Positions 1 through 64,000 of a DNA stretch of 64,000 bases are shown piece by piece. Each line of letters opens with the position of its first letter. Positions within the stretch are counted from its first letter, which is position 1. The translations under genes and the position numbers were made by a program. The stretch is from Opitutales bacterium (GTDB lineage: Bacteria; Verrucomicrobiota; Verrucomicrobiia; Opitutales; Intestinicryptomonadaceae): the NCBI GenBank assembly GCA_015061945.1, contig SUVP01000010.1:1-64000 (forward strand), given 5' to 3'. Under the pieces are notes generated by a model. That model had not been told where the DNA came from, did no database searches, and saw nothing but the letters and a program-made list of their open reading frames with translations.

Positions 1-25
1 CATTATTAAACTAACAGAGACTCTA

Positions 26-182
26 TTGTCCCATTTTGTCCCAAGAAATTTTTTTGGGATTTTATTTTTTATTTAAATAACATAAAAAGACTGAAGTTCT
101 TTTTTAGTGAAGTAAAAACCTTTGGAGTCCGCTATTTTACTGGGTTTGCAGTCATTTAAATTCTTGGGACAAAATGGGACAA
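26..182. repeat. 22-bp perfect inverted repeat with tandem half-sites
   Basis: The left arm at 26-47 is exactly complementary to the right arm at 161-182. Each arm holds two copies of TTGTCCCA spaced 10 bp apart, so four half-sites exist as two inverted pairs about 113 bp apart. The left arm also forms a small local hairpin (CCCAA against TTGGG, about 41-57). No gene is visible between the arms. The layout resembles recombinase or repressor binding sites, and it lies near the 3' side of a tRNA-Val gene, a common integration target. No integrase is in the window, so this reading is inference. Confidence 0.75.
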
Positions 183-343
183 AAACACTCAAAAAATTGC
201 AGTTTTAAGCTGAAATTTGGGATTTTCTTTGATTTTTTAATATAGCAAGTATATCTGTAATATATTGATATTAAGCGTATTGCAAACTTACTTGGCTCTA
301 ATATCGCGTATTTAAAGGGTTTTGAGAAGGGTAGAGAAAAAAT
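183..343. other. AT-rich intergenic stretch without a visible gene
   Basis: Together with the inverted-repeat region before it, this leaves about 340 bases at the left edge with no open frame that has a recognisable protein or start site. I see only AT-rich sequence leading into the tRNA terminator. Confidence 0.5.
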
Positions 344-375
344 AAGAGTCGTAAGTTGTTGAACTTACGACTCTT
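344..375 (-). terminator. Intrinsic terminator of tRNA-Val
   Basis: A perfect 14-bp stem (344-357 with 362-375) encloses a 4-base loop. Read on the minus strand it is followed by a run of T, and it begins 4 bases after the 3' end of tRNA-Val. Confidence 0.85.
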
Positions 376-379
376 AAAA

Positions 380-456
380 TGGTGGGAGTAGCAGAACTCG
401 AATCTGCGACCCCTTGCGTGTCATGCAAGTGCTCTAACCAACTGAGCTATACCCCC
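380..456 (-). tRNA. tRNA-Val (anticodon GAC)
   Basis: The minus strand folds into a full 77-nt cloverleaf. It has a 7-bp acceptor stem with one G-T pair, a 4-bp D stem, and a 5-bp anticodon stem CTTGC/GCAAG around the loop ATGACAC. The anticodon is GAC, which reads valine codon GUC. The T arm has a TTCGAGT loop, and the CCA end is encoded. The gene stands alone and is followed by its own terminator. Confidence 0.95.
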
Positions 457-597
457 GTTGAATTTAAAGCAATCATTCAATATCATATCAGGTCTTTGGC
501 AAGCATTTTTTTATCTTTTTATTTTTTTATCGTTATATCAAACTCATTTGGCATTTTATTATGTGTCTTTTTTTTAAATATGTGTCTTTATTTTTAA

Positions 598-625
598 TTG
601 TAAATATTCATTTTTTTTGTAAAAT
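598..625 (+). promoter_or_regulatory. Possible sigma70-type promoter for the ROK kinase operon
   Basis: A TTGTAA box at 598-603 and a TAAAAT box at 620-625 are separated by 16 bases, 20 bases before the ATG of the kinase. No Shine-Dalgarno sequence is visible in the short leader. The region is very AT-rich, so chance matches are likely. Confidence 0.35.
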
Positions 626-645
626 ATCGTTAGTTTTTAACGAAT

Positions 646-1629
646 ATGAAAAAAATTTTAGGCATTGATATTGGTGGTACAAAGTTTGCGGTATCGATCG
701 CAAATGTATCTAATGATTCTATTGATATTCTTTCACGTATCTCTTTCGATTCTATCGAAAATCCCAAAGATATAGAGTTATCACTTTTTCAGAAAATTGA
801 CGAGCTATTGGAAAATCTCTCTTTGTCGTCTTCTGACCTTTCTGCGATTGGCATCAGTTGTGGCGGTATTATTGATTCTGAAAATGGAATTGTTATCACT
901 ACTCCCGTCCTTCCGCAATGGTTGAATGTTAATTTACGAGAGATATTATCGAAGCGATATAATTTGTCGGTTTATGTACTCAACGACGCTAATGCGTGTG
1001 CTGTTGCTGAATGGAAGTATGGTGCTGGCAAAGGGTCTGACAATATGGTTTTTCTAACCTGTGGTACTGGTATTGGGGCTGGACTTATTCTCAACGGCAG
1101 ACTTTATGAAGGTATAGGTGGTTCGGCTGGCGAGTTTGGGCATATGAGAGCTGAATGTTTTGGTCCTGTCGGTTGCGGAAAGTCTGGTTCGTATGAAGGG
1201 TTCTGCAGTGGCTCGGGGATTGCGTCGCTCGCAAAGACTCGGGCTCTCGAGCTTTTGCAAGCCGGAAAGAAATGTTCGTTTTGCGATTCTCTTTCGTCGA
1301 TAAATCAAATTTCGGCGAAGTCGGTTGCCGATTCTGCAAACGCTGGCGACAAGGTCGCTATTGAAATTTACGAAACTGCCGGAGATTTCCTCGGTCGTGG
1401 AATTGCGATTCTAATCGACTTATTGAATATTGAAGTTGTGTCGATTGGAAGTGTTTTTGTGCGTGCCGAAAATCTGTTGCGTCCTGCGATGGAGCGTGCG
1501 ATTGCTCGTGAGGCAATGGCGTATCCACGTTCGCAATGTAGAATTTTACCAGCTGGGCTTGGCGAAAAAGTTGGCGACTATGCGTCAGTTTGTGTCGCTA
1601 TTGACGGATTATCAAAAGAAAGTAAGTAA
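646..1629 (+). CDS. ROK-family sugar kinase
   Basis: This 327-residue protein is the length expected for ROK kinases, which phosphorylate hexoses or amino sugars with ATP in the cytoplasm. The N-terminal DIGGTK phosphate-binding motif is at residues 7-12. A central T-C-G-T-G-I-G-A-G segment and a GEFGHM segment follow, as in the family. The usual zinc-binding cysteine cluster after the GH motif is incomplete: the segment reads GPVGCGKSGSYE, with a serine where the CGxxGC pattern has cysteine. It is first in a four-gene run, with the SIS isomerase starting 1 base after its stop. Glucose, N-acetylglucosamine or another sugar could be the substrate; the sequence does not decide it. Confidence 0.85.
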   Translation: MKKILGIDIGGTKFAVSIANVSNDSIDILSRISFDSIENPKDIELSLFQKIDELLENLSLSSSDLSAIGISCGGIIDSENGIVITTPVLPQWLNVNLREILSKRYNLSVYVLNDANACAVAEWKYGAGKGSDNMVFLTCGTGIGAGLILNGRLYEGIGGSAGEFGHMRAECFGPVGCGKSGSYEGFCSGSGIASLAKTRALELLQAGKKCSFCDSLSSINQISAKSVADSANAGDKVAIEIYETAGDFLGRGIAILIDLLNIEVVSIGSVFVRAENLLRPAMERAIAREAMAYPRSQCRILPAGLGEKVGDYASVCVAIDGLSKESK

Positions 1630-1630
1630 T

Positions 1631-2206
1631 ATGACAGACTATCAAAAAGGAATAACCGATTATTTAACACGTTTTACTGAAACGCTCGCACGCATTGACA
1701 AATCGGAAATCAACAATTTCATCAACGTTCTTGAAACTGCGAGAAAAGAAGGTAAGCAGATTTTCACAATGGGAAATGGTGGCAGTGCGTCGACTGCATC
1801 GCACTTTGTTTGCGATTTCAACAAGGGTTTGAGTTGGGGCTTCGATGCACCTCGATATAAATTTCAATGTCTAAACGACAGCTTGCCGACATTAACTGCG
1901 TATGCTAACGATGTGTCGTATGAAGATGCGTATGTTGAAATACTCAAGAATATGTTTGAGTCGGGTGATGTTGTCATTGGGATATCGGGCAGTGGCAACT
2001 CGAAAAACGTTTTGAATGCGATTGAATATGCGAATGCCAACGGTGGAATTACTGTTGGGTTAACTGGCTACAGTGGCGGAAGACTCAAACAGATTGCCAA
2101 GTATGGCGTACATATCCCAATCGACGATATGCAAATTGCAGAAGACGCACACATGATGCTTGATCACCTTGCGATGAGTGTCATCAGAGATTCTTATAAA
2201 AAATAA
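1631..2206 (+). CDS. SIS-domain phosphosugar isomerase, GmhA-like
   Basis: The 191-residue protein is a single SIS domain, which binds and isomerises phosphosugars. The phosphate-binding segment GNGGSAST is followed by SHF, as in sedoheptulose-7-phosphate isomerase (GmhA). A second SIS signature, GISGSGNSKN, and a C-terminal AEDAHMMLDH helix carrying the family's histidines are also visible. By my alignment the catalytic glutamate of E. coli GmhA (E65) is an aspartate here, so heptose specificity is uncertain. I chose the ATG at 1631, one base after the kinase stop, because a longer upstream reading would run inside the kinase gene. With the ROK kinase it suggests a kinase-isomerase pair acting on an imported sugar. 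Confidence 0.85.
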   Translation: MTDYQKGITDYLTRFTETLARIDKSEINNFINVLETARKEGKQIFTMGNGGSASTASHFVCDFNKGLSWGFDAPRYKFQCLNDSLPTLTAYANDVSYEDAYVEILKNMFESGDVVIGISGSGNSKNVLNAIEYANANGGITVGLTGYSGGRLKQIAKYGVHIPIDDMQIAEDAHMMLDHLAMSVIRDSYKK

Positions 2207-2209
2207 AAA

Positions 2210-2218
2210 AGGAGGATA
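2210..2218 (+). promoter_or_regulatory. Strong ribosome binding site
   Basis: AAAGGAGGA lies 5 bases before the ATG at 2224. It is a near-perfect Shine-Dalgarno and one of the strongest in the window, suggesting high translation of the exported Gfo/Idh protein relative to its neighbours. Confidence 0.7.
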
Positions 2219-2223
2219 TATAT

Positions 2224-3627
2224 ATGAAAAAATCAATCAGCAAAAAAACTACACGCAGAAACTTCATAAAAGCATCGGCTCTATTTGGAGGAGCAATGAT
2301 TTTACCGTCGTGTGCTACTAAACGTGTCAAAGGTGCAAACGACAGATTTTCTGTCGCCTTAATTGGCGTAGGCGGAATTGGTATTCAAGCAATCAGGAAT
2401 TTAAAAAATGCACCTGAAGCTGATATCGTTGTCGGTTGCGATGTTGACGATGATCGCTCGGCAAAAAATTACAAAACACTTTCGCAAATTGAACGATTCA
2501 AAAATATCCCACGATACCGCGACTACCGTGTAATGCTCGATAAAATGGGCGATGACATCGACGGTGTTATTGTCAGCACTCCCGACCACATGCACTATCC
2601 GATTTCTGCGTGGTGTATGGCACAAGGCAAACATACGTTCTGCCAAAAACCACTTGCACGTACTGTTTGGGAATGTCGTGAAATGGCTCGTTTGGCGAAG
2701 AAATATGGCGTGTACACGCAAATGGGCAATCAGGGTCATACGTCTGACGGCTGGCGTTCGCTCAAGGAATGGTACGATAGTGGATTGCTTGGTAAAATCG
2801 AAGAAATTTTCATTTGGACAAGTCGACCAGCTCGTTTCTGGAAGCAGGGTATTGATGTAAAATATCCAAAGGGCGACGAAAAAATTCCGAATACTCTCGA
2901 CTATGATTTGTGGCTTGGTGTTGCACCATATCAACCATACAGCAAGGCGTTTGTTCCACACGATTGGCGTGGAGTTCGCAATTTTGGTTGTGGTGCAATT
3001 GGCGATATGGGATGTCATTTTATGGATGTTCCATACTCTGCCTTTGATTTAGGTTTCCCATGTGCAGTCTCGGCACAAACTGATCCATTCAACGATTATA
3101 GCTGGCCATACTCATCAACACTCGAGTACGAATTTAATTCGCCAAAAGGTAAGAATGGGAAAATCTATTTGCACTGGTACGACGGCTATCGCAAGCCCGA
3201 ACATATCCGTGGAATCGACGATGCTTTCTTGAAAGACAAACGTAATGCCGACGTAACTGTTATCGTCTGCGAAAAAGAAACGGTTGTTACTGATGAATAC
3301 GGACGTCGACTTATGGTTTATCCAAACAAGCGAATGATTGAACTTAAAAAGGCAAAAGCGTTCCCTGAAAAAACAATCGAACGTTCGGTATCGCCGATGA
3401 ATGCACACTTGGAATTTGTCAAAATGTGTTTGGCAGGCAAAAATCCAAATGCTAACTTTGGATACGCTTCAACATTCACAGAAATGGCGTTGCTCGGTAT
3501 GGTCGCAATGACTCAAGGTGGCAAAAAAATTGAATACGATGCTTCCACGATGTCATTCAAAGGCAACAAAGATGCCGACAAATATTTAGCATCGCTTTAC
3601 GAATACAGAAAAGGTTTTATTGAATAA
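2224..3627 (+). CDS. Tat-exported Gfo/Idh/MocA-family protein
   Basis: This 467-residue protein begins with a twin-arginine signal (RRNFIK at residues 12-17) and a possible lipobox LPSC, so it is probably exported folded and may be lipid-anchored. A Rossmann motif GVGGIG follows, then the family segment STPDHMHYP and, at the usual EKP position, CQKPL. Gln replaces the usual Glu of EKP. A GDMGCHFMDVPYSAF segment supplies the conserved histidine of the C-terminal domain. Family members are NAD(P)-dependent dehydrogenases or, in groups such as GH109, NAD-dependent glycosidases. It is closely similar to the two Gfo/Idh proteins at the right end. It sits between the SIS isomerase and the permease in one operon. 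Confidence 0.9.
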   Translation: MKKSISKKTTRRNFIKASALFGGAMILPSCATKRVKGANDRFSVALIGVGGIGIQAIRNLKNAPEADIVVGCDVDDDRSAKNYKTLSQIERFKNIPRYRDYRVMLDKMGDDIDGVIVSTPDHMHYPISAWCMAQGKHTFCQKPLARTVWECREMARLAKKYGVYTQMGNQGHTSDGWRSLKEWYDSGLLGKIEEIFIWTSRPARFWKQGIDVKYPKGDEKIPNTLDYDLWLGVAPYQPYSKAFVPHDWRGVRNFGCGAIGDMGCHFMDVPYSAFDLGFPCAVSAQTDPFNDYSWPYSSTLEYEFNSPKGKNGKIYLHWYDGYRKPEHIRGIDDAFLKDKRNADVTVIVCEKETVVTDEYGRRLMVYPNKRMIELKKAKAFPEKTIERSVSPMNAHLEFVKMCLAGKNPNANFGYASTFTEMALLGMVAMTQGGKKIEYDASTMSFKGNKDADKYLASLYEYRKGFIE

Positions 3628-3628
3628 T

Positions 3629-4951
3629 ATGAAAACAGAATTACCGTCGTATTTGGCAAATGCAAAGCCACGAACTGAAAGCGAACGCACGCCATGGTAT
3701 GTTAGCATCGCACCGACATACGCAGGAGTTTTCCTGTGGTTCGTGTTCTGGCAAGATATTGTAAATTCCGACGCTGTCGGCGGTGCAATGGCGCACGGAT
3801 TTTTGTTGCCGTTAATATCGTTGATTGCAATTGCGGGAATTTCTTACTTTATGTTTTACCTCGTGCCAGCAGTGTGGGGGATGAAAACTGGATATGGATT
3901 AACGGTCGTAGGTAGCCCAATTTTTGGGCGTACTGGCGGAATTGTGATGCCTGGTCTTCTCATGGGACTTTTGCAATTTGGTTGGCTTGCAGTAAATATC
4001 TATTTTGCATCTAAACTCATTTGTGCAGTTGTCCCGATTCCACTTTGGGCAATGATTGTCATCGAGGGTGCGTTGGCAACTTTTATCGGATTAAAAGGTA
4101 TAAAATATGTCGCAAAAATTTCGACGTATTTGCCAATTATTCCACTCGTAATTCTTGCGATATTGTTGTTCTCAACTGTCGGTGGAATTGCCGATTTCAA
4201 CGAATCAATCTTTGTCGGCGAAAAGAAAGCAACGCCATTCTCGGCTGTGGAATCTGTCGTATGTTATGTCGCCGGATTCTTTGCAACAGCTGGTGCTGCT
4301 GGTGCTGACTTTGGCTCGAACGCTCGCAATATTTCAGACGTTCGCAGAGGTGGATTTTTCGGAATCTTCTTGGCAATGGTGTTAACTGCTGGTGCAAGTA
4401 TTTTGATTATCGCAGGTGCGTATGGGAATCCGGAAATTGCGAAAACAATGGCTGGTGCGGGCTTCCCGCTTAATGCGACAGAAGTAATGAATTATGTAAT
4501 GGGTTCAAAAATCGGTGGAATTATGATGATGCTTTTGGCGATATCGGCATTTCCATCGGCTTGCTTTGCGTCGGTTATTGCGGCGGACTCTTTCAAAAAT
4601 TCAATGCCAAATATCAACGCTACACTTTCTGTTTCGTTAGGTGGGGCAGTTGCGACAATACTTGCACTCACGGGTATTGCTGGTAAGGCTGCAGCAGTCT
4701 TTGCATTTATCGGTTCGAGCTTCGGACCAATCGTTGGTGCGATGTGTGCTGAATATCTTTTGCAAAAAGGCGATTGGAAGCCAGCTGGCGAAAACTTCAA
4801 TAAGTCGGGTTGGCTTGCGTGGGCGTTGGGTTTTGCTGTTGGTGTTGCACCAAACTTTAATATCAACGTACCATTCTCGCCAGTTTGTGCGTGGATGGTA
4901 GGGTTTATCGTATATTTTGTGTGCGAGAAAATCAGCCGTCGCAAAATTTAA
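3629..4951 (+). CDS. NCS1-type permease (cytosine/purine permease-like)
   Basis: The 440-residue hydrophobic protein has about twelve membrane segments. Its N-terminal RTPWYVSIAPTYAGVFLWF segment is typical of the nucleobase:cation symporter-1 family (CodB-like), and a G-S-P-I-F-G-R-T-G segment follows. NCS1 proteins import nucleobases, hydantoins, thiamine or related compounds across the inner membrane. The first in-frame start is a TTG at 3620 inside the previous gene. I prefer the ATG at 3629, which follows the preceding stop by one base. Presence in a sugar kinase/isomerase operon is unexpected and hints at a glycoside, nucleoside or other unusual substrate. Confidence 0.85.
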   Translation: MKTELPSYLANAKPRTESERTPWYVSIAPTYAGVFLWFVFWQDIVNSDAVGGAMAHGFLLPLISLIAIAGISYFMFYLVPAVWGMKTGYGLTVVGSPIFGRTGGIVMPGLLMGLLQFGWLAVNIYFASKLICAVVPIPLWAMIVIEGALATFIGLKGIKYVAKISTYLPIIPLVILAILLFSTVGGIADFNESIFVGEKKATPFSAVESVVCYVAGFFATAGAAGADFGSNARNISDVRRGGFFGIFLAMVLTAGASILIIAGAYGNPEIAKTMAGAGFPLNATEVMNYVMGSKIGGIMMMLLAISAFPSACFASVIAADSFKNSMPNINATLSVSLGGAVATILALTGIAGKAAAVFAFIGSSFGPIVGAMCAEYLLQKGDWKPAGENFNKSGWLAWALGFAVGVAPNFNINVPFSPVCAWMVGFIVYFVCEKISRRKI

Positions 4952-4970
4952 TCAGAATTACAATTCGCAA

Positions 4971-4996
4971 AAAAAGCTCCCATACGGGAGCTTTTT
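4971..4996. terminator. Bidirectional intrinsic terminator
   Basis: An 11-bp stem (4971-4981 with 4986-4996) has A and T runs on its two sides. It lies between the convergent permease gene and the 25-residue-repeat gene, and can serve both. Confidence 0.85.
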
Positions 4997-5001
4997 GCGT
5001 A

Positions 5002-6087
5002 TCATCCGTTTGAATTTGCTATTTTTCTCAAGCTTGAGAGTAAGCGTTTCTGCGAGAAAATATTAGGGTGTTCGTATGAAAGCTGAAACCATTCTCCTTC
5101 ATAAAATTTATCATATATATTATCAGGGCATCTGTCCATAAACTGTGGCTGATTGCGTAATAAAACGAACCAATTTGTTGTACCAAACTCTTCCCAGCAT
5201 TTACATTCATCAGCCAACTTTGGTTCTATTTGTAATAAAGCAGACCAACCAGAAGGAAATTCTTTTGCTTTCTGTTTGAATTGAGGCTGTTTTTCAATAA
5301 GCCATTTCCATTCACTTTCATCAAAATTTTTCCATTTTTGGCAATAAGAAGATAGTTGCGGATGTATCAATAATAGTTGTGTCCATTGATATGAATTAAA
5401 ACGTTCTACGCATGCCGACTTCTCGATGTTTTGCGGGTTTTCTTTTATTTTTTCAAAAGAAGTGTTCCTGTGATAAATCCATAAATCTGGATGTTTTTTT
5501 AGGAGATTGTTTACAAATGGTAATTCAAAACAAAAATTCCAATAGTGATATGGACATTCTTTGGCGAATTGAGGTTGCACCATTAATAGACATTTCCAAT
5601 CTTTTGGATAGAATATTTCCCATCTATCAAAATTTTCAGCAAATTGTGGTTGTTTACTTAATAGTTGTAGCCACTCGCTATTTGTGAATTCTCTCCAAAT
5701 AGTGCATTTATTTTCAAATTGAGGTTGAGCCGATAAAATCTTTGCGAAATCTTTTTCATTAAAAATTTTCCAGCTTTTTAGTTTTGACGTAAACTTGGGT
5801 TGAGTCGAGATTAGTGTTGCCCAAGACATGCGATTAAACTTGTCCCAAATTTTACATCTGGACGCAAATTGAGGTTGTTGCGAAAGAAGATTTGCCCAAG
5901 CAAGTTTTGTCATCTCGCCCCACTTGTTGCACTTGTTTGAGAGTTGAGGATATACAGCCAAGAGTTGCGACCATGTCCATGAATCGAAGACATCCCAGCA
6001 ATTACATTGCTCAATTAGCGAAGAATCTTCCAGAAGAAGTTTCTTCCATTTCGACGATATCAATTTGTTCATTTTTTTCATATTCAT
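5002..6087 (-). CDS. Tandem-repeat protein (about 12 repeats of 25 residues), function unknown
   Basis: I do not recognise a named family. The 361 residues consist almost wholly of imperfect repeats of about 25 residues. The consensus has a tryptophan, a Leu-Leu pair, the block QPQF, a cysteine about four residues later, then W-x2-F. About twelve units are visible. The sixth to seventh are interrupted by a divergent insert (roughly residues 180-225). No signal peptide or membrane segment is visible, so it is probably cytoplasmic. The regular Trp/Leu/Phe spacing suggests stacked helices, as in alpha-solenoid binding proteins. I chose the ATG at 6087 because GGAGG lies 6 bases before it. The gene is alone between a terminator and a tRNA-associated repeat region. 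Confidence 0.8.
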   Translation of the reverse strand: MNMKKMNKLISSKWKKLLLEDSSLIEQCNCWDVFDSWTWSQLLAVYPQLSNKCNKWGEMTKLAWANLLSQQPQFASRCKIWDKFNRMSWATLISTQPKFTSKLKSWKIFNEKDFAKILSAQPQFENKCTIWREFTNSEWLQLLSKQPQFAENFDRWEIFYPKDWKCLLMVQPQFAKECPYHYWNFCFELPFVNNLLKKHPDLWIYHRNTSFEKIKENPQNIEKSACVERFNSYQWTQLLLIHPQLSSYCQKWKNFDESEWKWLIEKQPQFKQKAKEFPSGWSALLQIEPKLADECKCWEEFGTTNWFVLLRNQPQFMDRCPDNIYDKFYEGEWFQLSYEHPNIFSQKRLLSSLRKIANSNG

Positions 6088-6120
6088 AGCAATCCTCCAA
6101 TCTATAAGTGGACGAACCAC

Positions 6121-6237
6121 TTTGTTTAGAAATTAACAATCAAAGAATTTGCTATATTATAACGAAAGTATAATTTTTAAATAGATAGCATTTTTACAAG
6201 ATACATTACTATTGAGTAATGTGTTATTTTACTCTCA
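6121..6237. other. AT-rich gap upstream of the repeat-protein gene
   Basis: This stretch is the probable promoter region of the minus-strand repeat protein. I see no clear promoter boxes and no gene. Confidence 0.4.
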
Positions 6238-6330
6238 AAACTCAAGAGTTCTCATCCCACCTCTCCGAAAATAAAAAAATCGCAAAACTTTCGTCTTGCG
6301 ATTTTTTCAAATCACGGAGAGGATGAGATT
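6238..6330. repeat. Copy 1 of a tRNA-Ser 3'-end plus terminator repeat
   Basis: This 93-bp block is nearly identical to 6429-6522. It contains an intrinsic-terminator-like hairpin and ends with the last 16 or so bases of the tRNA-Ser 3' end (CGGAGAGGATGAGATT on the plus strand, 6315-6330), but no tRNA body. Its other end (6246-6267) is an imperfect inverted copy of the same tRNA segment. It looks like a duplication of the tRNA tail. Confidence 0.85.
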
Positions 6331-6428
6331 GTACTCGCTCGCACAGTGGTGCTCGTCTCGCCCTTCGGGTAAATTGCGTCGCAATTTATACTTCCCAAAA
6401 GCTTTTACTTCGTAAAACTTTTGTGTTC
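6331..6428. repeat. Spacer made of short hairpins between the two tRNA-tail repeats
   Basis: About 98 bases without a gene contain three small hairpins: CCC-TTC-GGG at about 6361-6369, a 7-bp stem at 6371-6387, and a bulged stem at about 6397-6422. I do not recognise the element. It could be a REP-like palindromic sequence or debris of an inserted element. Confidence 0.4.
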
Positions 6429-6522
6429 AAACTCAAGAGTTCTCATCTCATCTCTCCGAAAATAAAAAAATCGCAAAACTTTCGTCTTGCGATTTTTTTC
6501 AAATCACGGAGAGGATGAGATT
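6429..6522. repeat. Copy 2 of the tRNA-Ser tail repeat, overlapping the tRNA
   Basis: This 94-bp block matches copy 1 apart from a few substitutions and one inserted T. Its right end is the real 3' end of tRNA-Ser. The arm at 6437-6458 is an inverted, slightly altered copy of the tRNA T-arm and acceptor 3' strand, so both orientations of the tRNA tail flank the terminator hairpin. Confidence 0.85.
6466..6497 (-). terminator. Intrinsic terminator of tRNA-Ser
   Basis: A stem of about 10 bp (AAAATCGCAA against TTGCGATTTT) with flanking A/T runs lies just after the 3' end of tRNA-Ser. The same hairpin recurs in repeat copy 1 at about 6275-6306. Confidence 0.7.
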
Positions 6523-6597
6523 CGAACTCACGGTAGGGGTTTAAATCCCTACACCGGTTTAGCAAACCAGCGCAATCGGCCACTCTGCCACCTCTCC
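6507..6597 (-). tRNA. tRNA-Ser (anticodon GCT)
   Basis: The minus strand gives a 91-nt class II tRNA. It has a 7-bp acceptor stem GGAGAGG/CCTCTCC, anticodon stem CTGGT/ACCGG with loop TTGCTAA (anticodon GCT, reading AGC/AGU), and a long variable arm (GTAGGG...CCCTAC). The T arm has a TTCGAAT loop. The discriminator base is G and no CCA is encoded. Its 3' end is duplicated in the adjacent repeats. Confidence 0.95.
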
Positions 6598-6612
6598 TGA
6601 TTTGAAACATAT

Positions 6613-6641
6613 ACAACATACTTTTTAATCGCTCCGTGCAA
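6613..6641 (-). promoter_or_regulatory. Possible tRNA-Ser promoter
   Basis: On the minus strand TTGCAC (6636-6641) and TGTTGT (6613-6618) are separated by 17 bases, and the -10 box is 15 bases before the tRNA 5' end. The -10 match is weak. Confidence 0.35.
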
Positions 6642-6744
6642 GAAAAAAATTCATTATTCTTAAAAAAATAAAAAATATTACGCACATCTTTTACAAATCT
6701 TCTTGCGAAACCTATATATCATCAATAATTTTTATCCATATTAT

Positions 6745-7569
6745 ATGAAAATCTTTTTTAAAGTCGTGCTTATTCTCGTCGCCATCGCTATTTGGACTTG
6801 GGCTACGATTATTGAACCGTACTTTATTATCGATTACGATTATGTCAAAATGTCTTCGCCTAATTGGTCGAAAAATCTAAATGGTCTGAAAGTTGCTATC
6901 GTTACAGATATTCACTATGCTGGCGGAGCTATCGAAAATTGGCGTATCGACAATATTATAAAAAAAACAAATGACGCAAAGCCCGATATAATCGTACTTC
7001 TCGGCGATTATGTACAAGCTGGCTCGCGTAGAAATATCAATTTAGATTTTCTTTCGAATCGTTTGAAGCGTCTATCTGCTCCGCTTGGCGTCTATGCAAT
7101 TTTCGGCAACCACGATTCTTATTTTGCACGAAATCTTGTGCGAGATATGCTCGCAAAGGCTGATATTGTTGTTCTCGAAAATTCAAACGCAAAGGTATCT
7201 ACTCCCAATGGCGATTTCTATCTTTCGGCGATTGCAGATATGACAACTCAAAATCATTTCTACACGCTTGCGTTCAAAAATATTCCACAAAATGCCCCAA
7301 CGTTATTCCTGTCGCACACACCTGACGGATTCAAGGATTCTCCCGATTCCGCAAAAATCACGTTTTCGGGTCATACGCATGGTGGACAAATTAAGCTTCC
7401 GTACATTGGTGCGATTTTTGTAAATTTGAAATATGATAAAATTGGCGAGGGCAAGTTTGAACGCGACGGAAAAGTCTTGTATGTCTCGCGTGGATTAGGG
7501 ACAAGTCGAGTCCCTGTGCGATTACTTTGTTCGCCGACGATTACTATCGCAACAATTTCAAAAGAATAG
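6745..7569 (+). CDS. Membrane-anchored metallophosphoesterase (YkuE/YaeI-like)
   Basis: The 274-residue protein starts with one hydrophobic segment (about residues 3-24), probably an anchor that leaves the enzyme outside the cytoplasm. The calcineurin-type metal sites are all visible: D-I-H at 55-57, G-D at 87-88, GNHD at 121-124, and the late GHTHGG motif. Related proteins hydrolyse phosphodiester or phosphomonoester bonds, some on lipids; the substrate here is unknown. I prefer the ATG at 6745 to an upstream TTG because it starts directly at the basic residue and membrane helix. It lies 40 bases before the porin gene and may share its transcript. Confidence 0.85.
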   Translation: MKIFFKVVLILVAIAIWTWATIIEPYFIIDYDYVKMSSPNWSKNLNGLKVAIVTDIHYAGGAIENWRIDNIIKKTNDAKPDIIVLLGDYVQAGSRRNINLDFLSNRLKRLSAPLGVYAIFGNHDSYFARNLVRDMLAKADIVVLENSNAKVSTPNGDFYLSAIADMTTQNHFYTLAFKNIPQNAPTLFLSHTPDGFKDSPDSAKITFSGHTHGGQIKLPYIGAIFVNLKYDKIGEGKFERDGKVLYVSRGLGTSRVPVRLLCSPTITIATISKE

Positions 7570-7609
7570 TTTTATTTATTTTCAAACTTTACGATGAAAA
7601 AATAATTAT

Positions 7610-9019
7610 ATGAAAACAAGGGATATAATTTCGTCTGTTTTATTTTTTCTCGTGTCTTTTTGTTCGCTGATATTTGCAGAGCAACGCGAGTATTTTATTA
7701 TAAATTCTTTTGACGAAGAGTCGGAAATTCCACGTTCGCTCGGCTCGCAATATTACGATGCGGTCGTCAAGCATCGAATGATTTACGATTTAACTTTTGA
7801 TGAGTGGTTCAATGGTCCGCACGCATTGGCGAGTCTTTGTGGGGCTCGCACACTTGTTGAAAGCAATGGGATAATTCCAGCGGTCTCGTACATCGGTAAT
7901 TTTGCGTCGAATCCTGTCGGTGGAATTTCTCGTGGTGCGTCGAACACGAGTTCTGTTAATCTCGGGCTGGGTATTGATTTAAAGGAGTTAACCGATATCG
8001 ATTCCCTCAATGGCTGGACAATTGGCAATACTTGGGTATGGCGTTTTGGCGAAAGTTTGACTAAACGGAGAATTGGCAATGCGTTTAATGTTCAGCAAAA
8101 TTATGGCTCGCAGACAATTCAGCTTCAGTCGATTTTTGCAAGCTACAACAAAGATATTCTCGCCGATTGGCACTGGACTTTTAAGTTCGGGCGTTTTGCC
8201 GCCGCCGACAATTTTATGACAAAGCCTATCTATTGGCTTTATCAGAACAACGCTTTTGACGGCAACCCTGTTGGTGTTTTTAAGCAAACTCGATTTTCGG
8301 CTTATCCAGGGAGTACATGGGCAGTTTTTACTCAGCTAACATACAAAGACGGACAATATGCAAAAGCGGGCGTATACAAAATCAACACTGCAAAACAAGA
8401 TGCTTCGCATGGTCTTGATTTTGATTTTCGTGGCGATGGTGTGAATGCAAATTTTGAATTTGGTTGGAATATCAATCACGATGCGAGTGGAAAATCGCCA
8501 GCAAATATTTCCGCTGGTATTGTCGCACAATGGTACGATGCTCCGCATATCGACAATCCGATGAAGGTGTCAAATTTCAACTGCTCGATATATCTACAAG
8601 CCGATTATATGATTTATAATATGGGGCATTTGAAAAATGATGAACCTTACTACATTGTCCGTGATAGCGACAAGTGGCGAGATTTGCGTGGAATAATTTT
8701 GTGGGGAGCAATTCAATACGACCCTTATGATTATCTTGCCGATATGCCGATTTTTATCAATGGTGGTTTACTTTTTAATGCTCCATTTAAATCGCGTGCA
8801 GACGATGTCCTTTGTTTTGGTGTGGCTTATGGCAGATTTTCGGACAAGTATTCAGACCATCGCAAAGACTCATACGAGACAGTCTTTGAAGTGAATTACA
8901 AATTCCAAATAAACAGATTTTCTTTTATTCAGCCGAACATTCAATATATTCTCAACCCCAATGGCGGAGGGATTTCCGACGCTTTAGTCATCGGAATGCA
9001 ATTTGGTATCAATTTGTAA
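7610..9019 (+). CDS. OprB-type outer-membrane porin
   Basis: The 469-residue protein has a signal peptide (about residues 1-23, ending near FAEQ) and then a beta-rich sequence with many aromatic residues and glycines, typical of OprB carbohydrate-selective porins. A G-W-T-I-G-N-T segment, a KFGRFAAADNFM segment and the final strand region resemble the barrel of the larger porin at 35858. Both proteins end in an ILNPNG or VLNPNG segment followed by strands. OprB porins let sugars or other small solutes cross the outer membrane. Its substrate is not shown. It lies downstream of the phosphoesterase and ends at a terminator. Confidence 0.8.
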   Translation: MKTRDIISSVLFFLVSFCSLIFAEQREYFIINSFDEESEIPRSLGSQYYDAVVKHRMIYDLTFDEWFNGPHALASLCGARTLVESNGIIPAVSYIGNFASNPVGGISRGASNTSSVNLGLGIDLKELTDIDSLNGWTIGNTWVWRFGESLTKRRIGNAFNVQQNYGSQTIQLQSIFASYNKDILADWHWTFKFGRFAAADNFMTKPIYWLYQNNAFDGNPVGVFKQTRFSAYPGSTWAVFTQLTYKDGQYAKAGVYKINTAKQDASHGLDFDFRGDGVNANFEFGWNINHDASGKSPANISAGIVAQWYDAPHIDNPMKVSNFNCSIYLQADYMIYNMGHLKNDEPYYIVRDSDKWRDLRGIILWGAIQYDPYDYLADMPIFINGGLLFNAPFKSRADDVLCFGVAYGRFSDKYSDHRKDSYETVFEVNYKFQINRFSFIQPNIQYILNPNGGGISDALVIGMQFGINL

Positions 9020-9028
9020 AAGACACAA

Positions 9029-9057
9029 AAAAAGGCGTTCAACACGAACGCCTTTTT
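9029..9057. terminator. Bidirectional intrinsic terminator
   Basis: A 12-bp stem (9029-9040 with 9046-9057) and a 5-base loop have A and T runs on the two sides. It separates the convergent porin gene and the minus-strand gene that ends at 9066. Confidence 0.85.
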
Positions 9058-9065
9058 CATCTTTT

Positions 9066-9893
9066 TTAATTCGATTTAAAAATATTTTTTAGTGAATTTT
9101 TCACTTTGTCCAACGCTTTAGTTGTTCCTTCTTTGCCAGCGTCAACGCTTTGGTTGACTACATCTTTGACAATATTTTTTGTCGCAACATAAGAGAGCTG
9201 ACCAACTATTTCTGCGACGAGTTGTGTCGGGGTAAGACCGCCTTCATCAACGCCGATATTTTTAAGTTCAAAAGACGGGAGTGCAATTTTAATTGCCTTT
9301 GCGTTTACTGAACCGTCGAGCGTGCCGTCGTCAAAAATCATCTTCTTAATGATAATACGCCATTCGCCAGAATCAGACGAATTTGATGTTGATGCTTGCG
9401 ATTGCGAAGATTGTGCATTTTGATCAACACCAAATTTTTTCATCATCAAATCTTTTATTTCTGTGAGATTAGAGACTGGTGCAGTCGTAAGCGCATTTAT
9501 ACCAGAACCAGTTTTCATATCGAGATTCATTTTCAAACCGACAACTTTAATTTCGTCAAGCACGATAAGTTTTTTTGCCAGAATATCGCCGACACTTATA
9601 TCAGCGTCGATAACTGCATCTTTAAATTCAATAGCGTTGCATTTTTTGAATGAAGGTGGATTTGAAATGTAGAAGTTTTCAACTTCAATCTTTTGTTCCG
9701 ATATTCCCATTGTTACGTTAGAAACACCTGCGTCGATACCAGTCCCCGATGTCGCAGTTTTCAAAACGTAATCTACAACATAGCTCAAGCTGAAGTAAAG
9801 TGCAACCGCCAATACGATTGCTGAAAGAATTGCGAGTTTTACGAGGCTGAATATACAACCCCCTTTTCTGTAATGTGTTTGTGAAGTTTTCAT
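9066..9893 (-). CDS. Membrane-anchored periplasmic protein, AsmA-like fold suspected
   Basis: The 275-residue protein has a short basic start, one membrane helix (about residues 15-38), and a long exported part. Segments such as VENFYISNPPSF and DAVIDADISVGDI resemble the repeating beta pattern of AsmA/YhdP-like envelope proteins, which act in lipid transport or outer-membrane assembly. A Ser/Gln-rich linker (about residues 155-170) precedes a second beta region and a C-terminal helix. I chose the ATG at 9893, which places the basic residues just before the helix. The gene is alone. The AsmA link is inferred from pattern only. Confidence 0.6.
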   Translation of the reverse strand: MKTSQTHYRKGGCIFSLVKLAILSAIVLAVALYFSLSYVVDYVLKTATSGTGIDAGVSNVTMGISEQKIEVENFYISNPPSFKKCNAIEFKDAVIDADISVGDILAKKLIVLDEIKVVGLKMNLDMKTGSGINALTTAPVSNLTEIKDLMMKKFGVDQNAQSSQSQASTSNSSDSGEWRIIIKKMIFDDGTLDGSVNAKAIKIALPSFELKNIGVDEGGLTPTQLVAEIVGQLSYVATKNIVKDVVNQSVDAGKEGTTKALDKVKNSLKNIFKSN

Positions 9894-9986
9894 TAAATCT
9901 ATTATCGTAATAATATTGATAAAATTGCAAGGTTTTTGAAGTAAAACTTGCAAAATTCTGTCAAGATGCGATTCTATTAGTCAACT

Positions 9987-11213
9987 ATGAAAATCAAAGC
10001 ATTCAAAGGTCTTAGACCAACAGTTGAAAAGGCTTCGGCAATCGCAAGTCTTCCTTATGACGTTGTAAACTTCGCTCAGGCAAAAGAACAGGCTGAAGGT
10101 AAGCCACTGAGCTTTATGCGTGTTGTGCGTTCAGAAATTGAACTTCCAGCAGGCACAGAACCATATTCTGATGTCGTGTATAACCACGCAAAAGAAAACT
10201 TCCAAAAGCTTGTCGACGGTGGGCATATGGTTCGTGAAGACGCACCATGTATGTATCTTTACAGACAAGTTATGGGCGATCACGCACAAACAGGTTTGGT
10301 TGCAACATTCAGTGCTGAAGATTACGACGCCGATGTCATCAAGAAGCACGAAAAAACAAGAGAAGCAAAAGAGAACGACCGCTATATGCTCACACGCACA
10401 CTTCGCGTAAATACAGGTCCAGTTTTCTTGACTGTTCGCGATGGCACACTTCTCGATAAAATTGTTGAAGATAAAAAAGACGAAGACGCACTTTTTGATT
10501 TCACTGCAGACGATGGAATCCGCCACTCTGTTTGGAAGATTTCAGACCCTGAAACACTCGCAAAAATCGTAGAAACTTTTGACGCAATTCCATGTGCATA
10601 CGTCGCTGACGGACACCACCGCAGTGCAAGTAATGCACGTTGTGCTCGTATCTTCAAAGGCGAAAATCCAAATCATACAGGTGATGAAGATTACAACTGG
10701 TTCTTGTCGGTTGTATTTCCAGCTGGTCAGCTCGCAATTCTCCCATACAACAGAGTTGTTCGCGACTTGAATGGAAATTCAAAAGAAGAATTTTTGGCAA
10801 AACTCGCACAGGCTTGCAAACTCGAAAAGACTGGCGTAAAAGCTCCAGACTGCTCGAAGAATGTATCGATGTATCTCGACGGCGAATGGTACAGCTTGAC
10901 TTTTGAAAATACAGATGGTCTCGATGCGGTATCGTCGCTCGACGTTGCACTTTTGCAAGATAGAGTACTTGCTCCACTTCTTGGAATTGGTGACCCACGC
11001 ACAGACGAACGCATCGACTTTGTCGGTGGAATCAAGGGAACTGATGAACTCGAAAAACTCGTAAATTCAAAAGAATTTGCAGTTGCGTTCTCAATGTACC
11101 CAACAACAACAGATCAGCTTATGGCGATTGCAGACGCAGGTCAAATTATGCCTCCAAAGAGTACATGGTTTGAACCAAAGCTCCGTTCTGGATTGTTCGT
11201 TCACACATTCTAA
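9987..11213 (+). CDS. DUF1015-family protein
   Basis: This 408-residue cytoplasmic protein matches the DUF1015 family across its length. It has the N-terminal FKGLRP and SLPYDVVN segments, the central HEKT motif, and the YVADGHHRSAS motif that marks the family. The biochemical role of DUF1015 is not established as far as I know. In other genomes the family often lies near serine or phosphosugar metabolism genes, but nothing here confirms that. The next gene starts 3 bases after its stop, so the two are probably co-transcribed. Confidence 0.9.
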   Translation: MKIKAFKGLRPTVEKASAIASLPYDVVNFAQAKEQAEGKPLSFMRVVRSEIELPAGTEPYSDVVYNHAKENFQKLVDGGHMVREDAPCMYLYRQVMGDHAQTGLVATFSAEDYDADVIKKHEKTREAKENDRYMLTRTLRVNTGPVFLTVRDGTLLDKIVEDKKDEDALFDFTADDGIRHSVWKISDPETLAKIVETFDAIPCAYVADGHHRSASNARCARIFKGENPNHTGDEDYNWFLSVVFPAGQLAILPYNRVVRDLNGNSKEEFLAKLAQACKLEKTGVKAPDCSKNVSMYLDGEWYSLTFENTDGLDAVSSLDVALLQDRVLAPLLGIGDPRTDERIDFVGGIKGTDELEKLVNSKEFAVAFSMYPTTTDQLMAIADAGQIMPPKSTWFEPKLRSGLFVHTF

Positions 11214-11216
11214 AAA

Positions 11217-12725
11217 ATGGAAACGCTTTTGCGAACTCCTAAACTTTTACCGCATCCCCAGAATGCTATCTGGGGAGGCGGTTTTTTGGATTGGACAAAA
11301 GCTGAATTCCAAATCGATGAAAATGGCCTGCCGTGCGGAGCCTTTTTGTCGATTGTAGAATCGCCCGATATTGCGTCGTGCGAAGGCTACAAACTTTCTA
11401 TAAATCAAGACGGCATTGCGATTGCCGTCTCGCACGAAAATGGTGCAAGACGTGCACTCAACACGCTCCAGCAAATAGGAATGCAAGCAGATGAGAGAGG
11501 ATTCCGCTATTGCGAAATTTCAGATTTCCCAAACGTTGAAGTTCGCACGTTTTCGCTAAATTTGTCGCAAGGTCGAGTGCCTACACTTGAACAACTCAAA
11601 CTGATTGTCGATAGAATCGCACTCTTTAAATTTAATCGCCTTGAGTTGAATCTAACTGGAGCATTCCCGTTTGAGCAATGCGAATTGCAATGGGCTGGGA
11701 AAGCCGTTTTTTCGCCGTCGAGAATTTCTCGGTTGAAAAATTATTGCGAAGCACAAGGCGTTGAACTTGCCCTCGCATACGATGTATCTTTGAGCAAAAT
11801 TCCAACTGAAACATTAAAAGAACTCGCAGATAATTTTGCTTGTGTAGATGTAAATATAGTCTGCCAAAATGCTGAAAAAATCGACATTTGCAAGTATGTC
11901 GATTGTGCGATTAACGTTGGATTATCGCCAACATATTGTGCCGATTCTTTTGTAAACGCAAATTTTGATGCAACAACACTTCCCGCTGGAACACCGATTT
12001 TTTCAGTGATAGACGGCGACCTCTTGGAAGATATTTGCCAAAAATTAAAATCGAGCGAACGCAAATTTTATCTTCGTATAGATATGTCTTTGCAGAAATT
12101 TTCAAACTATGCAAAGTCGCGTAGCCAAATAGAAGTAGCCGAAACGTTGTTAAAAAAATACGGTGCATCTGGAATTATCGCCGATTTTTCGCTCGGAGAA
12201 TTTACACCAATATGTGCACTTTACCCACAGGCAATCTTAGTAGCGTCGATAATGTGGAGCTATTGTGCAACAGATGAATCTGTGTGCGAAGCGTTGGAAT
12301 CATTTGTATTTTACGATGAGAACGGCGATTTCTCTCGTGCAGTCTTTGCAATGGGCAACGTCATAAAATCGGAATTGATATACGATATGTTTTTCGCAGA
12401 TGAAAATTCTTTGAGAGAAATTTTGTCTAAAAATAGCGATGTAGATTTTGATGTGTTGGAAGGTTCGGCAGACTTCGCAATGGGGTTGTGTGCAACATCA
12501 AAAGCAGGTTGTCGAGACGCCAACATATTGTCGGCAGAATTTGCACTAACTGGTGCGATGATGAAATGGGCAATTCAAAAGAGTAGATTAGACGATACAA
12601 AAAAATCGCAACAAGAATTAGCGTTAAAATTTATAATAGCCGACTTTGAGAACGTTTGGCTTGCCCGCAACGAATGTGGTGGTATGTGGGAAGCATCTGC
12701 AAAACTTCGCAACATTTCCGTTTGA
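11217..12725 (+). CDS. GH20-like protein, possibly non-catalytic
   Basis: The 502-residue protein looks like bacterial beta-N-acetylhexosaminidases of family GH20. An N-terminal alpha/beta domain (about residues 10-90) with the typical G-A-R-R-A-L-N-T-L-Q-Q segment comes first. A TIM-barrel start follows, with DFPNVEVR and then RIALFKFNRLELNL. The catalytic Asp-Glu pair of GH20, normally in an HxGGDE motif, is not found; the nearest region reads IIADFSLGEF. No signal peptide is visible, so it should be cytoplasmic. It may be a diverged hexosaminidase, a related GH family, or a binding protein. It is co-transcribed with the DUF1015 gene. Confidence 0.6.
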   Translation: METLLRTPKLLPHPQNAIWGGGFLDWTKAEFQIDENGLPCGAFLSIVESPDIASCEGYKLSINQDGIAIAVSHENGARRALNTLQQIGMQADERGFRYCEISDFPNVEVRTFSLNLSQGRVPTLEQLKLIVDRIALFKFNRLELNLTGAFPFEQCELQWAGKAVFSPSRISRLKNYCEAQGVELALAYDVSLSKIPTETLKELADNFACVDVNIVCQNAEKIDICKYVDCAINVGLSPTYCADSFVNANFDATTLPAGTPIFSVIDGDLLEDICQKLKSSERKFYLRIDMSLQKFSNYAKSRSQIEVAETLLKKYGASGIIADFSLGEFTPICALYPQAILVASIMWSYCATDESVCEALESFVFYDENGDFSRAVFAMGNVIKSELIYDMFFADENSLREILSKNSDVDFDVLEGSADFAMGLCATSKAGCRDANILSAEFALTGAMMKWAIQKSRLDDTKKSQQELALKFIIADFENVWLARNECGGMWEASAKLRNISV

Positions 12726-12781
12726 TATAAAAATATAAATAAACGGATAATTGCGTTTAGAGATTGTGTAGGATTAAATTT

Positions 12782-12815
12782 AATCGCTATCTATTAAAAG
12801 ATAGTGATTTTTTTT
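12782..12815 (+). terminator. Intrinsic terminator after the GH20-like gene
   Basis: An 11-base arm (12782-12792) pairs with 12799-12809, with one G-T pair, and is followed by a run of eight T. It lies about 57 bases after the stop codon. Confidence 0.75.
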
Positions 12816-12851
12816 ATAGACACGCATTTAAAAAAATGACACGCTTGTATT

Positions 12852-13763
12852 ATGGCAAGGCGTAAAAAATATATTTGGGAAGATAAGACTGATACTGAGT
12901 TGAAATTTTGGCCACGAAAAAGTCAGGAGCATTATTTGTCGTCGCCAACTCTCCCAAGCCATTTGGTGAAAAAACGCAATAGTGCAAGGATTTCTGCACC
13001 CGAAAAATTGTCGGTTGATATTTTGGCAACACGTGGGATTATCAATGGTGCGAGAACTATTCATATGTCGTCGTACTATCAATCGCGTGCGAAGGAAAAA
13101 TTTAGTATCGTGATTTTTACTATATCGGGCAAGGCGACAGTGAGTGTCGGCAAGCGTAAATATATTTTAACACGTGGTAGTATATTTGTTTCGCCCGCAA
13201 ATTCAGAATATGTTTTGCAGACAAAAGAGACGTGGAAAAATATTTGGTTTCATTTGGATTCTTCGGCACGTTGGCGTTCGATTGGCGAATCGCAGGCGTA
13301 TACAAAAAGAAGTGTGAGATATTCCGAAATAAAAAATCTTGTCGAGATGTGGCTTGTTGAAATACACAAACGTGATAGGTCTATGGCGTTTCTCGAAGCA
13401 CTTGCCGATGCGATTGTATCTTGTTTACGCAATGAGTTGATTGTTGAAAAGAAAGAAGAAACACTTTCTTATGATGATATAATTTCACAATTACTCGATG
13501 GAGAGATGTGTAAGCTTTCTGCAATCGAGGCATCGAAGCGACTGGGACTATCGGTTTATGTTCTCGACAAAATATGTATGCACGCACGTTCCGAAAAATT
13601 CGCAAAAATTCTGTTGTCTATAAAAATGAAAAAAGCCTGCGACGTTCTCCGTGCAGGCTATGCGATTGATGAGGTTGCGTCGGAATGTGGATATTCTGAC
13701 AGAGCCTCGTTTTCAAAGGCATTTAAGCGATATTACAAAGTATCGCCGTCTGAATTTAGATGA
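12852..13763 (+). CDS. AraC-family transcriptional regulator
   Basis: The 303-residue protein has an N-terminal cupin-like sensing domain (FTISGKATVSVG, then GSIFVSPANSEY, about residues 85-130). It ends in a double helix-turn-helix domain whose second part shows the AraC signature (IDEVASECGYSDRASFSKAF followed by YYKVSPSEFR). Such proteins bind a sugar or metabolite and switch a neighbouring operon. Its last 8 bases overlap the 3' end of nagB, which runs toward it. The neighbouring amino-sugar operon is the obvious candidate target, but the genes converge, so this is inferred from position. Confidence 0.85.
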   Translation: MARRKKYIWEDKTDTELKFWPRKSQEHYLSSPTLPSHLVKKRNSARISAPEKLSVDILATRGIINGARTIHMSSYYQSRAKEKFSIVIFTISGKATVSVGKRKYILTRGSIFVSPANSEYVLQTKETWKNIWFHLDSSARWRSIGESQAYTKRSVRYSEIKNLVEMWLVEIHKRDRSMAFLEALADAIVSCLRNELIVEKKEETLSYDDIISQLLDGEMCKLSAIEASKRLGLSVYVLDKICMHARSEKFAKILLSIKMKKACDVLRAGYAIDEVASECGYSDRASFSKAFKRYYKVSPSEFR

Positions 13764-14514
13764 TGTGTTTTGCACTATCGGCGTCGCAATACATAATTGC
13801 ATTGTCGTGGCGACGCATAATCGACGCTGGGCATTCTTCTTCGATTTCTCCTTCGTAAACACGTCTTACGGCTTGGGCTTTTGTCGCACGAGGCACCATA
13901 CAGAACAATCTCTTTGCCGACATCAATGTTGGGATTGTTAGCGTGATTGCGTGTGTAGGAACATCGTCAAATTTAGCAAAGCAACCATCGTTGACTTGTT
14001 GGTTGCGACAAATATCGTCGAGTTCTACAACCTTTACAGACTCTGAATCATCAAACTTTGCAAAAGCAGGGTCGTTAAATGCGATGTGTGCGTTTTCGCC
14101 GATTCCCATAAACACAACGTCAGGCGGATTATTCTTGAGAACTTCTTTGTAGCCGTTGCAAATTTCTTCAGCAGAAGTTCCACAATCACGGATATAATGA
14201 ACTGATTTAAATGGAGCTTTCGAGAAAATGTGTTCGTACAAAAAATTTCCGAAACCTTGTGGTGCATCAGCCGGAAGTCCGATATATTCGTCCATGTGGA
14301 GTGCATTGATTCTTTCCCATGGCAAGTCGTATTTCAAGAGCGATTCCAAAAATGTATTTTGCGATGGTGCGGCGGCGAAGATTATATTTATTTCTTTGCC
14401 GTCTTTCATTATTTCTTTCAGATATTCGGCGGCGTCGGACGCAGCAGTTGCACCCATTGCTTCGTTTGTATCTTCAATTTTTATTGTGAGTTTATCTTTT
14501 GTTAGGATTTTCAT
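13756..14514 (-). CDS. nagB: Glucosamine-6-phosphate deaminase-like protein
   Basis: The 252-residue protein belongs to the NagB/6-phosphogluconolactonase fold. NagB converts glucosamine-6-phosphate to fructose-6-phosphate and ammonia. The MDEY motif gives D75. The active-site loop reads GIGENAHIAFNDP, so the positions matching E. coli D141, H143 and E148 are Asn, His and Asp. The Asn and Asp changes occur in a known-looking NagB-like subgroup, but they weaken a strict deaminase call. I chose the ATG at 14514, which overlaps the nagA stop by 4 bases; longer readings run inside nagA. It is the last gene of the transporter-nagA-nagB operon. Confidence 0.8.
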   Translation of the reverse strand: MKILTKDKLTIKIEDTNEAMGATAASDAAEYLKEIMKDGKEINIIFAAAPSQNTFLESLLKYDLPWERINALHMDEYIGLPADAPQGFGNFLYEHIFSKAPFKSVHYIRDCGTSAEEICNGYKEVLKNNPPDVVFMGIGENAHIAFNDPAFAKFDDSESVKVVELDDICRNQQVNDGCFAKFDDVPTHAITLTIPTLMSAKRLFCMVPRATKAQAVRRVYEGEIEEECPASIMRRHDNAIMYCDADSAKHII

Positions 14515-15686
14515 TTTGCGTAAACTGTCTTTCCGTCGATAATTGTTTTTTGAATATTTATATCTTTGTCGAATATTATGATGTCGGCATCGAAGCCTTT
14601 TGCGAGCTTGCCTTTGGTCGACGCACCCATAATTCTGGCGGGAGTTTGCGTTGCCATTTTTATTGCATCTGGGAGTGAACATCCGGCGATGTTAATCATT
14701 GTGCGGATGAGTCTATCGCCAGTTGCGATACTTCCAGCAAAGGCAGTGCGATCGCAAAGTTTTGCGACGTTGTCTTCAATAATAACTTCTTGTCCTTTTT
14801 TCAGACTTCCCAAAATACTCTTTTTATCAGATGTTCCCGCTGCACGCATAGAGTCGGTTATGAGTGCGATGTGGTCGGGACTTTTATTTTTCAAAACGAG
14901 TTTTAAGAATGGTTCTGGAACATGGAGTCCGTCGGCGATTATCTCGATATCCATATCTTCAATCAACAACCCAGCCTCGATACATCCAGCGTATTTAAAC
15001 GCATTGCGACGTGTCATTGTATTCATACACGAGTAGAAGTGCGTGATAAGTGTGTATCCGCTTTTGTGGGCATCAACTACTTCTTCGTAGATAGAATCTG
15101 TATGAGCTATACTCGGTAAAATTCCACGTTCAACGCATTTTTTTGCCAGCTCCGACGCACCTTCGAGTTCGGGTGCAATGCTCCAACGTTTAATATCAAA
15201 GCCCCCATCGAGTATTTCCATATATTCTTCGGGCGATGGATTTCTCAAATGTTTGGGGTCTTGAGCTCCTCTGAATTTGTAGGAAAAATAAGGACCTTCA
15301 AGGTGTATACCGCCAAAGCGAGCTCCTTCGACAATCGGTTTAGCAGTGTTGTAAACTTCCAAAAAAGTCATCAACTCGGCGTTATCGGAAGCGAGTGTTG
15401 TCGGGTAGAGTAGGGTTGTGCCGTGTTCAGCATGAGCTTTTGAAATTGCTTTGCATGCATCTATTGTGCAGTCCATAAAGTCTGAACCGCCCGCACCGTG
15501 TGTGTGAATATCGATAAAGCCAGCCGAAACAAAATTGCCCTTTGCGTCGATTTTTTCGCAGTCAGCAATATCGGGATTACCTTGTTCAACTCCGATAATT
15601 TTGCCGTCCTCTATAATTATGCTTGCGTTTTCGAGTATAGAATTTTCGAGGACTGCTTTTGTGTTATAGATTTTTAAAATACTCAT
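14511..15686 (-). CDS. nagA: N-acetylglucosamine-6-phosphate deacetylase
   Basis: The 391-residue amidohydrolase removes the acetyl group from GlcNAc-6-phosphate. The metal-binding DIHTHG motif is followed by the HLEGPY motif, a downstream IAHTDS histidine, and the catalytic-Asp region ITDSMRAAG, in the order seen in NagA. The length is standard. The start at 15686 forms an ATGA overlap with the stop of the transporter gene and has GGAAG upstream. The gene sits between a sugar transporter and nagB, which fits a GlcNAc catabolic operon. The kinase that would make GlcNAc-6-phosphate is not in this operon; the ROK kinase at 646 is one candidate. Confidence 0.93.
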   Translation of the reverse strand: MSILKIYNTKAVLENSILENASIIIEDGKIIGVEQGNPDIADCEKIDAKGNFVSAGFIDIHTHGAGGSDFMDCTIDACKAISKAHAEHGTTLLYPTTLASDNAELMTFLEVYNTAKPIVEGARFGGIHLEGPYFSYKFRGAQDPKHLRNPSPEEYMEILDGGFDIKRWSIAPELEGASELAKKCVERGILPSIAHTDSIYEEVVDAHKSGYTLITHFYSCMNTMTRRNAFKYAGCIEAGLLIEDMDIEIIADGLHVPEPFLKLVLKNKSPDHIALITDSMRAAGTSDKKSILGSLKKGQEVIIEDNVAKLCDRTAFAGSIATGDRLIRTMINIAGCSLPDAIKMATQTPARIMGASTKGKLAKGFDADIIIFDKDINIQKTIIDGKTVYAK

Positions 15687-16990
15687 TTGTTCTTCTTCCA
15701 ATGTTCGATTTTATAGCCGAAGAATGCGTAGAAAATTAAGTACGCAAAGCATGGAATTAACACGATATACGCTGTGTGTGGGTCGCTCTTATCAGCGATG
15801 ATTCCATAGAGCAACGGCATAAGTGCGTTTCCGCAAAGAGCCATTACCATAAGCGATGAACCTCTGTTTGTCCATTTGCCCAAGCCTCTAATTGCAAGTG
15901 GCCAAATTCCAGCGTAGATGAGTGAGTTTGGGAATCCCAACAAACAGATGAACCATATTGATGCGTTTGTGCCAGCTTTCAAAAACGAGGTGTCGAAAGT
16001 AAATAACAATACGCAACACGAGAGAATCATTCCGAGTGAAACGCAGAGTTGCAACATAGTTTTTTGCGTTGCAAAACGTGGGATAACAATGATACCAGCG
16101 ATGTACCCAATGAATGTACAACTGAGTGTAATCATTGGGAAAATTTTTGCTTCGTTCATATCGATGCCCATTGTGCCTGCATAATTTATAACGGTGTCGA
16201 TTGCTACAATCTGACTTGCGACGTGGAAGAAAATTGCGAATGCACCCAACACCAAATACGGATATGCGAAAGGCGAACTTCTGCCTTCTAATTCAGCCTT
16301 ATCGCCATTTTCAGACTTCAAATTAAGCTCTGGTAATTTTGAAAATAACACAACTATTGCGAAGATAAAAAGGAATCCAGCCAAAGCTGTGTATGGTGGG
16401 ATAACACGCAAAATAAGTTCTGAAAGCACTTGTGTGCGTTCGGTTCCGACAATTGCATTTGCGTTTAGTTGAGCAAAAAGCTCTTTGTCTTCGGGCTTAA
16501 GAATTATAACAGCAAACAAAAGCGGAGCGATAATTCCCATCGCCTTATTTGCCAGTCCCATAATGCTTATGCGACGTGTCGCAGTGTCGATAGGTCCGAT
16601 ATTTGTCACATACGGATTAGCCGCAGTTTGCAAAACAGCAAGACCTGTGCCGATAATAAATAATCCTGCCAAGAACAAATAATATTCGCAAAGAAGTGCG
16701 GCTGGTACAAATGTCAATGCACCTAAACTCATCGAGCAAAGTCCGACTGCAATCCCCTTCTTATAGCCGATTTTATCGAGCATAAGCGATGCTGGGAACG
16801 ATATAAAAAAGTATGCGAAGTAGAATGCAAGCGTTACAAAATACGATTGTGTGTGTGTTAACTCGCACGCCAATTTGAAGTAAGGGATGAGCATTGCATT
16901 CACCCACGAGAGCAAGCCCATAATCCCGAACAGCGACGCCAAAATAATCATCGCTGTATAAAATTGGGAATTAGATTTTTTGTTTTCCAT
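15683..16990 (-). CDS. MFS sugar:proton symporter, FucP/NagP-like
   Basis: The 435-residue protein has about twelve membrane segments and belongs to the FHS family of the major facilitator superfamily, which includes fucose, glucose/galactose and N-acetylglucosamine permeases. The QTAANPYV motif in the fourth to fifth helix region is a hallmark of the family. Its neighbours nagA and nagB point to N-acetylglucosamine as the likely substrate, carried across the inner membrane. It heads the operon and overlaps nagA by 4 bases. Only 23 bases separate its ATG from the upstream terminator, so its promoter must overlap that hairpin or transcription must read through. Confidence 0.88.
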   Translation of the reverse strand: MENKKSNSQFYTAMIILASLFGIMGLLSWVNAMLIPYFKLACELTHTQSYFVTLAFYFAYFFISFPASLMLDKIGYKKGIAVGLCSMSLGALTFVPAALLCEYYLFLAGLFIIGTGLAVLQTAANPYVTNIGPIDTATRRISIMGLANKAMGIIAPLLFAVIILKPEDKELFAQLNANAIVGTERTQVLSELILRVIPPYTALAGFLFIFAIVVLFSKLPELNLKSENGDKAELEGRSSPFAYPYLVLGAFAIFFHVASQIVAIDTVINYAGTMGIDMNEAKIFPMITLSCTFIGYIAGIIVIPRFATQKTMLQLCVSLGMILSCCVLLFTFDTSFLKAGTNASIWFICLLGFPNSLIYAGIWPLAIRGLGKWTNRGSSLMVMALCGNALMPLLYGIIADKSDPHTAYIVLIPCFAYLIFYAFFGYKIEHWKKNK

Positions 16991-17013
16991 AAAAATTTTT
17001 CTTAATTGTTGTC

Positions 17014-17048
17014 GCTAAAAAACCGCACACTGAGTGCGGTTTTTTAGC
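17014..17048 (-). terminator. Intrinsic terminator between the epimerase operon and the nag operon
   Basis: A perfect 15-bp stem (17014-17028 with 17034-17048) has a 5-base loop. On the minus strand it follows the HEAT/epimerase gene and includes a T run. It lies only 23 bases before the start of the sugar transporter gene. Confidence 0.85.
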
Positions 17049-17054
17049 GATTTA

Positions 17055-19472
17055 TTACTTCTTTGCTTTCTTTATCGACTTAATAAATTTTGCGTTTTCG
17101 ATAATTTCTTCAATCTGTTTTTCGGGCGATGTGAATTCCCAAACTTCGTGTTCAATGAGGAAATATCCGTCAAAATTTTGTCTGTCGAGTTCTGCAATAA
17201 CCTCGGCAACTTTACCAATGCCAGTGCCGATTTGTACGTCTTTTGCAGAGTCTGTGCCAAACTTGTCGACATCTTTAATATGCAAAATTCCAATTTTCGA
17301 TTCCAACTTTTTGAGAGCGTCGAGAGTTTTGATTCCGTCGCGTTCCCAATGCCCGTTATCAGCACACGAGTATATATTTGGCAAGTGGCGAATTTTTGAA
17401 TCTACATAATCTGGGTAGCAATATTTGTAATCACTTCCGTCTGGTTGTGGGTGATTGTGGATTGCTACTTTTATACCATATTTGCCAGCGTATTTGTCCC
17501 ATACAGGAAACATATTTTCGGGCGATTCTGTGAGAACTACTGGAATTGAAAATTCTTTTACGAACTCGCAAATTTCAACAATTTCTTCTTCTGTCTTTGG
17601 GCTACGCACGCCATAGCTGACAATTACAAGGCGATTGTCTTCGAGAACTTCTCGCAAATATGCACGCTGTTGGGCGTTCATATTGTGTCCAGTTTTGATG
17701 TTTGGATATTTTCCGCCAGTCATTTGTCCAGTTAAGCCGATGTGCGAGATGCCTGTTTTTTTCAGGTATGGCAAGCAGTCGACAAACGAACGATTATAGA
17801 ATGTTGAAAGTTGCACGCCAACTTTGCGAGCCTTGCTGATGCGAAGTTTTTTGCACATCGACTTATACAAGGTACTTTCAAAATCGAGCTTGCCCCAAAG
17901 CAAGCAATCGAGCTCACGTTCTTTGAAAACTACGTCTTGCGACTTTGCAAATTTTTCGACGATGATGTTTGCGATAGCTTGGTCGAGTTCTGTTTTACCT
18001 TGTTTTGTCATATTTTTTGCAAGGCATTTTAATTGTCCAAAACGAATCGATTTTGCGAGTGCGTCGCGAACATCTTTATTCTTAAATTCTCCTGCAACGA
18101 ACTTATCGAGAAGTGTTTTGAATGCCGATTTATCGCCACGGATTGCGAGCCACGCAGTTGCGTTTATATCGCCATTTGCCGATTTTTTCTGCAACATTTC
18201 TTCGAGTGCTTTTGAATCTGTTTCTTCCAAAACAGACACAGCTAAACTCTTCAAGAACTTTTCAGAATCGAATGTCGGTACGCTCCAAACTGTCTTGTTA
18301 TGGTCTACGCCATCGAAGTCTCGGAACGAGCAGAGATTGTAGATTTTTTTGAAGCTTGCGGAGTCATCGCAAATGAAACGTGCCGCATAGATCGCTTCTG
18401 TTTTCAAGTCCCAATCGTTAGAGTCAATGTATGGGGCAACGTATTTATAGAAACGCTTATCGCCTGTGAAAAGCATTGTTCCGATCACATAGAGCTTTGC
18501 AGTGTTCGACAATTTTTCGAAGTTATCCAGGACATCTTTTGAATTTTCAAAAGTGCGAATATCGTTCATTGAACGTGCAGCATACTTCATATTTGGGGAA
18601 TTTTTGAGTATGAAGTTGTCGAGATATTTTGTCGGGTTATCTGAAAGCACTGCACGGATTGCGATTGCGTATGTGCAGTCGGTTGGTACTTTTTCGAGTG
18701 CTTTTTCGGCGAGCTTCTTGTTGCCGTCGAGGATTGCAGTTCTTGCGATTGCACAGAGCGATTGAATTGCAAACTTTTTCTCATCTGCCTTGCAAATATC
18801 TTTACCGATTTTTGTCATAGCATATTTTGACGAGATTTTTGCTGGGCGAGCTTTGTCAGAAGCGTCGTCGATAACATTGTTGAGAAGTTCTACTGATTTG
18901 CAGTTTGCAAAGAACCCTAACGACTTAATCGTGATTTTTCTTGCGACATCGTTTTTGTCGAGACCTGATTTTACAACATCAAAAATCTTATCACGTTTGA
19001 GTGTTTTTTGATTGTAGATTGATGTACTCCATGCAATCGGCGTATCTTTTTGATTACGCAAAGCGAGTGTAGAAATTGCACATGCCGATTGTTTGTTGTC
19101 GTTATTCTTGATAAATTCAATCAACGCACAATCAACTTTGCACGACGGAATTGCTCGGAATACTTCGCAAACCCAAGGTGCACGAAACTCGCTTGAAAGA
19201 TGTTCTTTCAAAACGTCTATACTTTTGCAAGTTGCGATTGGCTTAAGCAATTCACAACTGCGTGCGAAAGCTTCGTCGCTGATTTTATTATTTTGAATTA
19301 CGTTGAGCAATGCCTTTTCGGTTGCACATGGATTCTTATTGGCTTCGGCAAGTGTTGTGTAGAACCATGCGATTGAGTCTCCTGCTTTATACTTTGCCAT
19401 ATCGCTGTATGCATCGGCAAAGAGTCCGTTTGCGAGGATTGCTGTTAGGGCGATAAAAAATGTTTTCTTCAT
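17055..19472 (-). CDS. Exported HEAT-like repeat protein fused to a sugar isomerase/epimerase domain
   Basis: The 805-residue protein starts with a signal peptide (about residues 1-20). A long helical region with repeated short units follows (about residues 20-540) and resembles HEAT repeats. The C-terminal 260 residues form a xylose-isomerase-like TIM barrel. Metal-ligand candidates are visible: VLTES, AIHNH, and LIEHE near the end. The barrel shares GHxMNAxQRAYL and S-Y-G-V-x-x-P-K-T-E segments with the smaller lipoprotein encoded at 20830, so the two are paralogues. The helical region may bind a partner or glycan at the envelope. I chose the ATG at 19472, giving a clean signal peptide. It is the last gene of a three-gene operon. 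Confidence 0.8.
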   Translation of the reverse strand: MKKTFFIALTAILANGLFADAYSDMAKYKAGDSIAWFYTTLAEANKNPCATEKALLNVIQNNKISDEAFARSCELLKPIATCKSIDVLKEHLSSEFRAPWVCEVFRAIPSCKVDCALIEFIKNNDNKQSACAISTLALRNQKDTPIAWSTSIYNQKTLKRDKIFDVVKSGLDKNDVARKITIKSLGFFANCKSVELLNNVIDDASDKARPAKISSKYAMTKIGKDICKADEKKFAIQSLCAIARTAILDGNKKLAEKALEKVPTDCTYAIAIRAVLSDNPTKYLDNFILKNSPNMKYAARSMNDIRTFENSKDVLDNFEKLSNTAKLYVIGTMLFTGDKRFYKYVAPYIDSNDWDLKTEAIYAARFICDDSASFKKIYNLCSFRDFDGVDHNKTVWSVPTFDSEKFLKSLAVSVLEETDSKALEEMLQKKSANGDINATAWLAIRGDKSAFKTLLDKFVAGEFKNKDVRDALAKSIRFGQLKCLAKNMTKQGKTELDQAIANIIVEKFAKSQDVVFKERELDCLLWGKLDFESTLYKSMCKKLRISKARKVGVQLSTFYNRSFVDCLPYLKKTGISHIGLTGQMTGGKYPNIKTGHNMNAQQRAYLREVLEDNRLVIVSYGVRSPKTEEEIVEICEFVKEFSIPVVLTESPENMFPVWDKYAGKYGIKVAIHNHPQPDGSDYKYCYPDYVDSKIRHLPNIYSCADNGHWERDGIKTLDALKKLESKIGILHIKDVDKFGTDSAKDVQIGTGIGKVAEVIAELDRQNFDGYFLIEHEVWEFTSPEKQIEEIIENAKFIKSIKKAKK

Positions 19473-19488
19473 ATTGTTGAAATCCTTT

Positions 19489-20808
19489 CTACGCTTGGAG
19501 TGTCCATGGGGCTCTGTATGCACGACTGCAATAGCGTGAAGCTTGTGCGTCGCCAATAATTACTTCCTTATCTGGATCCCAGCGGATTGGGCGATTTACC
19601 TTGTAAGCAATTTCACCCAAGAGGCACGCTGTATTTGTTCGATGTGGAATTTCGATGTCAGATGCAGTTTTACGACGGTCGATTACACTGTCGATGAAAG
19701 CAGAGAAGTGGTGTGTATCGCCACGGCGTGGGTATGCTTTGCGGAGTTTTTGGAATACTTCGATATCCACATATTTTGCGTGTGAAGCCGAAAGTGTGCC
19801 GTCGATAAATAAGACACTTCCTTTTTCGCCAAAGAATTCTACACCACGGATATTTTCGTCTGACATTTCAATTTCTACGCCATTCTTGTAGTAGAAAGAA
19901 ACTTTGTATTTCATCGGTTGATCCGAGAAACCGTCTTTTGCCCATTCAACTTGATTTGGTACAATTTCTAATGGACCCGATTTATCGCAACCGATTGCCA
20001 AATGTGCGAAATCGAGGAAGTGTGCGCCCCAGTCGGCAATTTTACCAGCACAATAATTTTGGATTCCACGCCAACGTGTAAATGTCTTATTTGGGTGATA
20101 ATATGTTGAAAGTGGAGCAGGACCTTGCCACATATCCCAATCTAATCCTTTGGGGACTTCGACAGCTGGAAGTGTTTCGGCAGTGAAGTTTGCTGGCAAG
20201 CCGATTTGGATACGTTTAATTTTTCCGAGAGCTCCGCTTGCAATCATGTCGGCGAGTCTGATGATATATGGTTGTGTGCGACGTACTGAACCAGTCTGCC
20301 ACACGCAACCCGATGAGAGAACAGCGTCTCGCAAAAGTTTGCCTTCTTCGATTGTACGTGTAATCGGCTTTTCGCCATAGATATCTTTACCTGCACGGAT
20401 TGCGTCGATAGCTACAATGGCGTGCCAGTGGTCAGGCAGAGCAGCCATTACAGCGTCGACATCTTTGCGTGCGAGAAGCTCTCGATAATCGTTGTAGCAT
20501 GGGACATCCATTCCGAAAATTTTGCGAGCGTTTCGCAAACCGAATGTTCGTTTATTGTCGTAGCCATAATATTGCGTACCTTCGGTATTGTTGACATCGC
20601 AAAGGGCTACAATCTGAACACGAGGGTCAGACGCAAGCATCTTTGTGTTATATGTACCTTGTGTTCCAAGACCGATTGCACCAACGCAAACACGTTCTGA
20701 CGGTGCAACTTTGCCACCTTTACCGAGTGCAGATGCTGGGATAATCGTCGGGAACCCGACAACAGCGAGCATCCCCGCTGTATTCTTTATAAATGTACGC
20801 CTTTTCAT
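19489..20808 (-). CDS. Tat-exported Gfo/Idh/MocA-family oxidoreductase
   Basis: The 439-residue protein has a twin-arginine signal (KRRTFIK at residues 2-8) followed by a hydrophobic stretch. A Rossmann motif GAIGLGTQG, the segment LPDHWHA and the standard EKP motif (GEKPITRT) follow, so it is a canonical family member unlike the protein at 2224. A GAHFLDFAH segment carries the conserved histidine. It probably works in the periplasm as an NAD-dependent sugar oxidoreductase or glycosidase. It lies between the two epimerase-like genes with gaps of about 16 and 21 bases, suggesting that the three act on the same sugar. Confidence 0.88.
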   Translation of the reverse strand: MKRRTFIKNTAGMLAVVGFPTIIPASALGKGGKVAPSERVCVGAIGLGTQGTYNTKMLASDPRVQIVALCDVNNTEGTQYYGYDNKRTFGLRNARKIFGMDVPCYNDYRELLARKDVDAVMAALPDHWHAIVAIDAIRAGKDIYGEKPITRTIEEGKLLRDAVLSSGCVWQTGSVRRTQPYIIRLADMIASGALGKIKRIQIGLPANFTAETLPAVEVPKGLDWDMWQGPAPLSTYYHPNKTFTRWRGIQNYCAGKIADWGAHFLDFAHLAIGCDKSGPLEIVPNQVEWAKDGFSDQPMKYKVSFYYKNGVEIEMSDENIRGVEFFGEKGSVLFIDGTLSASHAKYVDIEVFQKLRKAYPRRGDTHHFSAFIDSVIDRRKTASDIEIPHRTNTACLLGEIAYKVNRPIRWDPDKEVIIGDAQASRYCSRAYRAPWTLQA

Positions 20809-20829
20809 CTTATGGCTACCTTTCTCAAA

Positions 20830-21672
20830 TTAGTTATTGCGGAGGAAGTTTACGCACTTCTTGACGTCTTCGTCATTCTTATCTGCGTTTACTTCGTATT
20901 CAATCATTAAGCATACGCCCTTTTCGCCGAGCTTTTGTCTGTCAAATTCAGCGAGGAATTTTTTGAGGTTGCCAATACCTGTGCCGAATGGAACAGAATT
21001 GCCTTTGTAGTCGTTGAATCTGTTTGAATCTTTTAGGTGAATCATTTTTACAGTGCCTTCGAGTGTTTTCAGACCTGCTGTTGCATCGTATCCTGAAAGG
21101 AGCCATGCACCAGTGTCTGGGCAAGAATAAACTCTGCTATATGGAGCGATGAGATTTTTGACATATTCTGGCTTGTAAAGTTCGTACCATTTCTTGTTTG
21201 GTTCAACTGCGTGGCAGTGGATTGCAAAATCGATATCATATTTTTCGCCGTATTTTTGGCAGAGCTTGAGCATATCGCCTGTGGCTTCTGTCAAGATAAG
21301 TGGAATGCTCATTTCTTTTGCAAATTCGCACATTTCCTTGAGGTCTGCTTCTGTCTTTGGTGTCACAACGCCATAACTTTTGAGCTCAAAACCATAATCT
21401 TTTACGATTTTTTTCAAGTATGCACGTTGTTCAGCATTCATCGCATGTCCAGTTTTTACCTTTGGATATTTTGGTGAAAATGGAGTTCTTGAAAGACCAA
21501 TATATTTTATGCCGAGATCTTTCATAAATGGAGCCATTTCTTCAAGTGTACGTTTATGGAAAGTGTACATTGCAATACCGATATTGCGTGGTGCTTTTGT
21601 TTGTTCTTTTTTAGATGTTGCACAACCAGCCAAAATTGCTGTCGCGCAGAGGAGTGTTATAATCTTTTTCAT
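20830..21672 (-). CDS. Sugar phosphate isomerase/epimerase-like lipoprotein
   Basis: The 280-residue protein begins with a lipoprotein signal whose lipobox LAGC places the lipidated cysteine at residue 17. The rest is a TIM barrel of the xylose isomerase-like superfamily. Metal-site candidates are LILTEAT, FAIHCH and MIEYE. Exported members of this superfamily are common in Verrucomicrobiota and Planctomycetota; their substrates are mostly unknown. It is the first gene of the operon and a paralogue of the barrel at the end of the HEAT fusion protein. Confidence 0.85.
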   Translation of the reverse strand: MKKIITLLCATAILAGCATSKKEQTKAPRNIGIAMYTFHKRTLEEMAPFMKDLGIKYIGLSRTPFSPKYPKVKTGHAMNAEQRAYLKKIVKDYGFELKSYGVVTPKTEADLKEMCEFAKEMSIPLILTEATGDMLKLCQKYGEKYDIDFAIHCHAVEPNKKWYELYKPEYVKNLIAPYSRVYSCPDTGAWLLSGYDATAGLKTLEGTVKMIHLKDSNRFNDYKGNSVPFGTGIGNLKKFLAEFDRQKLGEKGVCLMIEYEVNADKNDEDVKKCVNFLRNN

Positions 21673-21916
21673 GGTCAGTTAATCCTTTTGATTTCGGTTT
21701 TTTGTTGTTCTTAAGTTTAAATTGAAAAAATTGATAAATACCTTGAAATTATCTTCTCAAACCTTTGAGAAAGTCAAGCATAAAAAAAATTGTTCAAATT
21801 TACGATAATTTTAAAAGTTGAAAAAATCGTTAAATTTTTGTCAATTTGTTTTGACAAAAATGGCAAATTTGTATTGTTTTAGTTGAATTTAGAACAAAAC
21901 AACAACAGCAAAAACA
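21673..21916. promoter_or_regulatory. Divergent promoter region between the epimerase operon and glnA
   Basis: This 244-base, very AT-rich interval separates two divergent genes and must hold both promoters. For glnA, TTGACA at 21851-21856 is a good -35 box. A -10 box is weaker, with TATTGT at 21872-21877 (15-base spacing). I see no clear operator or riboswitch. Confidence 0.4.
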
Positions 21917-23419
21917 ATGGATAATTCATTAGAATTCTCATCAAACCTCATAGCTGAAAAGCTCAACAAAAACCCATCTGAATTTACAAAAGCCGATATC
22001 ATCGCTTTCATAAAGGCAGAAAATATCCGCCATGTAAACTTTATGTATCCTGCAGGCGATGGTCGCCTTAAGACTTTGAACTTTGTTATTAACGACCTCG
22101 CTTATCTCGACGAAATTCTCACATGTGGCGAACGTGTCGACGGCTCAAGCCTTTTCTCGTTTGTAGAAGCAAGCAGTAGCGACCTTTATGTTGTTCCACG
22201 TTTCAGAACAGCGTTTATCGATCCGATTGCTGAAATCCCAACAATCGCATTCCTTTGCTCATTCTTTAACAAAGATGGACAACCACTCGAAAGCTCGCCA
22301 GAATATGTTCTCCAAAAAGCTTGCAAAGCATTTACTGAAACAACTGGTATGGTTTTTGAAGCTATGGGCGAACTCGAATACTACGTCATTGCAGATGTAG
22401 AAAATTCTTTCCCAACAGCAAATCAACGTGGTTATCACGAATCTGCACCTTTCACAAAGTTTGGCGAATTCCGCAAGCTTTGTATGCAATATGTAGCTCA
22501 AGCAGGTGGTAAAATTAAGTACGGACACTCTGAAGTTGGCAACTTTACCCTCAACGGCAAAGTTTACGAACAAAACGAAATTGAGTTCCTTCCAGGCGAC
22601 GCAATGAGCTCGGCTGAACAACTTCTCTTGGCAAAGTGGATTATCAGAAACCTCGCACAACAATATGGTTATGACCTCACTTTCGCACCAAAGATTACAA
22701 CAGGTAAGGCTGGTAGCGGTTTGCACGTCCATATGCGTTTGATGAAAGACGGCAAAAACGTTATGCTCGACGGTGGCTCGCTTTCGGAATCGGCTCGCAA
22801 GATGATTGCTGGCGTTCTTGAACTCGCACCTTCTATTACTGCATTTGGCAACACAAACCCAACAAGCTATTTCCGTCTTGTTCCACACCAAGAAGCACCA
22901 ACAAATATTTGCTGGGGCGACAGAAACCGCTCGACTCTTGTTCGCGTTCCACTCGGTTGGACAAGTAGCGTAAATATGAGTGCACTCGTAAATCCACTCG
23001 AATCGGCAAGCTCATACGATACAAAGCAAAAGCAAACTGTTGAAATCCGTTGCCCAGATGGTTCGGCTAATATCTACTTGCTCTTTGCAAGCTTGGCTGT
23101 TGCTGCAAGATACGGTTTTGAAATGGCAAACGCTCTCGAAGTTGCAGAAAAAACATATGTAAGCGTAAATATTCACAAAGACGAAAACAAAGCAACACTC
23201 GATTCTCTCCGTGCATTGCCAGACAGCTGTGCAAAGTCGGCTGAATGCTTGCAAGAACAACGTGCAGTTTACGAAAAGTACAACATCTTTACTCCATCAA
23301 TGATTGACGGAATCAAGAAAGGTTTGGAATCGTTTAACGACGCATCGTTGAGAGCTGATATTGGAGGCAACGAACAAGCTATTCTCGACTTGGTCGAAAC
23401 TTATTTCCACTGCGGTTAA
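21917..23419 (+). CDS. glnA: Glutamine synthetase
   Basis: The 500-residue protein is a class I glutamine synthetase that makes glutamine from glutamate, ammonia and ATP. The family segments appear in order: the N-terminal V-D-G-S-S region, the metal-site E-x-E in GELEYYV, GKAGSGLHVHM in the ATP and metal site, NPTSYFRLVPH, and the late VEIRCPDGSANIYL. The adenylylation-site segment of the enterobacterial enzyme (NLYDLPPEE) is not seen, so AMP control is unlikely. It stands alone with its own terminator, divergent from the epimerase operon. Confidence 0.93.
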   Translation: MDNSLEFSSNLIAEKLNKNPSEFTKADIIAFIKAENIRHVNFMYPAGDGRLKTLNFVINDLAYLDEILTCGERVDGSSLFSFVEASSSDLYVVPRFRTAFIDPIAEIPTIAFLCSFFNKDGQPLESSPEYVLQKACKAFTETTGMVFEAMGELEYYVIADVENSFPTANQRGYHESAPFTKFGEFRKLCMQYVAQAGGKIKYGHSEVGNFTLNGKVYEQNEIEFLPGDAMSSAEQLLLAKWIIRNLAQQYGYDLTFAPKITTGKAGSGLHVHMRLMKDGKNVMLDGGSLSESARKMIAGVLELAPSITAFGNTNPTSYFRLVPHQEAPTNICWGDRNRSTLVRVPLGWTSSVNMSALVNPLESASSYDTKQKQTVEIRCPDGSANIYLLFASLAVAARYGFEMANALEVAEKTYVSVNIHKDENKATLDSLRALPDSCAKSAECLQEQRAVYEKYNIFTPSMIDGIKKGLESFNDASLRADIGGNEQAILDLVETYFHCG

Positions 23420-23439
23420 AATTTTTATATCGCAAAAAC

Positions 23440-23474
23440 AAAAAGCCTGCAGATGAGAATCTCGCAGGCTTTTT
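23440..23474 (+). terminator. Intrinsic terminator of glnA
   Basis: The arms at 23440-23450 and 23464-23474 form an 11-bp stem that ends in T residues, 20 bases after the glnA stop. The loop contains a small GAG/CTC pairing. Confidence 0.85.
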
Positions 23475-23501
23475 TGTGTTTAATTAAAAGATTCTTTCTA
23501 C

Positions 23502-23537
23502 AAAAAACGGAAAAGTTTTTTCACTTCTCCGTTTTTT
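23502..23537 (-). terminator. Intrinsic terminator of the RND pump genes
   Basis: An AAAAAACGGA arm (23502-23511) pairs with 23528-23537 and the stem extends inward with one G-T pair. On the minus strand it ends in a T run, just after the RND transporter gene. Confidence 0.75.
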
Positions 23538-23554
23538 TTGAATTTCAAATATTC

Positions 23555-26500
23555 TTATTTTTTGATGATTGGATTTCCAAAGATTCTCCTGATAACGTAG
23601 TAGAATACAGGTGTCATAATGCAACCGAGAATTGTAACACCAATCATACCATACATAACAGATGTACCGAGTGGTTGGCGAAGCTCACACCCTGGACCTT
23701 GTCCAAATGCGAGTGGAACAACACCGAGAATGAATGCGAACGATGTCATCATAATCGGACGGAGTCTGTTCTTTGATGCTGTCGCAAGTGCCGATACTAA
23801 GTCTTCGCCTTTGTCTTCACGTTGTTTTGCAAATTCAACAATCAGAATTGCGTTTTTACAAGCCAACCCGATAAGTGCGACAAACCCAATTTGAGCCATC
23901 AAGTTGTTGCTGAATCCGTGCAAATTTATACCGAGCATAGCAAACAACAACACGAGAGGAACAATCAATATAACCGATAGTGGAAGAATCCAGCTTTCGT
24001 ACAATGCCGAGAGCAATAAGAATACGAATACTACACATACAGCGAAGATGTAGATTGACGTATTGCCGACTTTCTTTTCTTCGTAAGCGATGTCTGTCCA
24101 TTCAATGCCCATTCCAGTTGGGAGTATGCGTGCGGCGAGTTCTTCAATTTGTCGCATTGCTTCGCCCGAGCTGTATCCTTTTGAGACGTTTGCAAAAATT
24201 TCAGAACTTGTGTAAAGGTTGTATCGAACAAGATTGTTTGGTCCAACATAACGTTTGATTTTTGCGACAGACCCAAGTGGAACTGTTTGTCCGAGTGCGT
24301 TCGGAACTTTTAAGCGATAAATATCGGCAATGTCTTTGCGTCGATTACTTTCTGCTTGTGCGACAACACGATATACACGTCCGAGAATATTAAAGTCGTT
24401 CACATATACAGAACCGAGGTTGTATTGCATTGTCGTGAAAATCGAGCTAATTGGTACATTCAATTTTTGAGCACGTTCGCGGTCGATGTCGAGGTACAAC
24501 TGCGGATTTGTAGCTTTAAATGTAGTATAAGATGACGAGATTGAAGGGAGTTTTTCAATTTCTTCAATCAACAATTTTGTCTGTTTTTCGAGATTTTCAA
24601 TACCCAAGCCAGCACGGTCTTGCAACATACATTTGATGTCACCACCGCTCGCCATACCGGATACAATCGCTGGAGTGTAGATATTAAGCTTTGCTCCGAT
24701 AATTGCGTCGGTGAGCATAGTTTTTGCTTTATTCATCAACTTTTCGATGGAATTGCCTTCTTTATCACGTTTGTGTCTATTTTCGAGACGGAAAGAAAGG
24801 CGTCCGATATTTGTGTATTTGTCGCCGACAATCGTGTAAATAAGGCGTGTACCGACCATTCCGTTTGCAGTTTTTCCGGCGACATTCATCAGTTCTGCTG
24901 TGCGTTCAAATGAAGCACCTTCGGGAAGTTCGAGTCGGGCACTGAAAAAGCCTCTATCTTGACGTGGAATGAATCCAGTTGGGGTAGATTTGAAAATTTC
25001 GGCTGTCGCCCAAAGTAATAAGCAGTATAATATAAGGAATAGTGGTGAAAGTTTGACGATAAATTTAATGAGTTTGCCGTAAATTTCAGAGGAGAAGTCA
25101 AACGCAATGTTGAACCAGCGAATCGGTAAGCCGATTGTATAGTCCCATATCAATGCAAATATCGACTTATTCTTTGTTTCGTGCTTAAGCAGTAGGGCGC
25201 AGAGAGCAGGTGTCAATGTCAATGATACCAAGCCCGAGAGAATTGTACTTGTTGCAATAGTCAATGCAAATTGGCGATAGAATTGCCCCGAAATACCTGT
25301 CAAGAATGCAGTCGGGATAAATGCCGAACTCAATACCAACACGATTGCAACCAACGCACCTTGAATTTGTGTCATTGCATCGGCAACGGCTTGTCGGACA
25401 GGCGTATTGTTTGCCATATTTCTTTCGACGTTTTCTACAACAACGATAGCGTCGTCAACAACAATCCCGATTGCGAGTACAAGACCAAACAGTGTAAGGT
25501 TGTTGATTGTAAAGCCGAACATATACATCATCGCAAACGTACCGATAAGCGATACTGGAATTGCAAATAGTGGGATTATCGCAGCTCTCCAGTTTTGCAA
25601 GAATAGCAAAACGACGAATACAACGAGCAACACGGCTTCAAAAATAGCACTATAAACAGCGTTAATAGATTCTCTAACATATTCAGTTGCGTCGTATGAA
25701 ATATGATAATCGACATCTTCGGGGAAGGTCTTTTTCATTTCAGCGAGTTCTTCGAAGAGTCGGTCGACAGTATCAATCGAATTTGTTCCTGGAAGTTGAT
25801 ACATCCCGAACGTAATCGAGGGCATCATATTTACGAACGTATCATTTTCGTAAGTATACGCACCAAGTTCGATTCTCGCAACATCTCGAAGGTGGATAAT
25901 ACGTCCGTCGGGCATATATTTAACGATGATATTACCGAATTCTTTTTCGGTAGAAAGACGTCCTTGTGCATTGATGAGCAATTCAAACGCAGCTCCAGTT
26001 TCGAGAGGTGGTTTATTCAAACTACCTGCTGCAACTTGTTTGTTTTGTTCCTTAAGTGCATTGATTACTTGTGTTGGCGAGAGTCCTAACGCAGCGAGTC
26101 GGTCAGGGTTCATCCAAATACGCATCGAGTATTCTTTGTTGCCCCAAGTTGTAAATTCACTAACGCCGTAAATACGAGAAAGTCTATCTTGAATTTGAGT
26201 AATTGCGTAGTTTGAAAGATAGACTTTGTCTCGTGTGCCTTTGGGCGAGTACAAGTTGATTGTAAGGATAAGGTCGGAGGAACGTTTCTTTACGTTGATA
26301 CCGATATCGCGGACTTCTTGCGGAACACGTGTCTGTGCTTGCGATACTTTGTTTTGTACCAAAACTTGTGCGATATCGGGGTTTGTGCCTGTTGCGAATG
26401 TTACTGTGATTGTCCAAGAACCACTTGGTTGGCACAAGCTCGACATATATTCCATACCTTCAACACCGTTGAGTTGTTGTTCGATTGGTGCGACAGTCGT

Positions 26501-26683
26501 ATTCATTATAACTTCTGGCGAAGCACCAGAGTAAGTTCCGTAAACGACAATCGTTGTTGGTATGATATTTGGGTACTGCGTTACTGGCAGATTGAAATAT
26601 GATATAAACCCGACGAGCGTTATTATGATTGAAATTACACTCGCAAAAATCGGTTTATTGATGAAAAAGTGCGAGAACTTCAT
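23555..26683 (-). CDS. RND multidrug efflux transporter, AcrB-like
   Basis: The 1042-residue inner-membrane protein is full length for hydrophobe/amphiphile RND pumps, which export drugs using the proton gradient. It starts MKFSHFFINKPIFA as in the family. The proton-relay aspartates lie in GIVVDDAIVVVENVERNM in helix 4, and the conserved lysine lies in GLACKNAILIVEFAK in helix 10. Two large periplasmic loops follow helices 1 and 7. The adaptor gene ends directly before its ATG, forming a pair. No TolC-like channel gene is next to them, so an outer-membrane partner must be encoded elsewhere. Confidence 0.95.
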   Translation of the reverse strand: MKFSHFFINKPIFASVISIIITLVGFISYFNLPVTQYPNIIPTTIVVYGTYSGASPEVIMNTTVAPIEQQLNGVEGMEYMSSLCQPSGSWTITVTFATGTNPDIAQVLVQNKVSQAQTRVPQEVRDIGINVKKRSSDLILTINLYSPKGTRDKVYLSNYAITQIQDRLSRIYGVSEFTTWGNKEYSMRIWMNPDRLAALGLSPTQVINALKEQNKQVAAGSLNKPPLETGAAFELLINAQGRLSTEKEFGNIIVKYMPDGRIIHLRDVARIELGAYTYENDTFVNMMPSITFGMYQLPGTNSIDTVDRLFEELAEMKKTFPEDVDYHISYDATEYVRESINAVYSAIFEAVLLVVFVVLLFLQNWRAAIIPLFAIPVSLIGTFAMMYMFGFTINNLTLFGLVLAIGIVVDDAIVVVENVERNMANNTPVRQAVADAMTQIQGALVAIVLVLSSAFIPTAFLTGISGQFYRQFALTIATSTILSGLVSLTLTPALCALLLKHETKNKSIFALIWDYTIGLPIRWFNIAFDFSSEIYGKLIKFIVKLSPLFLILYCLLLWATAEIFKSTPTGFIPRQDRGFFSARLELPEGASFERTAELMNVAGKTANGMVGTRLIYTIVGDKYTNIGRLSFRLENRHKRDKEGNSIEKLMNKAKTMLTDAIIGAKLNIYTPAIVSGMASGGDIKCMLQDRAGLGIENLEKQTKLLIEEIEKLPSISSSYTTFKATNPQLYLDIDRERAQKLNVPISSIFTTMQYNLGSVYVNDFNILGRVYRVVAQAESNRRKDIADIYRLKVPNALGQTVPLGSVAKIKRYVGPNNLVRYNLYTSSEIFANVSKGYSSGEAMRQIEELAARILPTGMGIEWTDIAYEEKKVGNTSIYIFAVCVVFVFLLLSALYESWILPLSVILIVPLVLLFAMLGINLHGFSNNLMAQIGFVALIGLACKNAILIVEFAKQREDKGEDLVSALATASKNRLRPIMMTSFAFILGVVPLAFGQGPGCELRQPLGTSVMYGMIGVTILGCIMTPVFYYVIRRIFGNPIIKK

Positions 26684-27817
26684 TTAGTCTTTTAACTCCT
26701 TCATTATTGGTGTGATTTTTCTACCAGCTTTGGCTTTGTGGAAACCATTGATAATTACGCAATCTTCAGGTGTTACCCCAGATGTAATAATTTGCATCTT
26801 TCCGACAATCTCGCCAACTTGCACTTTGCGATATTCAACGATGTTATCTTTATTTACCACAAAAACGAATCTGCCAACGAGGTCTGTTCCAATTGCAGAT
26901 TCAGGCAACAATATTCTTTTTACAGGGTCGCTACTTCTCAAGCTGATAACGCCAAACATACCTGGGAAAAGTTTTCCTTTTGAATTTTCGATGTCTGCAC
27001 GCAACTCGATTGACGATGCGTTAAGTGTATTGTCGACGTATGTTAAGCAACCAGTGTGCGATGGTGTGTTTTCATCCAAAAGCTTTAGTTTAACTGGGGG
27101 ACCGGAACGTTCCGAAGCATTGATAGATTCAAACAATCTCGAAGATGTATATTTAATAATATCTCTTTCGCTGATTTCAAAATATGCGTAAACAATATCA
27201 CGAGAGACGACCGTTGCCATAAGTGTTGTCGATGCATCGATAAGGTTTCCTTCGTCAACTCGGCGACGGCTGACGTATCCAGAGATAGGCGAGCGTGTCT
27301 TTGTAAATTCGAGGTTGAGCATTGCATCTTTAAGTTTTGCTTGTGCACTCATCAGCACTGCTTTTGCACTAAGCAGTTCGCTCTTACGAGTTTCGAGAAC
27401 TTCTCGCGAAATAGCGTTTGCTCGATAAAGCTCTTGAGCACGTTTCAAATTGCTTTCTGCAAGCTCGATGCGAGCTTCGGTTTCTTTTACCGACGCTTGC
27501 GATGCTTCGACCATCGCTTCAAATGGACGTGGGTCAATCTCAAAAAGAATATCGCCTGCTTTTACAAAATCGCCGTCTGTGAAGCAGATTTTTTCGAGGT
27601 ATCCGCTTACTCGCGAACGCACTTCTACCGATTTTTCGCCTTCGATGCGTGCTGTATATTCGTCCCAAACTTCGATGTCTTTTACGAGTGGTTTTGTAAC
27701 TTCAACTCTGTTATCTGCTGGCTTTACTTCTTTCGTATCCTTCTTTTCAAAGCATGCCGAAAGCGATATTACAGCCATAGTTGCAATAAGTGATGTAGTA
27801 ATTTTCCTCAAGTTCAT
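26684..27817 (-). CDS. RND efflux periplasmic adaptor (membrane fusion protein), AcrA-like
   Basis: The 377-residue protein has a lipoprotein signal with lipobox LSAC (cysteine at residue 22). It links the inner-membrane pump to an outer-membrane channel. The biotinyl-lipoyl-like segment (VRSRVSGYLEKICFTDGDFVKAGDILFEIDP) is followed by a helical hairpin (about residues 105-165). The beta-barrel and membrane-proximal parts come next, with PISGYVSRRRVDEGNLI and LRADIENSKGKLFPGMFG. Its stop codon adjoins the start of the pump gene. Confidence 0.93.
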   Translation of the reverse strand: MNLRKITTSLIATMAVISLSACFEKKDTKEVKPADNRVEVTKPLVKDIEVWDEYTARIEGEKSVEVRSRVSGYLEKICFTDGDFVKAGDILFEIDPRPFEAMVEASQASVKETEARIELAESNLKRAQELYRANAISREVLETRKSELLSAKAVLMSAQAKLKDAMLNLEFTKTRSPISGYVSRRRVDEGNLIDASTTLMATVVSRDIVYAYFEISERDIIKYTSSRLFESINASERSGPPVKLKLLDENTPSHTGCLTYVDNTLNASSIELRADIENSKGKLFPGMFGVISLRSSDPVKRILLPESAIGTDLVGRFVFVVNKDNIVEYRKVQVGEIVGKMQIITSGVTPEDCVIINGFHKAKAGRKITPIMKELKD

Positions 27818-27872
27818 TGTGATAAAGTTGTATCAGTTTTTCTTAAGGAATTTTTTTGAAAAATATACAAAC

Positions 27873-27921
27873 AAAAAAATCCCCCCTTTATAATGTACAA
27901 ATTTATAAACGAGGGATTTGT
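27873..27921 (-). terminator. Probable terminator of the rnr operon
   Basis: On the minus strand AAATCCCTC (27911-27919) can pair with a GGGGGGATTT arm (27877-27886), followed by a T run. The loop is long, about 24 bases, so confidence is moderate. Confidence 0.5.
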
Positions 27922-27935
27922 TTCATACAAGTTTT

Positions 27936-30269
27936 TTATCTACGTTTATTTCTTTTTTTTAATGTTTTTTCTGTTGCCGAATTTGCGATATGAAAATCTA
28001 TTTGACGTTTAAATCTGTCGATAGATTCAACTTCTACACTAATTTTGTCGCCAAGTCTGTATACGTTGCCCGAGCTACGTCCACGAAGTTCGGTTGAATC
28101 ATCGCTCAAGCGATAAATATCGTCGTGCATTGTGTGGATATGAACAAACCCAAACGCCATTGATTGTGTGAGTTCAACAAAAAAGCCGTGATTTGAAAGC
28201 GACGTTATTACAGCTTCAAACGCTTCACCTGTGCCAATCGACTTTTCAAAAAATTCCATCAATTTGATTTTTCGTGATTCTCTTTCGGCTTCAGCACTTG
28301 CGTGTTCTGTTTCAGAGATGTGCGTTGCAGATGCGTCGAGAGCAGTTTTTGAGATTAGCTGAATTGCTCCTTTTACTGCACCTTGCATTTTGAGTGTTTT
28401 CATCAAGTAGTCGAGATTGCGATGCACTGTGAGGTCGGCATAGCGTCGGATTGGCGATGTAAAGTGTGCGTAATAAACTTTGTTCAAACCGTAGTGTCCG
28501 TCTGCTGATGCACGATATTCCGCACGTTTCATACTTCGCAAAAATTTTGTCTTTAGTAGGAAGTTTTGCGGGTGCGTGTCAATTTCAGCCAAGACTTTTA
28601 TTATCTCTTTACGTGAAGTTAAATCGCCACAAACGACATTAAAGGTCGCTAATTCTTCGCGTAGTTCAGAGAGTTTTTCGGGATCGGGTTCGTCGTGGAC
28701 ACGGGAGATATAAGGCAAGTGGTTTGAAAAGAGAATTTTTGCAACTGCTTCGTTTGCCGAAAGCATATACTCTTCGATAAGTTGGTGGCTTTCGTTGTAA
28801 TCGATTTTTTCAATTCTATCGGCGTATCCTTCGGCATTGCAGAAGATTTTAAATTCAGGCATTTCAAGATCAAAGCTACCTTCTCGCATTCTCTTTTTAC
28901 GCAAGGTGCTTGCGATATCCCAAAGGCGACGCACATTTGTTTTCAACGTCTTGAATTCTTCTGGGGTAAGGTCTGAAAGCGGTTTGCCTGTGAATGCAGT
29001 TTCGTAATTTTCGGGAGGTTGAACAGAGAGGATTTTTGAATCGTCATCTTCGGTAATAAGTGCGTGGGCTTGCTCATAGCTTAAGCGTTTTACACTTCTA
29101 ATTACTGAATTTGCAAAGCGTGCCGACTTGCAGTTGCCCGAATTATCGAACTTGAGGAACACGCTTTTTACGAGTCTATCTTGATCTTCTACCAGCGAGC
29201 AAATTCCGTTTGAAAGTGCGAATGGCAACATCGGTATTACTGTGCCAACGAGATAAGTTGAGTTTCCACGTTTACCAGCTTCTTTGTCGAGTGCAGTGTT
29301 CGGGCGGACATAGTGCGATACATCGGCAATGTGTACGCCAACTTCCCATTCTCCGTCTTTATCGAGTTCGAGAGATATTGCGTCGTCAAAATCTTTTGCA
29401 TCAACAGGGTCGATTGTGATTGTGAATTTTCCACGCATATCGCAACGTCCGACGACTTCTTTAGGTCGGACAAAATCGGGCGTATTGTTTGCTTCTTCTT
29501 CGACATCTTCGGGGAATGTTTCCGATAAATCGTACTTCGACAAAATCGCTCTGTACTCTGCCATTGGAGTATGGCTTTCGCCAAAGTTTTCGATGATTTC
29601 ACCAGACGGATTTATGTGGCGTTGTGTCCAATCATTTAATTTTACGACAACTTTATCATTCTCTACTGGTACAGGCGTAAGCCCCGATTTTGCTGGATCG
29701 GCAACGATAATATCGTAGAAAAATTTTGGGTCATCTGGAACTACGTGCCAAAAGTTATATGAGCGACGCAACGTGCCAATAACCTTTTCATTTTTTCTTT
29801 CGAGGATTCTAATTACACGTGCGTATTTTGTGCCGTCGTCAAAATAATTTTTTTCAACGTATCTATTCTTTTTCGACTTTTTACCGAAAGCTCCGCGTGC
29901 GTTGCCGAATCGCTTTTTGCCAGCGACAATAATTCTTGCCAGTACGTTATCGCCATTGAGGGCAACGCCAGTGTCTTCTTGTCTGAACTCGATAACATCG
30001 CCTTTGGCAGTTCTCATATAGGCTCTGCCACTCGGGCGGAAGTCGATAGTTCCGCTGACTAAATCGAGCTCATCAGACGATGCGTATCTGTCGCCTTTAA
30101 CTTTTGCGACAACTCCGCCTTTGACCATTTCAGCGAGAACGCTTTTTAACTTCAAAATATCTTTGCGATTTAGTCCGAGCATCAATGCGAGTTCGTGTGC
30201 CGAAAGTGGCACATAATTTTTACTTCGCATTATGTTTATCAATTTTTCGGAGAGATTTTCTTTTTTCAT
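27936..30269 (-). CDS. rnr: Ribonuclease R
   Basis: The 777-residue protein is a 3'-to-5' exoribonuclease that degrades structured RNA and acts in mRNA and rRNA quality control. It has an N-terminal helix-turn-helix segment, cold-shock domains, the RNB catalytic domain and a C-terminal S1 domain. The RNB metal site is intact: TIDPVDAKDFDDAISL, then GVHIADVSHYV. The S1 domain ends in a basic tail (KTLKKRNKRR). Its start overlaps the stop of the HemX-like gene by one base (TAATG), so it is the last gene of the haem operon. Confidence 0.95.
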   Translation of the reverse strand: MKKENLSEKLINIMRSKNYVPLSAHELALMLGLNRKDILKLKSVLAEMVKGGVVAKVKGDRYASSDELDLVSGTIDFRPSGRAYMRTAKGDVIEFRQEDTGVALNGDNVLARIIVAGKKRFGNARGAFGKKSKKNRYVEKNYFDDGTKYARVIRILERKNEKVIGTLRRSYNFWHVVPDDPKFFYDIIVADPAKSGLTPVPVENDKVVVKLNDWTQRHINPSGEIIENFGESHTPMAEYRAILSKYDLSETFPEDVEEEANNTPDFVRPKEVVGRCDMRGKFTITIDPVDAKDFDDAISLELDKDGEWEVGVHIADVSHYVRPNTALDKEAGKRGNSTYLVGTVIPMLPFALSNGICSLVEDQDRLVKSVFLKFDNSGNCKSARFANSVIRSVKRLSYEQAHALITEDDDSKILSVQPPENYETAFTGKPLSDLTPEEFKTLKTNVRRLWDIASTLRKKRMREGSFDLEMPEFKIFCNAEGYADRIEKIDYNESHQLIEEYMLSANEAVAKILFSNHLPYISRVHDEPDPEKLSELREELATFNVVCGDLTSRKEIIKVLAEIDTHPQNFLLKTKFLRSMKRAEYRASADGHYGLNKVYYAHFTSPIRRYADLTVHRNLDYLMKTLKMQGAVKGAIQLISKTALDASATHISETEHASAEAERESRKIKLMEFFEKSIGTGEAFEAVITSLSNHGFFVELTQSMAFGFVHIHTMHDDIYRLSDDSTELRGRSSGNVYRLGDKISVEVESIDRFKRQIDFHIANSATEKTLKKRNKRR

Positions 30270-31063
30270 TATATCGCCATTCTAAGCTCGATTGGAATGA
30301 GCATTATTATTGCAAAAATAAAAAGAGTTATCGAAGCTTTTGCGAGTTTTGCACCACGTAAATATCCCATAAGTGCAGTGAAGCACAGTGTTAGTTGCAA
30401 TGCGAAAATTGCACCACCTAACGTAAATTTTAATAAAAGTTCAGGCGTGTGCGATAACGTGCTTGCTGTGATTATTCCAGCTGTGATTGATGCGAACATT
30501 GTCGTTGCAGATGTCGCTATGAACACAGATATTCCTTTTTCAAGCATCTCTAATGAAGGCATCGGAATTTCTTTTGAAGAATGAAATTTTTTTCGCAAAG
30601 AATTTTTTTGTTTTAGATAGACTCCTCCAAAAATTGCCGAGACAGCTAACGCACCATACGACAACGCAACAAGCAAACCATGCACTACCGCAAAGCTTGG
30701 TGTCGATTTTATCGAACCACCCATTACTTGCGAGAACATAGGGCAAGCCTGTGGCAATAGTGTCAAGATTGCTACTGGGAACATTGTGAAAAATCCGTTC
30801 TTTATGAACATCGGTATTGCAATTTGCAATAGTGCGATAATCCATGCGATAGAAAGAATAAGTCCGTACGAATTACCAACGGGCGATTGCATATCGGGGG
30901 CGTATTGCACGAGCATTGCAACCGTGTGAAAGATAAATCCAACAAGTGCGAGAATGTAAGTTCCACGCTTTTTCACATCGGGACTTTTTTTGAAACATGG
31001 GAATATTACCGATGCCACATAGAGTAGTCCGGCAATTAAAATAGTGATTGAAAATATTGTCAT
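30269..31063 (-). CDS. HemX/CcsA-like multi-pass membrane protein
   Basis: The 264-residue protein has about eight membrane helices and resembles the cytochrome c assembly (CcsA/CcmC) superfamily, nearest in size and features to HemX/YpjD. The haem-handling WWD motif of true CcsA/CcmC proteins is not seen. HemX proteins affect glutamyl-tRNA reductase level or haem handling in Gram-positive bacteria. Here it lies after ferrochelatase with a 4-base ATGA overlap and before rnr, so a role in haem or cytochrome formation is likely but inferred. Confidence 0.7.
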   Translation of the reverse strand: MTIFSITILIAGLLYVASVIFPCFKKSPDVKKRGTYILALVGFIFHTVAMLVQYAPDMQSPVGNSYGLILSIAWIIALLQIAIPMFIKNGFFTMFPVAILTLLPQACPMFSQVMGGSIKSTPSFAVVHGLLVALSYGALAVSAIFGGVYLKQKNSLRKKFHSSKEIPMPSLEMLEKGISVFIATSATTMFASITAGIITASTLSHTPELLLKFTLGGAIFALQLTLCFTALMGYLRGAKLAKASITLFIFAIIMLIPIELRMAI

Positions 31064-31971
31064 TTTATTTTGTTAAGTTCATCGCAGAGAATTTCTGCGT
31101 GTATATCTGAATCATTTAAGCAAGGGATGTAGGTGAATTTTTCTCCTCCACGTTCATAAAAATAATTTCTCAAATCTGTGTTAATCTCGATGAGTGTTTC
31201 GGTGCAATCTGTCGAGAATCCGGCACAAATAACGGCGATATTTTTAATTCCGCGTGCAGTCAATTTGCGAATCAAGCTTTCTGTTGATGGCTCAAGCCAT
31301 TTGCCTTTTCCGGTTTTTGATTGCCACCCCAAGAGAACATTTTTGCGTTCTGTTTTTTTGCAAAGTAGCTCTATCGTTTTTTCGCATTCTTGTGCGTATG
31401 GATTTTTCATACTCAATGGAACAGAATGAAACGACGCTATGAGTGCATCGGATTCTACTGCTTTTATTGAGTCGGCGAGGGCTTGAATGTAAAGTTGATT
31501 GTCGCAATAAGATTCCACAAAATCGAATTTTTCGTTCGGAAATTTTTTTATGTTTGCGATAACATTTTTCATCGATTGCGTTGTGGGCATCGAATTTTGT
31601 GGGTACATAGGCAAAATGCAAAAGTGCGTTGCACCTTCGATTCTCGCTTTTTCGATAACATCAATCAAATTATTTTTTCCGTAGCGATAAGCAAAATATG
31701 TTTTACGCAAAGATAGTTTTTCAACTTTTTTTGCGAGCGATTCTGTGTATTCAAAAATCGGCGAACGTCCATTTATTGCGACCTTTTGCGAGTTCTTGCA
31801 ATATATGGATTTTCTTTTTTTTGCGATACGCCTTGCCAAAAGTTGTCTAAATGGAAAAGGCAACGGCAAGACAAATCTGTCGGAGAGAAACTCTCGCATA
31901 AAAGCTTCGGCACCGTCTTCTGTGAGGGTTGAAGACGCACCGAGGTTTGCAATTATGTCGATTCTTTTCAC
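31060..31971 (-). CDS. hemH: Ferrochelatase
   Basis: The 303-residue protein inserts ferrous iron into a porphyrin, the last or next-to-last step of haem synthesis. The catalytic histidine is H182 in ASFHSVPLS, and the conserved acidic pair is in GFSTDCTETLIEI (E258, E262). The ILPMYPQ segment is also typical. The start codon is GTG at 31971, one base after the stop of the oxidase gene; no ATG fits as well. It is slightly shorter than many ferrochelatases (about 310-340 residues). Confidence 0.92.
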   Translation of the reverse strand: MKRIDIIANLGASSTLTEDGAEAFMREFLSDRFVLPLPFPFRQLLARRIAKKRKSIYCKNSQKVAINGRSPIFEYTESLAKKVEKLSLRKTYFAYRYGKNNLIDVIEKARIEGATHFCILPMYPQNSMPTTQSMKNVIANIKKFPNEKFDFVESYCDNQLYIQALADSIKAVESDALIASFHSVPLSMKNPYAQECEKTIELLCKKTERKNVLLGWQSKTGKGKWLEPSTESLIRKLTARGIKNIAVICAGFSTDCTETLIEINTDLRNYFYERGGEKFTYIPCLNDSDIHAEILCDELNKIK

Positions 31972-31972
31972 C

Positions 31973-33346
31973 TTATTGACTTATTCTATCGGCGAGTTTT
32001 GATGCCGTAGAAAGAGCACTTTCCAAACATGAGCTTACACCGACGCCACCACGATACGCCCCAACAAGTGCGATACTTGGGAACTTGCGTTCAAACTCAT
32101 CAATAGCTTCGAGAATTTCCCCGTAGCCGACATTGTATTGCGGAATAGCGTGTTTCCAGAAAAACATTTTTTGGAAGATTGGTTCGCCTTTTACGCCGAG
32201 CATTTTTTCAATGTCTGCAAGGACGATTTTCTTCATCTCATCTTCTGGAAGCGATGCGAGGTTTGGATAACGCATTCCACCGATATAGTTTGTCAGCGTT
32301 GCACAACCGTCTTTTGCACGTTCCGAGAATATGCTCGATACAAATAGCGAACCGAGAATTTTGAAGTTTTCTTTTGCGGGCGTCAACGCACCGAAGCCGT
32401 CGAGCTTGTGTGCAATTTGATTGCGTTCAAAGCCAGTAGTGAATGTTGCAACTGGAGCGTATTTGATTTTCTCGAGGAATTTTAATTCAGAAGCGAGACT
32501 TCCAGCCAAAGGCAATTTTTCAATTTCAGGAGCGGGGATTGCGATAACGAGTGCGTCGTAATTTTCGCAAACTTCTTCGTCTTTTGTCGCCCATTGAACT
32601 TGCCAACCTTCACCGCTAAAATCAATCGATATAATTTTTGCGTCGCATTTGATTGAATCGCCAAGTGCTTTTGCGATTGATTCTGGCAGAGTTTTCATTC
32701 CGCCTTTAAATGAAATCATCATCGGCTTGAAGAAGTTGCCAGTGGCACGTTTTTCTTTCATCGATTTTATCGCACCACGAATAATCGAACCATATTTTTG
32801 TTCGAGATTCCAGAATGGTGGGAAGGCGTGTTTTGCAGAAAGTTTTTCAGGGTCGCCCCCGTACACGCCAGCCATAAACGGATTTATCGCATAGTCGAGA
32901 ACATCATTGCCGAAGCGATGTCTGATAAATTCAGCCATACTTGGATCATCTGCTTGAATCTTTTTTACGAAAGGTTCGCAGAGTAATCTTATCTTTCCGA
33001 AGAATGAAAATAGTGGTGTAAACAGCAATGAGAATGGACTCATCGGCACAGCTTGTGGCTTGCCGTATTTTACAAAGAATCGTTTTTTTGCGATTGGGTT
33101 CGACACTTCCATTTTCGCTTTAGCACCGATTCTATCGAGGAAGTCGAGTGTCTTTTGGCTTTGTATCATTACCGAGTTTGAACCACTCTCTGCTTTGAAA
33201 CCATCTTTTTCAAATGTATCAATAACTCCGCCAGCTCGCGAAAGTTTTTCGAGAACTACGACATCAAAACCTTTATCTTTGAGCTTAAGAGCAGAAGTCA
33301 ATCCACTCACGCCCGCACCTATAACAATAGCTTTTTTATTTTCCAT
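31973..33346 (-). CDS. hemY: Protoporphyrinogen/coproporphyrinogen oxidase
   Basis: The 457-residue flavoprotein oxidises protoporphyrinogen IX or coproporphyrinogen III, the step before iron insertion. The FAD-binding motif GAGVSG is at residues 10-15. Typical segments follow, including RAGGVIDTFEKDGF, the middle GVYGGDPEKLS, and the C-terminal GVGVSSCLESA. I chose the ATG at 33346 over an upstream TTG. It heads the operon oxidase-hemH-HemX-like-rnr, and the pairing with hemH supports the haem assignment. Oxygen dependence implies the organism meets oxygen at least sometimes. The gene is also called hemG in some schemes. Confidence 0.9.
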   Translation of the reverse strand: MENKKAIVIGAGVSGLTSALKLKDKGFDVVVLEKLSRAGGVIDTFEKDGFKAESGSNSVMIQSQKTLDFLDRIGAKAKMEVSNPIAKKRFFVKYGKPQAVPMSPFSLLFTPLFSFFGKIRLLCEPFVKKIQADDPSMAEFIRHRFGNDVLDYAINPFMAGVYGGDPEKLSAKHAFPPFWNLEQKYGSIIRGAIKSMKEKRATGNFFKPMMISFKGGMKTLPESIAKALGDSIKCDAKIISIDFSGEGWQVQWATKDEEVCENYDALVIAIPAPEIEKLPLAGSLASELKFLEKIKYAPVATFTTGFERNQIAHKLDGFGALTPAKENFKILGSLFVSSIFSERAKDGCATLTNYIGGMRYPNLASLPEDEMKKIVLADIEKMLGVKGEPIFQKMFFWKHAIPQYNVGYGEILEAIDEFERKFPSIALVGAYRGGVGVSSCLESALSTASKLADRISQ

Positions 33347-33508
33347 TTGTAGCGTCAAATTTATTGCAGATTCTTTCTCTACGCAAGATTTTTGTTATAT
33401 CTTTTTTAATACTGTCGATAACTTGAAATGTTTTAACGCCTTGCACGCAACAAGCGGATTTACGTTAACAATCCCCGTGTAAGACTTCAAAAAAAGAAAA
33501 GGAATAAT
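33347..33508. promoter_or_regulatory. Divergent promoter region between the haem operon and aaxB
   Basis: The 162-base interval separates divergent operons. For the haem operon a TTGCGT / TAAATT pair with 17-base spacing exists on the minus strand, but only about 11 bases before the ATG. I could not find convincing boxes for aaxB. AAAGGAA lies 9 bases before aaxB and is its ribosome binding site. Confidence 0.35.
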
Positions 33509-34093
33509 ATGGTATTAGGTACAAGATATCCAACATTGGCGTTTCACACAGGCGGAGCAGGTGAGTCTGACGACGGTATCCCTCCACAACCGTTTGAAAC
33601 ATTCTGTTATGATTCAGCATTATTGCAGGCGAAGATTGAAAACTTCAATGTAGTCCCCTACACATCGGTTTTGCCGAAGGAACTTTTTGGCAGAATTTAT
33701 CCTGTCAATGAAGTTGAAAAATACTTCAAGCATGGTGCAGTTTTGGAAACAATTATTGCAGGTAATGGTGCAAAAAGTTCGGAACACAAAGCGATTGCAA
33801 CAGGCGTTGGCATCTGTTGGGGCGCTGATGATAACGGTGAGCTTATCGGCGGTTGGGCTGCCGAATACGTCGAATATTTCGACACTTGGATTGATTCAGA
33901 TATAGCAAGGGCTCATTGTGAAATGTGGCTGAATAAATCGCTCAATCACGAGCTCGATATACGTGGAGTGAAGAAACATAGTCAGTTCCAAATCTTCAAT
34001 AATTTCATAAATATCAAAAAGTCGTTTGGGTACTGCTTGACAGCATTGGGCTTCTTGAATTTTGAATTTGCCGACCCAGTAAAAATTAAGTAG
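33509..34093 (+). CDS. aaxB: Pyruvoyl-dependent arginine decarboxylase, AaxB-type
   Basis: The 194-residue proenzyme is strikingly close to chlamydial AaxB along its whole length, including [38 protein letters not shown] and [12 protein letters not shown]-like segments. AaxB decarboxylates arginine to agmatine with release of carbon dioxide and consumption of a proton. The self-cleavage site PYTSVLPKE places Thr52-Ser53 at the same positions as in the chlamydial enzyme; Ser53 would become the pyruvoyl group. The matching antiporter gene starts 8 bases after its stop. A non-pyruvoyl function is unlikely because the cleavage site is intact. Confidence 0.95.
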
Positions 34094-34101
34094 GAAATAT
34101 T

Positions 34102-35754
34102 ATGAAAAAGGGTGCAACATCGGCGGATGTCAATTCCGCCAGTGCATCGGGCGGGAATGCGTCGACGCTGAAAAAGCTCGGAACTTTCGGGCTTGCGGCA
34201 ATTGTGTTGAGCTCGATGTTAGGTGGAGGCATATTTAGTTTGCCTCAAAATATGGCTTCATCGGCATCTGCTGGTGCTGTCATCATTGCGTGGATTATTA
34301 CGGGCTTTGGGATATTTTTTATCGCAAATACATTCCGTATTCTTTCTTCTGCCAGACCCGATTTAACCGCAGGCATATATATGTATGCTCGCGAGGGATT
34401 CGGCAATTATACAGGCTTCACGATTGCATGGGGATATTGGCTTTGCCAGATTTTCGGCAATGTAGGTTATGCTGTTATAACGATGGATTCTCTCAATTAT
34501 TTCTTCCCAGGAATATTTACAGGAGGAAATAATTTGTGGTCAATAATCGGTGGTTCTGTTCTCATTTGGACATTTAATTTTATCGTTTTAGGCGGAATAA
34601 AACAAGCGTCATCGGTCAATACGATTGCTACTGTTTGTAAGATTTTACCGCTTGTTGTATTCATTGTCGTTATGGCGATTGTGTTCAACTTCGATAAATT
34701 TACATCTGACTTCTGGGGACACTCTGTTGTCGCAGGCGAAAAAGATTTAGGTTCGCTTTCGGGACAAATCAAGAGTACGATGCTTGTAACACTTTGGGCG
34801 TTTATCGGTATTGAAGGTGCAGTTGTACTTTCGGGTAGAGCCAAGAGTGCAAAGGCTGTCGGACGTGCTACAATTATGGGTTTTGCAAGCGGACTTTTTG
34901 TCTTTGCATTGCTTTCTGTTTTGCCGTTCGGCTTTATGACACAAGCAGAACTTGCCGATGTTGCGAATCCGTCGACAGCTGGAGTTCTCGAAAAAGTTGT
35001 CGGTCCGTGGGGCAGTTGGTTGATGAATATCGGATTGATTATCGCAGTGCTTGCAAGTTGGCTTGCATGGACTATGATAACTGCTGAAATCCCATACGCA
35101 GCTGCGAAAGACGGAACATTCCCAAAAATTTTCGGACGCGAAAATTCAAAAGGTACGCCATCGGTGTCGCTTTGGACAACAAGTATCTTGATGCAGTTGG
35201 CAATGCTTATGGTATATTTTTCAAACAACGCATGGAACACAATGTTGAGTATAACAGGCGTAATGGTACTCCCAGCGTACTTGGCAAGCACAGCGTATCT
35301 TTGGAAAATATCTGAACGCAAAGAATTGTTTTCTGAAAATAAGAATCTTCAAATCAGCACGAGATACGCATTGTGTTCTGGAATATTTGGTGTGATATTT
35401 TCGATATGGCTCATCTATGCAGCAGGTTTGCAATATTTGTTGATGTCGATTATATTCTTGGCTCTCGGTATTCCAGTTTACGTTTGGTCGCGAAAAGAAC
35501 GTATGCAAAAAGCATTCACAAAAGCTGAAATGTTTGGTGCGTCTGTCGTTGCTATTGTTGCGATAATTGCTGTGTCAATGATTTCAAGTGGTGCGATAAA
35601 TATCAATGAAAATGGTTCTACTTCCACACCATCGACATCTGATTCTTCAAAGAAAAAGTCGAAGAAAGATGAAATATCAACACGTGCTCCAATGACAAAA
35701 CGTCATGGTGAAAACGCAATTATCATAATCGAAAGCGAAGAAATATTCTATTAG
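34102..35754 (+). CDS. aaxC: Arginine/agmatine antiporter, AaxC-like
   Basis: The 550-residue protein is an APC-superfamily amino-acid antiporter with about twelve membrane helices. The first helix holds the substrate motif SSMLGGGIFSLPQNM, as in the basic amino-acid/polyamine antiporters. It should exchange external arginine for internal agmatine at the inner membrane and so complete the AaxB cycle. It is longer than usual, with a Ser/Ala/Gly-rich N-terminal extension of about 25 residues and a charged Ser/Thr/Lys-rich tail after about residue 500 that includes a KKKSKKDE stretch. It lies between aaxB and the porin. Its substrate is inferred from similarity and context. Confidence 0.9.
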   Translation: MKKGATSADVNSASASGGNASTLKKLGTFGLAAIVLSSMLGGGIFSLPQNMASSASAGAVIIAWIITGFGIFFIANTFRILSSARPDLTAGIYMYAREGFGNYTGFTIAWGYWLCQIFGNVGYAVITMDSLNYFFPGIFTGGNNLWSIIGGSVLIWTFNFIVLGGIKQASSVNTIATVCKILPLVVFIVVMAIVFNFDKFTSDFWGHSVVAGEKDLGSLSGQIKSTMLVTLWAFIGIEGAVVLSGRAKSAKAVGRATIMGFASGLFVFALLSVLPFGFMTQAELADVANPSTAGVLEKVVGPWGSWLMNIGLIIAVLASWLAWTMITAEIPYAAAKDGTFPKIFGRENSKGTPSVSLWTTSILMQLAMLMVYFSNNAWNTMLSITGVMVLPAYLASTAYLWKISERKELFSENKNLQISTRYALCSGIFGVIFSIWLIYAAGLQYLLMSIIFLALGIPVYVWSRKERMQKAFTKAEMFGASVVAIVAIIAVSMISSGAININENGSTSTPSTSDSSKKKSKKDEISTRAPMTKRHGENAIIIIESEEIFY

Positions 35755-35758
35755 GAAA

Positions 35759-35797
35759 TTTGCGAAAGTTTTTGTTATACGCATTTACTTTCGCAAA
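35759..35797 (+). other. Hairpin between aaxC and the porin gene
   Basis: An 11-bp perfect stem (35759-35769 with 35787-35797) has a 17-base loop. It is not followed by a T run on the plus strand, so it looks more like an RNA processing or stability element than a terminator. It could give the porin a different expression level from the first two genes. Confidence 0.5.
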
Positions 35798-35857
35798 AAA
35801 TATGGCTGACAAGTTTGACGTTCTTGAAATTCCACTGGGGACAAAAAAAGGAGTATT

Positions 35858-37528
35858 ATGAAAATGCTAAAGACAATCTTGGTTGCGTGCGGTTTCCTAC
35901 TTGCGTTCGCAATGTACGCCCAAGAAAATCAATCGTCTGCAACAGTGCAGTCAACGCAAACGCAAGCTCAATCACAAGTGCAGAATGTAGCACAACCACA
36001 AGCTCAATCTGCAACTTCAAACGCACAATCGCAAACGGCTCAAGCAACGCAATCGGCAGAGCAAACGTCGCAATCGCAGAATGCACAAGGTGTAATTCAA
36101 ACGGTTGTCGAGGAAGAAGAAATCTCGGTTGAAGGTGTTGCAGTTCAATGTAATTGTCCAAAAGACAAGTGTGTTTGCCCAAAAGGAAAATGCCCTTGCC
36201 CAAAGGCAAATACAGAATGCGACAAGGCAAAAAAGTGTCCAAAGAAATCTTGCCCTAAAGATTCTTGCCCACCAAAAAATTGCCCCAAGAAACCGTGTTG
36301 CAAAAAACCATGCCAACAGTCTGCCTGCACTCCGCAGGCAAACTGCGGTTGCCCAATAATGCAAGGGAATTTTGGTCTCGATTACGTCTGCAATAATATC
36401 GAAGCTGGGCAAAATGAAATCTATCAAGAAACAGGTATAAAATTTACTTTCGATTACTATGCCGATGTTTATTCAAATCCGTCAGGCGGTGAAAATCAAG
36501 GGACGAACTACACTCACATTATGATTTTTGGAGCCAATGTAGATTTTGAAAAAATTATCGGATTAAAAGGTGCGAGTATGCGAATTTCTGGAGCATACAA
36601 CACAGGCAAAGACTTGTCTGGAAAAATCGGAAACTTTTTCACAATTTCAGAATCTGCCGTAACTGGTGGTTGGATGTTCTATGAACTCTACTACTCACAA
36701 AAACTCGAACTTCCGTGGGACGACGTGTTAGTCATAACTGCTGGAAGAATGAGTATGGCTGATTCTTTCGCAAGCCTCCCAGTATTCGGATATTTGGGCA
36801 GTGGTGCGATGGATTCAACTGCTGAATCGATTTTCTTCGCATCGCCTTTTACATCGTCGACAATCGCAACGTGGGGCGTTGTTGCCGATTATCAAACTGC
36901 AAATGATTTAACTTTTTCGTACGGATTATTCCAAGTTCCTCCGAATGTAAATGCGTCGGATTGGCGTGGCACCGATTTTGGTATCGGGAGCGATGACGGT
37001 TATATGATGTTGATGCAAGTTAAGTGGAACCCGACTTTTGCAGGTAATTTACAAGGTGAGTATATGGTCGGTGGATATTTCTTTGACGGCTATGATATGG
37101 CACGTTTGAGCAATAGTGCATCGTTTAAAGATGAAGGTTTTGGCTTCTACATTCAAGGTCAACAAATGGTATGGGTTGACGAAAATGATCCAAACCGAAA
37201 CATCACAGTGTGGGCTGGTTTGCAATACTCGCCGACAAAAACAATCAGTGCAATTACATATCAGCCTTACGCTGGTGTTCAGTTTAGTGGATTTGTTCCA
37301 TGCCGACCAAATGATTCTATATTCTTGTCGTGGACAACTGGATTTTTCAGTAGCGACTACAACAATAATCAATCAAATTGCGAAACGATTTTTGAGTTGA
37401 ATTATTTATTCCAAGTAAATCAGTATGTATCGCTTCAACCAGTTATGCAATATGTACTCAATCCAAACGGACAATCGAATATCGACAACGCTGTTGTCTT
37501 AGGTGGTCAAATAATGGTATCGTTCTAA
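35858..37528 (+). CDS. aaxA: OprB-type porin with cysteine-rich N-terminal segment, AaxA-like
   Basis: The 556-residue protein has a signal peptide (about residues 1-21) and a Gln/Ser/Ala-rich low-complexity stretch (22-80). A short acidic piece (85-89) follows, then a segment of residues 98-165 containing 17 cysteines with many Cys-Pro-Lys units. After that comes an OprB-type beta barrel (about 170-556). In Chlamydia the porin AaxA works with AaxB and AaxC to pass arginine across the outer membrane. Its place here, 103 bases after aaxC and with an AAAGGAG ribosome site, supports the same role. I do not know a precedent for this cysteine segment; metal binding, disulfide cross-linking or cell-wall attachment are possible. 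The barrel is a paralogue of the porin at 7610. Confidence 0.85.
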   Translation: MKMLKTILVACGFLLAFAMYAQENQSSATVQSTQTQAQSQVQNVAQPQAQSATSNAQSQTAQATQSAEQTSQSQNAQGVIQTVVEEEEISVEGVAVQCNCPKDKCVCPKGKCPCPKANTECDKAKKCPKKSCPKDSCPPKNCPKKPCCKKPCQQSACTPQANCGCPIMQGNFGLDYVCNNIEAGQNEIYQETGIKFTFDYYADVYSNPSGGENQGTNYTHIMIFGANVDFEKIIGLKGASMRISGAYNTGKDLSGKIGNFFTISESAVTGGWMFYELYYSQKLELPWDDVLVITAGRMSMADSFASLPVFGYLGSGAMDSTAESIFFASPFTSSTIATWGVVADYQTANDLTFSYGLFQVPPNVNASDWRGTDFGIGSDDGYMMLMQVKWNPTFAGNLQGEYMVGGYFFDGYDMARLSNSASFKDEGFGFYIQGQQMVWVDENDPNRNITVWAGLQYSPTKTISAITYQPYAGVQFSGFVPCRPNDSIFLSWTTGFFSSDYNNNQSNCETIFELNYLFQVNQYVSLQPVMQYVLNPNGQSNIDNAVVLGGQIMVSF

Positions 37529-37540
37529 TTTAATCTGATA

Positions 37541-37573
37541 AAAAATGGAGGCTTATTGTAAGCCTCCATTTTT
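37541..37573. terminator. Bidirectional terminator after the aax operon
   Basis: A perfect 15-bp stem (37541-37555 with 37559-37573) with a 3-base loop has A and T runs on its sides. It lies between the convergent porin and GH5 genes. Confidence 0.9.
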
Positions 37574-37578
37574 TTTAT

Positions 37579-38709
37579 TTAACCTTGTTTTAAGATTTCC
37601 AACATTTCACGGTCGAGTTTTGCTCCACGGAAGTTTTCGTATTTTGCTCCTGGTCGGTTAGAGTCGATTACTCCGAGTGCACCACGGAGTCGCCAACATG
37701 CCCAGCCCCAGTTGCGTTCTTTATAGACATCGAGCAAATCTTTCAACCAAGCTTGCATAACTGGAGCAGGAGTGTGGTTGTGGCAACCCATTTCTCCGAC
37801 GTGTACAGAACCGCCGAGTTTTTCCCACTCATCCCAATTCTTTTTATACATATCTCGCAAATATTGCTTGTCGTATTTTATACCCTTGTAATTGAGAGGC
37901 CACTTGAGGTGTTCTGCTGGAAAATCTCTGATGTGTGGAGGCATCCAAATTGCACGGAAGTGTGTTATTTCAGCTGGAGTATATCCACGTGCACTTTGGT
38001 AGAAGTTTTCTACGTTAGCAAATTCATTGAGCGATTCTTTGCCATAGTTGAAACCGTCAACACAAATTAAACGTTTTGGATCGACATCACGAATTGCTTT
38101 GATTCCCGCACGCATTGCTTTTACATAGCCATCACGCATACGAGAGGGAGGTTCGTTGATGAGGTCAAAACTTACTTCGTTATTTGAGTAGCTCTTGTAT
38201 CTTTCGGCGAAGTGTGCCCAGTGGTAGCAGAATGCTTCGAGAGGTGCTTCGTCTCTAAACAAATGTGTTTGTGGCTTGATAATTGGGTCTGGATTTACGC
38301 AGTAGCCGGGAGCCCTGTGAAAATTGATATTGATATGAATTCCGTATTGACGACCCCATTCAACAGCTTGGTCAACTTGCTTGAGGGCTTTTTCATCGAG
38401 TCTGAACCAATCGTGTTCATCGCTCCAGCACCAGTAGCAAAGGGGCAAGCGGATAAAATCAAATCCCCAACTTTTGATAATTTCAAAATCTTCCTCTTGG
38501 AATGGTCCCAGACCATAATTGCCTGAGCCTTTAAACGTATTGCCGATTGGCAAGAACATATTTAACAAATTGAATCCACGGCGACGTGGGAGTTGCGTCT
38601 TTTTTGGCGGGAATTCAGATTTTGGTGCAGAATTGCATGCCGACATTGTGATTGCTGGCAGAGTCGCTGTTGCGATAGAAACCTTCTTCAAAAAATTACG
38701 TCTTTTCAT
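37579..38709 (-). CDS. Glycoside hydrolase family 5 protein (endoglucanase-like), exported
   Basis: The 376-residue protein begins with a twin-arginine-like signal (KRRNFLK) and a possible lipobox MSAC with cysteine at 25. The TIM barrel shows the family features: a G-F-D-F-I-R-L-P segment (82-89), the acid/base motif NEP at 185-187 (E186), and a late GEM segment with the probable nucleophile E306. GH5 enzymes cut beta-linked glucans, mannans or related chains; the specificity is not evident. It is a single gene divergent from the GH28 lipoprotein, which suggests joint use of plant-type polysaccharides. Confidence 0.85.
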   Translation of the reverse strand: MKRRNFLKKVSIATATLPAITMSACNSAPKSEFPPKKTQLPRRRGFNLLNMFLPIGNTFKGSGNYGLGPFQEEDFEIIKSWGFDFIRLPLCYWCWSDEHDWFRLDEKALKQVDQAVEWGRQYGIHININFHRAPGYCVNPDPIIKPQTHLFRDEAPLEAFCYHWAHFAERYKSYSNNEVSFDLINEPPSRMRDGYVKAMRAGIKAIRDVDPKRLICVDGFNYGKESLNEFANVENFYQSARGYTPAEITHFRAIWMPPHIRDFPAEHLKWPLNYKGIKYDKQYLRDMYKKNWDEWEKLGGSVHVGEMGCHNHTPAPVMQAWLKDLLDVYKERNWGWACWRLRGALGVIDSNRPGAKYENFRGAKLDREMLEILKQG

Positions 38710-38824
38710 AAATTTCAGATTAGAGATTTTTCTATGTTCGTCAATTTTTAATAATCAGTTTTTGGTAAACTGTATACCAAGGAAAAAGCTTGAGTGTATT
38801 TTAATATCTGAAAAAATAAAAAAT

Positions 38825-40234
38825 ATGAAAAGGAATTTATTACAGAAAAAATTTTTACTGGGGCTTTCAGCTGTTTGCATTATCGGTTTTTTGTCGGCGT
38901 GCAATGCAGTTGTATCGCAGGATAAATATACATCTATAAAAGTCGATGCACCCTTTGATATGCCCGATATCAAGGTTTACAATTTCCCAAATAGAGATTT
39001 TATAATTACCGACTTTGGTGCAAAATCTGAACCAAATTTCGACAACACAAAAGCTTTTGCCGATGCTATCCAAGCTTGTACAGATGCGGGCGGAGGTAGG
39101 GTAGTTGTTCCTGCTGGAGTTTGGCAAACTGGTGCAATCCATTTGAAAGACAATGTGAATTTACACTTGAGCGAAAACGCTGTTATCAATTTTACTGACG
39201 ACCCTAAAGCTTATTTACCTGTTGTGCAGACCTCGTGGGAGGGGATAGAATGTTATAATTATTCTCCGCTTGTGTATGCGTTTGGTCGCAAAAATATTGC
39301 GATAACGGGCAAGGGTAAGCTTATGCCAAAAATGGATACTTGGAAAATTTGGTTTGCACGTCCACCAGCACATATGGAGGCATTGAAAAAATTGTATCAT
39401 CAACTTTCGAGAAACGTTCCGGTTGTCGAGCGACAAATGGCGTATGGCGAAGCGAATTTGCGTCCGCATCTTATTCAATTTAATCGATGCCAAAATATAT
39501 TGCTTGAGGATTTCAAAATTCAAAATAGTCCGTTCTGGACAATCCATATATTTAAGTCGACTAATGGGCTTATTCGCAATCTCGATGTGAAAGCAACAGG
39601 ACACAACAACGATGGCGTCGATTTAGAAATGAGTAAAAATTTTCTCGTCGAAAATTGTAAGTTTGAACAAGGCGATGATGGTATTGTGATTAAGTCGGGT
39701 AGAAATCACGATGGATGGCGTTTGAATACGCCAACCGAAAATATTGTCGCCCGAAATTGCACTATCGTGAAGGCTCATGCACTGATTGTTTTCGGCAGTG
39801 AGTTGTCGGGAGGTATCCGCAACATTTACGTTCATGACTGCAAAATAACACGTCCAGTTTCGCGTCTATCGACACTTAAAACAAATAAGAGACGGGGTGG
39901 GTTTGTCGAAAATGTTTATGTGAAAAATTGCGTTGCCGATGTCCTTAAAAAAGGCGTTTTCGAGCTCCGTACAAATTGCATATTTCAATGGAATGTCGTT
40001 CCAACTTATGAGGAAAAACTTACACGTGTCGACGGAATACATTTTGAAAATATAAAGTGTAAATCGGCTGGATTCCTTTATAAAATCACGGCAAAAGAAG
40101 CGTTGACTGCAAAAAATTTCTATTTCAAAAATTGGGAAGTTGATACTGTGCAAGATCCAAAATGTACTGTTGTAAACGCTGAAAATGTAAACGCAGAAAA
40201 TATCGTTTACAAGAAAATCGGGGTTGTGAAATAA
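38825..40234 (+). CDS. Glycoside hydrolase family 28 (polygalacturonase-like) lipoprotein
   Basis: The 469-residue protein has a lipoprotein signal (LSAC, cysteine at 26) and then a right-handed beta-helix enzyme typical of GH28. The N-terminal NFDNTKAFADAIQAC segment is followed by PAGVWQTGAIHLK. The catalytic aspartates are in NNDGVD (261-266) and GDDGI (283-287), and the SGRNHDGWR segment (291-299) carries the conserved histidine. GH28 enzymes hydrolyse galacturonide linkages in pectin-like chains. I chose the ATG at 38825 because it gives a clean lipoprotein signal; a longer upstream reading would overlap the divergent GH5 gene. It converges on the methyltransferase gene with a 6-base gap. 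Confidence 0.88.
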   Translation: MKRNLLQKKFLLGLSAVCIIGFLSACNAVVSQDKYTSIKVDAPFDMPDIKVYNFPNRDFIITDFGAKSEPNFDNTKAFADAIQACTDAGGGRVVVPAGVWQTGAIHLKDNVNLHLSENAVINFTDDPKAYLPVVQTSWEGIECYNYSPLVYAFGRKNIAITGKGKLMPKMDTWKIWFARPPAHMEALKKLYHQLSRNVPVVERQMAYGEANLRPHLIQFNRCQNILLEDFKIQNSPFWTIHIFKSTNGLIRNLDVKATGHNNDGVDLEMSKNFLVENCKFEQGDDGIVIKSGRNHDGWRLNTPTENIVARNCTIVKAHALIVFGSELSGGIRNIYVHDCKITRPVSRLSTLKTNKRRGGFVENVYVKNCVADVLKKGVFELRTNCIFQWNVVPTYEEKLTRVDGIHFENIKCKSAGFLYKITAKEALTAKNFYFKNWEVDTVQDPKCTVVNAENVNAENIVYKKIGVVK

Positions 40235-40240
40235 ACTCTG

Positions 40241-41218
40241 TTATTTGCGTAATCCCGATATTATGCGGAATGCCGAGCCCATGTGAACTGGGCTAATCAA
40301 TTCGGATAACTCTCGCTTTCGCAGGTTATCCGTTTCTTTTGTCTCTATTATCTGACGGATTTTTTCTTGTGCATATTTTACAAAAAAATTTGCCTGATAA
40401 TTTTCTTCTACTCCGACAAAATTAAAACGCTTTGCAATGTCGAGAAGTGTGTCGGAACAGGGCGAAAATGTGATGTCGCAATCGCCGGCGAATTTAGTAA
40501 TATCGGCTGAATCTGTGTGTTTGAGATATGTGCGAGCAGTGCCTAACGGAAGTTCTGAAAGTTCACTTGCAGTCCTGTAATAATCGGCAAAAATAAATAT
40601 TCCATGCCAGTCTTGAGATAATATATTTTTAAATAATTTGAGTGCATCAAAAGAAATATCTAATGCAAAATTTTCAACACTCGCTTTGGGAAAATATTTC
40701 TGGATATGTAAATTTTCTTCAGGCGTGGGGGCTTCAAAATCTTCTGAAAATTTGTATTCAGAATTTTTTGTTCGTTCAATTTTTAGGATGCGTTTTTGCC
40801 ATTTGTTATTGATAAATTTAAATCTCGAAAATGGTCGAGCGTCTAAAAGTTCGTTTGAAATAACGATTGATTTTTGCGGAATATCTACTTGGTCATTCAG
40901 TCTGAAAACGACGGAATTTTCTATTATTTGCGAGTTCGGCTCGGCTCCTATTTCAACAAATGTGTAGTCGGCAAAATTCAGATTATGTTGCGACAAAATA
41001 TTCTTTGCCGAAGCCTCAATCAAATCGGAAAATACTTTTTGTTTGAGGCTGACAGCTGTGTAAAAATCGGATTCAGCTCCGCCCACACGGACTTTTTCTT
41101 TTTGATAGTAGCCAAATTCTTTGTCGTAAAGTGCGTAGTTGATAAAATCTTCCCAGCCGATTTTAAGCGAGTTATCGGCATTGTTATTGCGAAAAATTTT
41201 TTCGATTAGCTGATTCAT
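40241..41218 (-). CDS. MidA/NDUFAF7-family methyltransferase-like protein
   Basis: The 325-residue protein has the N-terminal INYALYDKEFGYYQ and DFYTAVSLKQKVF segments and the later SNELLDARPF segment of the MidA (DUF185) family. That family includes arginine methyltransferases that help assemble respiratory complex I. The SAM-binding motif, normally glycine-rich (EIGAGxG), reads EIGAEPNS, so glycines expected for cofactor binding are lost. The protein is also shorter than typical members. It may be a diverged or inactive family member. Its 5' start overlaps the recF stop by 4 bases, so it is co-transcribed with recF. Confidence 0.7.
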   Translation of the reverse strand: MNQLIEKIFRNNNADNSLKIGWEDFINYALYDKEFGYYQKEKVRVGGAESDFYTAVSLKQKVFSDLIEASAKNILSQHNLNFADYTFVEIGAEPNSQIIENSVVFRLNDQVDIPQKSIVISNELLDARPFSRFKFINNKWQKRILKIERTKNSEYKFSEDFEAPTPEENLHIQKYFPKASVENFALDISFDALKLFKNILSQDWHGIFIFADYYRTASELSELPLGTARTYLKHTDSADITKFAGDCDITFSPCSDTLLDIAKRFNFVGVEENYQANFFVKYAQEKIRQIIETKETDNLRKRELSELISPVHMGSAFRIISGLRK

Positions 41219-42294
41219 TGTTCGCTAAAAGTGCCGTTATTAACAAGCAGAGTTTTCCATGTCCCACGATTATTTATTGCGGGGGCTTGTTCTGTCGATG
41301 TTGCGATAACTTGCGATTGTGTATCTATGCACGACCAAAATGCTTCACGTCGGGTAGTGTCGAGTTCTCCGAGAATGTCATCGCATAAGATTGTTGGCGT
41401 TATATTTTTTGCAATTTTTATTGCTTCAAATTGTGCGAGTTTTAATGCGATAACAGCAGAGCGTTGTTGACCTTCTGATGCGTAAATTTTTGCGTCTTTG
41501 TTTGCGATTAAAATTTTGAAATCGTCTCTATGCGGACCATGCGAAGTGTTTCGGCGTTCGATATCTTTTGTACGGCAATCGTCGAGAACTTTTAGGAAGT
41601 CGTCAGTAGTTTGAACATCGCAATTTGGTTTAATTTTTATTTCTGCATTTTCGCCATTTTCTTTTGCAAGTATTGCGTACTTCTTGCTTGCAAGTTCTCC
41701 TAACTCGCCGAGTTTTTCACGTCGCTTCGACAAAATTACACTTGCCGATTCTGCCATTTGAGTTTCAAACGGCAAATATTCATCTACATTTTGCGAGCCT
41801 ATTCTCAACAGTGCGTTTCGTTGTGCAAGAGCTCCATGATAAATTTTTAGTTCCGAAAAATAATCCGAGTCAATAGAAGATATAAACATATCAGAATCTT
41901 TGCGTCTTATTTCTGGCGAGCCACGCAAAAGCGAGATGTCGGCATTACTCATTGCGAGAGCAGGGAATGTCCCGATAAAGTCCGAGAATTTTATTTCTTC
42001 ATCGCCAATGTATGCTTGGCGTTTGTCGCCAATAGAAACCATAACTTCGCAATCGCCCAGAGTTTCGTGCGATATTCCCGCAAGTACTCGTGCCGATTTC
42101 TCGCCATAACGTACCATCGCCGACATTTCCGATGTCCTGAAAGAACGCAACGCATACAACAAGCCGGTTGCTTCAAGGAGATTAGTTTTACCTTGTGCGT
42201 TTTGTCCGTGTATCCACACATTTTGAGCATCGAGTTGCACATCGGCGAATTCGACATTTCTGAAATTTTCTAGTCTGATAAAATTTATCTTCAC
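41215..42294 (-). CDS. recF: DNA replication and repair protein RecF
   Basis: The 359-residue protein is a structural-maintenance-type ATPase that loads RecA at gaps in single-stranded DNA. The Walker A segment GQNAQGKTN is at residues 30-38. The signature region reads ASEGQQRSAVIALKLAQ, and the Walker B region reads PTILCDDILGELD. The N-terminal LENFRN segment is typical. It is divergent from ruvB with a 58-base gap. Its usual neighbours dnaA, dnaN and gyrB are not here. The overlap with the MidA-like gene is ATGA. Confidence 0.92.
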   Translation of the reverse strand: MKINFIRLENFRNVEFADVQLDAQNVWIHGQNAQGKTNLLEATGLLYALRSFRTSEMSAMVRYGEKSARVLAGISHETLGDCEVMVSIGDKRQAYIGDEEIKFSDFIGTFPALAMSNADISLLRGSPEIRRKDSDMFISSIDSDYFSELKIYHGALAQRNALLRIGSQNVDEYLPFETQMAESASVILSKRREKLGELGELASKKYAILAKENGENAEIKIKPNCDVQTTDDFLKVLDDCRTKDIERRNTSHGPHRDDFKILIANKDAKIYASEGQQRSAVIALKLAQFEAIKIAKNITPTILCDDILGELDTTRREAFWSCIDTQSQVIATSTEQAPAINNRGTWKTLLVNNGTFSEQ

Positions 42295-42352
42295 AATTAT
42301 CTAAACTCGTGTAGAGTTGTACGAAATTACGATATTGTAAAGATTTTTCTCA

Positions 42353-43378
42353 ATGGAAAAAGGAATTGATTTTTTACAGGATGCTCTCGAACGCAGGGAA
42401 GACGACTTTGAATCGTCCTTGCGACCCTCTGGTTTTGACTCGTTTGCAGGGCAACCAAAGACCGTTGAACGTCTAAAAGTTATGGTGGGGGCAGCGCGCA
42501 AGCGTGGCGAGCCACTCAGCCACATTCTTTTGCATGGTCCCCCAGGGCTTGGTAAAACTACACTCGCATTTATCCTCGCAAACGAGATGAACTCGCAAGT
42601 ACGTGTTACTTCCGGACCAGTTATTGAAAAGGCGTCGGACTTGGCTGGATTGCTTACAAATCTGCAAGAAGGAGATATTCTTTTTATCGATGAAATTCAC
42701 AGAATCTCACGCACAGTCGAAGAATTTTTGTATAGTGCGATGGAAGATTTTCGCATCGATATTATGATAGACCAAGGACCGAATGCACGCAGTGTGCGTC
42801 TGAATGTACCACGCTTTACGCTAATCGGTGCGACAACTCGTACGGGGCTTCTGACCGCACCACTTAGAAGTAGATTCACTCTTCAAACAAGGCTCGACTA
42901 TTACTCACGTGCAGATCTTATTTCAATCGTCAAACGTTCGTGCGACTTGCTTTCGATAGACATCGACAAATTTGGTGCTGATGAAATCGCACGTCGAGCG
43001 AGAGGGACTCCACGTATTGTCAATAATTTGATTAGGTTTGTTCGTGATTATGCCCAAGAAAGAGCGGGTGGAAAAATTACTCGTGAGGTTGCAGTTAATG
43101 CACTCGAACTTTTGGAAATCGATGAGCATGGGCTCGACGAAATGGACAAACGTATGCTCAAAATTATGGCACAAAATTATGCTGGTGGTCCCGTCGGATT
43201 GGGGACAGTCGCAGTTGCAGTCAACGAAGAAGCCGATACTCTTGAGGAAGTCCATGAACCATATTTGATTCAAGAAGGTTTTGTTAAACGTACTCCACAA
43301 GGGCGTGTCTTGACCGAAAAGGCGTGGAAAATTCTGGGATTAGACGGAATCAATCCACCACAAGGAACGTTGTTCTAA
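42353..43378 (+). CDS. ruvB: Holliday junction branch migration helicase RuvB
   Basis: The 341-residue protein is the AAA+ motor that drives Holliday junction migration with RuvA. Walker A is GPPGLGKTT at 62-70, Walker B is FIDEIHR, the sensor 1 segment is IGATTR, and the GTPRI sensor 2 region and the C-terminal winged helix (TPQGRVLTEKAW) follow. Length and all motifs are normal. The next gene starts within its stop codon (TAATG), so they share a transcript. recF lies divergent just upstream. Confidence 0.97.
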   Translation: MEKGIDFLQDALERREDDFESSLRPSGFDSFAGQPKTVERLKVMVGAARKRGEPLSHILLHGPPGLGKTTLAFILANEMNSQVRVTSGPVIEKASDLAGLLTNLQEGDILFIDEIHRISRTVEEFLYSAMEDFRIDIMIDQGPNARSVRLNVPRFTLIGATTRTGLLTAPLRSRFTLQTRLDYYSRADLISIVKRSCDLLSIDIDKFGADEIARRARGTPRIVNNLIRFVRDYAQERAGGKITREVAVNALELLEIDEHGLDEMDKRMLKIMAQNYAGGPVGLGTVAVAVNEEADTLEEVHEPYLIQEGFVKRTPQGRVLTEKAWKILGLDGINPPQGTLF

Positions 43379-44448
43379 TGAATTTGCTCGATTATATTGT
43401 CGTCGGACAAGGCATTGCTGGCTCGTGTTTGGCATACGAACTTCTTCAGCGAAATAAGAAGATTGTGCTGATTGATGAATCGTGGAAAGACTCGGCGTGC
43501 CTTGTCGCAGCAGGTGTTATAAATCCAATCACAGGTAAGCGACTTGTCAAAAGTTGGCGAAGTGCATTTGCACATCCGTACGCAAAGAAATTTTATAAAG
43601 GTCTTGAAAAAAAATTGAATGCATCGTTTTTTCACGACAGAAAAATTTTGCAAATGTGCAAATCCGACGAAGAATCGGAACTTTGGCAAGAGCGTTCAAC
43701 GCAAGACGGCTATTGCGAATTTGTCGGCGAATTTACAAAACCAGAATCTTTTGGTATTCTGAACGATTCAAGGGGATCGTATTTTATCGAACATTCTGCA
43801 TGGGTTGAGACTCGTGTTGCAATGTCGGCATTCAAAAAATATTTTCTCGAACAGGGCGTGTTGCGACTCGAAAAATTTGATTTTTCAACGCTCGATTCAT
43901 CTGGAGAATTTTTGAAGTATGGCGATCTTTCTGCAAAGAAAATTATTTTTTGCGATGGTTGGCGAGTCCTCGAGAATCCTTATTTTTCTTGGCTTCCGTA
44001 CCGACCAGCAAAAGGCGAGATTCTCGAATTACGTTCAACGGCAGATGTTCCATTGCACATAATTCATCGTGGAAATTGGATTATGAAAAACTCGCCAGAT
44101 ACATTTAGAATTGGCTCAACTTGGGATAGAGAGAATCTCAATTCTAATCCAACAGAGCTTGGGCGAAGCGAATTGACTTCGGCACTTTCAAATATGTTCC
44201 GCCAAAAAATCGACTTTGAAGTTGTCAATCATTTTGCTGGTGTGCGACCATGTACGGCTACAACGCGTCCGCACTTGGGCGAACATCCAAGCGATTCTCG
44301 CATACTTTCATTCAATGGATTTGGTTCAAAAGGATATGCACTCAGCCCTTATTTTGCCCAGCATTTCTGTCAATGGCTCGATGGCGAGTGTACGCTCGAT
44401 TCAGAAGCAAATTTGATCCGACACGTCGCAAGATTTTTTAAACGTTAA
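43378..44448 (+). CDS. FAD-dependent oxidoreductase (DAO-like)
   Basis: The 356-residue protein has an N-terminal FAD-binding motif GQGIAG (residues 10-15) and the conserved GVINPITGKRL segment. A late GVRPCTATTRPHLGEH segment is typical of the D-amino-acid oxidase-like family that includes glycine oxidase ThiO and the C-terminal half of MnmC. The final FNGFGSKGYALSPYFA segment is also usual. The substrate is unknown. It starts inside the ruvB stop codon, which suggests translational coupling, and is followed 5 bases later by the NAGPA-type gene. Confidence 0.75.
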   Translation: MNLLDYIVVGQGIAGSCLAYELLQRNKKIVLIDESWKDSACLVAAGVINPITGKRLVKSWRSAFAHPYAKKFYKGLEKKLNASFFHDRKILQMCKSDEESELWQERSTQDGYCEFVGEFTKPESFGILNDSRGSYFIEHSAWVETRVAMSAFKKYFLEQGVLRLEKFDFSTLDSSGEFLKYGDLSAKKIIFCDGWRVLENPYFSWLPYRPAKGEILELRSTADVPLHIIHRGNWIMKNSPDTFRIGSTWDRENLNSNPTELGRSELTSALSNMFRQKIDFEVVNHFAGVRPCTATTRPHLGEHPSDSRILSFNGFGSKGYALSPYFAQHFCQWLDGECTLDSEANLIRHVARFFKR

Positions 44449-44453
44449 ATTTT

Positions 44454-45401
44454 ATGAAAAAAATTATTATATCTATATTCACATATTTCTTTTTTCTTGC
44501 ACTCTCTTTTGCTACTCCATTTTGGCAGACTGGCACATTTGATTGGTCTAATGCCGAAACCAAATACGATGGTGTGTTGGCGATGAAAAGTTTTGTTGAA
44601 ACAAGTCCACGTCCAATACGTCTTTATGCAGTGCGTTTGCAACTCGATAAAATCGGGATTGTACAAACTCCGAAAGCTGAAGGTTGGGGTAGGGCTATGC
44701 CGGATTATCCGAAAAAAACTATCCAAACTGCACGTTCGACAACTCGAGATTTTGTGAAGTCGCTTATGGCGGAATCGCAAAAGAATGGTAAGGATATGAA
44801 AATTATTTTTGCGTGCAATACATCGCCATGGAGTCCGTTTAATAATCGCATTGCACACAAATATGCAAACTTTTCAGGGATGGTTGTTTCGGGTGGGGAG
44901 TTCGTGTCGCGTGGAGGTAATGATGCGGCATCGTATCCGATTTTCTACTTGGATAAACAAGGTAAATATGGAATCAGAGTGCCAGATAAATACGAACATC
45001 TCTCTCTCTACAAAGAGGCAATTTTTGCGTTCGGAACTTTGCTCGATAATGGAAAAACTTTTGACGAATTACCCAAAACTCATCACGCAGTCAGACGCCA
45101 TTCGCACACAAAAAAGACTAATCCGTTAATCGCAATCGGTTTTGATAAGGCGAAAAAATATTTATATATTGTCGGATGCGAAGGTCGAATGCCAACGTAT
45201 AGCGAAGGTATGTTCGGGCAAGAACTCGCTCGTGCAATGCGATATTTTGGTGCATACGATGCAGTCCTTATGGATGGCGGAGGTTCGACAACTATGCTTG
45301 TGGTAGACCAAAACACTAAAAAAATTGTTCGCCTAAATAAACATAATGGTGAGGACAAAGAGAGGTCGGTTGCATTAAATTTGGCATTTTATTTGAAATA
45401 A
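44454..45401 (+). CDS. Exported phosphodiester glycosidase (NAGPA-domain) protein
   Basis: The 315-residue protein has a signal peptide (about residues 1-21). Its body matches the phosphodiester glycosidase (NAGPA) domain. In mammals the related enzyme removes N-acetylglucosamine from phosphodiester-linked glycans; bacterial members probably act on cell-envelope polymers. The hallmark DAVLMDGGGSTTM segment is near the C-terminus, and an earlier FACNTSPWSPF segment fits the family. It is third in the run ruvB-oxidoreductase-NAGPA. The substrate is inferred only from the family. Confidence 0.8.
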   Translation: MKKIIISIFTYFFFLALSFATPFWQTGTFDWSNAETKYDGVLAMKSFVETSPRPIRLYAVRLQLDKIGIVQTPKAEGWGRAMPDYPKKTIQTARSTTRDFVKSLMAESQKNGKDMKIIFACNTSPWSPFNNRIAHKYANFSGMVVSGGEFVSRGGNDAASYPIFYLDKQGKYGIRVPDKYEHLSLYKEAIFAFGTLLDNGKTFDELPKTHHAVRRHSHTKKTNPLIAIGFDKAKKYLYIVGCEGRMPTYSEGMFGQELARAMRYFGAYDAVLMDGGGSTTMLVVDQNTKKIVRLNKHNGEDKERSVALNLAFYLK

Positions 45402-45404
45402 ATT

Positions 45405-45434
45405 AAAGGCGAGCTTTTGTTATGGCTCGCCTTT
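45405..45434. terminator. Bidirectional terminator between the NAGPA-type gene and sufS
   Basis: The 10-bp stem (45405-45414 with 45425-45434) is followed by a T run on the plus strand. It separates convergent genes. Confidence 0.75.
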
Positions 45435-45438
45435 TTTA

Positions 45439-46665
45439 TTACGAAAGAATATCAATTGCGTGCTTGAGTGCGTCAGCAAAAATATCGACTTCTTCAAGTG
45501 TGTTATAAAATGCCAGCGATGCTCGAGCTGTAGCATCTACGCCGAGCGTGTGCATAAGTGGTTCAGCACAGTGATGTCCTGTTCTGATAGCAACTCCCGA
45601 TGCATTGAGCATAACCGAAATGTCGTTCGGATGAATGTTTTTGCACGCAAACGATGCAACCGCAACTTTGTTTTTCGATGTTCCGAAAATTTCAACTTGT
45701 GGAATTTCAGCGAGTCTTTCAGTCAAGCGTTGCAAAAGCATATGTTCGTGATTCTTTGCCGACTCAATATCGATTGACATCAAATATTCCAACGCAGTTG
45801 CGAATCCGATTGCACCAGCTATGTGTGGCGTGCCAGCTTCAAAACGTTCTGGTGCAGGGCGGAAAGTTGTGCCTTGCCATGATACAGATTCAATCATATC
45901 GCCACCTGATTGATACGGTGGCATAGCGTTTAAAATATTTGTTTTTGCGACGAGTGCACCGATTCCAGTTGGTGCAAAGCATTTGTGTCCCGACATCGAG
46001 AGGAAATCGCAATCGATTTTCGAGAGGTCGTCGAGCAAGTGTGGTGATGATTGTGCCGAATCAATCGAAACTTTTGCCCCGACATTTTTTGCAAGCTTAC
46101 AAATAGTCTGAACATCGTTTATCGTTCCAAGTACATTTGATGCGTGGGCGATTGATACAATCTTTGTTTTTTCAGACAGCTTTGATTGGAAATCTTCCAT
46201 ATCGAGCGAGCCGTCTTTCAAAATTTTTGCGACTTGAATTTTAGCTCCAGTTTTCTGTGCAGTGATTTGCCATGGAACAATATTTGCGTGATGTTCCATT
46301 TCCGACAAAAGTATTTCATCGCCTTGCTTGAGGTTTTCTTGTCCCCACGATTGAGCGATTATATTTAAGCTTTCGGTTGTTCCACGAGTATAAATAGCTG
46401 TGTATTTTTCAGCTGGTGCGTTTAAAAATTTAAGAATTTTTGTTCGTGCATTTTCGTATTGGCAAGTTGAACGCTCGCTGAGTTCGTGTGCACTTCGATG
46501 AATGTTTGCGTTGTCTTGCTTATAATAATTTGCAACGGCATCTATTACCGCCAATGGTTTTTGTGCGGTTGCGGCGTTGTCGAAATACACCAAAGGTTTC
46601 CCGCATTTCAAAGTTTGTGAGAGTATGGGGAAATCTTTTCTAATTTTGTAAACGTCAAAATTCAT
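45439..46665 (-). CDS. sufS: Cysteine desulfurase, SufS-type
   Basis: The 408-residue PLP enzyme takes sulfur from cysteine for iron-sulfur cluster assembly. The PLP lysine is K228 in SMSGHK, and the active cysteine is C366 in TGHHCAEP, the position seen in SufS. The N-terminal NAATAQKP and the EMEHHANIVPW segments are standard. I chose the ATG at 46665 over an upstream TTG. No other suf gene is adjacent, so the partner proteins must be encoded elsewhere. Confidence 0.93.
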   Translation of the reverse strand: MNFDVYKIRKDFPILSQTLKCGKPLVYFDNAATAQKPLAVIDAVANYYKQDNANIHRSAHELSERSTCQYENARTKILKFLNAPAEKYTAIYTRGTTESLNIIAQSWGQENLKQGDEILLSEMEHHANIVPWQITAQKTGAKIQVAKILKDGSLDMEDFQSKLSEKTKIVSIAHASNVLGTINDVQTICKLAKNVGAKVSIDSAQSSPHLLDDLSKIDCDFLSMSGHKCFAPTGIGALVAKTNILNAMPPYQSGGDMIESVSWQGTTFRPAPERFEAGTPHIAGAIGFATALEYLMSIDIESAKNHEHMLLQRLTERLAEIPQVEIFGTSKNKVAVASFACKNIHPNDISVMLNASGVAIRTGHHCAEPLMHTLGVDATARASLAFYNTLEEVDIFADALKHAIDILS

Positions 46666-46683
46666 TTCTATCAAGCTTTGCAA

Positions 46684-46898
46684 AAATGAGTTCGTTAGAC
46701 AACTTAAAAACGCATCGTCAAAATTTTGGATTTATAAATTCTGTGTGCATCGCACTATCAATAAAAAGACACCGCTGAAGAATCTCTCTTCAAGCGGTGC
46801 TATCTATATATGATGGGGGGAGGAAATTTTTATGATGTTATAATCGTAAAATTGCGTCAGGAAATCAAGCTTTTTTTTGATTTTTATTTCGTTGAATA
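46684..46898. other. Intergenic stretch between sufS and the HI0933-type gene
   Basis: Apart from the terminator at 46769-46800, this AT-rich stretch shows no gene. It must contain the promoter of sufS. Confidence 0.4.
46769..46800 (-). terminator. Intrinsic terminator of the Opp operon
   Basis: On the minus strand an imperfect stem (about 12 bp with one bulge, CACCGCTTGAAGA against TCTTCAGCGGTG) is followed by a T-rich run. It lies about 100 bases after the last gene of the operon. Confidence 0.65.
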
Positions 46899-48155
46899 TT
46901 ATCTACTTGAAATATTGGTTGATAAGTTTAACGCTTCGGCACAAACTTTTGCAGTTGTCCATGCCGATTGAAGATTAAATCCGCCAGTTATTGCGTCGAT
47001 GTCAATACACTCTCCGACAAAGAAAAGATTGTCGATTTTCTTGCAACGCATCGTGGAAAAATCGATTTCTTCTCTTGCGATTCCACCGCAGGTGACAAAT
47101 TCACCTTTGTGAGTTGAACGTCCTGTGCAGTGTGCTTGAAATGAGAATATATTTTTAAAAAGTGTTTGTTGGCTTTGTTTATTTAGCGACGCAAATAATG
47201 TATTGCTGGGTATGTTTGATAGCTCGAGCAAGTGCGACCACAGCTTTTGTGGCAAGTCGAAAAGTGGAGCGTTTGCGATATATTTTTTTGCGAATTTTTC
47301 ACGAGCTTGGATTATCGTTTTCTTTCGCAATTCTTCGTTGAAGCGAGGTGCAAAATTTATCGTAAAATTGAAATTGTAATTTTTAAAATTAAATGCTTTT
47401 GCCCCGAACGACGAGAATTTGAGTACGGCTGGACCGCCAATTCCGAAGTGCGAAATTAACATTGCTCCATGCGACAATATTTTTCTATCGGCTTTTTTTA
47501 AGTCATCAAATTGTGCAAGAAGTTCGACATCGTCGATTGAAATCCCAGACATATCTTGCCAAGTCGCATTTTTTGCGGAATCTAATTCCAACGCAAAAAG
47601 TGATGGGCAAGTCGGTTCGATTTTTATTCCTAAGTTTTGGAAATTTTCTTTTAGCGATTCATCTGTCAACCCTCCGACTGCTACGACAACAACATCGTAC
47701 GCTGATACGAGTGCTCCGCTTTTTACTTCAAATTTTCCGTCATCATTTTTCGAGATAGAATCTACTTTTGCGTTCGTGATAATTTTTACGCCATTTGCAG
47801 TTGCCGTATTTTGTAAAGCGTAGGCGATTGCACGCGAGTCGTCGCAAGTCGGGAAAACACGACCATTATCTTCTGTCTTCGACGCTACTTTTAGATTTGC
47901 AAAAAACTCTCTTGTTTGTTTGCAACCAAAGCGACGCATTGGCTTTTTCAAACTTCCAGCACCACGTGGATAAAATACAGATAAATCGGCGGTGTCGATA
48001 TTTTCATTTGTGAAATTACAACGTCCGCCACCGCTTGCGATAACTTTACGCAAGGGATATTTTGATGCTTCAAAAACGTCGATCTGATGTTCTCGTGAAA
48101 GATTTACCGCACAAAACATACCACTTGCACCAGCACCAATGATTGCGATTGTCAT
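46899..48155 (-). CDS. HI0933/BaiN-type flavoprotein oxidoreductase
   Basis: The 418-residue flavoprotein has an N-terminal GAGASG FAD motif (7-12), then ASGGGRCNFTN, and a late segment VTCGGIAREEIDFSTM. The C-terminal GECIDIDAITGGFNLQSA segment is diagnostic of the HI0933/YhiN family. Related BaiN acts in bile acid reduction; most members have unknown substrates. The ATG at 48155 has GGGAGGAA just upstream and overlaps the stop of oppC (ATGA). It is the last gene of an eight-gene operon and its link to peptide import is unclear. Confidence 0.85.
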   Translation of the reverse strand: MTIAIIGAGASGMFCAVNLSREHQIDVFEASKYPLRKVIASGGGRCNFTNENIDTADLSVFYPRGAGSLKKPMRRFGCKQTREFFANLKVASKTEDNGRVFPTCDDSRAIAYALQNTATANGVKIITNAKVDSISKNDDGKFEVKSGALVSAYDVVVVAVGGLTDESLKENFQNLGIKIEPTCPSLFALELDSAKNATWQDMSGISIDDVELLAQFDDLKKADRKILSHGAMLISHFGIGGPAVLKFSSFGAKAFNFKNYNFNFTINFAPRFNEELRKKTIIQAREKFAKKYIANAPLFDLPQKLWSHLLELSNIPSNTLFASLNKQSQQTLFKNIFSFQAHCTGRSTHKGEFVTCGGIAREEIDFSTMRCKKIDNLFFVGECIDIDAITGGFNLQSAWTTAKVCAEALNLSTNISSR

Positions 48156-49006
48156 TTCTGATTCCTCCCTGATAGCGACTCGCCGACTCGATTGAGTGCG
48201 TAGAGTGTCGCACTGAAAAATAACGCTGGGAAAATCAACATCCACGGAGCGTCTTCCATATATTCAGCTCCGTCTTTTACGAGGCTCCCCCACGACGGCA
48301 ATGGTGCTTGCACGCCCAAACCCAAGAAGCTCAAAAACGATTCCAACAACATCACACTGGGAACTGTTAGAGTTGCACATACCAAAATTGCACTCGCCGA
48401 GTTCGGCAAAATATGTTTCAGCATAATTTTGATTTTCGATTGTCCCAACGCAACCGACGCCTCGACAAATTGACGTGACTTCAAGTCGAGCGTCATCGCA
48501 CGGACGATACGAGCCATTGTCAGCCATTCAACTGCACCTATTGCCACAAATATCAGCCATATTGATCTGCCAAATGCCAGCGTTAGTAAAATCACAAAAA
48601 TTGTGAAAGGCAAAGAGTAGATTATATCGACACAACGCATCATCAGTGCATCGGTACGTCCACCTGCCATTCCTGAAATCATCCCATACGCAGTGCCGAT
48701 AATCACTGCAGTGAATGTTGCGAGCAAGCCGACTGCAAACGAGATTCTTCCTCCGTACAATATGCGTGAGAGGATGTCGCGTCCCAACATATCTGTCCCG
48801 AAAATATGTTGTAATGTTGGGGCTTGGCAAGTTATTTGCAGATTCTGTTCTTCGTAGGCGTATGGTGCGATAATCGGTGCCGAGAAACAACAGAATGCAC
48901 AGATTGTCAAAAATAGGAAACATACAAAAGTGAACTTGTCGGCACAAATTTTTTGCCACATATCTTTGAGGACACTTGGATTTTCTTTGCTTACATTATT
49001 GCTCAT
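48152..49006 (-). CDS. oppC: Oligopeptide ABC transporter permease OppC
   Basis: The 284-residue inner-membrane protein is one of two permeases of a dipeptide or oligopeptide importer. It has about six membrane helices, and the HIFGTDMLGRDILSR segment is typical of OppC/DppC. The EAA loop (EASVALGQSKIKIMLKHILPN) contacts the ATPases. I chose the ATG at 49006, which overlaps the oppB stop (ATGA). It is preceded by the other permease and followed by the HI0933-type gene. Confidence 0.92.
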   Translation of the reverse strand: MSNNVSKENPSVLKDMWQKICADKFTFVCFLFLTICAFCCFSAPIIAPYAYEEQNLQITCQAPTLQHIFGTDMLGRDILSRILYGGRISFAVGLLATFTAVIIGTAYGMISGMAGGRTDALMMRCVDIIYSLPFTIFVILLTLAFGRSIWLIFVAIGAVEWLTMARIVRAMTLDLKSRQFVEASVALGQSKIKIMLKHILPNSASAILVCATLTVPSVMLLESFLSFLGLGVQAPLPSWGSLVKDGAEYMEDAPWMLIFPALFFSATLYALNRVGESLSGRNQK

Positions 49007-49932
49007 TTTTTCATCTCCTTTGCAACTCGCGGGTTGACAAGTGCGAGAATAAAATCGGACACAAGGTTGAATCCGATAATGAACAATGCGTAAAGCATAA
49101 CGCAACCCATAATCATCGTGTAGTCGTTATCGAGTGCACTCGATATGAAGAAGCGTCCAAGCCCTGGTATTTGAAAAATTGTCTCAACTACAAATGAACC
49201 TGTTAGAAGCCCAGCAGCCGCAGGACCAATATAGGATACGACAGGTTGAATTGCATTCCGCATAATGTGGATTAAATAAACTCGCGTTGGCGTTGCACCT
49301 TTTGCGAAGGCGGTACGCACATACGCTTTATTCTGTTCATCAATAGCTCCGTTGCGTGCGAGTCTTGCAATCCACGCAGTATAGAAAAGTGCGAGTGTGA
49401 TAGACGGCAAAACCGCATCTTCTGGAAAATTATTCCAACCCATTGCGTTAAACGAGTTGAGGTTTAACGCAAACACAAGAATAAGTATTGGTCCGAGAAC
49501 AAATGCTGGCAGACAAATTCCCAGCAGGGAAATCCCCGAAAGTGTCGCACCCATTTTTGTCTTCGCCATTCCTGCCGACGCAAAACCTAATATCAGTCCT
49601 AACACAAGTGCAATCACAAGTGCACACGAGCCGAGTTCAAGCGACACTTTTGCTTTTTCAGCGAGAATTTCATTCACGCTCCAACCATTGTATTTGAACG
49701 ACGGTCCCAGTTCGCCTTTTGCTAAATTTTTCAAATACGAAAAATATTGCGAGTAAAGCGGTTTATCCAAACCATAATATTTATTCAAAGCTTCGATTGT
49801 TTCGGCTGAAACTGGACGTTCACGGTCGAATGGTCCTCCAGGGACAAATCGTACCATAAAGAAAACTGCCGTTATGATTAGGAAAAATACAGGCACTGCT
49901 TCGGCAATTCTTTTTAGAAAATATTTAATCAT
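49003..49932 (-). CDS. oppB: Oligopeptide ABC transporter permease OppB
   Basis: The 309-residue permease starts with the family segment KYFLKRIAEAVPVFFLI and has about six membrane helices. The VRFVPGGPF segment and the EAA-type loop (RTAFAKGATPTRVYLIHIMRNA) fit OppB/DppB. It pairs with OppC to form the peptide channel. Its start overlaps the oppA stop by 8 bases. Confidence 0.92.
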   Translation of the reverse strand: MIKYFLKRIAEAVPVFFLIITAVFFMVRFVPGGPFDRERPVSAETIEALNKYYGLDKPLYSQYFSYLKNLAKGELGPSFKYNGWSVNEILAEKAKVSLELGSCALVIALVLGLILGFASAGMAKTKMGATLSGISLLGICLPAFVLGPILILVFALNLNSFNAMGWNNFPEDAVLPSITLALFYTAWIARLARNGAIDEQNKAYVRTAFAKGATPTRVYLIHIMRNAIQPVVSYIGPAAAGLLTGSFVVETIFQIPGLGRFFISSALDNDYTMIMGCVMLYALFIIGFNLVSDFILALVNPRVAKEMKK

Positions 49933-51580
49933 TTTGAACGCCTTTCTTCTTCAATTTCACGTTGTGATAATTGCGATAATCGAGGATATTTGCGTGCCAA
50001 CCTTCCACATCTTCTGAAATCCTGAATACTTTTGAGTAGAAGTAAATCGGGATAATCGGGAGTTGCTCGAGTATTTCAGCTTCGGCTTCAGATAAAATTT
50101 TAAAACGTTCTTCTTCGGTTTTTGCCAAACGAGCTTGCTCGATTTTTTTATCAAAAGTTTTGCTCTTGTAGCCCGAGTGATTGAGTCCGCTATCGGACAG
50201 AAATATTTCAAGGAAAGTTTCGGGAGATGCGAAGTCGCCAATCCAACTTGAGCGAGCTATTTCAAAATCTTTATTGCGTCTTGTAGCCAAATATGCTGGC
50301 CACGACAAATTGTAGAGTTCTGCTGTTATGCCGAGATTATCTTTCCACATTTGTTGGATAGCTTCGGCGATAGGCTTATGTTGTTCCGATGTATTATAAG
50401 TAATTCTGATTGTCGGAAAATTTTTACCGTCGGGGAATCCTGCTTCTGCCATAAGCTTTTTTGCAGTTGCAATATCTTCTTTTATTTTTGCCGATTCTAT
50501 CGTTTTGTAATTGCCACAGCCTTCTGGAATAAGTGCAAATGCTGGTGGTTGCCCAGCTTTTAAAAACGATTTTATGATAGCACTTCTATCTATCGACATC
50601 GCTAATGCTTTGCGAACTTTAGGGTTATCTAAAGGTGGGCGAGTTGAATTTATTTGATAATAATATGTGCCAATCCATTTGTCTTGTCGCAGAGTTTGCG
50701 GTGCGTATTTGCGAATATTATCGAGCCTTGAAGGTGCGATAGATTCAGTGATATGCATTTGTCCGGCACGAAAAGCTCTATCTTCTGTATTGATATTTTG
50801 TATTGGTAGAAATGTAATTTTATTTAAAAATATTTTGTCTCGAGCGTGGTATAAATTATTTTTTTCAACGACGATGCTATCGTTAATGTTCCATTTTTTC
50901 AGAGTGAACGCACCATTTGAAACCATATTGTTTGGTTTTGTCCAATCTGCTATGCGTGAGTTGTGTGCGTTGAATTTACGCAGAGTGTGTTCGGGCAAAG
51001 GGAAGTATGCAGGGAAATATAGCAACGACAAAAAGTAAGGTGTAGGTTTTTCGAGTTCTACAAGCAAGGTGTTTTCATCGATAGCTTTTACGCCTACTTG
51101 GTTTGAATCTTTTAATTTTCCCGAATTATACGCACGTCCATTTTTTAAAGCAAAAAGCATAAATGCGTATTCAGAACCGATAATCGAGTTGAGTGTACGT
51201 TTCCATGCAAACTCAAAATCTTTTGCCGAAACTTTTTTGCCGTCGGACCACTTCGCATTTGGATTCAATTTGAATTTGTATTGCAAGCCGTCGGGCGATA
51301 TTTCCCATGTATCCGCAACTGCTGGTTTTACCTCAAGCGTTTTTGAGTCGGCACAAACGAGACCTTCAAAAAGTGCGTTTAAAATTTTGTGTTCGATTGT
51401 TCCTGTCGACAAGGAGGGATCGAGCGTTGCGGGGTCTGAACCATTACCTAAAATTAGGTGAGCTTCTTTTGTGGCTTTGTCGACAGGGGTAATCCTATCG
51501 CAACCTGTTAGTGTTGCCGATATGATTATTGTAAGACAGATAGAGATTGCTGTCTGAAAAATTCCCCACACGTTTTTCAT
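49925..51580 (-). CDS. oppA: Peptide-binding lipoprotein OppA
   Basis: The 551-residue protein has a lipoprotein signal with lipobox LTGC (cysteine at 27) and belongs to the extracellular solute-binding family 5. The N-terminal GNGSDPATLDPSLSTG and the KFKLNPNAKWSDGKKVSAKDF segments are typical of OppA. It should capture peptides in the periplasm for the Opp permeases. It is in the middle of the operon, after the two ATPase genes and before oppB. Substrate range cannot be read from the sequence. Confidence 0.92.
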   Translation of the reverse strand: MKNVWGIFQTAISICLTIIISATLTGCDRITPVDKATKEAHLILGNGSDPATLDPSLSTGTIEHKILNALFEGLVCADSKTLEVKPAVADTWEISPDGLQYKFKLNPNAKWSDGKKVSAKDFEFAWKRTLNSIIGSEYAFMLFALKNGRAYNSGKLKDSNQVGVKAIDENTLLVELEKPTPYFLSLLYFPAYFPLPEHTLRKFNAHNSRIADWTKPNNMVSNGAFTLKKWNINDSIVVEKNNLYHARDKIFLNKITFLPIQNINTEDRAFRAGQMHITESIAPSRLDNIRKYAPQTLRQDKWIGTYYYQINSTRPPLDNPKVRKALAMSIDRSAIIKSFLKAGQPPAFALIPEGCGNYKTIESAKIKEDIATAKKLMAEAGFPDGKNFPTIRITYNTSEQHKPIAEAIQQMWKDNLGITAELYNLSWPAYLATRRNKDFEIARSSWIGDFASPETFLEIFLSDSGLNHSGYKSKTFDKKIEQARLAKTEEERFKILSEAEAEILEQLPIIPIYFYSKVFRISEDVEGWHANILDYRNYHNVKLKKKGVQND

Positions 51581-51581
51581 A

Positions 51582-52388
51582 TTAAAATTTCGGAACAGCC
51601 GATATTAAGTTTTTTGTGTACGGGTGTTGTGGGTTTGTGCAAACTTCTTTGGCATCGCCTTGTTCGACAATTTTCCCGTGAGTCATCACCATAATTTTAT
51701 CGCTCAAATACTCTACAACTGCGATGTCGTGTGCGACAAACAAAAGTGTAAGGTTTAATTCTTTTCTGAGATTTTCCAGCAGATTTATAATCTGTGCTTG
51801 TACGGAAACATCGAGTGCACTGACTGGTTCGTCGCAGATAATAAATTCTGGCTCAACTGCCAATGCTCGAGCAATCCCAATACGCTGACGTTGTCCGCCC
51901 GAGAACTCGTGTGGATAGCGATTCATATGCGATTTTTGCAATCCTACAATTTCCAAAAGTTCTGCAACTCGATTGCGTTTTTGTTCTTTCGACATTTCTC
52001 TAAAATGTATATCGAGCGGTTCAGAAATGATTTTAAAAATATCCATTCGTGGATTGAGAGAGTTGAATGGGTCTTGGAAAATCATCTGAATTTTTTTACG
52101 ATACGGCATAAACTGCTTGTCGTTGAGCGACGATATTTCTGTGCCGTTGTAAAATATTTTTCCAGTTGAAATTGGTGCGAGGCGAATAATAGCACGTCCT
52201 GTTGTGGTCTTGCCAGAGCCACTCTCGCCGACAAGCCCTACTATCTGTCCACGCTGAATTTCAAAGCTAACATCATCAACTGCATTGAATGTATTTTTTG
52301 ATGACGAGAAAAGTCCTGCACCGAGCGAGTACGAAACTTTCAAGTTTTCAACCTTCAAAAGAGGAGAGTTGTCATTTGATTTTGTCAT
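51582..52388 (-). CDS. oppF: Oligopeptide ABC transporter ATPase OppF
   Basis: The 268-residue ATPase has Walker A GESGSGKTT (54-62), the signature FSGGQRQRIGIARAL, Walker B FIICDEPVSALD, and the oligopeptide-type C-terminal HPYTKNLISAVP. It drives peptide import with OppD. I chose the ATG at 52388, which overlaps the end of oppD by 17 bases; the upstream TTG is less likely. Its stop is 1 base before the oppA start. Confidence 0.93.
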   Translation of the reverse strand: MTKSNDNSPLLKVENLKVSYSLGAGLFSSSKNTFNAVDDVSFEIQRGQIVGLVGESGSGKTTTGRAIIRLAPISTGKIFYNGTEISSLNDKQFMPYRKKIQMIFQDPFNSLNPRMDIFKIISEPLDIHFREMSKEQKRNRVAELLEIVGLQKSHMNRYPHEFSGGQRQRIGIARALAVEPEFIICDEPVSALDVSVQAQIINLLENLRKELNLTLLFVAHDIAVVEYLSDKIMVMTHGKIVEQGDAKEVCTNPQHPYTKNLISAVPKF

Positions 52389-53199
52389 AATCAATCGGTT
52401 CAAGTTTTTTGTTTGAATTTAAGCGAGGCACGCAGTTAATCAACGCCTTTGTGTATGGATGTTGTGGGTTGTACAAAACGTCTTTGCACAAGCCTTCTTC
52501 GACGATATTCCCACGGAACATCACTATCACTCTTTCGCAAAGTTCTGATATAATCCCAAAATTGTGCGTGATTAACAGCAACGAGTTTTTGCGTTTTTCG
52601 CGTACAGATTTTAGTAAATCGATAATTTGTTTCTGGATTGTTACGTCGAGTGCAGTTGTCGGTTCGTCGGCGACAAGCAAGCGTGGACGACACGACAGAG
52701 CCATCGCAATCATCGCACGTTGTTGCATACCGCCCGATAGTTCGTGCGGATAGGAATCGTAGCGTTTTTCGGGGTCGCGTATGCCGACTTCACGCAGACT
52801 TTCAACAACAAGCTTGCGTACATTTTTTTCTTCTGGGAAGTGCAACTTTATTGCTTCGGCAATTTGGAATCCGATTGTAAAAACGGGATTCAGCGATGTT
52901 GATGGTTCTTGAAAAATATATGATATTTGTCTGCCCCTGATTTTGCGAAGTTGTGCATTATCTATATCTGCAATATTTTTTCCGTCGAAAATAATATCGC
53001 CTTCGACAGTGCAAGTTGGTGGTGGTGGCAGAAGTTTTGTCAGACTCATCGCCGTAACTGTTTTGCCCGACCCACTTTCGCCAACTATTGCAACAGACTC
53101 GTTTTCACGCAGTGAAAAGCTGATAGATTTCACCGCTTCTGTTTCTATTCCACGAGAACAGAATTTAATTTTCAAATTTCGTACATCGAGCAAGTTCAT
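52372..53199 (-). CDS. oppD: Oligopeptide ABC transporter ATPase OppD
   Basis: The 275-residue ATPase has Walker A GESGSGKT (40-47), the signature ELSGGMQQRAMIAMAL, Walker B LLVADEPTTALD, and the HPYTKALINCVPRL tail found in Opp/Dpp ATPases. It forms the other half of the ATPase pair. The order D-F-A-B-C, with ATPases first, differs from the common A-B-C-D-F order. The RsbW-like gene ends 7 bases before it, so they share a transcript. Confidence 0.93.
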   Translation of the reverse strand: MNLLDVRNLKIKFCSRGIETEAVKSISFSLRENESVAIVGESGSGKTVTAMSLTKLLPPPPTCTVEGDIIFDGKNIADIDNAQLRKIRGRQISYIFQEPSTSLNPVFTIGFQIAEAIKLHFPEEKNVRKLVVESLREVGIRDPEKRYDSYPHELSGGMQQRAMIAMALSCRPRLLVADEPTTALDVTIQKQIIDLLKSVREKRKNSLLLITHNFGIISELCERVIVMFRGNIVEEGLCKDVLYNPQHPYTKALINCVPRLNSNKKLEPIDYDKIK

Positions 53200-53206
53200 A
53201 GTATTA

Positions 53207-53623
53207 TTATTCGGCTATTTTACGCACCATACTTAGTTGGTTTTTTCCATTTTCGTATTTGTACGAAACTTTGTTCATATTTTTTCGGATGAAGAAAATT
53301 CCGAGGCCTCCAACTTCTCTGTCATCGAGGTTTGCATCGGTGTCGGGCGATTTTGCGTCGATTAGCGGATTGAAGCGTGGTGCGGTATCGCTGATTGTTG
53401 CGACAATTTCATCGTTAGATTTTTCCAATTCTATCTCGACATTTTTAGAACTATCGCCTTTGTATCCGTACGAAACTATGTTAGTGAAAATTTCGTCGAG
53501 CGACAAATTGAGGGCATAAGTTGTCTTTGCATCAGCGTTAATTTCTTCGCAGAATTTTTCAGCGTCGGCAAAGATTTTTTCAAGGTTTTCCAAACTTGCC
53601 GAATATGTATTTTTTATCTTCAT
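53207..53623 (-). CDS. RsbW-like anti-sigma-factor serine kinase
   Basis: The 138-residue protein is a single GHKL-type ATPase domain. The N-box LSLDEIFTNIVSYGY, an SDTAPRFNPL segment and the GGLGIFFIRKNMN motif match RsbW/SpoIIAB-type proteins, which bind a sigma factor or antagonist and phosphorylate the antagonist. It overlaps the end of the phosphatase gene by 4 bases, so the phosphatase and kinase are made together. No sigma factor or STAS-domain antagonist is next to it. The link to peptide import is novel to me and inferred from position. Confidence 0.85.
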   Translation of the reverse strand: MKIKNTYSASLENLEKIFADAEKFCEEINADAKTTYALNLSLDEIFTNIVSYGYKGDSSKNVEIELEKSNDEIVATISDTAPRFNPLIDAKSPDTDANLDDREVGGLGIFFIRKNMNKVSYKYENGKNQLSMVRKIAE

Positions 53624-54780
53624 CTGATTGTTATTTCGCAGAGTGAAAAGTCGTCCTCAAATTGTTCGTTCTTTTGTGCTTGTTGCGAGAACATCATCAT
53701 CGATTGAGTTTTTGTGTTGTCGGCAAAAGGTGGTTTTAATAATTCTTCGGCAAAGATTTCAAGGTTCATCATTCCAGATCCGTCTGCATATTCAACTTCG
53801 TAAACGCCGTCGCTGAACACATAGAGTTTTGCATTGTTTGGAACAATAATTGTTTTGCTTTCAAATTTTGCCTCGGGCATACCACCAATAACAATTCCGT
53901 TTGTTTTCAACTTCTGATATTGTCCATTGGCGACGAGAATTGCAGGGGGATGTCCGCCCGACGAGTATGCAAGCTCGCGTGTTTCTGTGTTGAAAACGCC
54001 GTACCAGAGTGTGAAGTACATCCCATTTTGTTTGTCCATATCAAACGCATTATTCAACGCTGATAGAACTTGGTCGGGCTTTGTGAAATCTACCCCCGAG
54101 AGACTTTGCGAACGCAATACGTTCATTGCTGATACCGATAGCAACGCCGCCCCGACACCGTGTCCGCAGACATCGAGCAAATATATCGAAAAGTGTTTGT
54201 CGGTAATTGCACCATAGCCAAAGCAATCTCCACCGAGTGAGGTAGAGGTTTTAAAAACCCAATCTGTTGCGATTTTCCCGTTATCGAACTTTTGTGGAAG
54301 GAGACTTCTTACATAGTGGTCGGCTTCGTCGAGCTCATTTTTTAAGGCATTTTGGCTCTCTTGCAATTTTCTCATAGCTTCGTTTCTTTCGAGAAGAGCA
54401 GTGTATGCTTTCGAGTGATACCTTATTCTTGCGAGTACTTCGAGTTGGTCGGGAAACTTTACCATATAATCGTTCGCACCATTTTCAAATGCTCGATATT
54501 TGATATCTGGTTCTTCTTTTGACGATAGCACGATAAGTGGAATGTCGCGAGTTTTGGGGTTTGCCTTAAAAAATTTTACGAGCGTAAGCCCGTCGACATC
54601 GGGCATAACGAGGTCTTGCAAGATAACTGTCGGCGAAAATTTTTCGGCTTGCGAAAGTGCGTTTGTCGGATTTTCGCAAAAGCAAAATTCAATATCTGGG
54701 TGCGACGACAATATTCTGCGGACAGCTTCGCAGATGATTGGCTGGTCGTCTACAAGTAATACCCTGATATTTCTATTCAT
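53620..54780 (-). CDS. Receiver-domain PP2C-type serine phosphatase, RsbU-like
   Basis: The 386-residue protein has a response-regulator receiver domain (about residues 5-125) with acid-pocket D11/D12, phosphorylation site D56 (LQDLVMPD) and a conserved SS switch region. A coiled linker (about 130-160) and a SpoIIE/PP2C phosphatase domain (about 170-386) follow. Phosphatase metal residues are visible in DVCGHGVGAA, FSDGVYE and DDFSL. Such proteins reverse RsbW-type phosphorylation when activated by a histidine kinase. No histidine kinase gene is nearby. It heads the run RsbU-RsbW-OppDFABC-HI0933. Confidence 0.9.
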   Translation of the reverse strand: MNRNIRVLLVDDQPIICEAVRRILSSHPDIEFCFCENPTNALSQAEKFSPTVILQDLVMPDVDGLTLVKFFKANPKTRDIPLIVLSSKEEPDIKYRAFENGANDYMVKFPDQLEVLARIRYHSKAYTALLERNEAMRKLQESQNALKNELDEADHYVRSLLPQKFDNGKIATDWVFKTSTSLGGDCFGYGAITDKHFSIYLLDVCGHGVGAALLSVSAMNVLRSQSLSGVDFTKPDQVLSALNNAFDMDKQNGMYFTLWYGVFNTETRELAYSSGGHPPAILVANGQYQKLKTNGIVIGGMPEAKFESKTIIVPNNAKLYVFSDGVYEVEYADGSGMMNLEIFAEELLKPPFADNTKTQSMMMFSQQAQKNEQFEDDFSLCEITIR

Positions 54781-54851
54781 ATTTTGATTTTTAAAAATTG
54801 GTATTTTTAACGCAATATAATTTTGTTTTTGCTTTTAAACTTTCTATCGGA

Positions 54852-55556
54852 TTATGGCACGAATATCACCTTGTAATCTCCACTTGGAATTTGTTTTAGC
54901 AGTTTCGATTTTGTCAAGAGGCTTGCCAGTTTGTCGTCTAAATTTTCGTCTCCTGTCGATTGCGTAGCCAACGGACGCATCACCCAACCGTCTATTCCTA
55001 TCGACACTTTAAATTCAGCCATTTCTGAGAACGATATATTCTTTTTGATTGATGCCGATTTTACAATTTTTCCGGAGAACAAATCTATAATTTGGTATGA
55101 GATAACATTTGTCTTATCTTTTTGTGGAATATTTTTTCGTGCGTAATTTGAGAAAGCACTTCGTATTTGTAGATTATATTTTGCTTTGTTTTTGCGATTG
55201 ATTTCATCGTTGTCGAAAGCAAATTCTTTTGTTTCTAATTGCGTAGCGTATTTTTCTTTTGATACTTCAAAATTCCACGCACTCGGATTGATTATTTGGC
55301 TCGAATTGTATGGAGCATTCCAGCGTGTGGGGATAAAAATTGGTGCGTAGTCTTGTATCTCATCAAGCGAGATATACTCATCGCTATCGTTGATTTCAAC
55401 GGCTGTTGCAAGTGGTGTTGATTGTTGGGGATTTTGTATTGTTAAATCGATATCAGGGAAGAATGCGAAGAAAGAAATCAACAACGCGAATGCGAAAACA
55501 TAGATAAATTTTTCATTTCGCGGTTTTGGTGTGTTGATTGTTTTTGCTTTCTGCAT
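54852..55556 (-). CDS. TonB-like or accessory envelope protein
   Basis: I do not recognise a family with certainty. The 234-residue protein has a basic start, one membrane helix (about residues 17-36) and a periplasmic part. The C-terminal 90 residues have a TonB-like character (IDGWVMRPLATQSTGDENLDDKLASLLTKSK), resembling the G-x-V-x-x-P-x-V-x-x-S-S-G-x-x-x-L-D pattern of TonB C-termini. It follows exbD by 12 bases, which supports a role as the energy-transducing partner. Its stop is 71 bases before the phosphatase gene. Confidence 0.65.
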   Translation of the reverse strand: MQKAKTINTPKPRNEKFIYVFAFALLISFFAFFPDIDLTIQNPQQSTPLATAVEINDSDEYISLDEIQDYAPIFIPTRWNAPYNSSQIINPSAWNFEVSKEKYATQLETKEFAFDNDEINRKNKAKYNLQIRSAFSNYARKNIPQKDKTNVISYQIIDLFSGKIVKSASIKKNISFSEMAEFKVSIGIDGWVMRPLATQSTGDENLDDKLASLLTKSKLLKQIPSGDYKVIFVP

Positions 55557-55568
55557 AGTGGGCGAGTG

Positions 55569-55997
55569 CTACTTTTTTGTCGTAGCTATATGAACTTTTT
55601 TAAAGCCACCTTTTTTTGCTGAAGTGCAAATATCCAAGAGCGTTTGAGTGTCTACATTTTTATCGGCTTTAATCAAAAGGATGTCGTGCGAATTGTTGTT
55701 CGATTTCTTTTCAGCCATTTTTCTGGCGAAAGATTTTGGGTTGAATATTGCACCATCGAAAATAATCATAGAATTACCCTTTGCATTGAGAACATCTACT
55801 GACGAATTTGCGATTGCAACGTCGGGCGATTCTGATGTCGGCAAATCTTGCAAATCGATAGTATGACCTGTTGCGAGGATAAATTTTGAACCCAAAAGCA
55901 TAAATATTATCACAATCAGAACGCCGTCGGCAAGTGCCGCCGAGCTTATCGATATACGTTCTTTGCGAACTTTTGATGATGTATCAACAATTCTCAT
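55569..55997 (-). CDS. exbD: ExbD/TolR-type proton-channel subunit
   Basis: The 142-residue protein has a short cytoplasmic start, one membrane helix and a periplasmic domain. The helix holds the conserved channel aspartate D24 (ALADGVLIVIIF), and the periplasmic part has a LLIKADKNVDTQTLLDI segment typical of ExbD/TolR. With the ExbB-like protein it uses the proton gradient to power an envelope partner. It starts 2 bases after the exbB stop. Confidence 0.85.
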   Translation of the reverse strand: MRIVDTSSKVRKERISISSAALADGVLIVIIFMLLGSKFILATGHTIDLQDLPTSESPDVAIANSSVDVLNAKGNSMIIFDGAIFNPKSFARKMAEKKSNNNSHDILLIKADKNVDTQTLLDICTSAKKGGFKKVHIATTKK

Positions 55998-55999
55998 TT

Positions 56000-56653
56000 T
56001 TATTTTTTACCTTTGATATGCAGGTCTTCGTTTTCGGGCATTTTGCGAAGAATAAACAGCATAATATCGTTTGATGCCCAGTCGATATCGTGTGCGAGTG
56101 CACGGACTCTACTGTTCAGAAAACTGTATGCTACCCATCCGCATATAGCAATCAACAATCCAAATGCGGTTGAGAGTAATGCAGAATATATATATGTTGA
56201 AAATTGTGAGACTGTTGCATAGTCGCCACTTTTGCTCATCGTGTAGAAAATCTGCAAGAGCGATATGATTGTTCCCATTAAGCCCATAAGTGGTGCAATT
56301 TTTGCGATTAACGCAACACTTGCAACACGTCTATCGATAAGTGCAAACTCGTTCAAAGCCGATGCATTCACGCTTTGCGACATAATCTCTTCAGATTGTT
56401 CGCAATTAAGCAGTGCAACTTTCACGACGCGTGGAATTGGTCCGACGCTTTCGTCGCAGATTGTAAGGGCTTCAAGCAAGCGACGTTTTTTTAAGACAGC
56501 TTTTATACCATCGACAAATTCAACCGCACTTATTTGTCCTTTGTGCAGATAGAAAAAACGTTCGAGAAATATTATGACAGCAATGAATGCGATTGCGACA
56601 AGCGGAATCATCATAGGTCCGCCCATTTGAAATATGTTTAAAATTTTTTCCAT
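56000..56653 (-). CDS. exbB: ExbB/TolQ/MotA-type proton-channel subunit
   Basis: The 217-residue protein has three membrane segments and the family core (RRVASVALIAKIAPLMGLMGTIISLLQIF, then YIYSALLSTAFGLLIAI). It is the channel partner of ExbD in TonB or Tol systems. It starts 2 bases after the TPR gene stop. The four genes look like one envelope module. Whether it energises TonB-dependent uptake, Tol-like division or another process is not shown by sequence. Confidence 0.87.
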   Translation of the reverse strand: MEKILNIFQMGGPMMIPLVAIAFIAVIIFLERFFYLHKGQISAVEFVDGIKAVLKKRRLLEALTICDESVGPIPRVVKVALLNCEQSEEIMSQSVNASALNEFALIDRRVASVALIAKIAPLMGLMGTIISLLQIFYTMSKSGDYATVSQFSTYIYSALLSTAFGLLIAICGWVAYSFLNSRVRALAHDIDWASNDIMLFILRKMPENEDLHIKGKK

Positions 56654-56655
56654 GA

Positions 56656-59235
56656 TTATTTCTTTGTTGCTTTTTGTTTTGCTTCGGCTATCGAACGCAG
56701 TGGAAGATCGTGTTTGATTATCATTTCATAGACAGCGTGCGTGTCGTTCATCGCTTTATCTTTTTCGAGATTATTTGCGAGTTTGAAAAGGCTTTTGCTA
56801 ATCCAATACTTTGCAACTGGTGTAAGTTTTTGCGATAAAAGTTCGGTAGATGTAATCCAAATGTATCTGTTTGCTTCTTTAGTTCTGTCTTTCTTTTCGA
56901 GTGCAATTGCACATTTGTGTGCAGATTCAGCTTTAACTGCTATCGGCATATTGGGGAGTGCATAGATTTTCTCGAATATTGTTATCGCATTTTCTGGCTT
57001 TAAATTTTGTTCGCAATCGCCAAGTCCGAGATATGCAAGGTGAATTTCAGGATGCGAGCCGTACTGATTGATTATTTCTTCGTAAAGTTTTTTTGCGTCG
57101 GCAAAGTTGTTGATTTTGCGGAGGATTCCAGCTTGCGACAATCGGGCATAGTAATTGCGAGGATTGTTTGGGAAGTCATCGCACAACTTTTCAAACATTC
57201 TTATTGCCGATTTATAGTCTTCTGGGGTTGCCAATTTTTCAGCATAAATTGCACTATCCATAACAGCGTCATAAGCGTATTGACTCTTTGTGTCTAACTC
57301 GTAAAGGATTCTGCATAGTTGTTGAGCTTCGGCATAATTGCCACGTTTACCTTCGGCACGAGCTTGGTAGAGATATGAAAGTTTTGATGCGTCGCTCATC
57401 GGATATTCTTCTCGCAATTTTTTATAGAGAGCCAAAGCACCGGCATCACCTTCGATTTTATTTATTGTTTCGAGGCATCTTGCTTTCATCAACATTGCAT
57501 TTGTTGCGACAGCTTTGCGAGTTTGTGCGTCTTTTATACCTTCAGACTTTAAGGTGCTTAAAATGTTGTCGCATTGAGTAATTGCCTTTTGTATTTCGCC
57601 TGTTTCCTCCGACATTCTCGCAGATAGCCATTGCATTTTTATCAGAAGCGATTTTGAACGTGTCGCATTTTTTATACGATATTCAATTCTTTCTTTTGCT
57701 TTGTCTGTAAGATTTTTTTCACGCAAGTATGAGATAAGTTTCCACTCGGCGTTCCAAATATCGTCATCATTGATGTTTGAATCGGAGTATGCCAGGTCGA
57801 GCATTTTTGTGGCATTTTGCAAATTGTCGATATTTATATTTGCTTCCATTGCACGATTGATAATACGCCCACGCTTATCTTTCATTTCATTGAAAAGCGA
57901 TTCGTACAATTTTGATGCCGTTATAAAGTCTTTGTTGAGGAAGAAGCAGTCGGCTGATAGCAGTCGGAGTTCGTTTGCTTTTTCTTTATCGTCTTCGAGA
58001 GATGCCAATGCGGATAGGTGAGACGCTGCCAGTCGGTATTCTGGGGCTTTTTCAGCGTTTGAGGAAAAAGCAGTCCACGCAAGAATACGCAACGCATCTT
58101 TTTTATATTTTGAATTTGGGTAATTGTTAATTATGATTTCAGCATATTTTTTTGCATCGGCGAGATTGTACGATTTTATTGCGATTTTCGCACTTTCGAG
58201 GAATATTCTATCGAGGATTTCTGCTGGTGCATTTTTATGCAATTCTTCCAAAAGTTTTTTGCGTTCATCGTCAGAAATTTTTGGATTTTTTGCGAGGATT
58301 GCTATGGCGACTTCACAAATGTCGTAGGATATCGTTCCCTTGAGAATTGCCTGAAGTTTATTTTTTTGTTCTTCGATATTTTTTGTGTTTGTCGCAATTA
58401 TGATATTAATTTCTTCCTTATCGATTGAAGGCGACAATTCTATTTCGAGTTGCTGTGTTAATATTTCTACTGCATCGTCTATTTTTCCTTGTTTAAACAA
58501 GATGTGTGCGAGTTGTTTTGCAAATTGAAAACCAGTTGGAGTTCCGAAATACAATTTTACATTTTCACGCAAAGTGTTTTCTAACGATACAAAATTTTTT
58601 TGGTTTGTATTTATATCCGACAATTTGCAGAGGTTTTCTGCCACCATAATATCGGCGAGAACAAATTGTTCTGCGACTGTTGTCTTTGCTTCTTTGAAAA
58701 ATTCTAACGCCTTACGGAAATCACCCTTGTTATAGCAAACATAACCTTTTGCGACATTCAGCCACGAAAGCATATCTTTTGAAACTTTTTCTATCTCTAT
58801 TTTTTCGAGCAAATCTTCGGCTTCAGAATTATTTGATAGACCTATATGAATCAGTGCGAGACGAATGATATTTTCGGAATCATTCATATCGGCATTATCC
58901 ATAGTTTTTATGGCAGTTTCAAATTTACCTTGTGCGATATATGCGTCGCTCAAAAGAAGCATTAAATCTTTCGCTTTTTGTTCGGGTAAATTTTCAATCG
59001 ACATAGCGTCTTCGATGATTGCTTGGGCGAGCGACGGCATCCCCGCCTTTAGTGCAGAACGTGCTCCTTCTTCGGCTGATGCGATGTATTCAGCACTTCT
59101 GGTTAGCTTTGACGATACAAGTGGTGTCGATTTTTCGGAAAAAGTTTTAGCCATATCTGTCGTAGATGTGGCAGATACTTCAAGTGAGCAAATTGATGTG
59201 CAAATAAGTGCACAAATTTTTCCGAATTTTCGCAT
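56656..59235 (-). CDS. Exported TPR-repeat protein
   Basis: The 859-residue protein has a signal peptide (about residues 1-22) and is otherwise helical, with many TPR-like units such as G-K-F-E-T-A-I-K-T, G-D-F-R-K-A-L-E-F-F and G-N-Y-A-E-A-Q-Q. It should be a periplasmic scaffold binding other proteins. It is first in an operon with ExbB, ExbD and a TonB-like protein, so it may be the load moved by that motor or help assemble it. A TATAAT box occurs just 4 bases before the start codon and may be chance. Confidence 0.8.
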   Translation of the reverse strand: MRKFGKICALICTSICSLEVSATSTTDMAKTFSEKSTPLVSSKLTRSAEYIASAEEGARSALKAGMPSLAQAIIEDAMSIENLPEQKAKDLMLLLSDAYIAQGKFETAIKTMDNADMNDSENIIRLALIHIGLSNNSEAEDLLEKIEIEKVSKDMLSWLNVAKGYVCYNKGDFRKALEFFKEAKTTVAEQFVLADIMVAENLCKLSDINTNQKNFVSLENTLRENVKLYFGTPTGFQFAKQLAHILFKQGKIDDAVEILTQQLEIELSPSIDKEEINIIIATNTKNIEEQKNKLQAILKGTISYDICEVAIAILAKNPKISDDERKKLLEELHKNAPAEILDRIFLESAKIAIKSYNLADAKKYAEIIINNYPNSKYKKDALRILAWTAFSSNAEKAPEYRLAASHLSALASLEDDKEKANELRLLSADCFFLNKDFITASKLYESLFNEMKDKRGRIINRAMEANINIDNLQNATKMLDLAYSDSNINDDDIWNAEWKLISYLREKNLTDKAKERIEYRIKNATRSKSLLIKMQWLSARMSEETGEIQKAITQCDNILSTLKSEGIKDAQTRKAVATNAMLMKARCLETINKIEGDAGALALYKKLREEYPMSDASKLSYLYQARAEGKRGNYAEAQQLCRILYELDTKSQYAYDAVMDSAIYAEKLATPEDYKSAIRMFEKLCDDFPNNPRNYYARLSQAGILRKINNFADAKKLYEEIINQYGSHPEIHLAYLGLGDCEQNLKPENAITIFEKIYALPNMPIAVKAESAHKCAIALEKKDRTKEANRYIWITSTELLSQKLTPVAKYWISKSLFKLANNLEKDKAMNDTHAVYEMIIKHDLPLRSIAEAKQKATKK

Positions 59236-59367
59236 AATTATATACTCGCAGATTCCTACATATTTTCAAGACAATTTACAGTACTATTTAGTTCGTTTTA
59301 AAATAAATTTGACTAATCTGTGCGAGGGTAAAAAATGCTTACAACTTTGAATTGAAAGCGTAATATT
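59236..59367. promoter_or_regulatory. Divergent promoter region between the TPR module and the FAD oxidoreductase
   Basis: This 132-base interval lies between divergent genes. For the plus gene TTGACT at 59309-59314 is a good -35 box with an A-rich -10 region about 15-16 bases later. For the minus gene a TATAAT lies next to the ATG, but no good -35 box is at the right distance. Confidence 0.35.
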
Positions 59368-61320
59368 ATGAAGAAAATTAACCGCAGAGGATTTATTGCA
59401 AGCACAGCATCAATGGCTGGATATAGTTTGATTATTACTGCACCAACAAAAGCAAAGGCGATGAAACCAACCGACGAACGCTCGGAGAAACTCGCAAAGC
59501 TCAGTGCTCCTGAATCGGTGCCGTATGCACAAGATGAAAAGTTGATGAAAAAAGTTCAGCTTGATTGCGATGTTCTCGTCGCAGGCGGTGGACTCGCAGG
59601 TATTTGTTCAGCGATTGCATCTGCAAGACACGGCAAAAAAGTTGTGCTTGTTCAAGACCGCTCGAGACTCGGTGGAAATTCAAGTTCAGAAATTAGAATG
59701 CACCCGTTGGGTGTGCCGTCGGCACGCACAGGTTGGCGTGAGGGCGGTATTATCGAAGAATTGAAACTTGCTAATGCATCGAATAATCCGCAGTTGTCGT
59801 GGGAAATGTGGGATTTGCTTTTGTACGACAAGTGCGTGAGCGAAAAAAACCTCACTTTGCTTTTGGATACATCTGTATGCAAAGTCGATATGGATGGCGA
59901 CAAAATTAAACGTGCCTACGCGCGCTCGGAAACGACTCGCCATATTTACGAAATAAACGCAAAAATGTTTGTTGATGCAACAGGCGATTGCCGTCTTGCA
60001 ATGGAAGCTGGTGCTGAGGTTATGTCAGGACGCGACGGCTCGAAAAAGTTTGGAGAATCTTTTGCGGATTACGACCCAATCGGCACAAGGCAAGGTTCTA
60101 CAATTATGTTTACATCGAAACTTCACGACAAACCGATGCCATTTACTCCGCCATCGTGGGCGAAAAAAATTACGCCCGAACAGATGAAATATCGAAGTAT
60201 AAAGGCTGATGGCTTGGCATACGGCTATTGGTGGATTGAGCTCGGTGGCGACGGCGACGCAATCCGTGATAACGAAATGTTGCGTTTTGAATTGCTCTCA
60301 ATAGTTATGGGCGTTTGGGATTACATCAAAAATAGCGGAAAATATCCCGATGTTGAAAACCGTGCAATCGAAACTATTTCAATGCTTCCAGGGCGACGTG
60401 ATACGTTTAGAATTGTCGGCGAACGCATAATGACTCAACACGATATTCAAGGGAAATGGAAAGAGTTTGACGATGCTGTCGCAGTCGGTGGTTGGTCGAT
60501 GGACGACCACCCATACAAAGGTTTTTACGCATCGGATAGACGCCCGTGCAGACAATTTGGCAAAGTGCCATGCTACAACATTAGCTTTGGCTCGCTATTT
60601 TCAAAAGACGTAAAAAATTTGTTTATGGCTGGGCGTAATATATCGTGTAGCCATGTTGCATTTACGTCGACTCGTGTGATGTCAACTTGTGCTGTCGAAG
60701 GGCAGGCAGTTGGTACGGCAGTCGCACTTTGCATAGATTCAAATATGACGCCATCGCAGTTGCGTGCCGATAAAAAGAAGATACGTCAACTTCAGCAAAT
60801 GCTTTTGCGAGACGACCAAACTATTCTCGGTGTGAAGAATGAAGATTCTGACGACCTCGCTCGTTCGGCGAAAGTGTCGGCATCGGAAAGTATCGACGGC
60901 AGTGAGCCGAAAAATATTTTGTCGGGCATAGCTTACGATAAAATTGGGGGCGTTGAAAATCGCTGGGTTGCACTTGCGTCGTCGAAGCCGTCTATAACGT
61001 TGGCATGGGATTCTCCGAAAAAAATATCGTCTGCACAGCTGACATTCTTTAGTGGTTCTAATGAAATTGCACAAACGCAGTCGGCATATATTTTGAAAAA
61101 TATGCACCGTGGAGCTCAAAAAGATATTGTGCGAGATTTCAATTTAATTGCGGTTCTCGAGGATGGTTCTGAACGTGAGCTTTGCAAAGTTCGCCAAAAT
61201 GCACAACGATTAGTTCGCTTGAATTTTGACGCTATTTCAGCAAAAGCGTTGCGAGCCGAATTCCTTGCGACAAATGGTTCGCCAAAAGTTGTCGTCAACG
61301 AAATTAGAGCTTACGCATAA
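59368..61320 (+). CDS. Tat-exported FAD-dependent oxidoreductase
   Basis: The 650-residue protein has a twin-arginine signal (NRRGFIA at residues 5-11). The FAD motif AGGGLAG lies at about 72-78, with LGGNSSSEIRM, typical of the FAD-dependent oxidoreductase family that Verrucomicrobiota carry in many copies. Later CMAGRNISCSHVAFTSTRVM-like and EGQAVGTAV segments bind the flavin. The C-terminal 150 residues form a beta-rich part that may be a sugar-binding domain. It probably acts in the periplasm on a sugar or sulfated compound; the substrate is unknown. It converges on the Gfo/Idh gene at 61373. Confidence 0.85.
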   Translation: MKKINRRGFIASTASMAGYSLIITAPTKAKAMKPTDERSEKLAKLSAPESVPYAQDEKLMKKVQLDCDVLVAGGGLAGICSAIASARHGKKVVLVQDRSRLGGNSSSEIRMHPLGVPSARTGWREGGIIEELKLANASNNPQLSWEMWDLLLYDKCVSEKNLTLLLDTSVCKVDMDGDKIKRAYARSETTRHIYEINAKMFVDATGDCRLAMEAGAEVMSGRDGSKKFGESFADYDPIGTRQGSTIMFTSKLHDKPMPFTPPSWAKKITPEQMKYRSIKADGLAYGYWWIELGGDGDAIRDNEMLRFELLSIVMGVWDYIKNSGKYPDVENRAIETISMLPGRRDTFRIVGERIMTQHDIQGKWKEFDDAVAVGGWSMDDHPYKGFYASDRRPCRQFGKVPCYNISFGSLFSKDVKNLFMAGRNISCSHVAFTSTRVMSTCAVEGQAVGTAVALCIDSNMTPSQLRADKKKIRQLQQMLLRDDQTILGVKNEDSDDLARSAKVSASESIDGSEPKNILSGIAYDKIGGVENRWVALASSKPSITLAWDSPKKISSAQLTFFSGSNEIAQTQSAYILKNMHRGAQKDIVRDFNLIAVLEDGSERELCKVRQNAQRLVRLNFDAISAKALRAEFLATNGSPKVVVNEIRAYA

Positions 61321-61325
61321 ACGCA

Positions 61326-61358
61326 AAAAAAATCCCGACAATTTGTCGGGATTTTTTT
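61326..61358. terminator. Bidirectional terminator
   Basis: A 15-bp stem (61326-61340 with 61344-61358) and a 3-base loop with A and T runs separate the convergent FAD oxidoreductase and Gfo/Idh genes. Confidence 0.9.
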
Positions 61359-61372
61359 GTCTACCACATCGA

Positions 61373-62740
61373 CTAAAGCCTAATTTTTGACGGCAAAAAT
61401 TCTGTGCGATAATCGTAGAGTGAACGTACATATTTGTCGGCTTCGGGACAATTTATGAACGACATTTTCGACGGCACATATTTCAATTCGGTATTTGGAA
61501 CACAAAGTGCAACCATACCCAAGAGAGCCATTTCTGTGTATGGGCAAGCGTAGTCGAAACTTGCTGGTGGATTTACTCCAGTGAGGCATCCGTTTATCCA
61601 TTCGGCGATTGGGTCGTCGAAATATTTTAGTTGCATTTGCTGTTTTGAAATTATGCCATTTTTCACCAACTCTTTCATTCTTGTGAGCGGGAAAATTTTT
61701 GGAGATTGGCAATCGCCACCGACATAAACAGTTTCTTTTGTGCCGACAATAAATATCGCATTATCGTTGCGTTTATCCTCGAGGAACGATTTATCGACAC
61801 GTTCTATCGACTTTGGCTTTCTACCGCCGTCGTACCAGTGGAGCATAATTTTTCCGTCAACACCACGCTTATTTAAGAAGGTCATTGTTGATGATGCTTG
61901 AGCGGGCCAAGAGTAATCGTTAAATGGTGTCGAGTTGCCGATAATCTTATAAGGGAAGCCTAATTCAAAAGCCGAGTATGGAATATCGAGATAGTGTATT
62001 GCCATATCGCCCGCTGCCCCTGTGCCGTAGTTGCGTAAGCCACGCCAATTAAATGGGACTATTGCCTTATTGTATGGTTGATGTGGTGCAACCCCGAGCC
62101 AACAGTTGTAGTCGAGTGTTGATGGAATCGGCTGTGCTGATGGCATTTGAAGTTCGCCCTGTGGCCATATCGGGCGATTTGTCCAAATGTGAACTTCTTT
62201 AATTTGTCCGATAATTCCGGCTTCGTACCATTCTTTGACGACTCGCCAGCCGTCTTTCGTATGCCCCTGATTGCCCATTTGAGTGATAACGCCAGCTTGA
62301 CTCGACAATCGTTGAAGTTCGTTTGCTTCCCAAATTGTGCGTGTTAATGGCTTTTGACAAAAGACATGTTTGCCGTTTGCAATCGCCCAAGCAGAGATTG
62401 GGTAGTGCATATGATCGGGTGTTGAAATTACAACAGCGTCGATTTGCTTTCCCATTTTATCGAACATTACTCGATAGTCTCTAAACTTTGGTGTTGATGC
62501 TGGAAATTTTTTATATTGTTTTGATGCACGAACATCATCGACATCGCAGAGTGCGACAACTTTACAGTATTTATTTTTTAGCAAGCGAAAATTTGAGTAT
62601 CCACCAATCCCGCCGACACCAATTACGGCGACGTTGATTTTACTGGTTGGGGCAATTTGTTTGCCAATAGACCAACTCGGCAAGAGCATAAGTCCGCCCG
62701 CAGTTGCTGTCGATTTTATAAAACTTCTTCTGTTCATCAT
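61373..62740 (-). CDS. Tat-exported Gfo/Idh/MocA-family protein
   Basis: The 455-residue protein starts with a twin-arginine signal (NRRSFIK). The Rossmann motif GVGGIG, the segment STPDHMHYP and CQKPLTRTI follow, so Gln again replaces Glu of EKP, as at 2224. The GDMAIHYLDIPYSAF segment carries the conserved histidine. It is a close paralogue of the proteins at 2224 and 62872. Either of two adjacent ATGs could be the start; I used the first. It is transcribed separately, because a terminator lies after the upstream paralogue. Confidence 0.88.
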   Translation of the reverse strand: MMNRRSFIKSTATAGGLMLLPSWSIGKQIAPTSKINVAVIGVGGIGGYSNFRLLKNKYCKVVALCDVDDVRASKQYKKFPASTPKFRDYRVMFDKMGKQIDAVVISTPDHMHYPISAWAIANGKHVFCQKPLTRTIWEANELQRLSSQAGVITQMGNQGHTKDGWRVVKEWYEAGIIGQIKEVHIWTNRPIWPQGELQMPSAQPIPSTLDYNCWLGVAPHQPYNKAIVPFNWRGLRNYGTGAAGDMAIHYLDIPYSAFELGFPYKIIGNSTPFNDYSWPAQASSTMTFLNKRGVDGKIMLHWYDGGRKPKSIERVDKSFLEDKRNDNAIFIVGTKETVYVGGDCQSPKIFPLTRMKELVKNGIISKQQMQLKYFDDPIAEWINGCLTGVNPPASFDYACPYTEMALLGMVALCVPNTELKYVPSKMSFINCPEADKYVRSLYDYRTEFLPSKIRL

Positions 62741-62823
62741 AATATTATGTGTTTAATGTTATATCAAAGAAAACTGATATATTTTTATATAATAGCTAAG
62801 TTGTTTGCAAACATATAATGACA

Positions 62824-62856
62824 CAAAAAAGCCCACCGTATCGGTGAGCTTTTTTA
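62824..62856 (-). terminator. Intrinsic terminator after the edge Gfo/Idh gene
   Basis: An imperfect stem (AAAAAAGC with CCACCG pairing to CGGTGA and GCTTTTTT, 3-base loop) lies just after the 3' end of the minus-strand gene at 62872 and ends in T residues. Confidence 0.7.
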
Positions 62857-62871
62857 ATGTATGAATTTTGA

Positions 62872-64000
62872 TTAGAAAACAAACATCGGTTCTTCTGCTA
62901 TGAATTCTTTGTTGTAAGCATAGAGAGAACGGATGTATTTGTTTGCTTCTGGATAATTCAAGAACTCGAGCGATTTTGGGCTGTACACGAGTGGAATTTC
63001 TGGTGTGCAGATTGCAATCATACCCAAGAGAGCCATTTCTGTGAATGGTGCAGCGTAGTCAAAGTTAGCCATCGATTGTTTGCCAGCCAAGCAACATTCT
63101 GCCCATTCCTTGTGTGGATTATTTGGTGCGATTGAACGTGCGATTGTCTTCTTTGGCAATGCACCACTCTTTGCGAGTTCCTTCATTCTTGCGTTAGGCC
63201 AAATTCTTGTGCCAACACCATATTCATTTGTGTAGACAGTTTCTTTTGTGCCAACGATAAATGTGCAATTTGCATTGCGTGGATCATCGATAAACGATTT
63301 ATCAACACGTTTGATTGCCTTTGGTTTTCTACCGCCGTCGTACCAGTGGAGTTTGATTTTTCCGTTCTTACCGCACATATTGTTAAAGGTCATCACTGTC
63401 GATGCTTCCTTTGGCCAGCTGTATGCGTTAAATGGCGACGAATTACCTACGATTTCAGTTGGGCAACCTAAGTCGAACGCCGAGTATGGAACGTCGAGGA
63501 AGTGGCAAGCCATATCGCCTGCTGCACCTGTTCCATAATTACGCATACCACGCCATTTGAATGGGAGAATTGCACTATTATATGGTTGATATGGTGCAAC
63601 ACCGAGCCAAAGTTTATAGTCGAGTGTTGATGGAACTGGTTGTGCTGGTGGAACAGCGAGATTACCTTGTGGCCAAATTGGGCGATTTGTCCAAATGTAA
63701 ATATCTTCGATATCGCCGAGAAGGTCTGCTTGATACCATTCCTTGATGATTCTCCAACCTTCGTTAGTATGGCCTTGGTTGCCCATTTGAGTGATAACGC
63801 CATATTTGTTTGCGAGGCGTTTCATTTCTCTTGTTTCCCAAATTGTGCGAGCCAATGGCTTTTCGCAGAAGACGTGTTTACCCTTCGACATTGCCCATGT
63901 TGCGATTGGGTAGTGCATGTGGTCAGGTGTGCAAACTGCAACAGCGTCGATTTGCTTATCCATCTTATCGAGCATTACGCGATAGTCGCGATAACGTGGA
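62872..64000 (-). CDS. Gfo/Idh/MocA-family protein, 5' end outside the window
   Basis: The gene continues past the right edge: the frame stays open to 64000 and the last residues (PRYRDYRVMLDKM) match the interior of the paralogue at 2224, so about 95 N-terminal residues including the signal are missing. The visible part has STPDHMHYP-type sequence (CTPDHMHYP), the standard EKPL motif, GDMACHFLDVPYSAF with the histidine, and a normal C-terminus. It probably is exported like its relatives. It is about 130 bases upstream of the paralogue at 61373. Confidence 0.88.
   Translation of the reverse strand, partial: PRYRDYRVMLDKMDKQIDAVAVCTPDHMHYPIATWAMSKGKHVFCEKPLARTIWETREMKRLANKYGVITQMGNQGHTNEGWRIIKEWYQADLLGDIEDIYIWTNRPIWPQGNLAVPPAQPVPSTLDYKLWLGVAPYQPYNSAILPFKWRGMRNYGTGAAGDMACHFLDVPYSAFDLGCPTEIVGNSSPFNAYSWPKEASTVMTFNNMCGKNGKIKLHWYDGGRKPKAIKRVDKSFIDDPRNANCTFIVGTKETVYTNEYGVGTRIWPNARMKELAKSGALPKKTIARSIAPNNPHKEWAECCLAGKQSMANFDYAAPFTEMALLGMIAICTPEIPLVYSPKSLEFLNYPEANKYIRSLYAYNKEFIAEEPMFVF

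Follow-up and report, generated by a model that had tools for sequence, protein, structure and literature searches.

A cysteine-, lysine- and proline-rich segment in the N-terminal tail of an OprB-family porin from Opitutales

Why would a porin carry a dense cluster of cysteines in front of its barrel, and what could such a cluster do? The question is raised by a locus in a 64,000-nucleotide stretch of an Opitutales contig, here called the window. The initial annotation described an AaxA-like porin with 17 cysteines in residues 98-165 and suggested that the segment might bind metal, cross-link the porin through disulfides or anchor it to the cell wall. The segment is real and intact, and constitutes a lineage-specific embellishment on a known porin family. 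Our preferred explanation is a thiol tail, which we rank over disulfide cross-linking, a basic spacer docking on the wall and weakly constrained drift.

The porin gene and its cysteine-rich segment

A single intact open reading frame at 35858-37528 on the forward strand encodes a 556-aa OprB-family porin. Residues 217-556 match PF04966 with 147 bits against a gathering score of 22.9 (Pfam), and a GGAG ribosome-binding-like site precedes the ATG. The export signal is preferably read as a type I signal peptide rather than as a lipoprotein signal. A crude rule flags LVAC at residue 11 as a lipoprotein motif, but the hydrophobic stretch ahead of it has only five residues and runs on past LVAC. The signal cleavage site is clearer in the sister protein described below, where it falls between AFA and QQEE. 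The features of the porin and its gene cluster are collected in Table 1.

Table 1. Features of the porin gene and its neighbours in the window.
Feature	Residues	Position	Strand	Basis or content
Pyruvoyl-dependent arginine decarboxylase (AaxB-like)		33509..34093	+	PF01862, 87.9 bits
Basic amino acid/polyamine antiporter (AaxC-like)		34102..35754	+	TIGR00905, 575.9 bits vs cut-off 409
Predicted signal peptide	1-21	35858..35920	+	Sequence; probable cleavage after Ala21
Gln/Ser/Ala-rich linker	22-80	35921..36097	+	Sequence; pLDDT under 50
Acidic stretch QTVVEEEEISVEGVAVQ, contains VVEEEEIS	81-97	36098..36148	+	Sequence
Cys/Lys/Pro segment	98-165	36149..36352	+	17 Cys, no His, pLDDT about 30
Three CxCPKxK-like heptads	98-118	36149..36211	+	Parsed from sequence
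About six CPKKS-like pentads	127-156	36236..36325	+	Parsed from sequence
N-terminal helix ahead of barrel	171-192	36368..36433	+	AlphaFold2 model
16-stranded OprB barrel, Phe at end	194-556	36437..37525	+	PF04966, model, Foldseek 4gey
Probable intrinsic terminator of cluster		37540..37574	+	16-pair stem with T tail

Translated in the porin frame, the segment reads CNCPKDKCVCPKGKCPCPKANTECDKAKKCPKKSCPKDSCPPKNCPKKPCCKKPCQQSACTPQANCGC, which bears out the annotated cysteine count. A Gln/Ser-rich linker precedes it, as annotated. Its 68 residues include 16 Lys and 12 Pro, and they hold 17 of the 21 cysteines of the whole porin. Cysteine thus makes up 25% of the segment, with four CxC motifs and one CC motif, no aromatic residue and a net charge of about +12. 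The run of pentads decays and loosens toward C165. In the remaining large ORFs of the window, cysteine accounts for 1.66% of residues; at that rate, 17 cysteines in 68 residues correspond to a P of about 1e-15. In a genome sample of about 460 kb, the next-richest run of 68 residues is a ferredoxin-like stretch with 11 cysteines. The paralogue at 7610-9019 has four scattered cysteines and lacks the segment, as had been annotated.

A frameshift or an assembly artefact is ruled out by the single open frame and the ordinary codons. GC3 is 0.40 in the segment, 0.37 in the barrel and 0.36 in the N-terminus, synonymous codon choice is near that of the other genes in the window, and the CPK units are written with mixed codons. 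A recent microsatellite expansion or fresh slippage is likewise rejected, because TRF finds no tandem DNA repeat in the segment. Mixed synonymous codons together with the missing TRF repeat indicate that the repeats are old at the DNA level. The retention of Cys, Pro and Lys while synonymous sites drifted points indirectly to selection at the protein level. The segment has no Pfam or PDB family match even at an E-value of 10, metallothioneins included. A Presenilin match of the linker (E 6.9) is meaningless, and neither an SLH domain nor another known wall-binding domain was detected in the porin.

Structure model, gene cluster and redox setting

AlphaFold2 with nine orthologues produces a barrel of 16 strands, the number expected of OprB, and leaves the tail unmodelled with a pLDDT under 50 over residues 1-169. 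Among PDB structures, Foldseek ranks P. putida OprB first (4gey, E 1.2e-24), and Veillonella OmpM1 is among the structural matches. The model has long loops on one side of the barrel and short turns on the other, with the tail joining on the short-turn side. Together with the 16 strands and the C-terminal Phe, this arrangement points to periplasmic N- and C-termini. We infer that the tail is probably periplasmic and lies at the pore's inner mouth. The barrel contains 37 acidic (D/E) and 15 basic (K/R) residues, a balance that would suit a cationic substrate.

The porin is the last gene of a cluster in the order decarboxylase, antiporter, porin, and the same trio occurs in the sister genome. 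The trio matches the composition of the chlamydial aaxABC cluster (PMC8503770, PMC2720952). The PF04966 match and this clustering of porin, pyruvoyl arginine decarboxylase and antiporter bear out both the porin identity and the AaxA-like operon context assigned initially. The decarboxylase scores below the NCBIfam equivalog cut-offs and carries a YTSVLP motif at the probable Thr-Ser self-cleavage site. The best equivalog for the antiporter is an arginine-ornithine antiporter, also with a score below the cut-off. The porin probably serves the neighbouring decarboxylase and antiporter as a passage for arginine, agmatine or similar cations. The cluster contains no metal-related gene.

Several further observations concern the neighbourhood. 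At its C-terminus, the antiporter is extended by a stretch bearing a KRHGENxxI-like motif, which is conserved in several orthologues (34102-35754, L043:2165-3796). Beside the decarboxylase cluster, the minus strand at 30269-33358 carries protoporphyrinogen oxidase-like, ferrochelatase and weakly CcsB-like (cytochrome c biogenesis) genes. In some relatives (L006, L007), the orthologous porin adjoins an apparent IclR-type regulator and not an antiporter, and the substrate may differ there.

Searches for DsbA, DsbB, VKOR and Thioredoxin_4 returned no match in the 97%-complete genome, and the same searches were positive in control genomes. Neither DsbB nor VKOR turned up in any of the 36 genomes of the order that were searched, this one included. 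The sampled part of the order hence appears to lack these two families altogether, and the oxidative machinery of a chlamydia-like envelope (DsbA/DsbB or VKOR) was not found in this genome. A three-domain DsbD is present. DsbD is a periplasmic reductant. Predicted exported proteins, called with a crude signal-peptide heuristic in the sample of about 460 kb, show no bias toward even cysteine counts (41 odd, 29 even), and their cysteine content of 1.06% is below the 1.70% of predicted cytoplasmic proteins. The absence of Dsb oxidants would take away the enzymes on which cross-linking of the chlamydial kind usually depends. Unrecognised or chemical oxidation may be compatible with the absent Dsb matches, and the order may form disulfides by another route or hardly at all.

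Distribution among relatives

No second copy of the segment occurs in its own genome, where the one further match overlaps the same DNA. A search of 14 genomes from the genus gave nothing convincing, no homologue of the full segment was detected in the 372 other genomes of the order (373 searched), and viral contigs yielded no relatives. Look-alikes across the order had E-values of 5e-4 to 0.01, and the three inspected were out-of-frame readings of unrelated genes. Among the genus look-alikes, two others that were inspected were also out of frame, and the one in genome G003 belongs to an unrelated, histone H1-like Lys/Ala/Cys repeat protein. This small G003 protein (L040:1420-1776, KKACAKKACAKK...) is built of Lys/Ala repeats and carries many cysteines in its first half. 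Cysteine is unusual in a histone H1-like repeat of this kind.

A GTDB scan with the single protein recovered no orthologue of the porin, and a scan with an alignment recovered nine orthologous barrels in named Opitutales/Verrucomicrobiota assemblies. The eight orthologues with a complete N-terminus were taken into the alignment. The closest barrel, from SIG74 (G009/L043), is 62.8% identical and is placed as sister with 100/100 support. Its short tail, QEEIIECECIICTN...ENCQHKCN, has five cysteines in 43 residues (P about 1e-4). Six of the eight complete orthologues have no cysteine in the tail, and in five of these six the tail is only a few residues long. The orthologue in G014 has a long basic tail with two cysteines. 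The G003 orthologue combines a long Q/S/A linker, the motif VVEEEDIS and a basic stretch, with no cysteine in the mature tail. Tails thus differ in make-up between orthologues, and their length ranges from a few to about 160 residues. This porin tail (36098-36148) and that of the distant G003 orthologue (L012:1402-3135) have the acidic motif VVEEE[ED]IS in common, though a long tail is lacking in most of the other orthologues.

The distribution among orthologues indicates that the cysteine-rich tail marks one lineage. The annotated absence of the segment from most OprB relatives holds among the eight complete orthologues. The initial annotation would have been undermined by a segment confined to a single genome. 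Among the 373 genomes of the order, the full segment was indeed found only here, but the smaller cysteine-bearing tail of the sister rules out an isolated artefact. The tail was either enlarged in this genome or reduced in the sister.

Competing readings of the tail and known systems

We tentatively suggest that the tail is reduced and resembles a metallothionein, its thiols binding or buffering soft metals or absorbing thiol-reactive oxidants, a reading that falls somewhat short of an even chance. A disordered Q/S linker and the Cys-Pro-Lys tail would lengthen the mature periplasmic N-terminus just before the helix at the pore mouth. The tail would stay reduced, the envelope having DsbD as its reductant and no known disulfide catalyst. 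The thiol cluster could then bind or buffer soft metal ions (Zn, Cu(I), Cd) at the periplasmic mouth or, alternatively, absorb thiol-reactive oxidants there. We infer the reduced state from the missing Dsb oxidant matches, the presence of DsbD and the lack of an even-cysteine bias, and an unstructured tail on the short-turn side of the barrel is consistent with the thiol-tail reading. Metal binding is possible given the composition and context: four CxC motifs, one CC, the high cysteine share and the lack of His and aromatics resemble metallothioneins. The ordinary mixed codons, the missing DNA repeat and the cysteine enrichment of the sister tail argue for a functional tail. The metal reading is weakened by the lack of a metal gene in the cluster and of metallothionein, Pfam or PDB homology. 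The thiol-tail reading in general is weakened by the poorly conserved cysteine number (17 against 5), by the many orthologues without such a tail, by the room that absent Dsb matches leave for other oxidation, and by the crude calling of the exported set. A more specific version is doubtful: a porin-tethered periplasmic metallothionein at an arginine/agmatine pore, screening or buffering entering soft metals in a lineage without known disulfide-forming enzymes.

Disulfide cross-linking, in which the tail bonds the porin to itself or to other envelope proteins and the Cys-Pro repeats form a matrix, is unlikely. The 17 cysteines at regular spacings of five and seven residues would fit such a matrix, and the chlamydial OprB-family porin CT372/CTL0626 is reported in the chlamydial outer membrane complex (PMC6812762). 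However, the Dsb searches described above weaken a chlamydia-like mechanism, with DsbD the only Dsb family matched, and neither the sequence search of the genome nor cysteine density in its sampled part revealed a second protein with a similar segment. Just as improbable is a basic spacer, a flexible tail docking the porin electrostatically on peptidoglycan or anionic envelope polymers with the cysteines secondary. The lysines and the positive charge would serve this role, the orthologues in G003 and G014 have long tails with basic stretches ahead of the barrel and no or two cysteines, and there are attachment porins that carry N-terminal periplasmic domains, among them the OmpM1 seen in the structural matches. 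Docking would nonetheless leave the regularly spaced cysteines and the enrichment in the sister unexplained, and most orthologues lack the long tail. Lowest in our ranking is a weakly constrained, low-complexity expansion that is specific to the lineage and lacks a dedicated function. The occurrence of the whole segment in one of 373 genomes and the variable tails would be expected from drift, but Cys, Pro and Lys are retained through mixed codons with no DNA repeat left, and the sister tail is likewise enriched in cysteine. A neutral gain of 17 cysteines is also unexpected, since exported proteins here contain less cysteine than cytoplasmic ones.

If the reduced thiol tail is correct, it would be an unusual means of placing densely clustered thiols that bind metals or oxidants in the periplasm, right at a nutrient pore. 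A cysteine-rich outer-membrane protein would then not need to imply disulfide cross-linking. This bears on how cysteine-containing outer-membrane proteins behave in relatives of the chlamydiae.

Compared to known systems, the protein shares with OprB porins (PF04966; P. putida OprB 4GEY) the barrel family, the 16 strands and the C-terminal Phe. It differs from them in the long cysteine-rich N-terminal tail, a gene context pointing to cationic substrates and a strongly acidic barrel. Metallothioneins are cysteine- and lysine-rich proteins with CxC and CC motifs and no aromatic residues. The segment is alike in all these aspects of composition, but it has no homology to them, is exported, is fused to a porin and contains many prolines. 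Veillonella OmpM1 is a tethered porin with an N-terminal periplasmic domain. The extension described here is similarly N-terminal and on the periplasmic side of a porin, although without a detected SLH or other known wall-binding domain. The chlamydial aaxABC arginine-agmatine exchange likewise clusters an OprB porin, a pyruvoyl arginine decarboxylase and an arginine-type antiporter, whereas gene order differs here, enzyme and antiporter fall below the equivalog cut-offs, and the porin bears the cysteine tail. The chlamydial outer membrane complex (OmcA, OmcB, MOMP, CT372) also combines cysteine-rich outer-membrane proteins with an OprB-family porin (PMC6812762). In contrast to that complex, no Dsb oxidant families were found in the Opitutales genome, and the cysteines are placed in the tail of the porin itself rather than in separate proteins.
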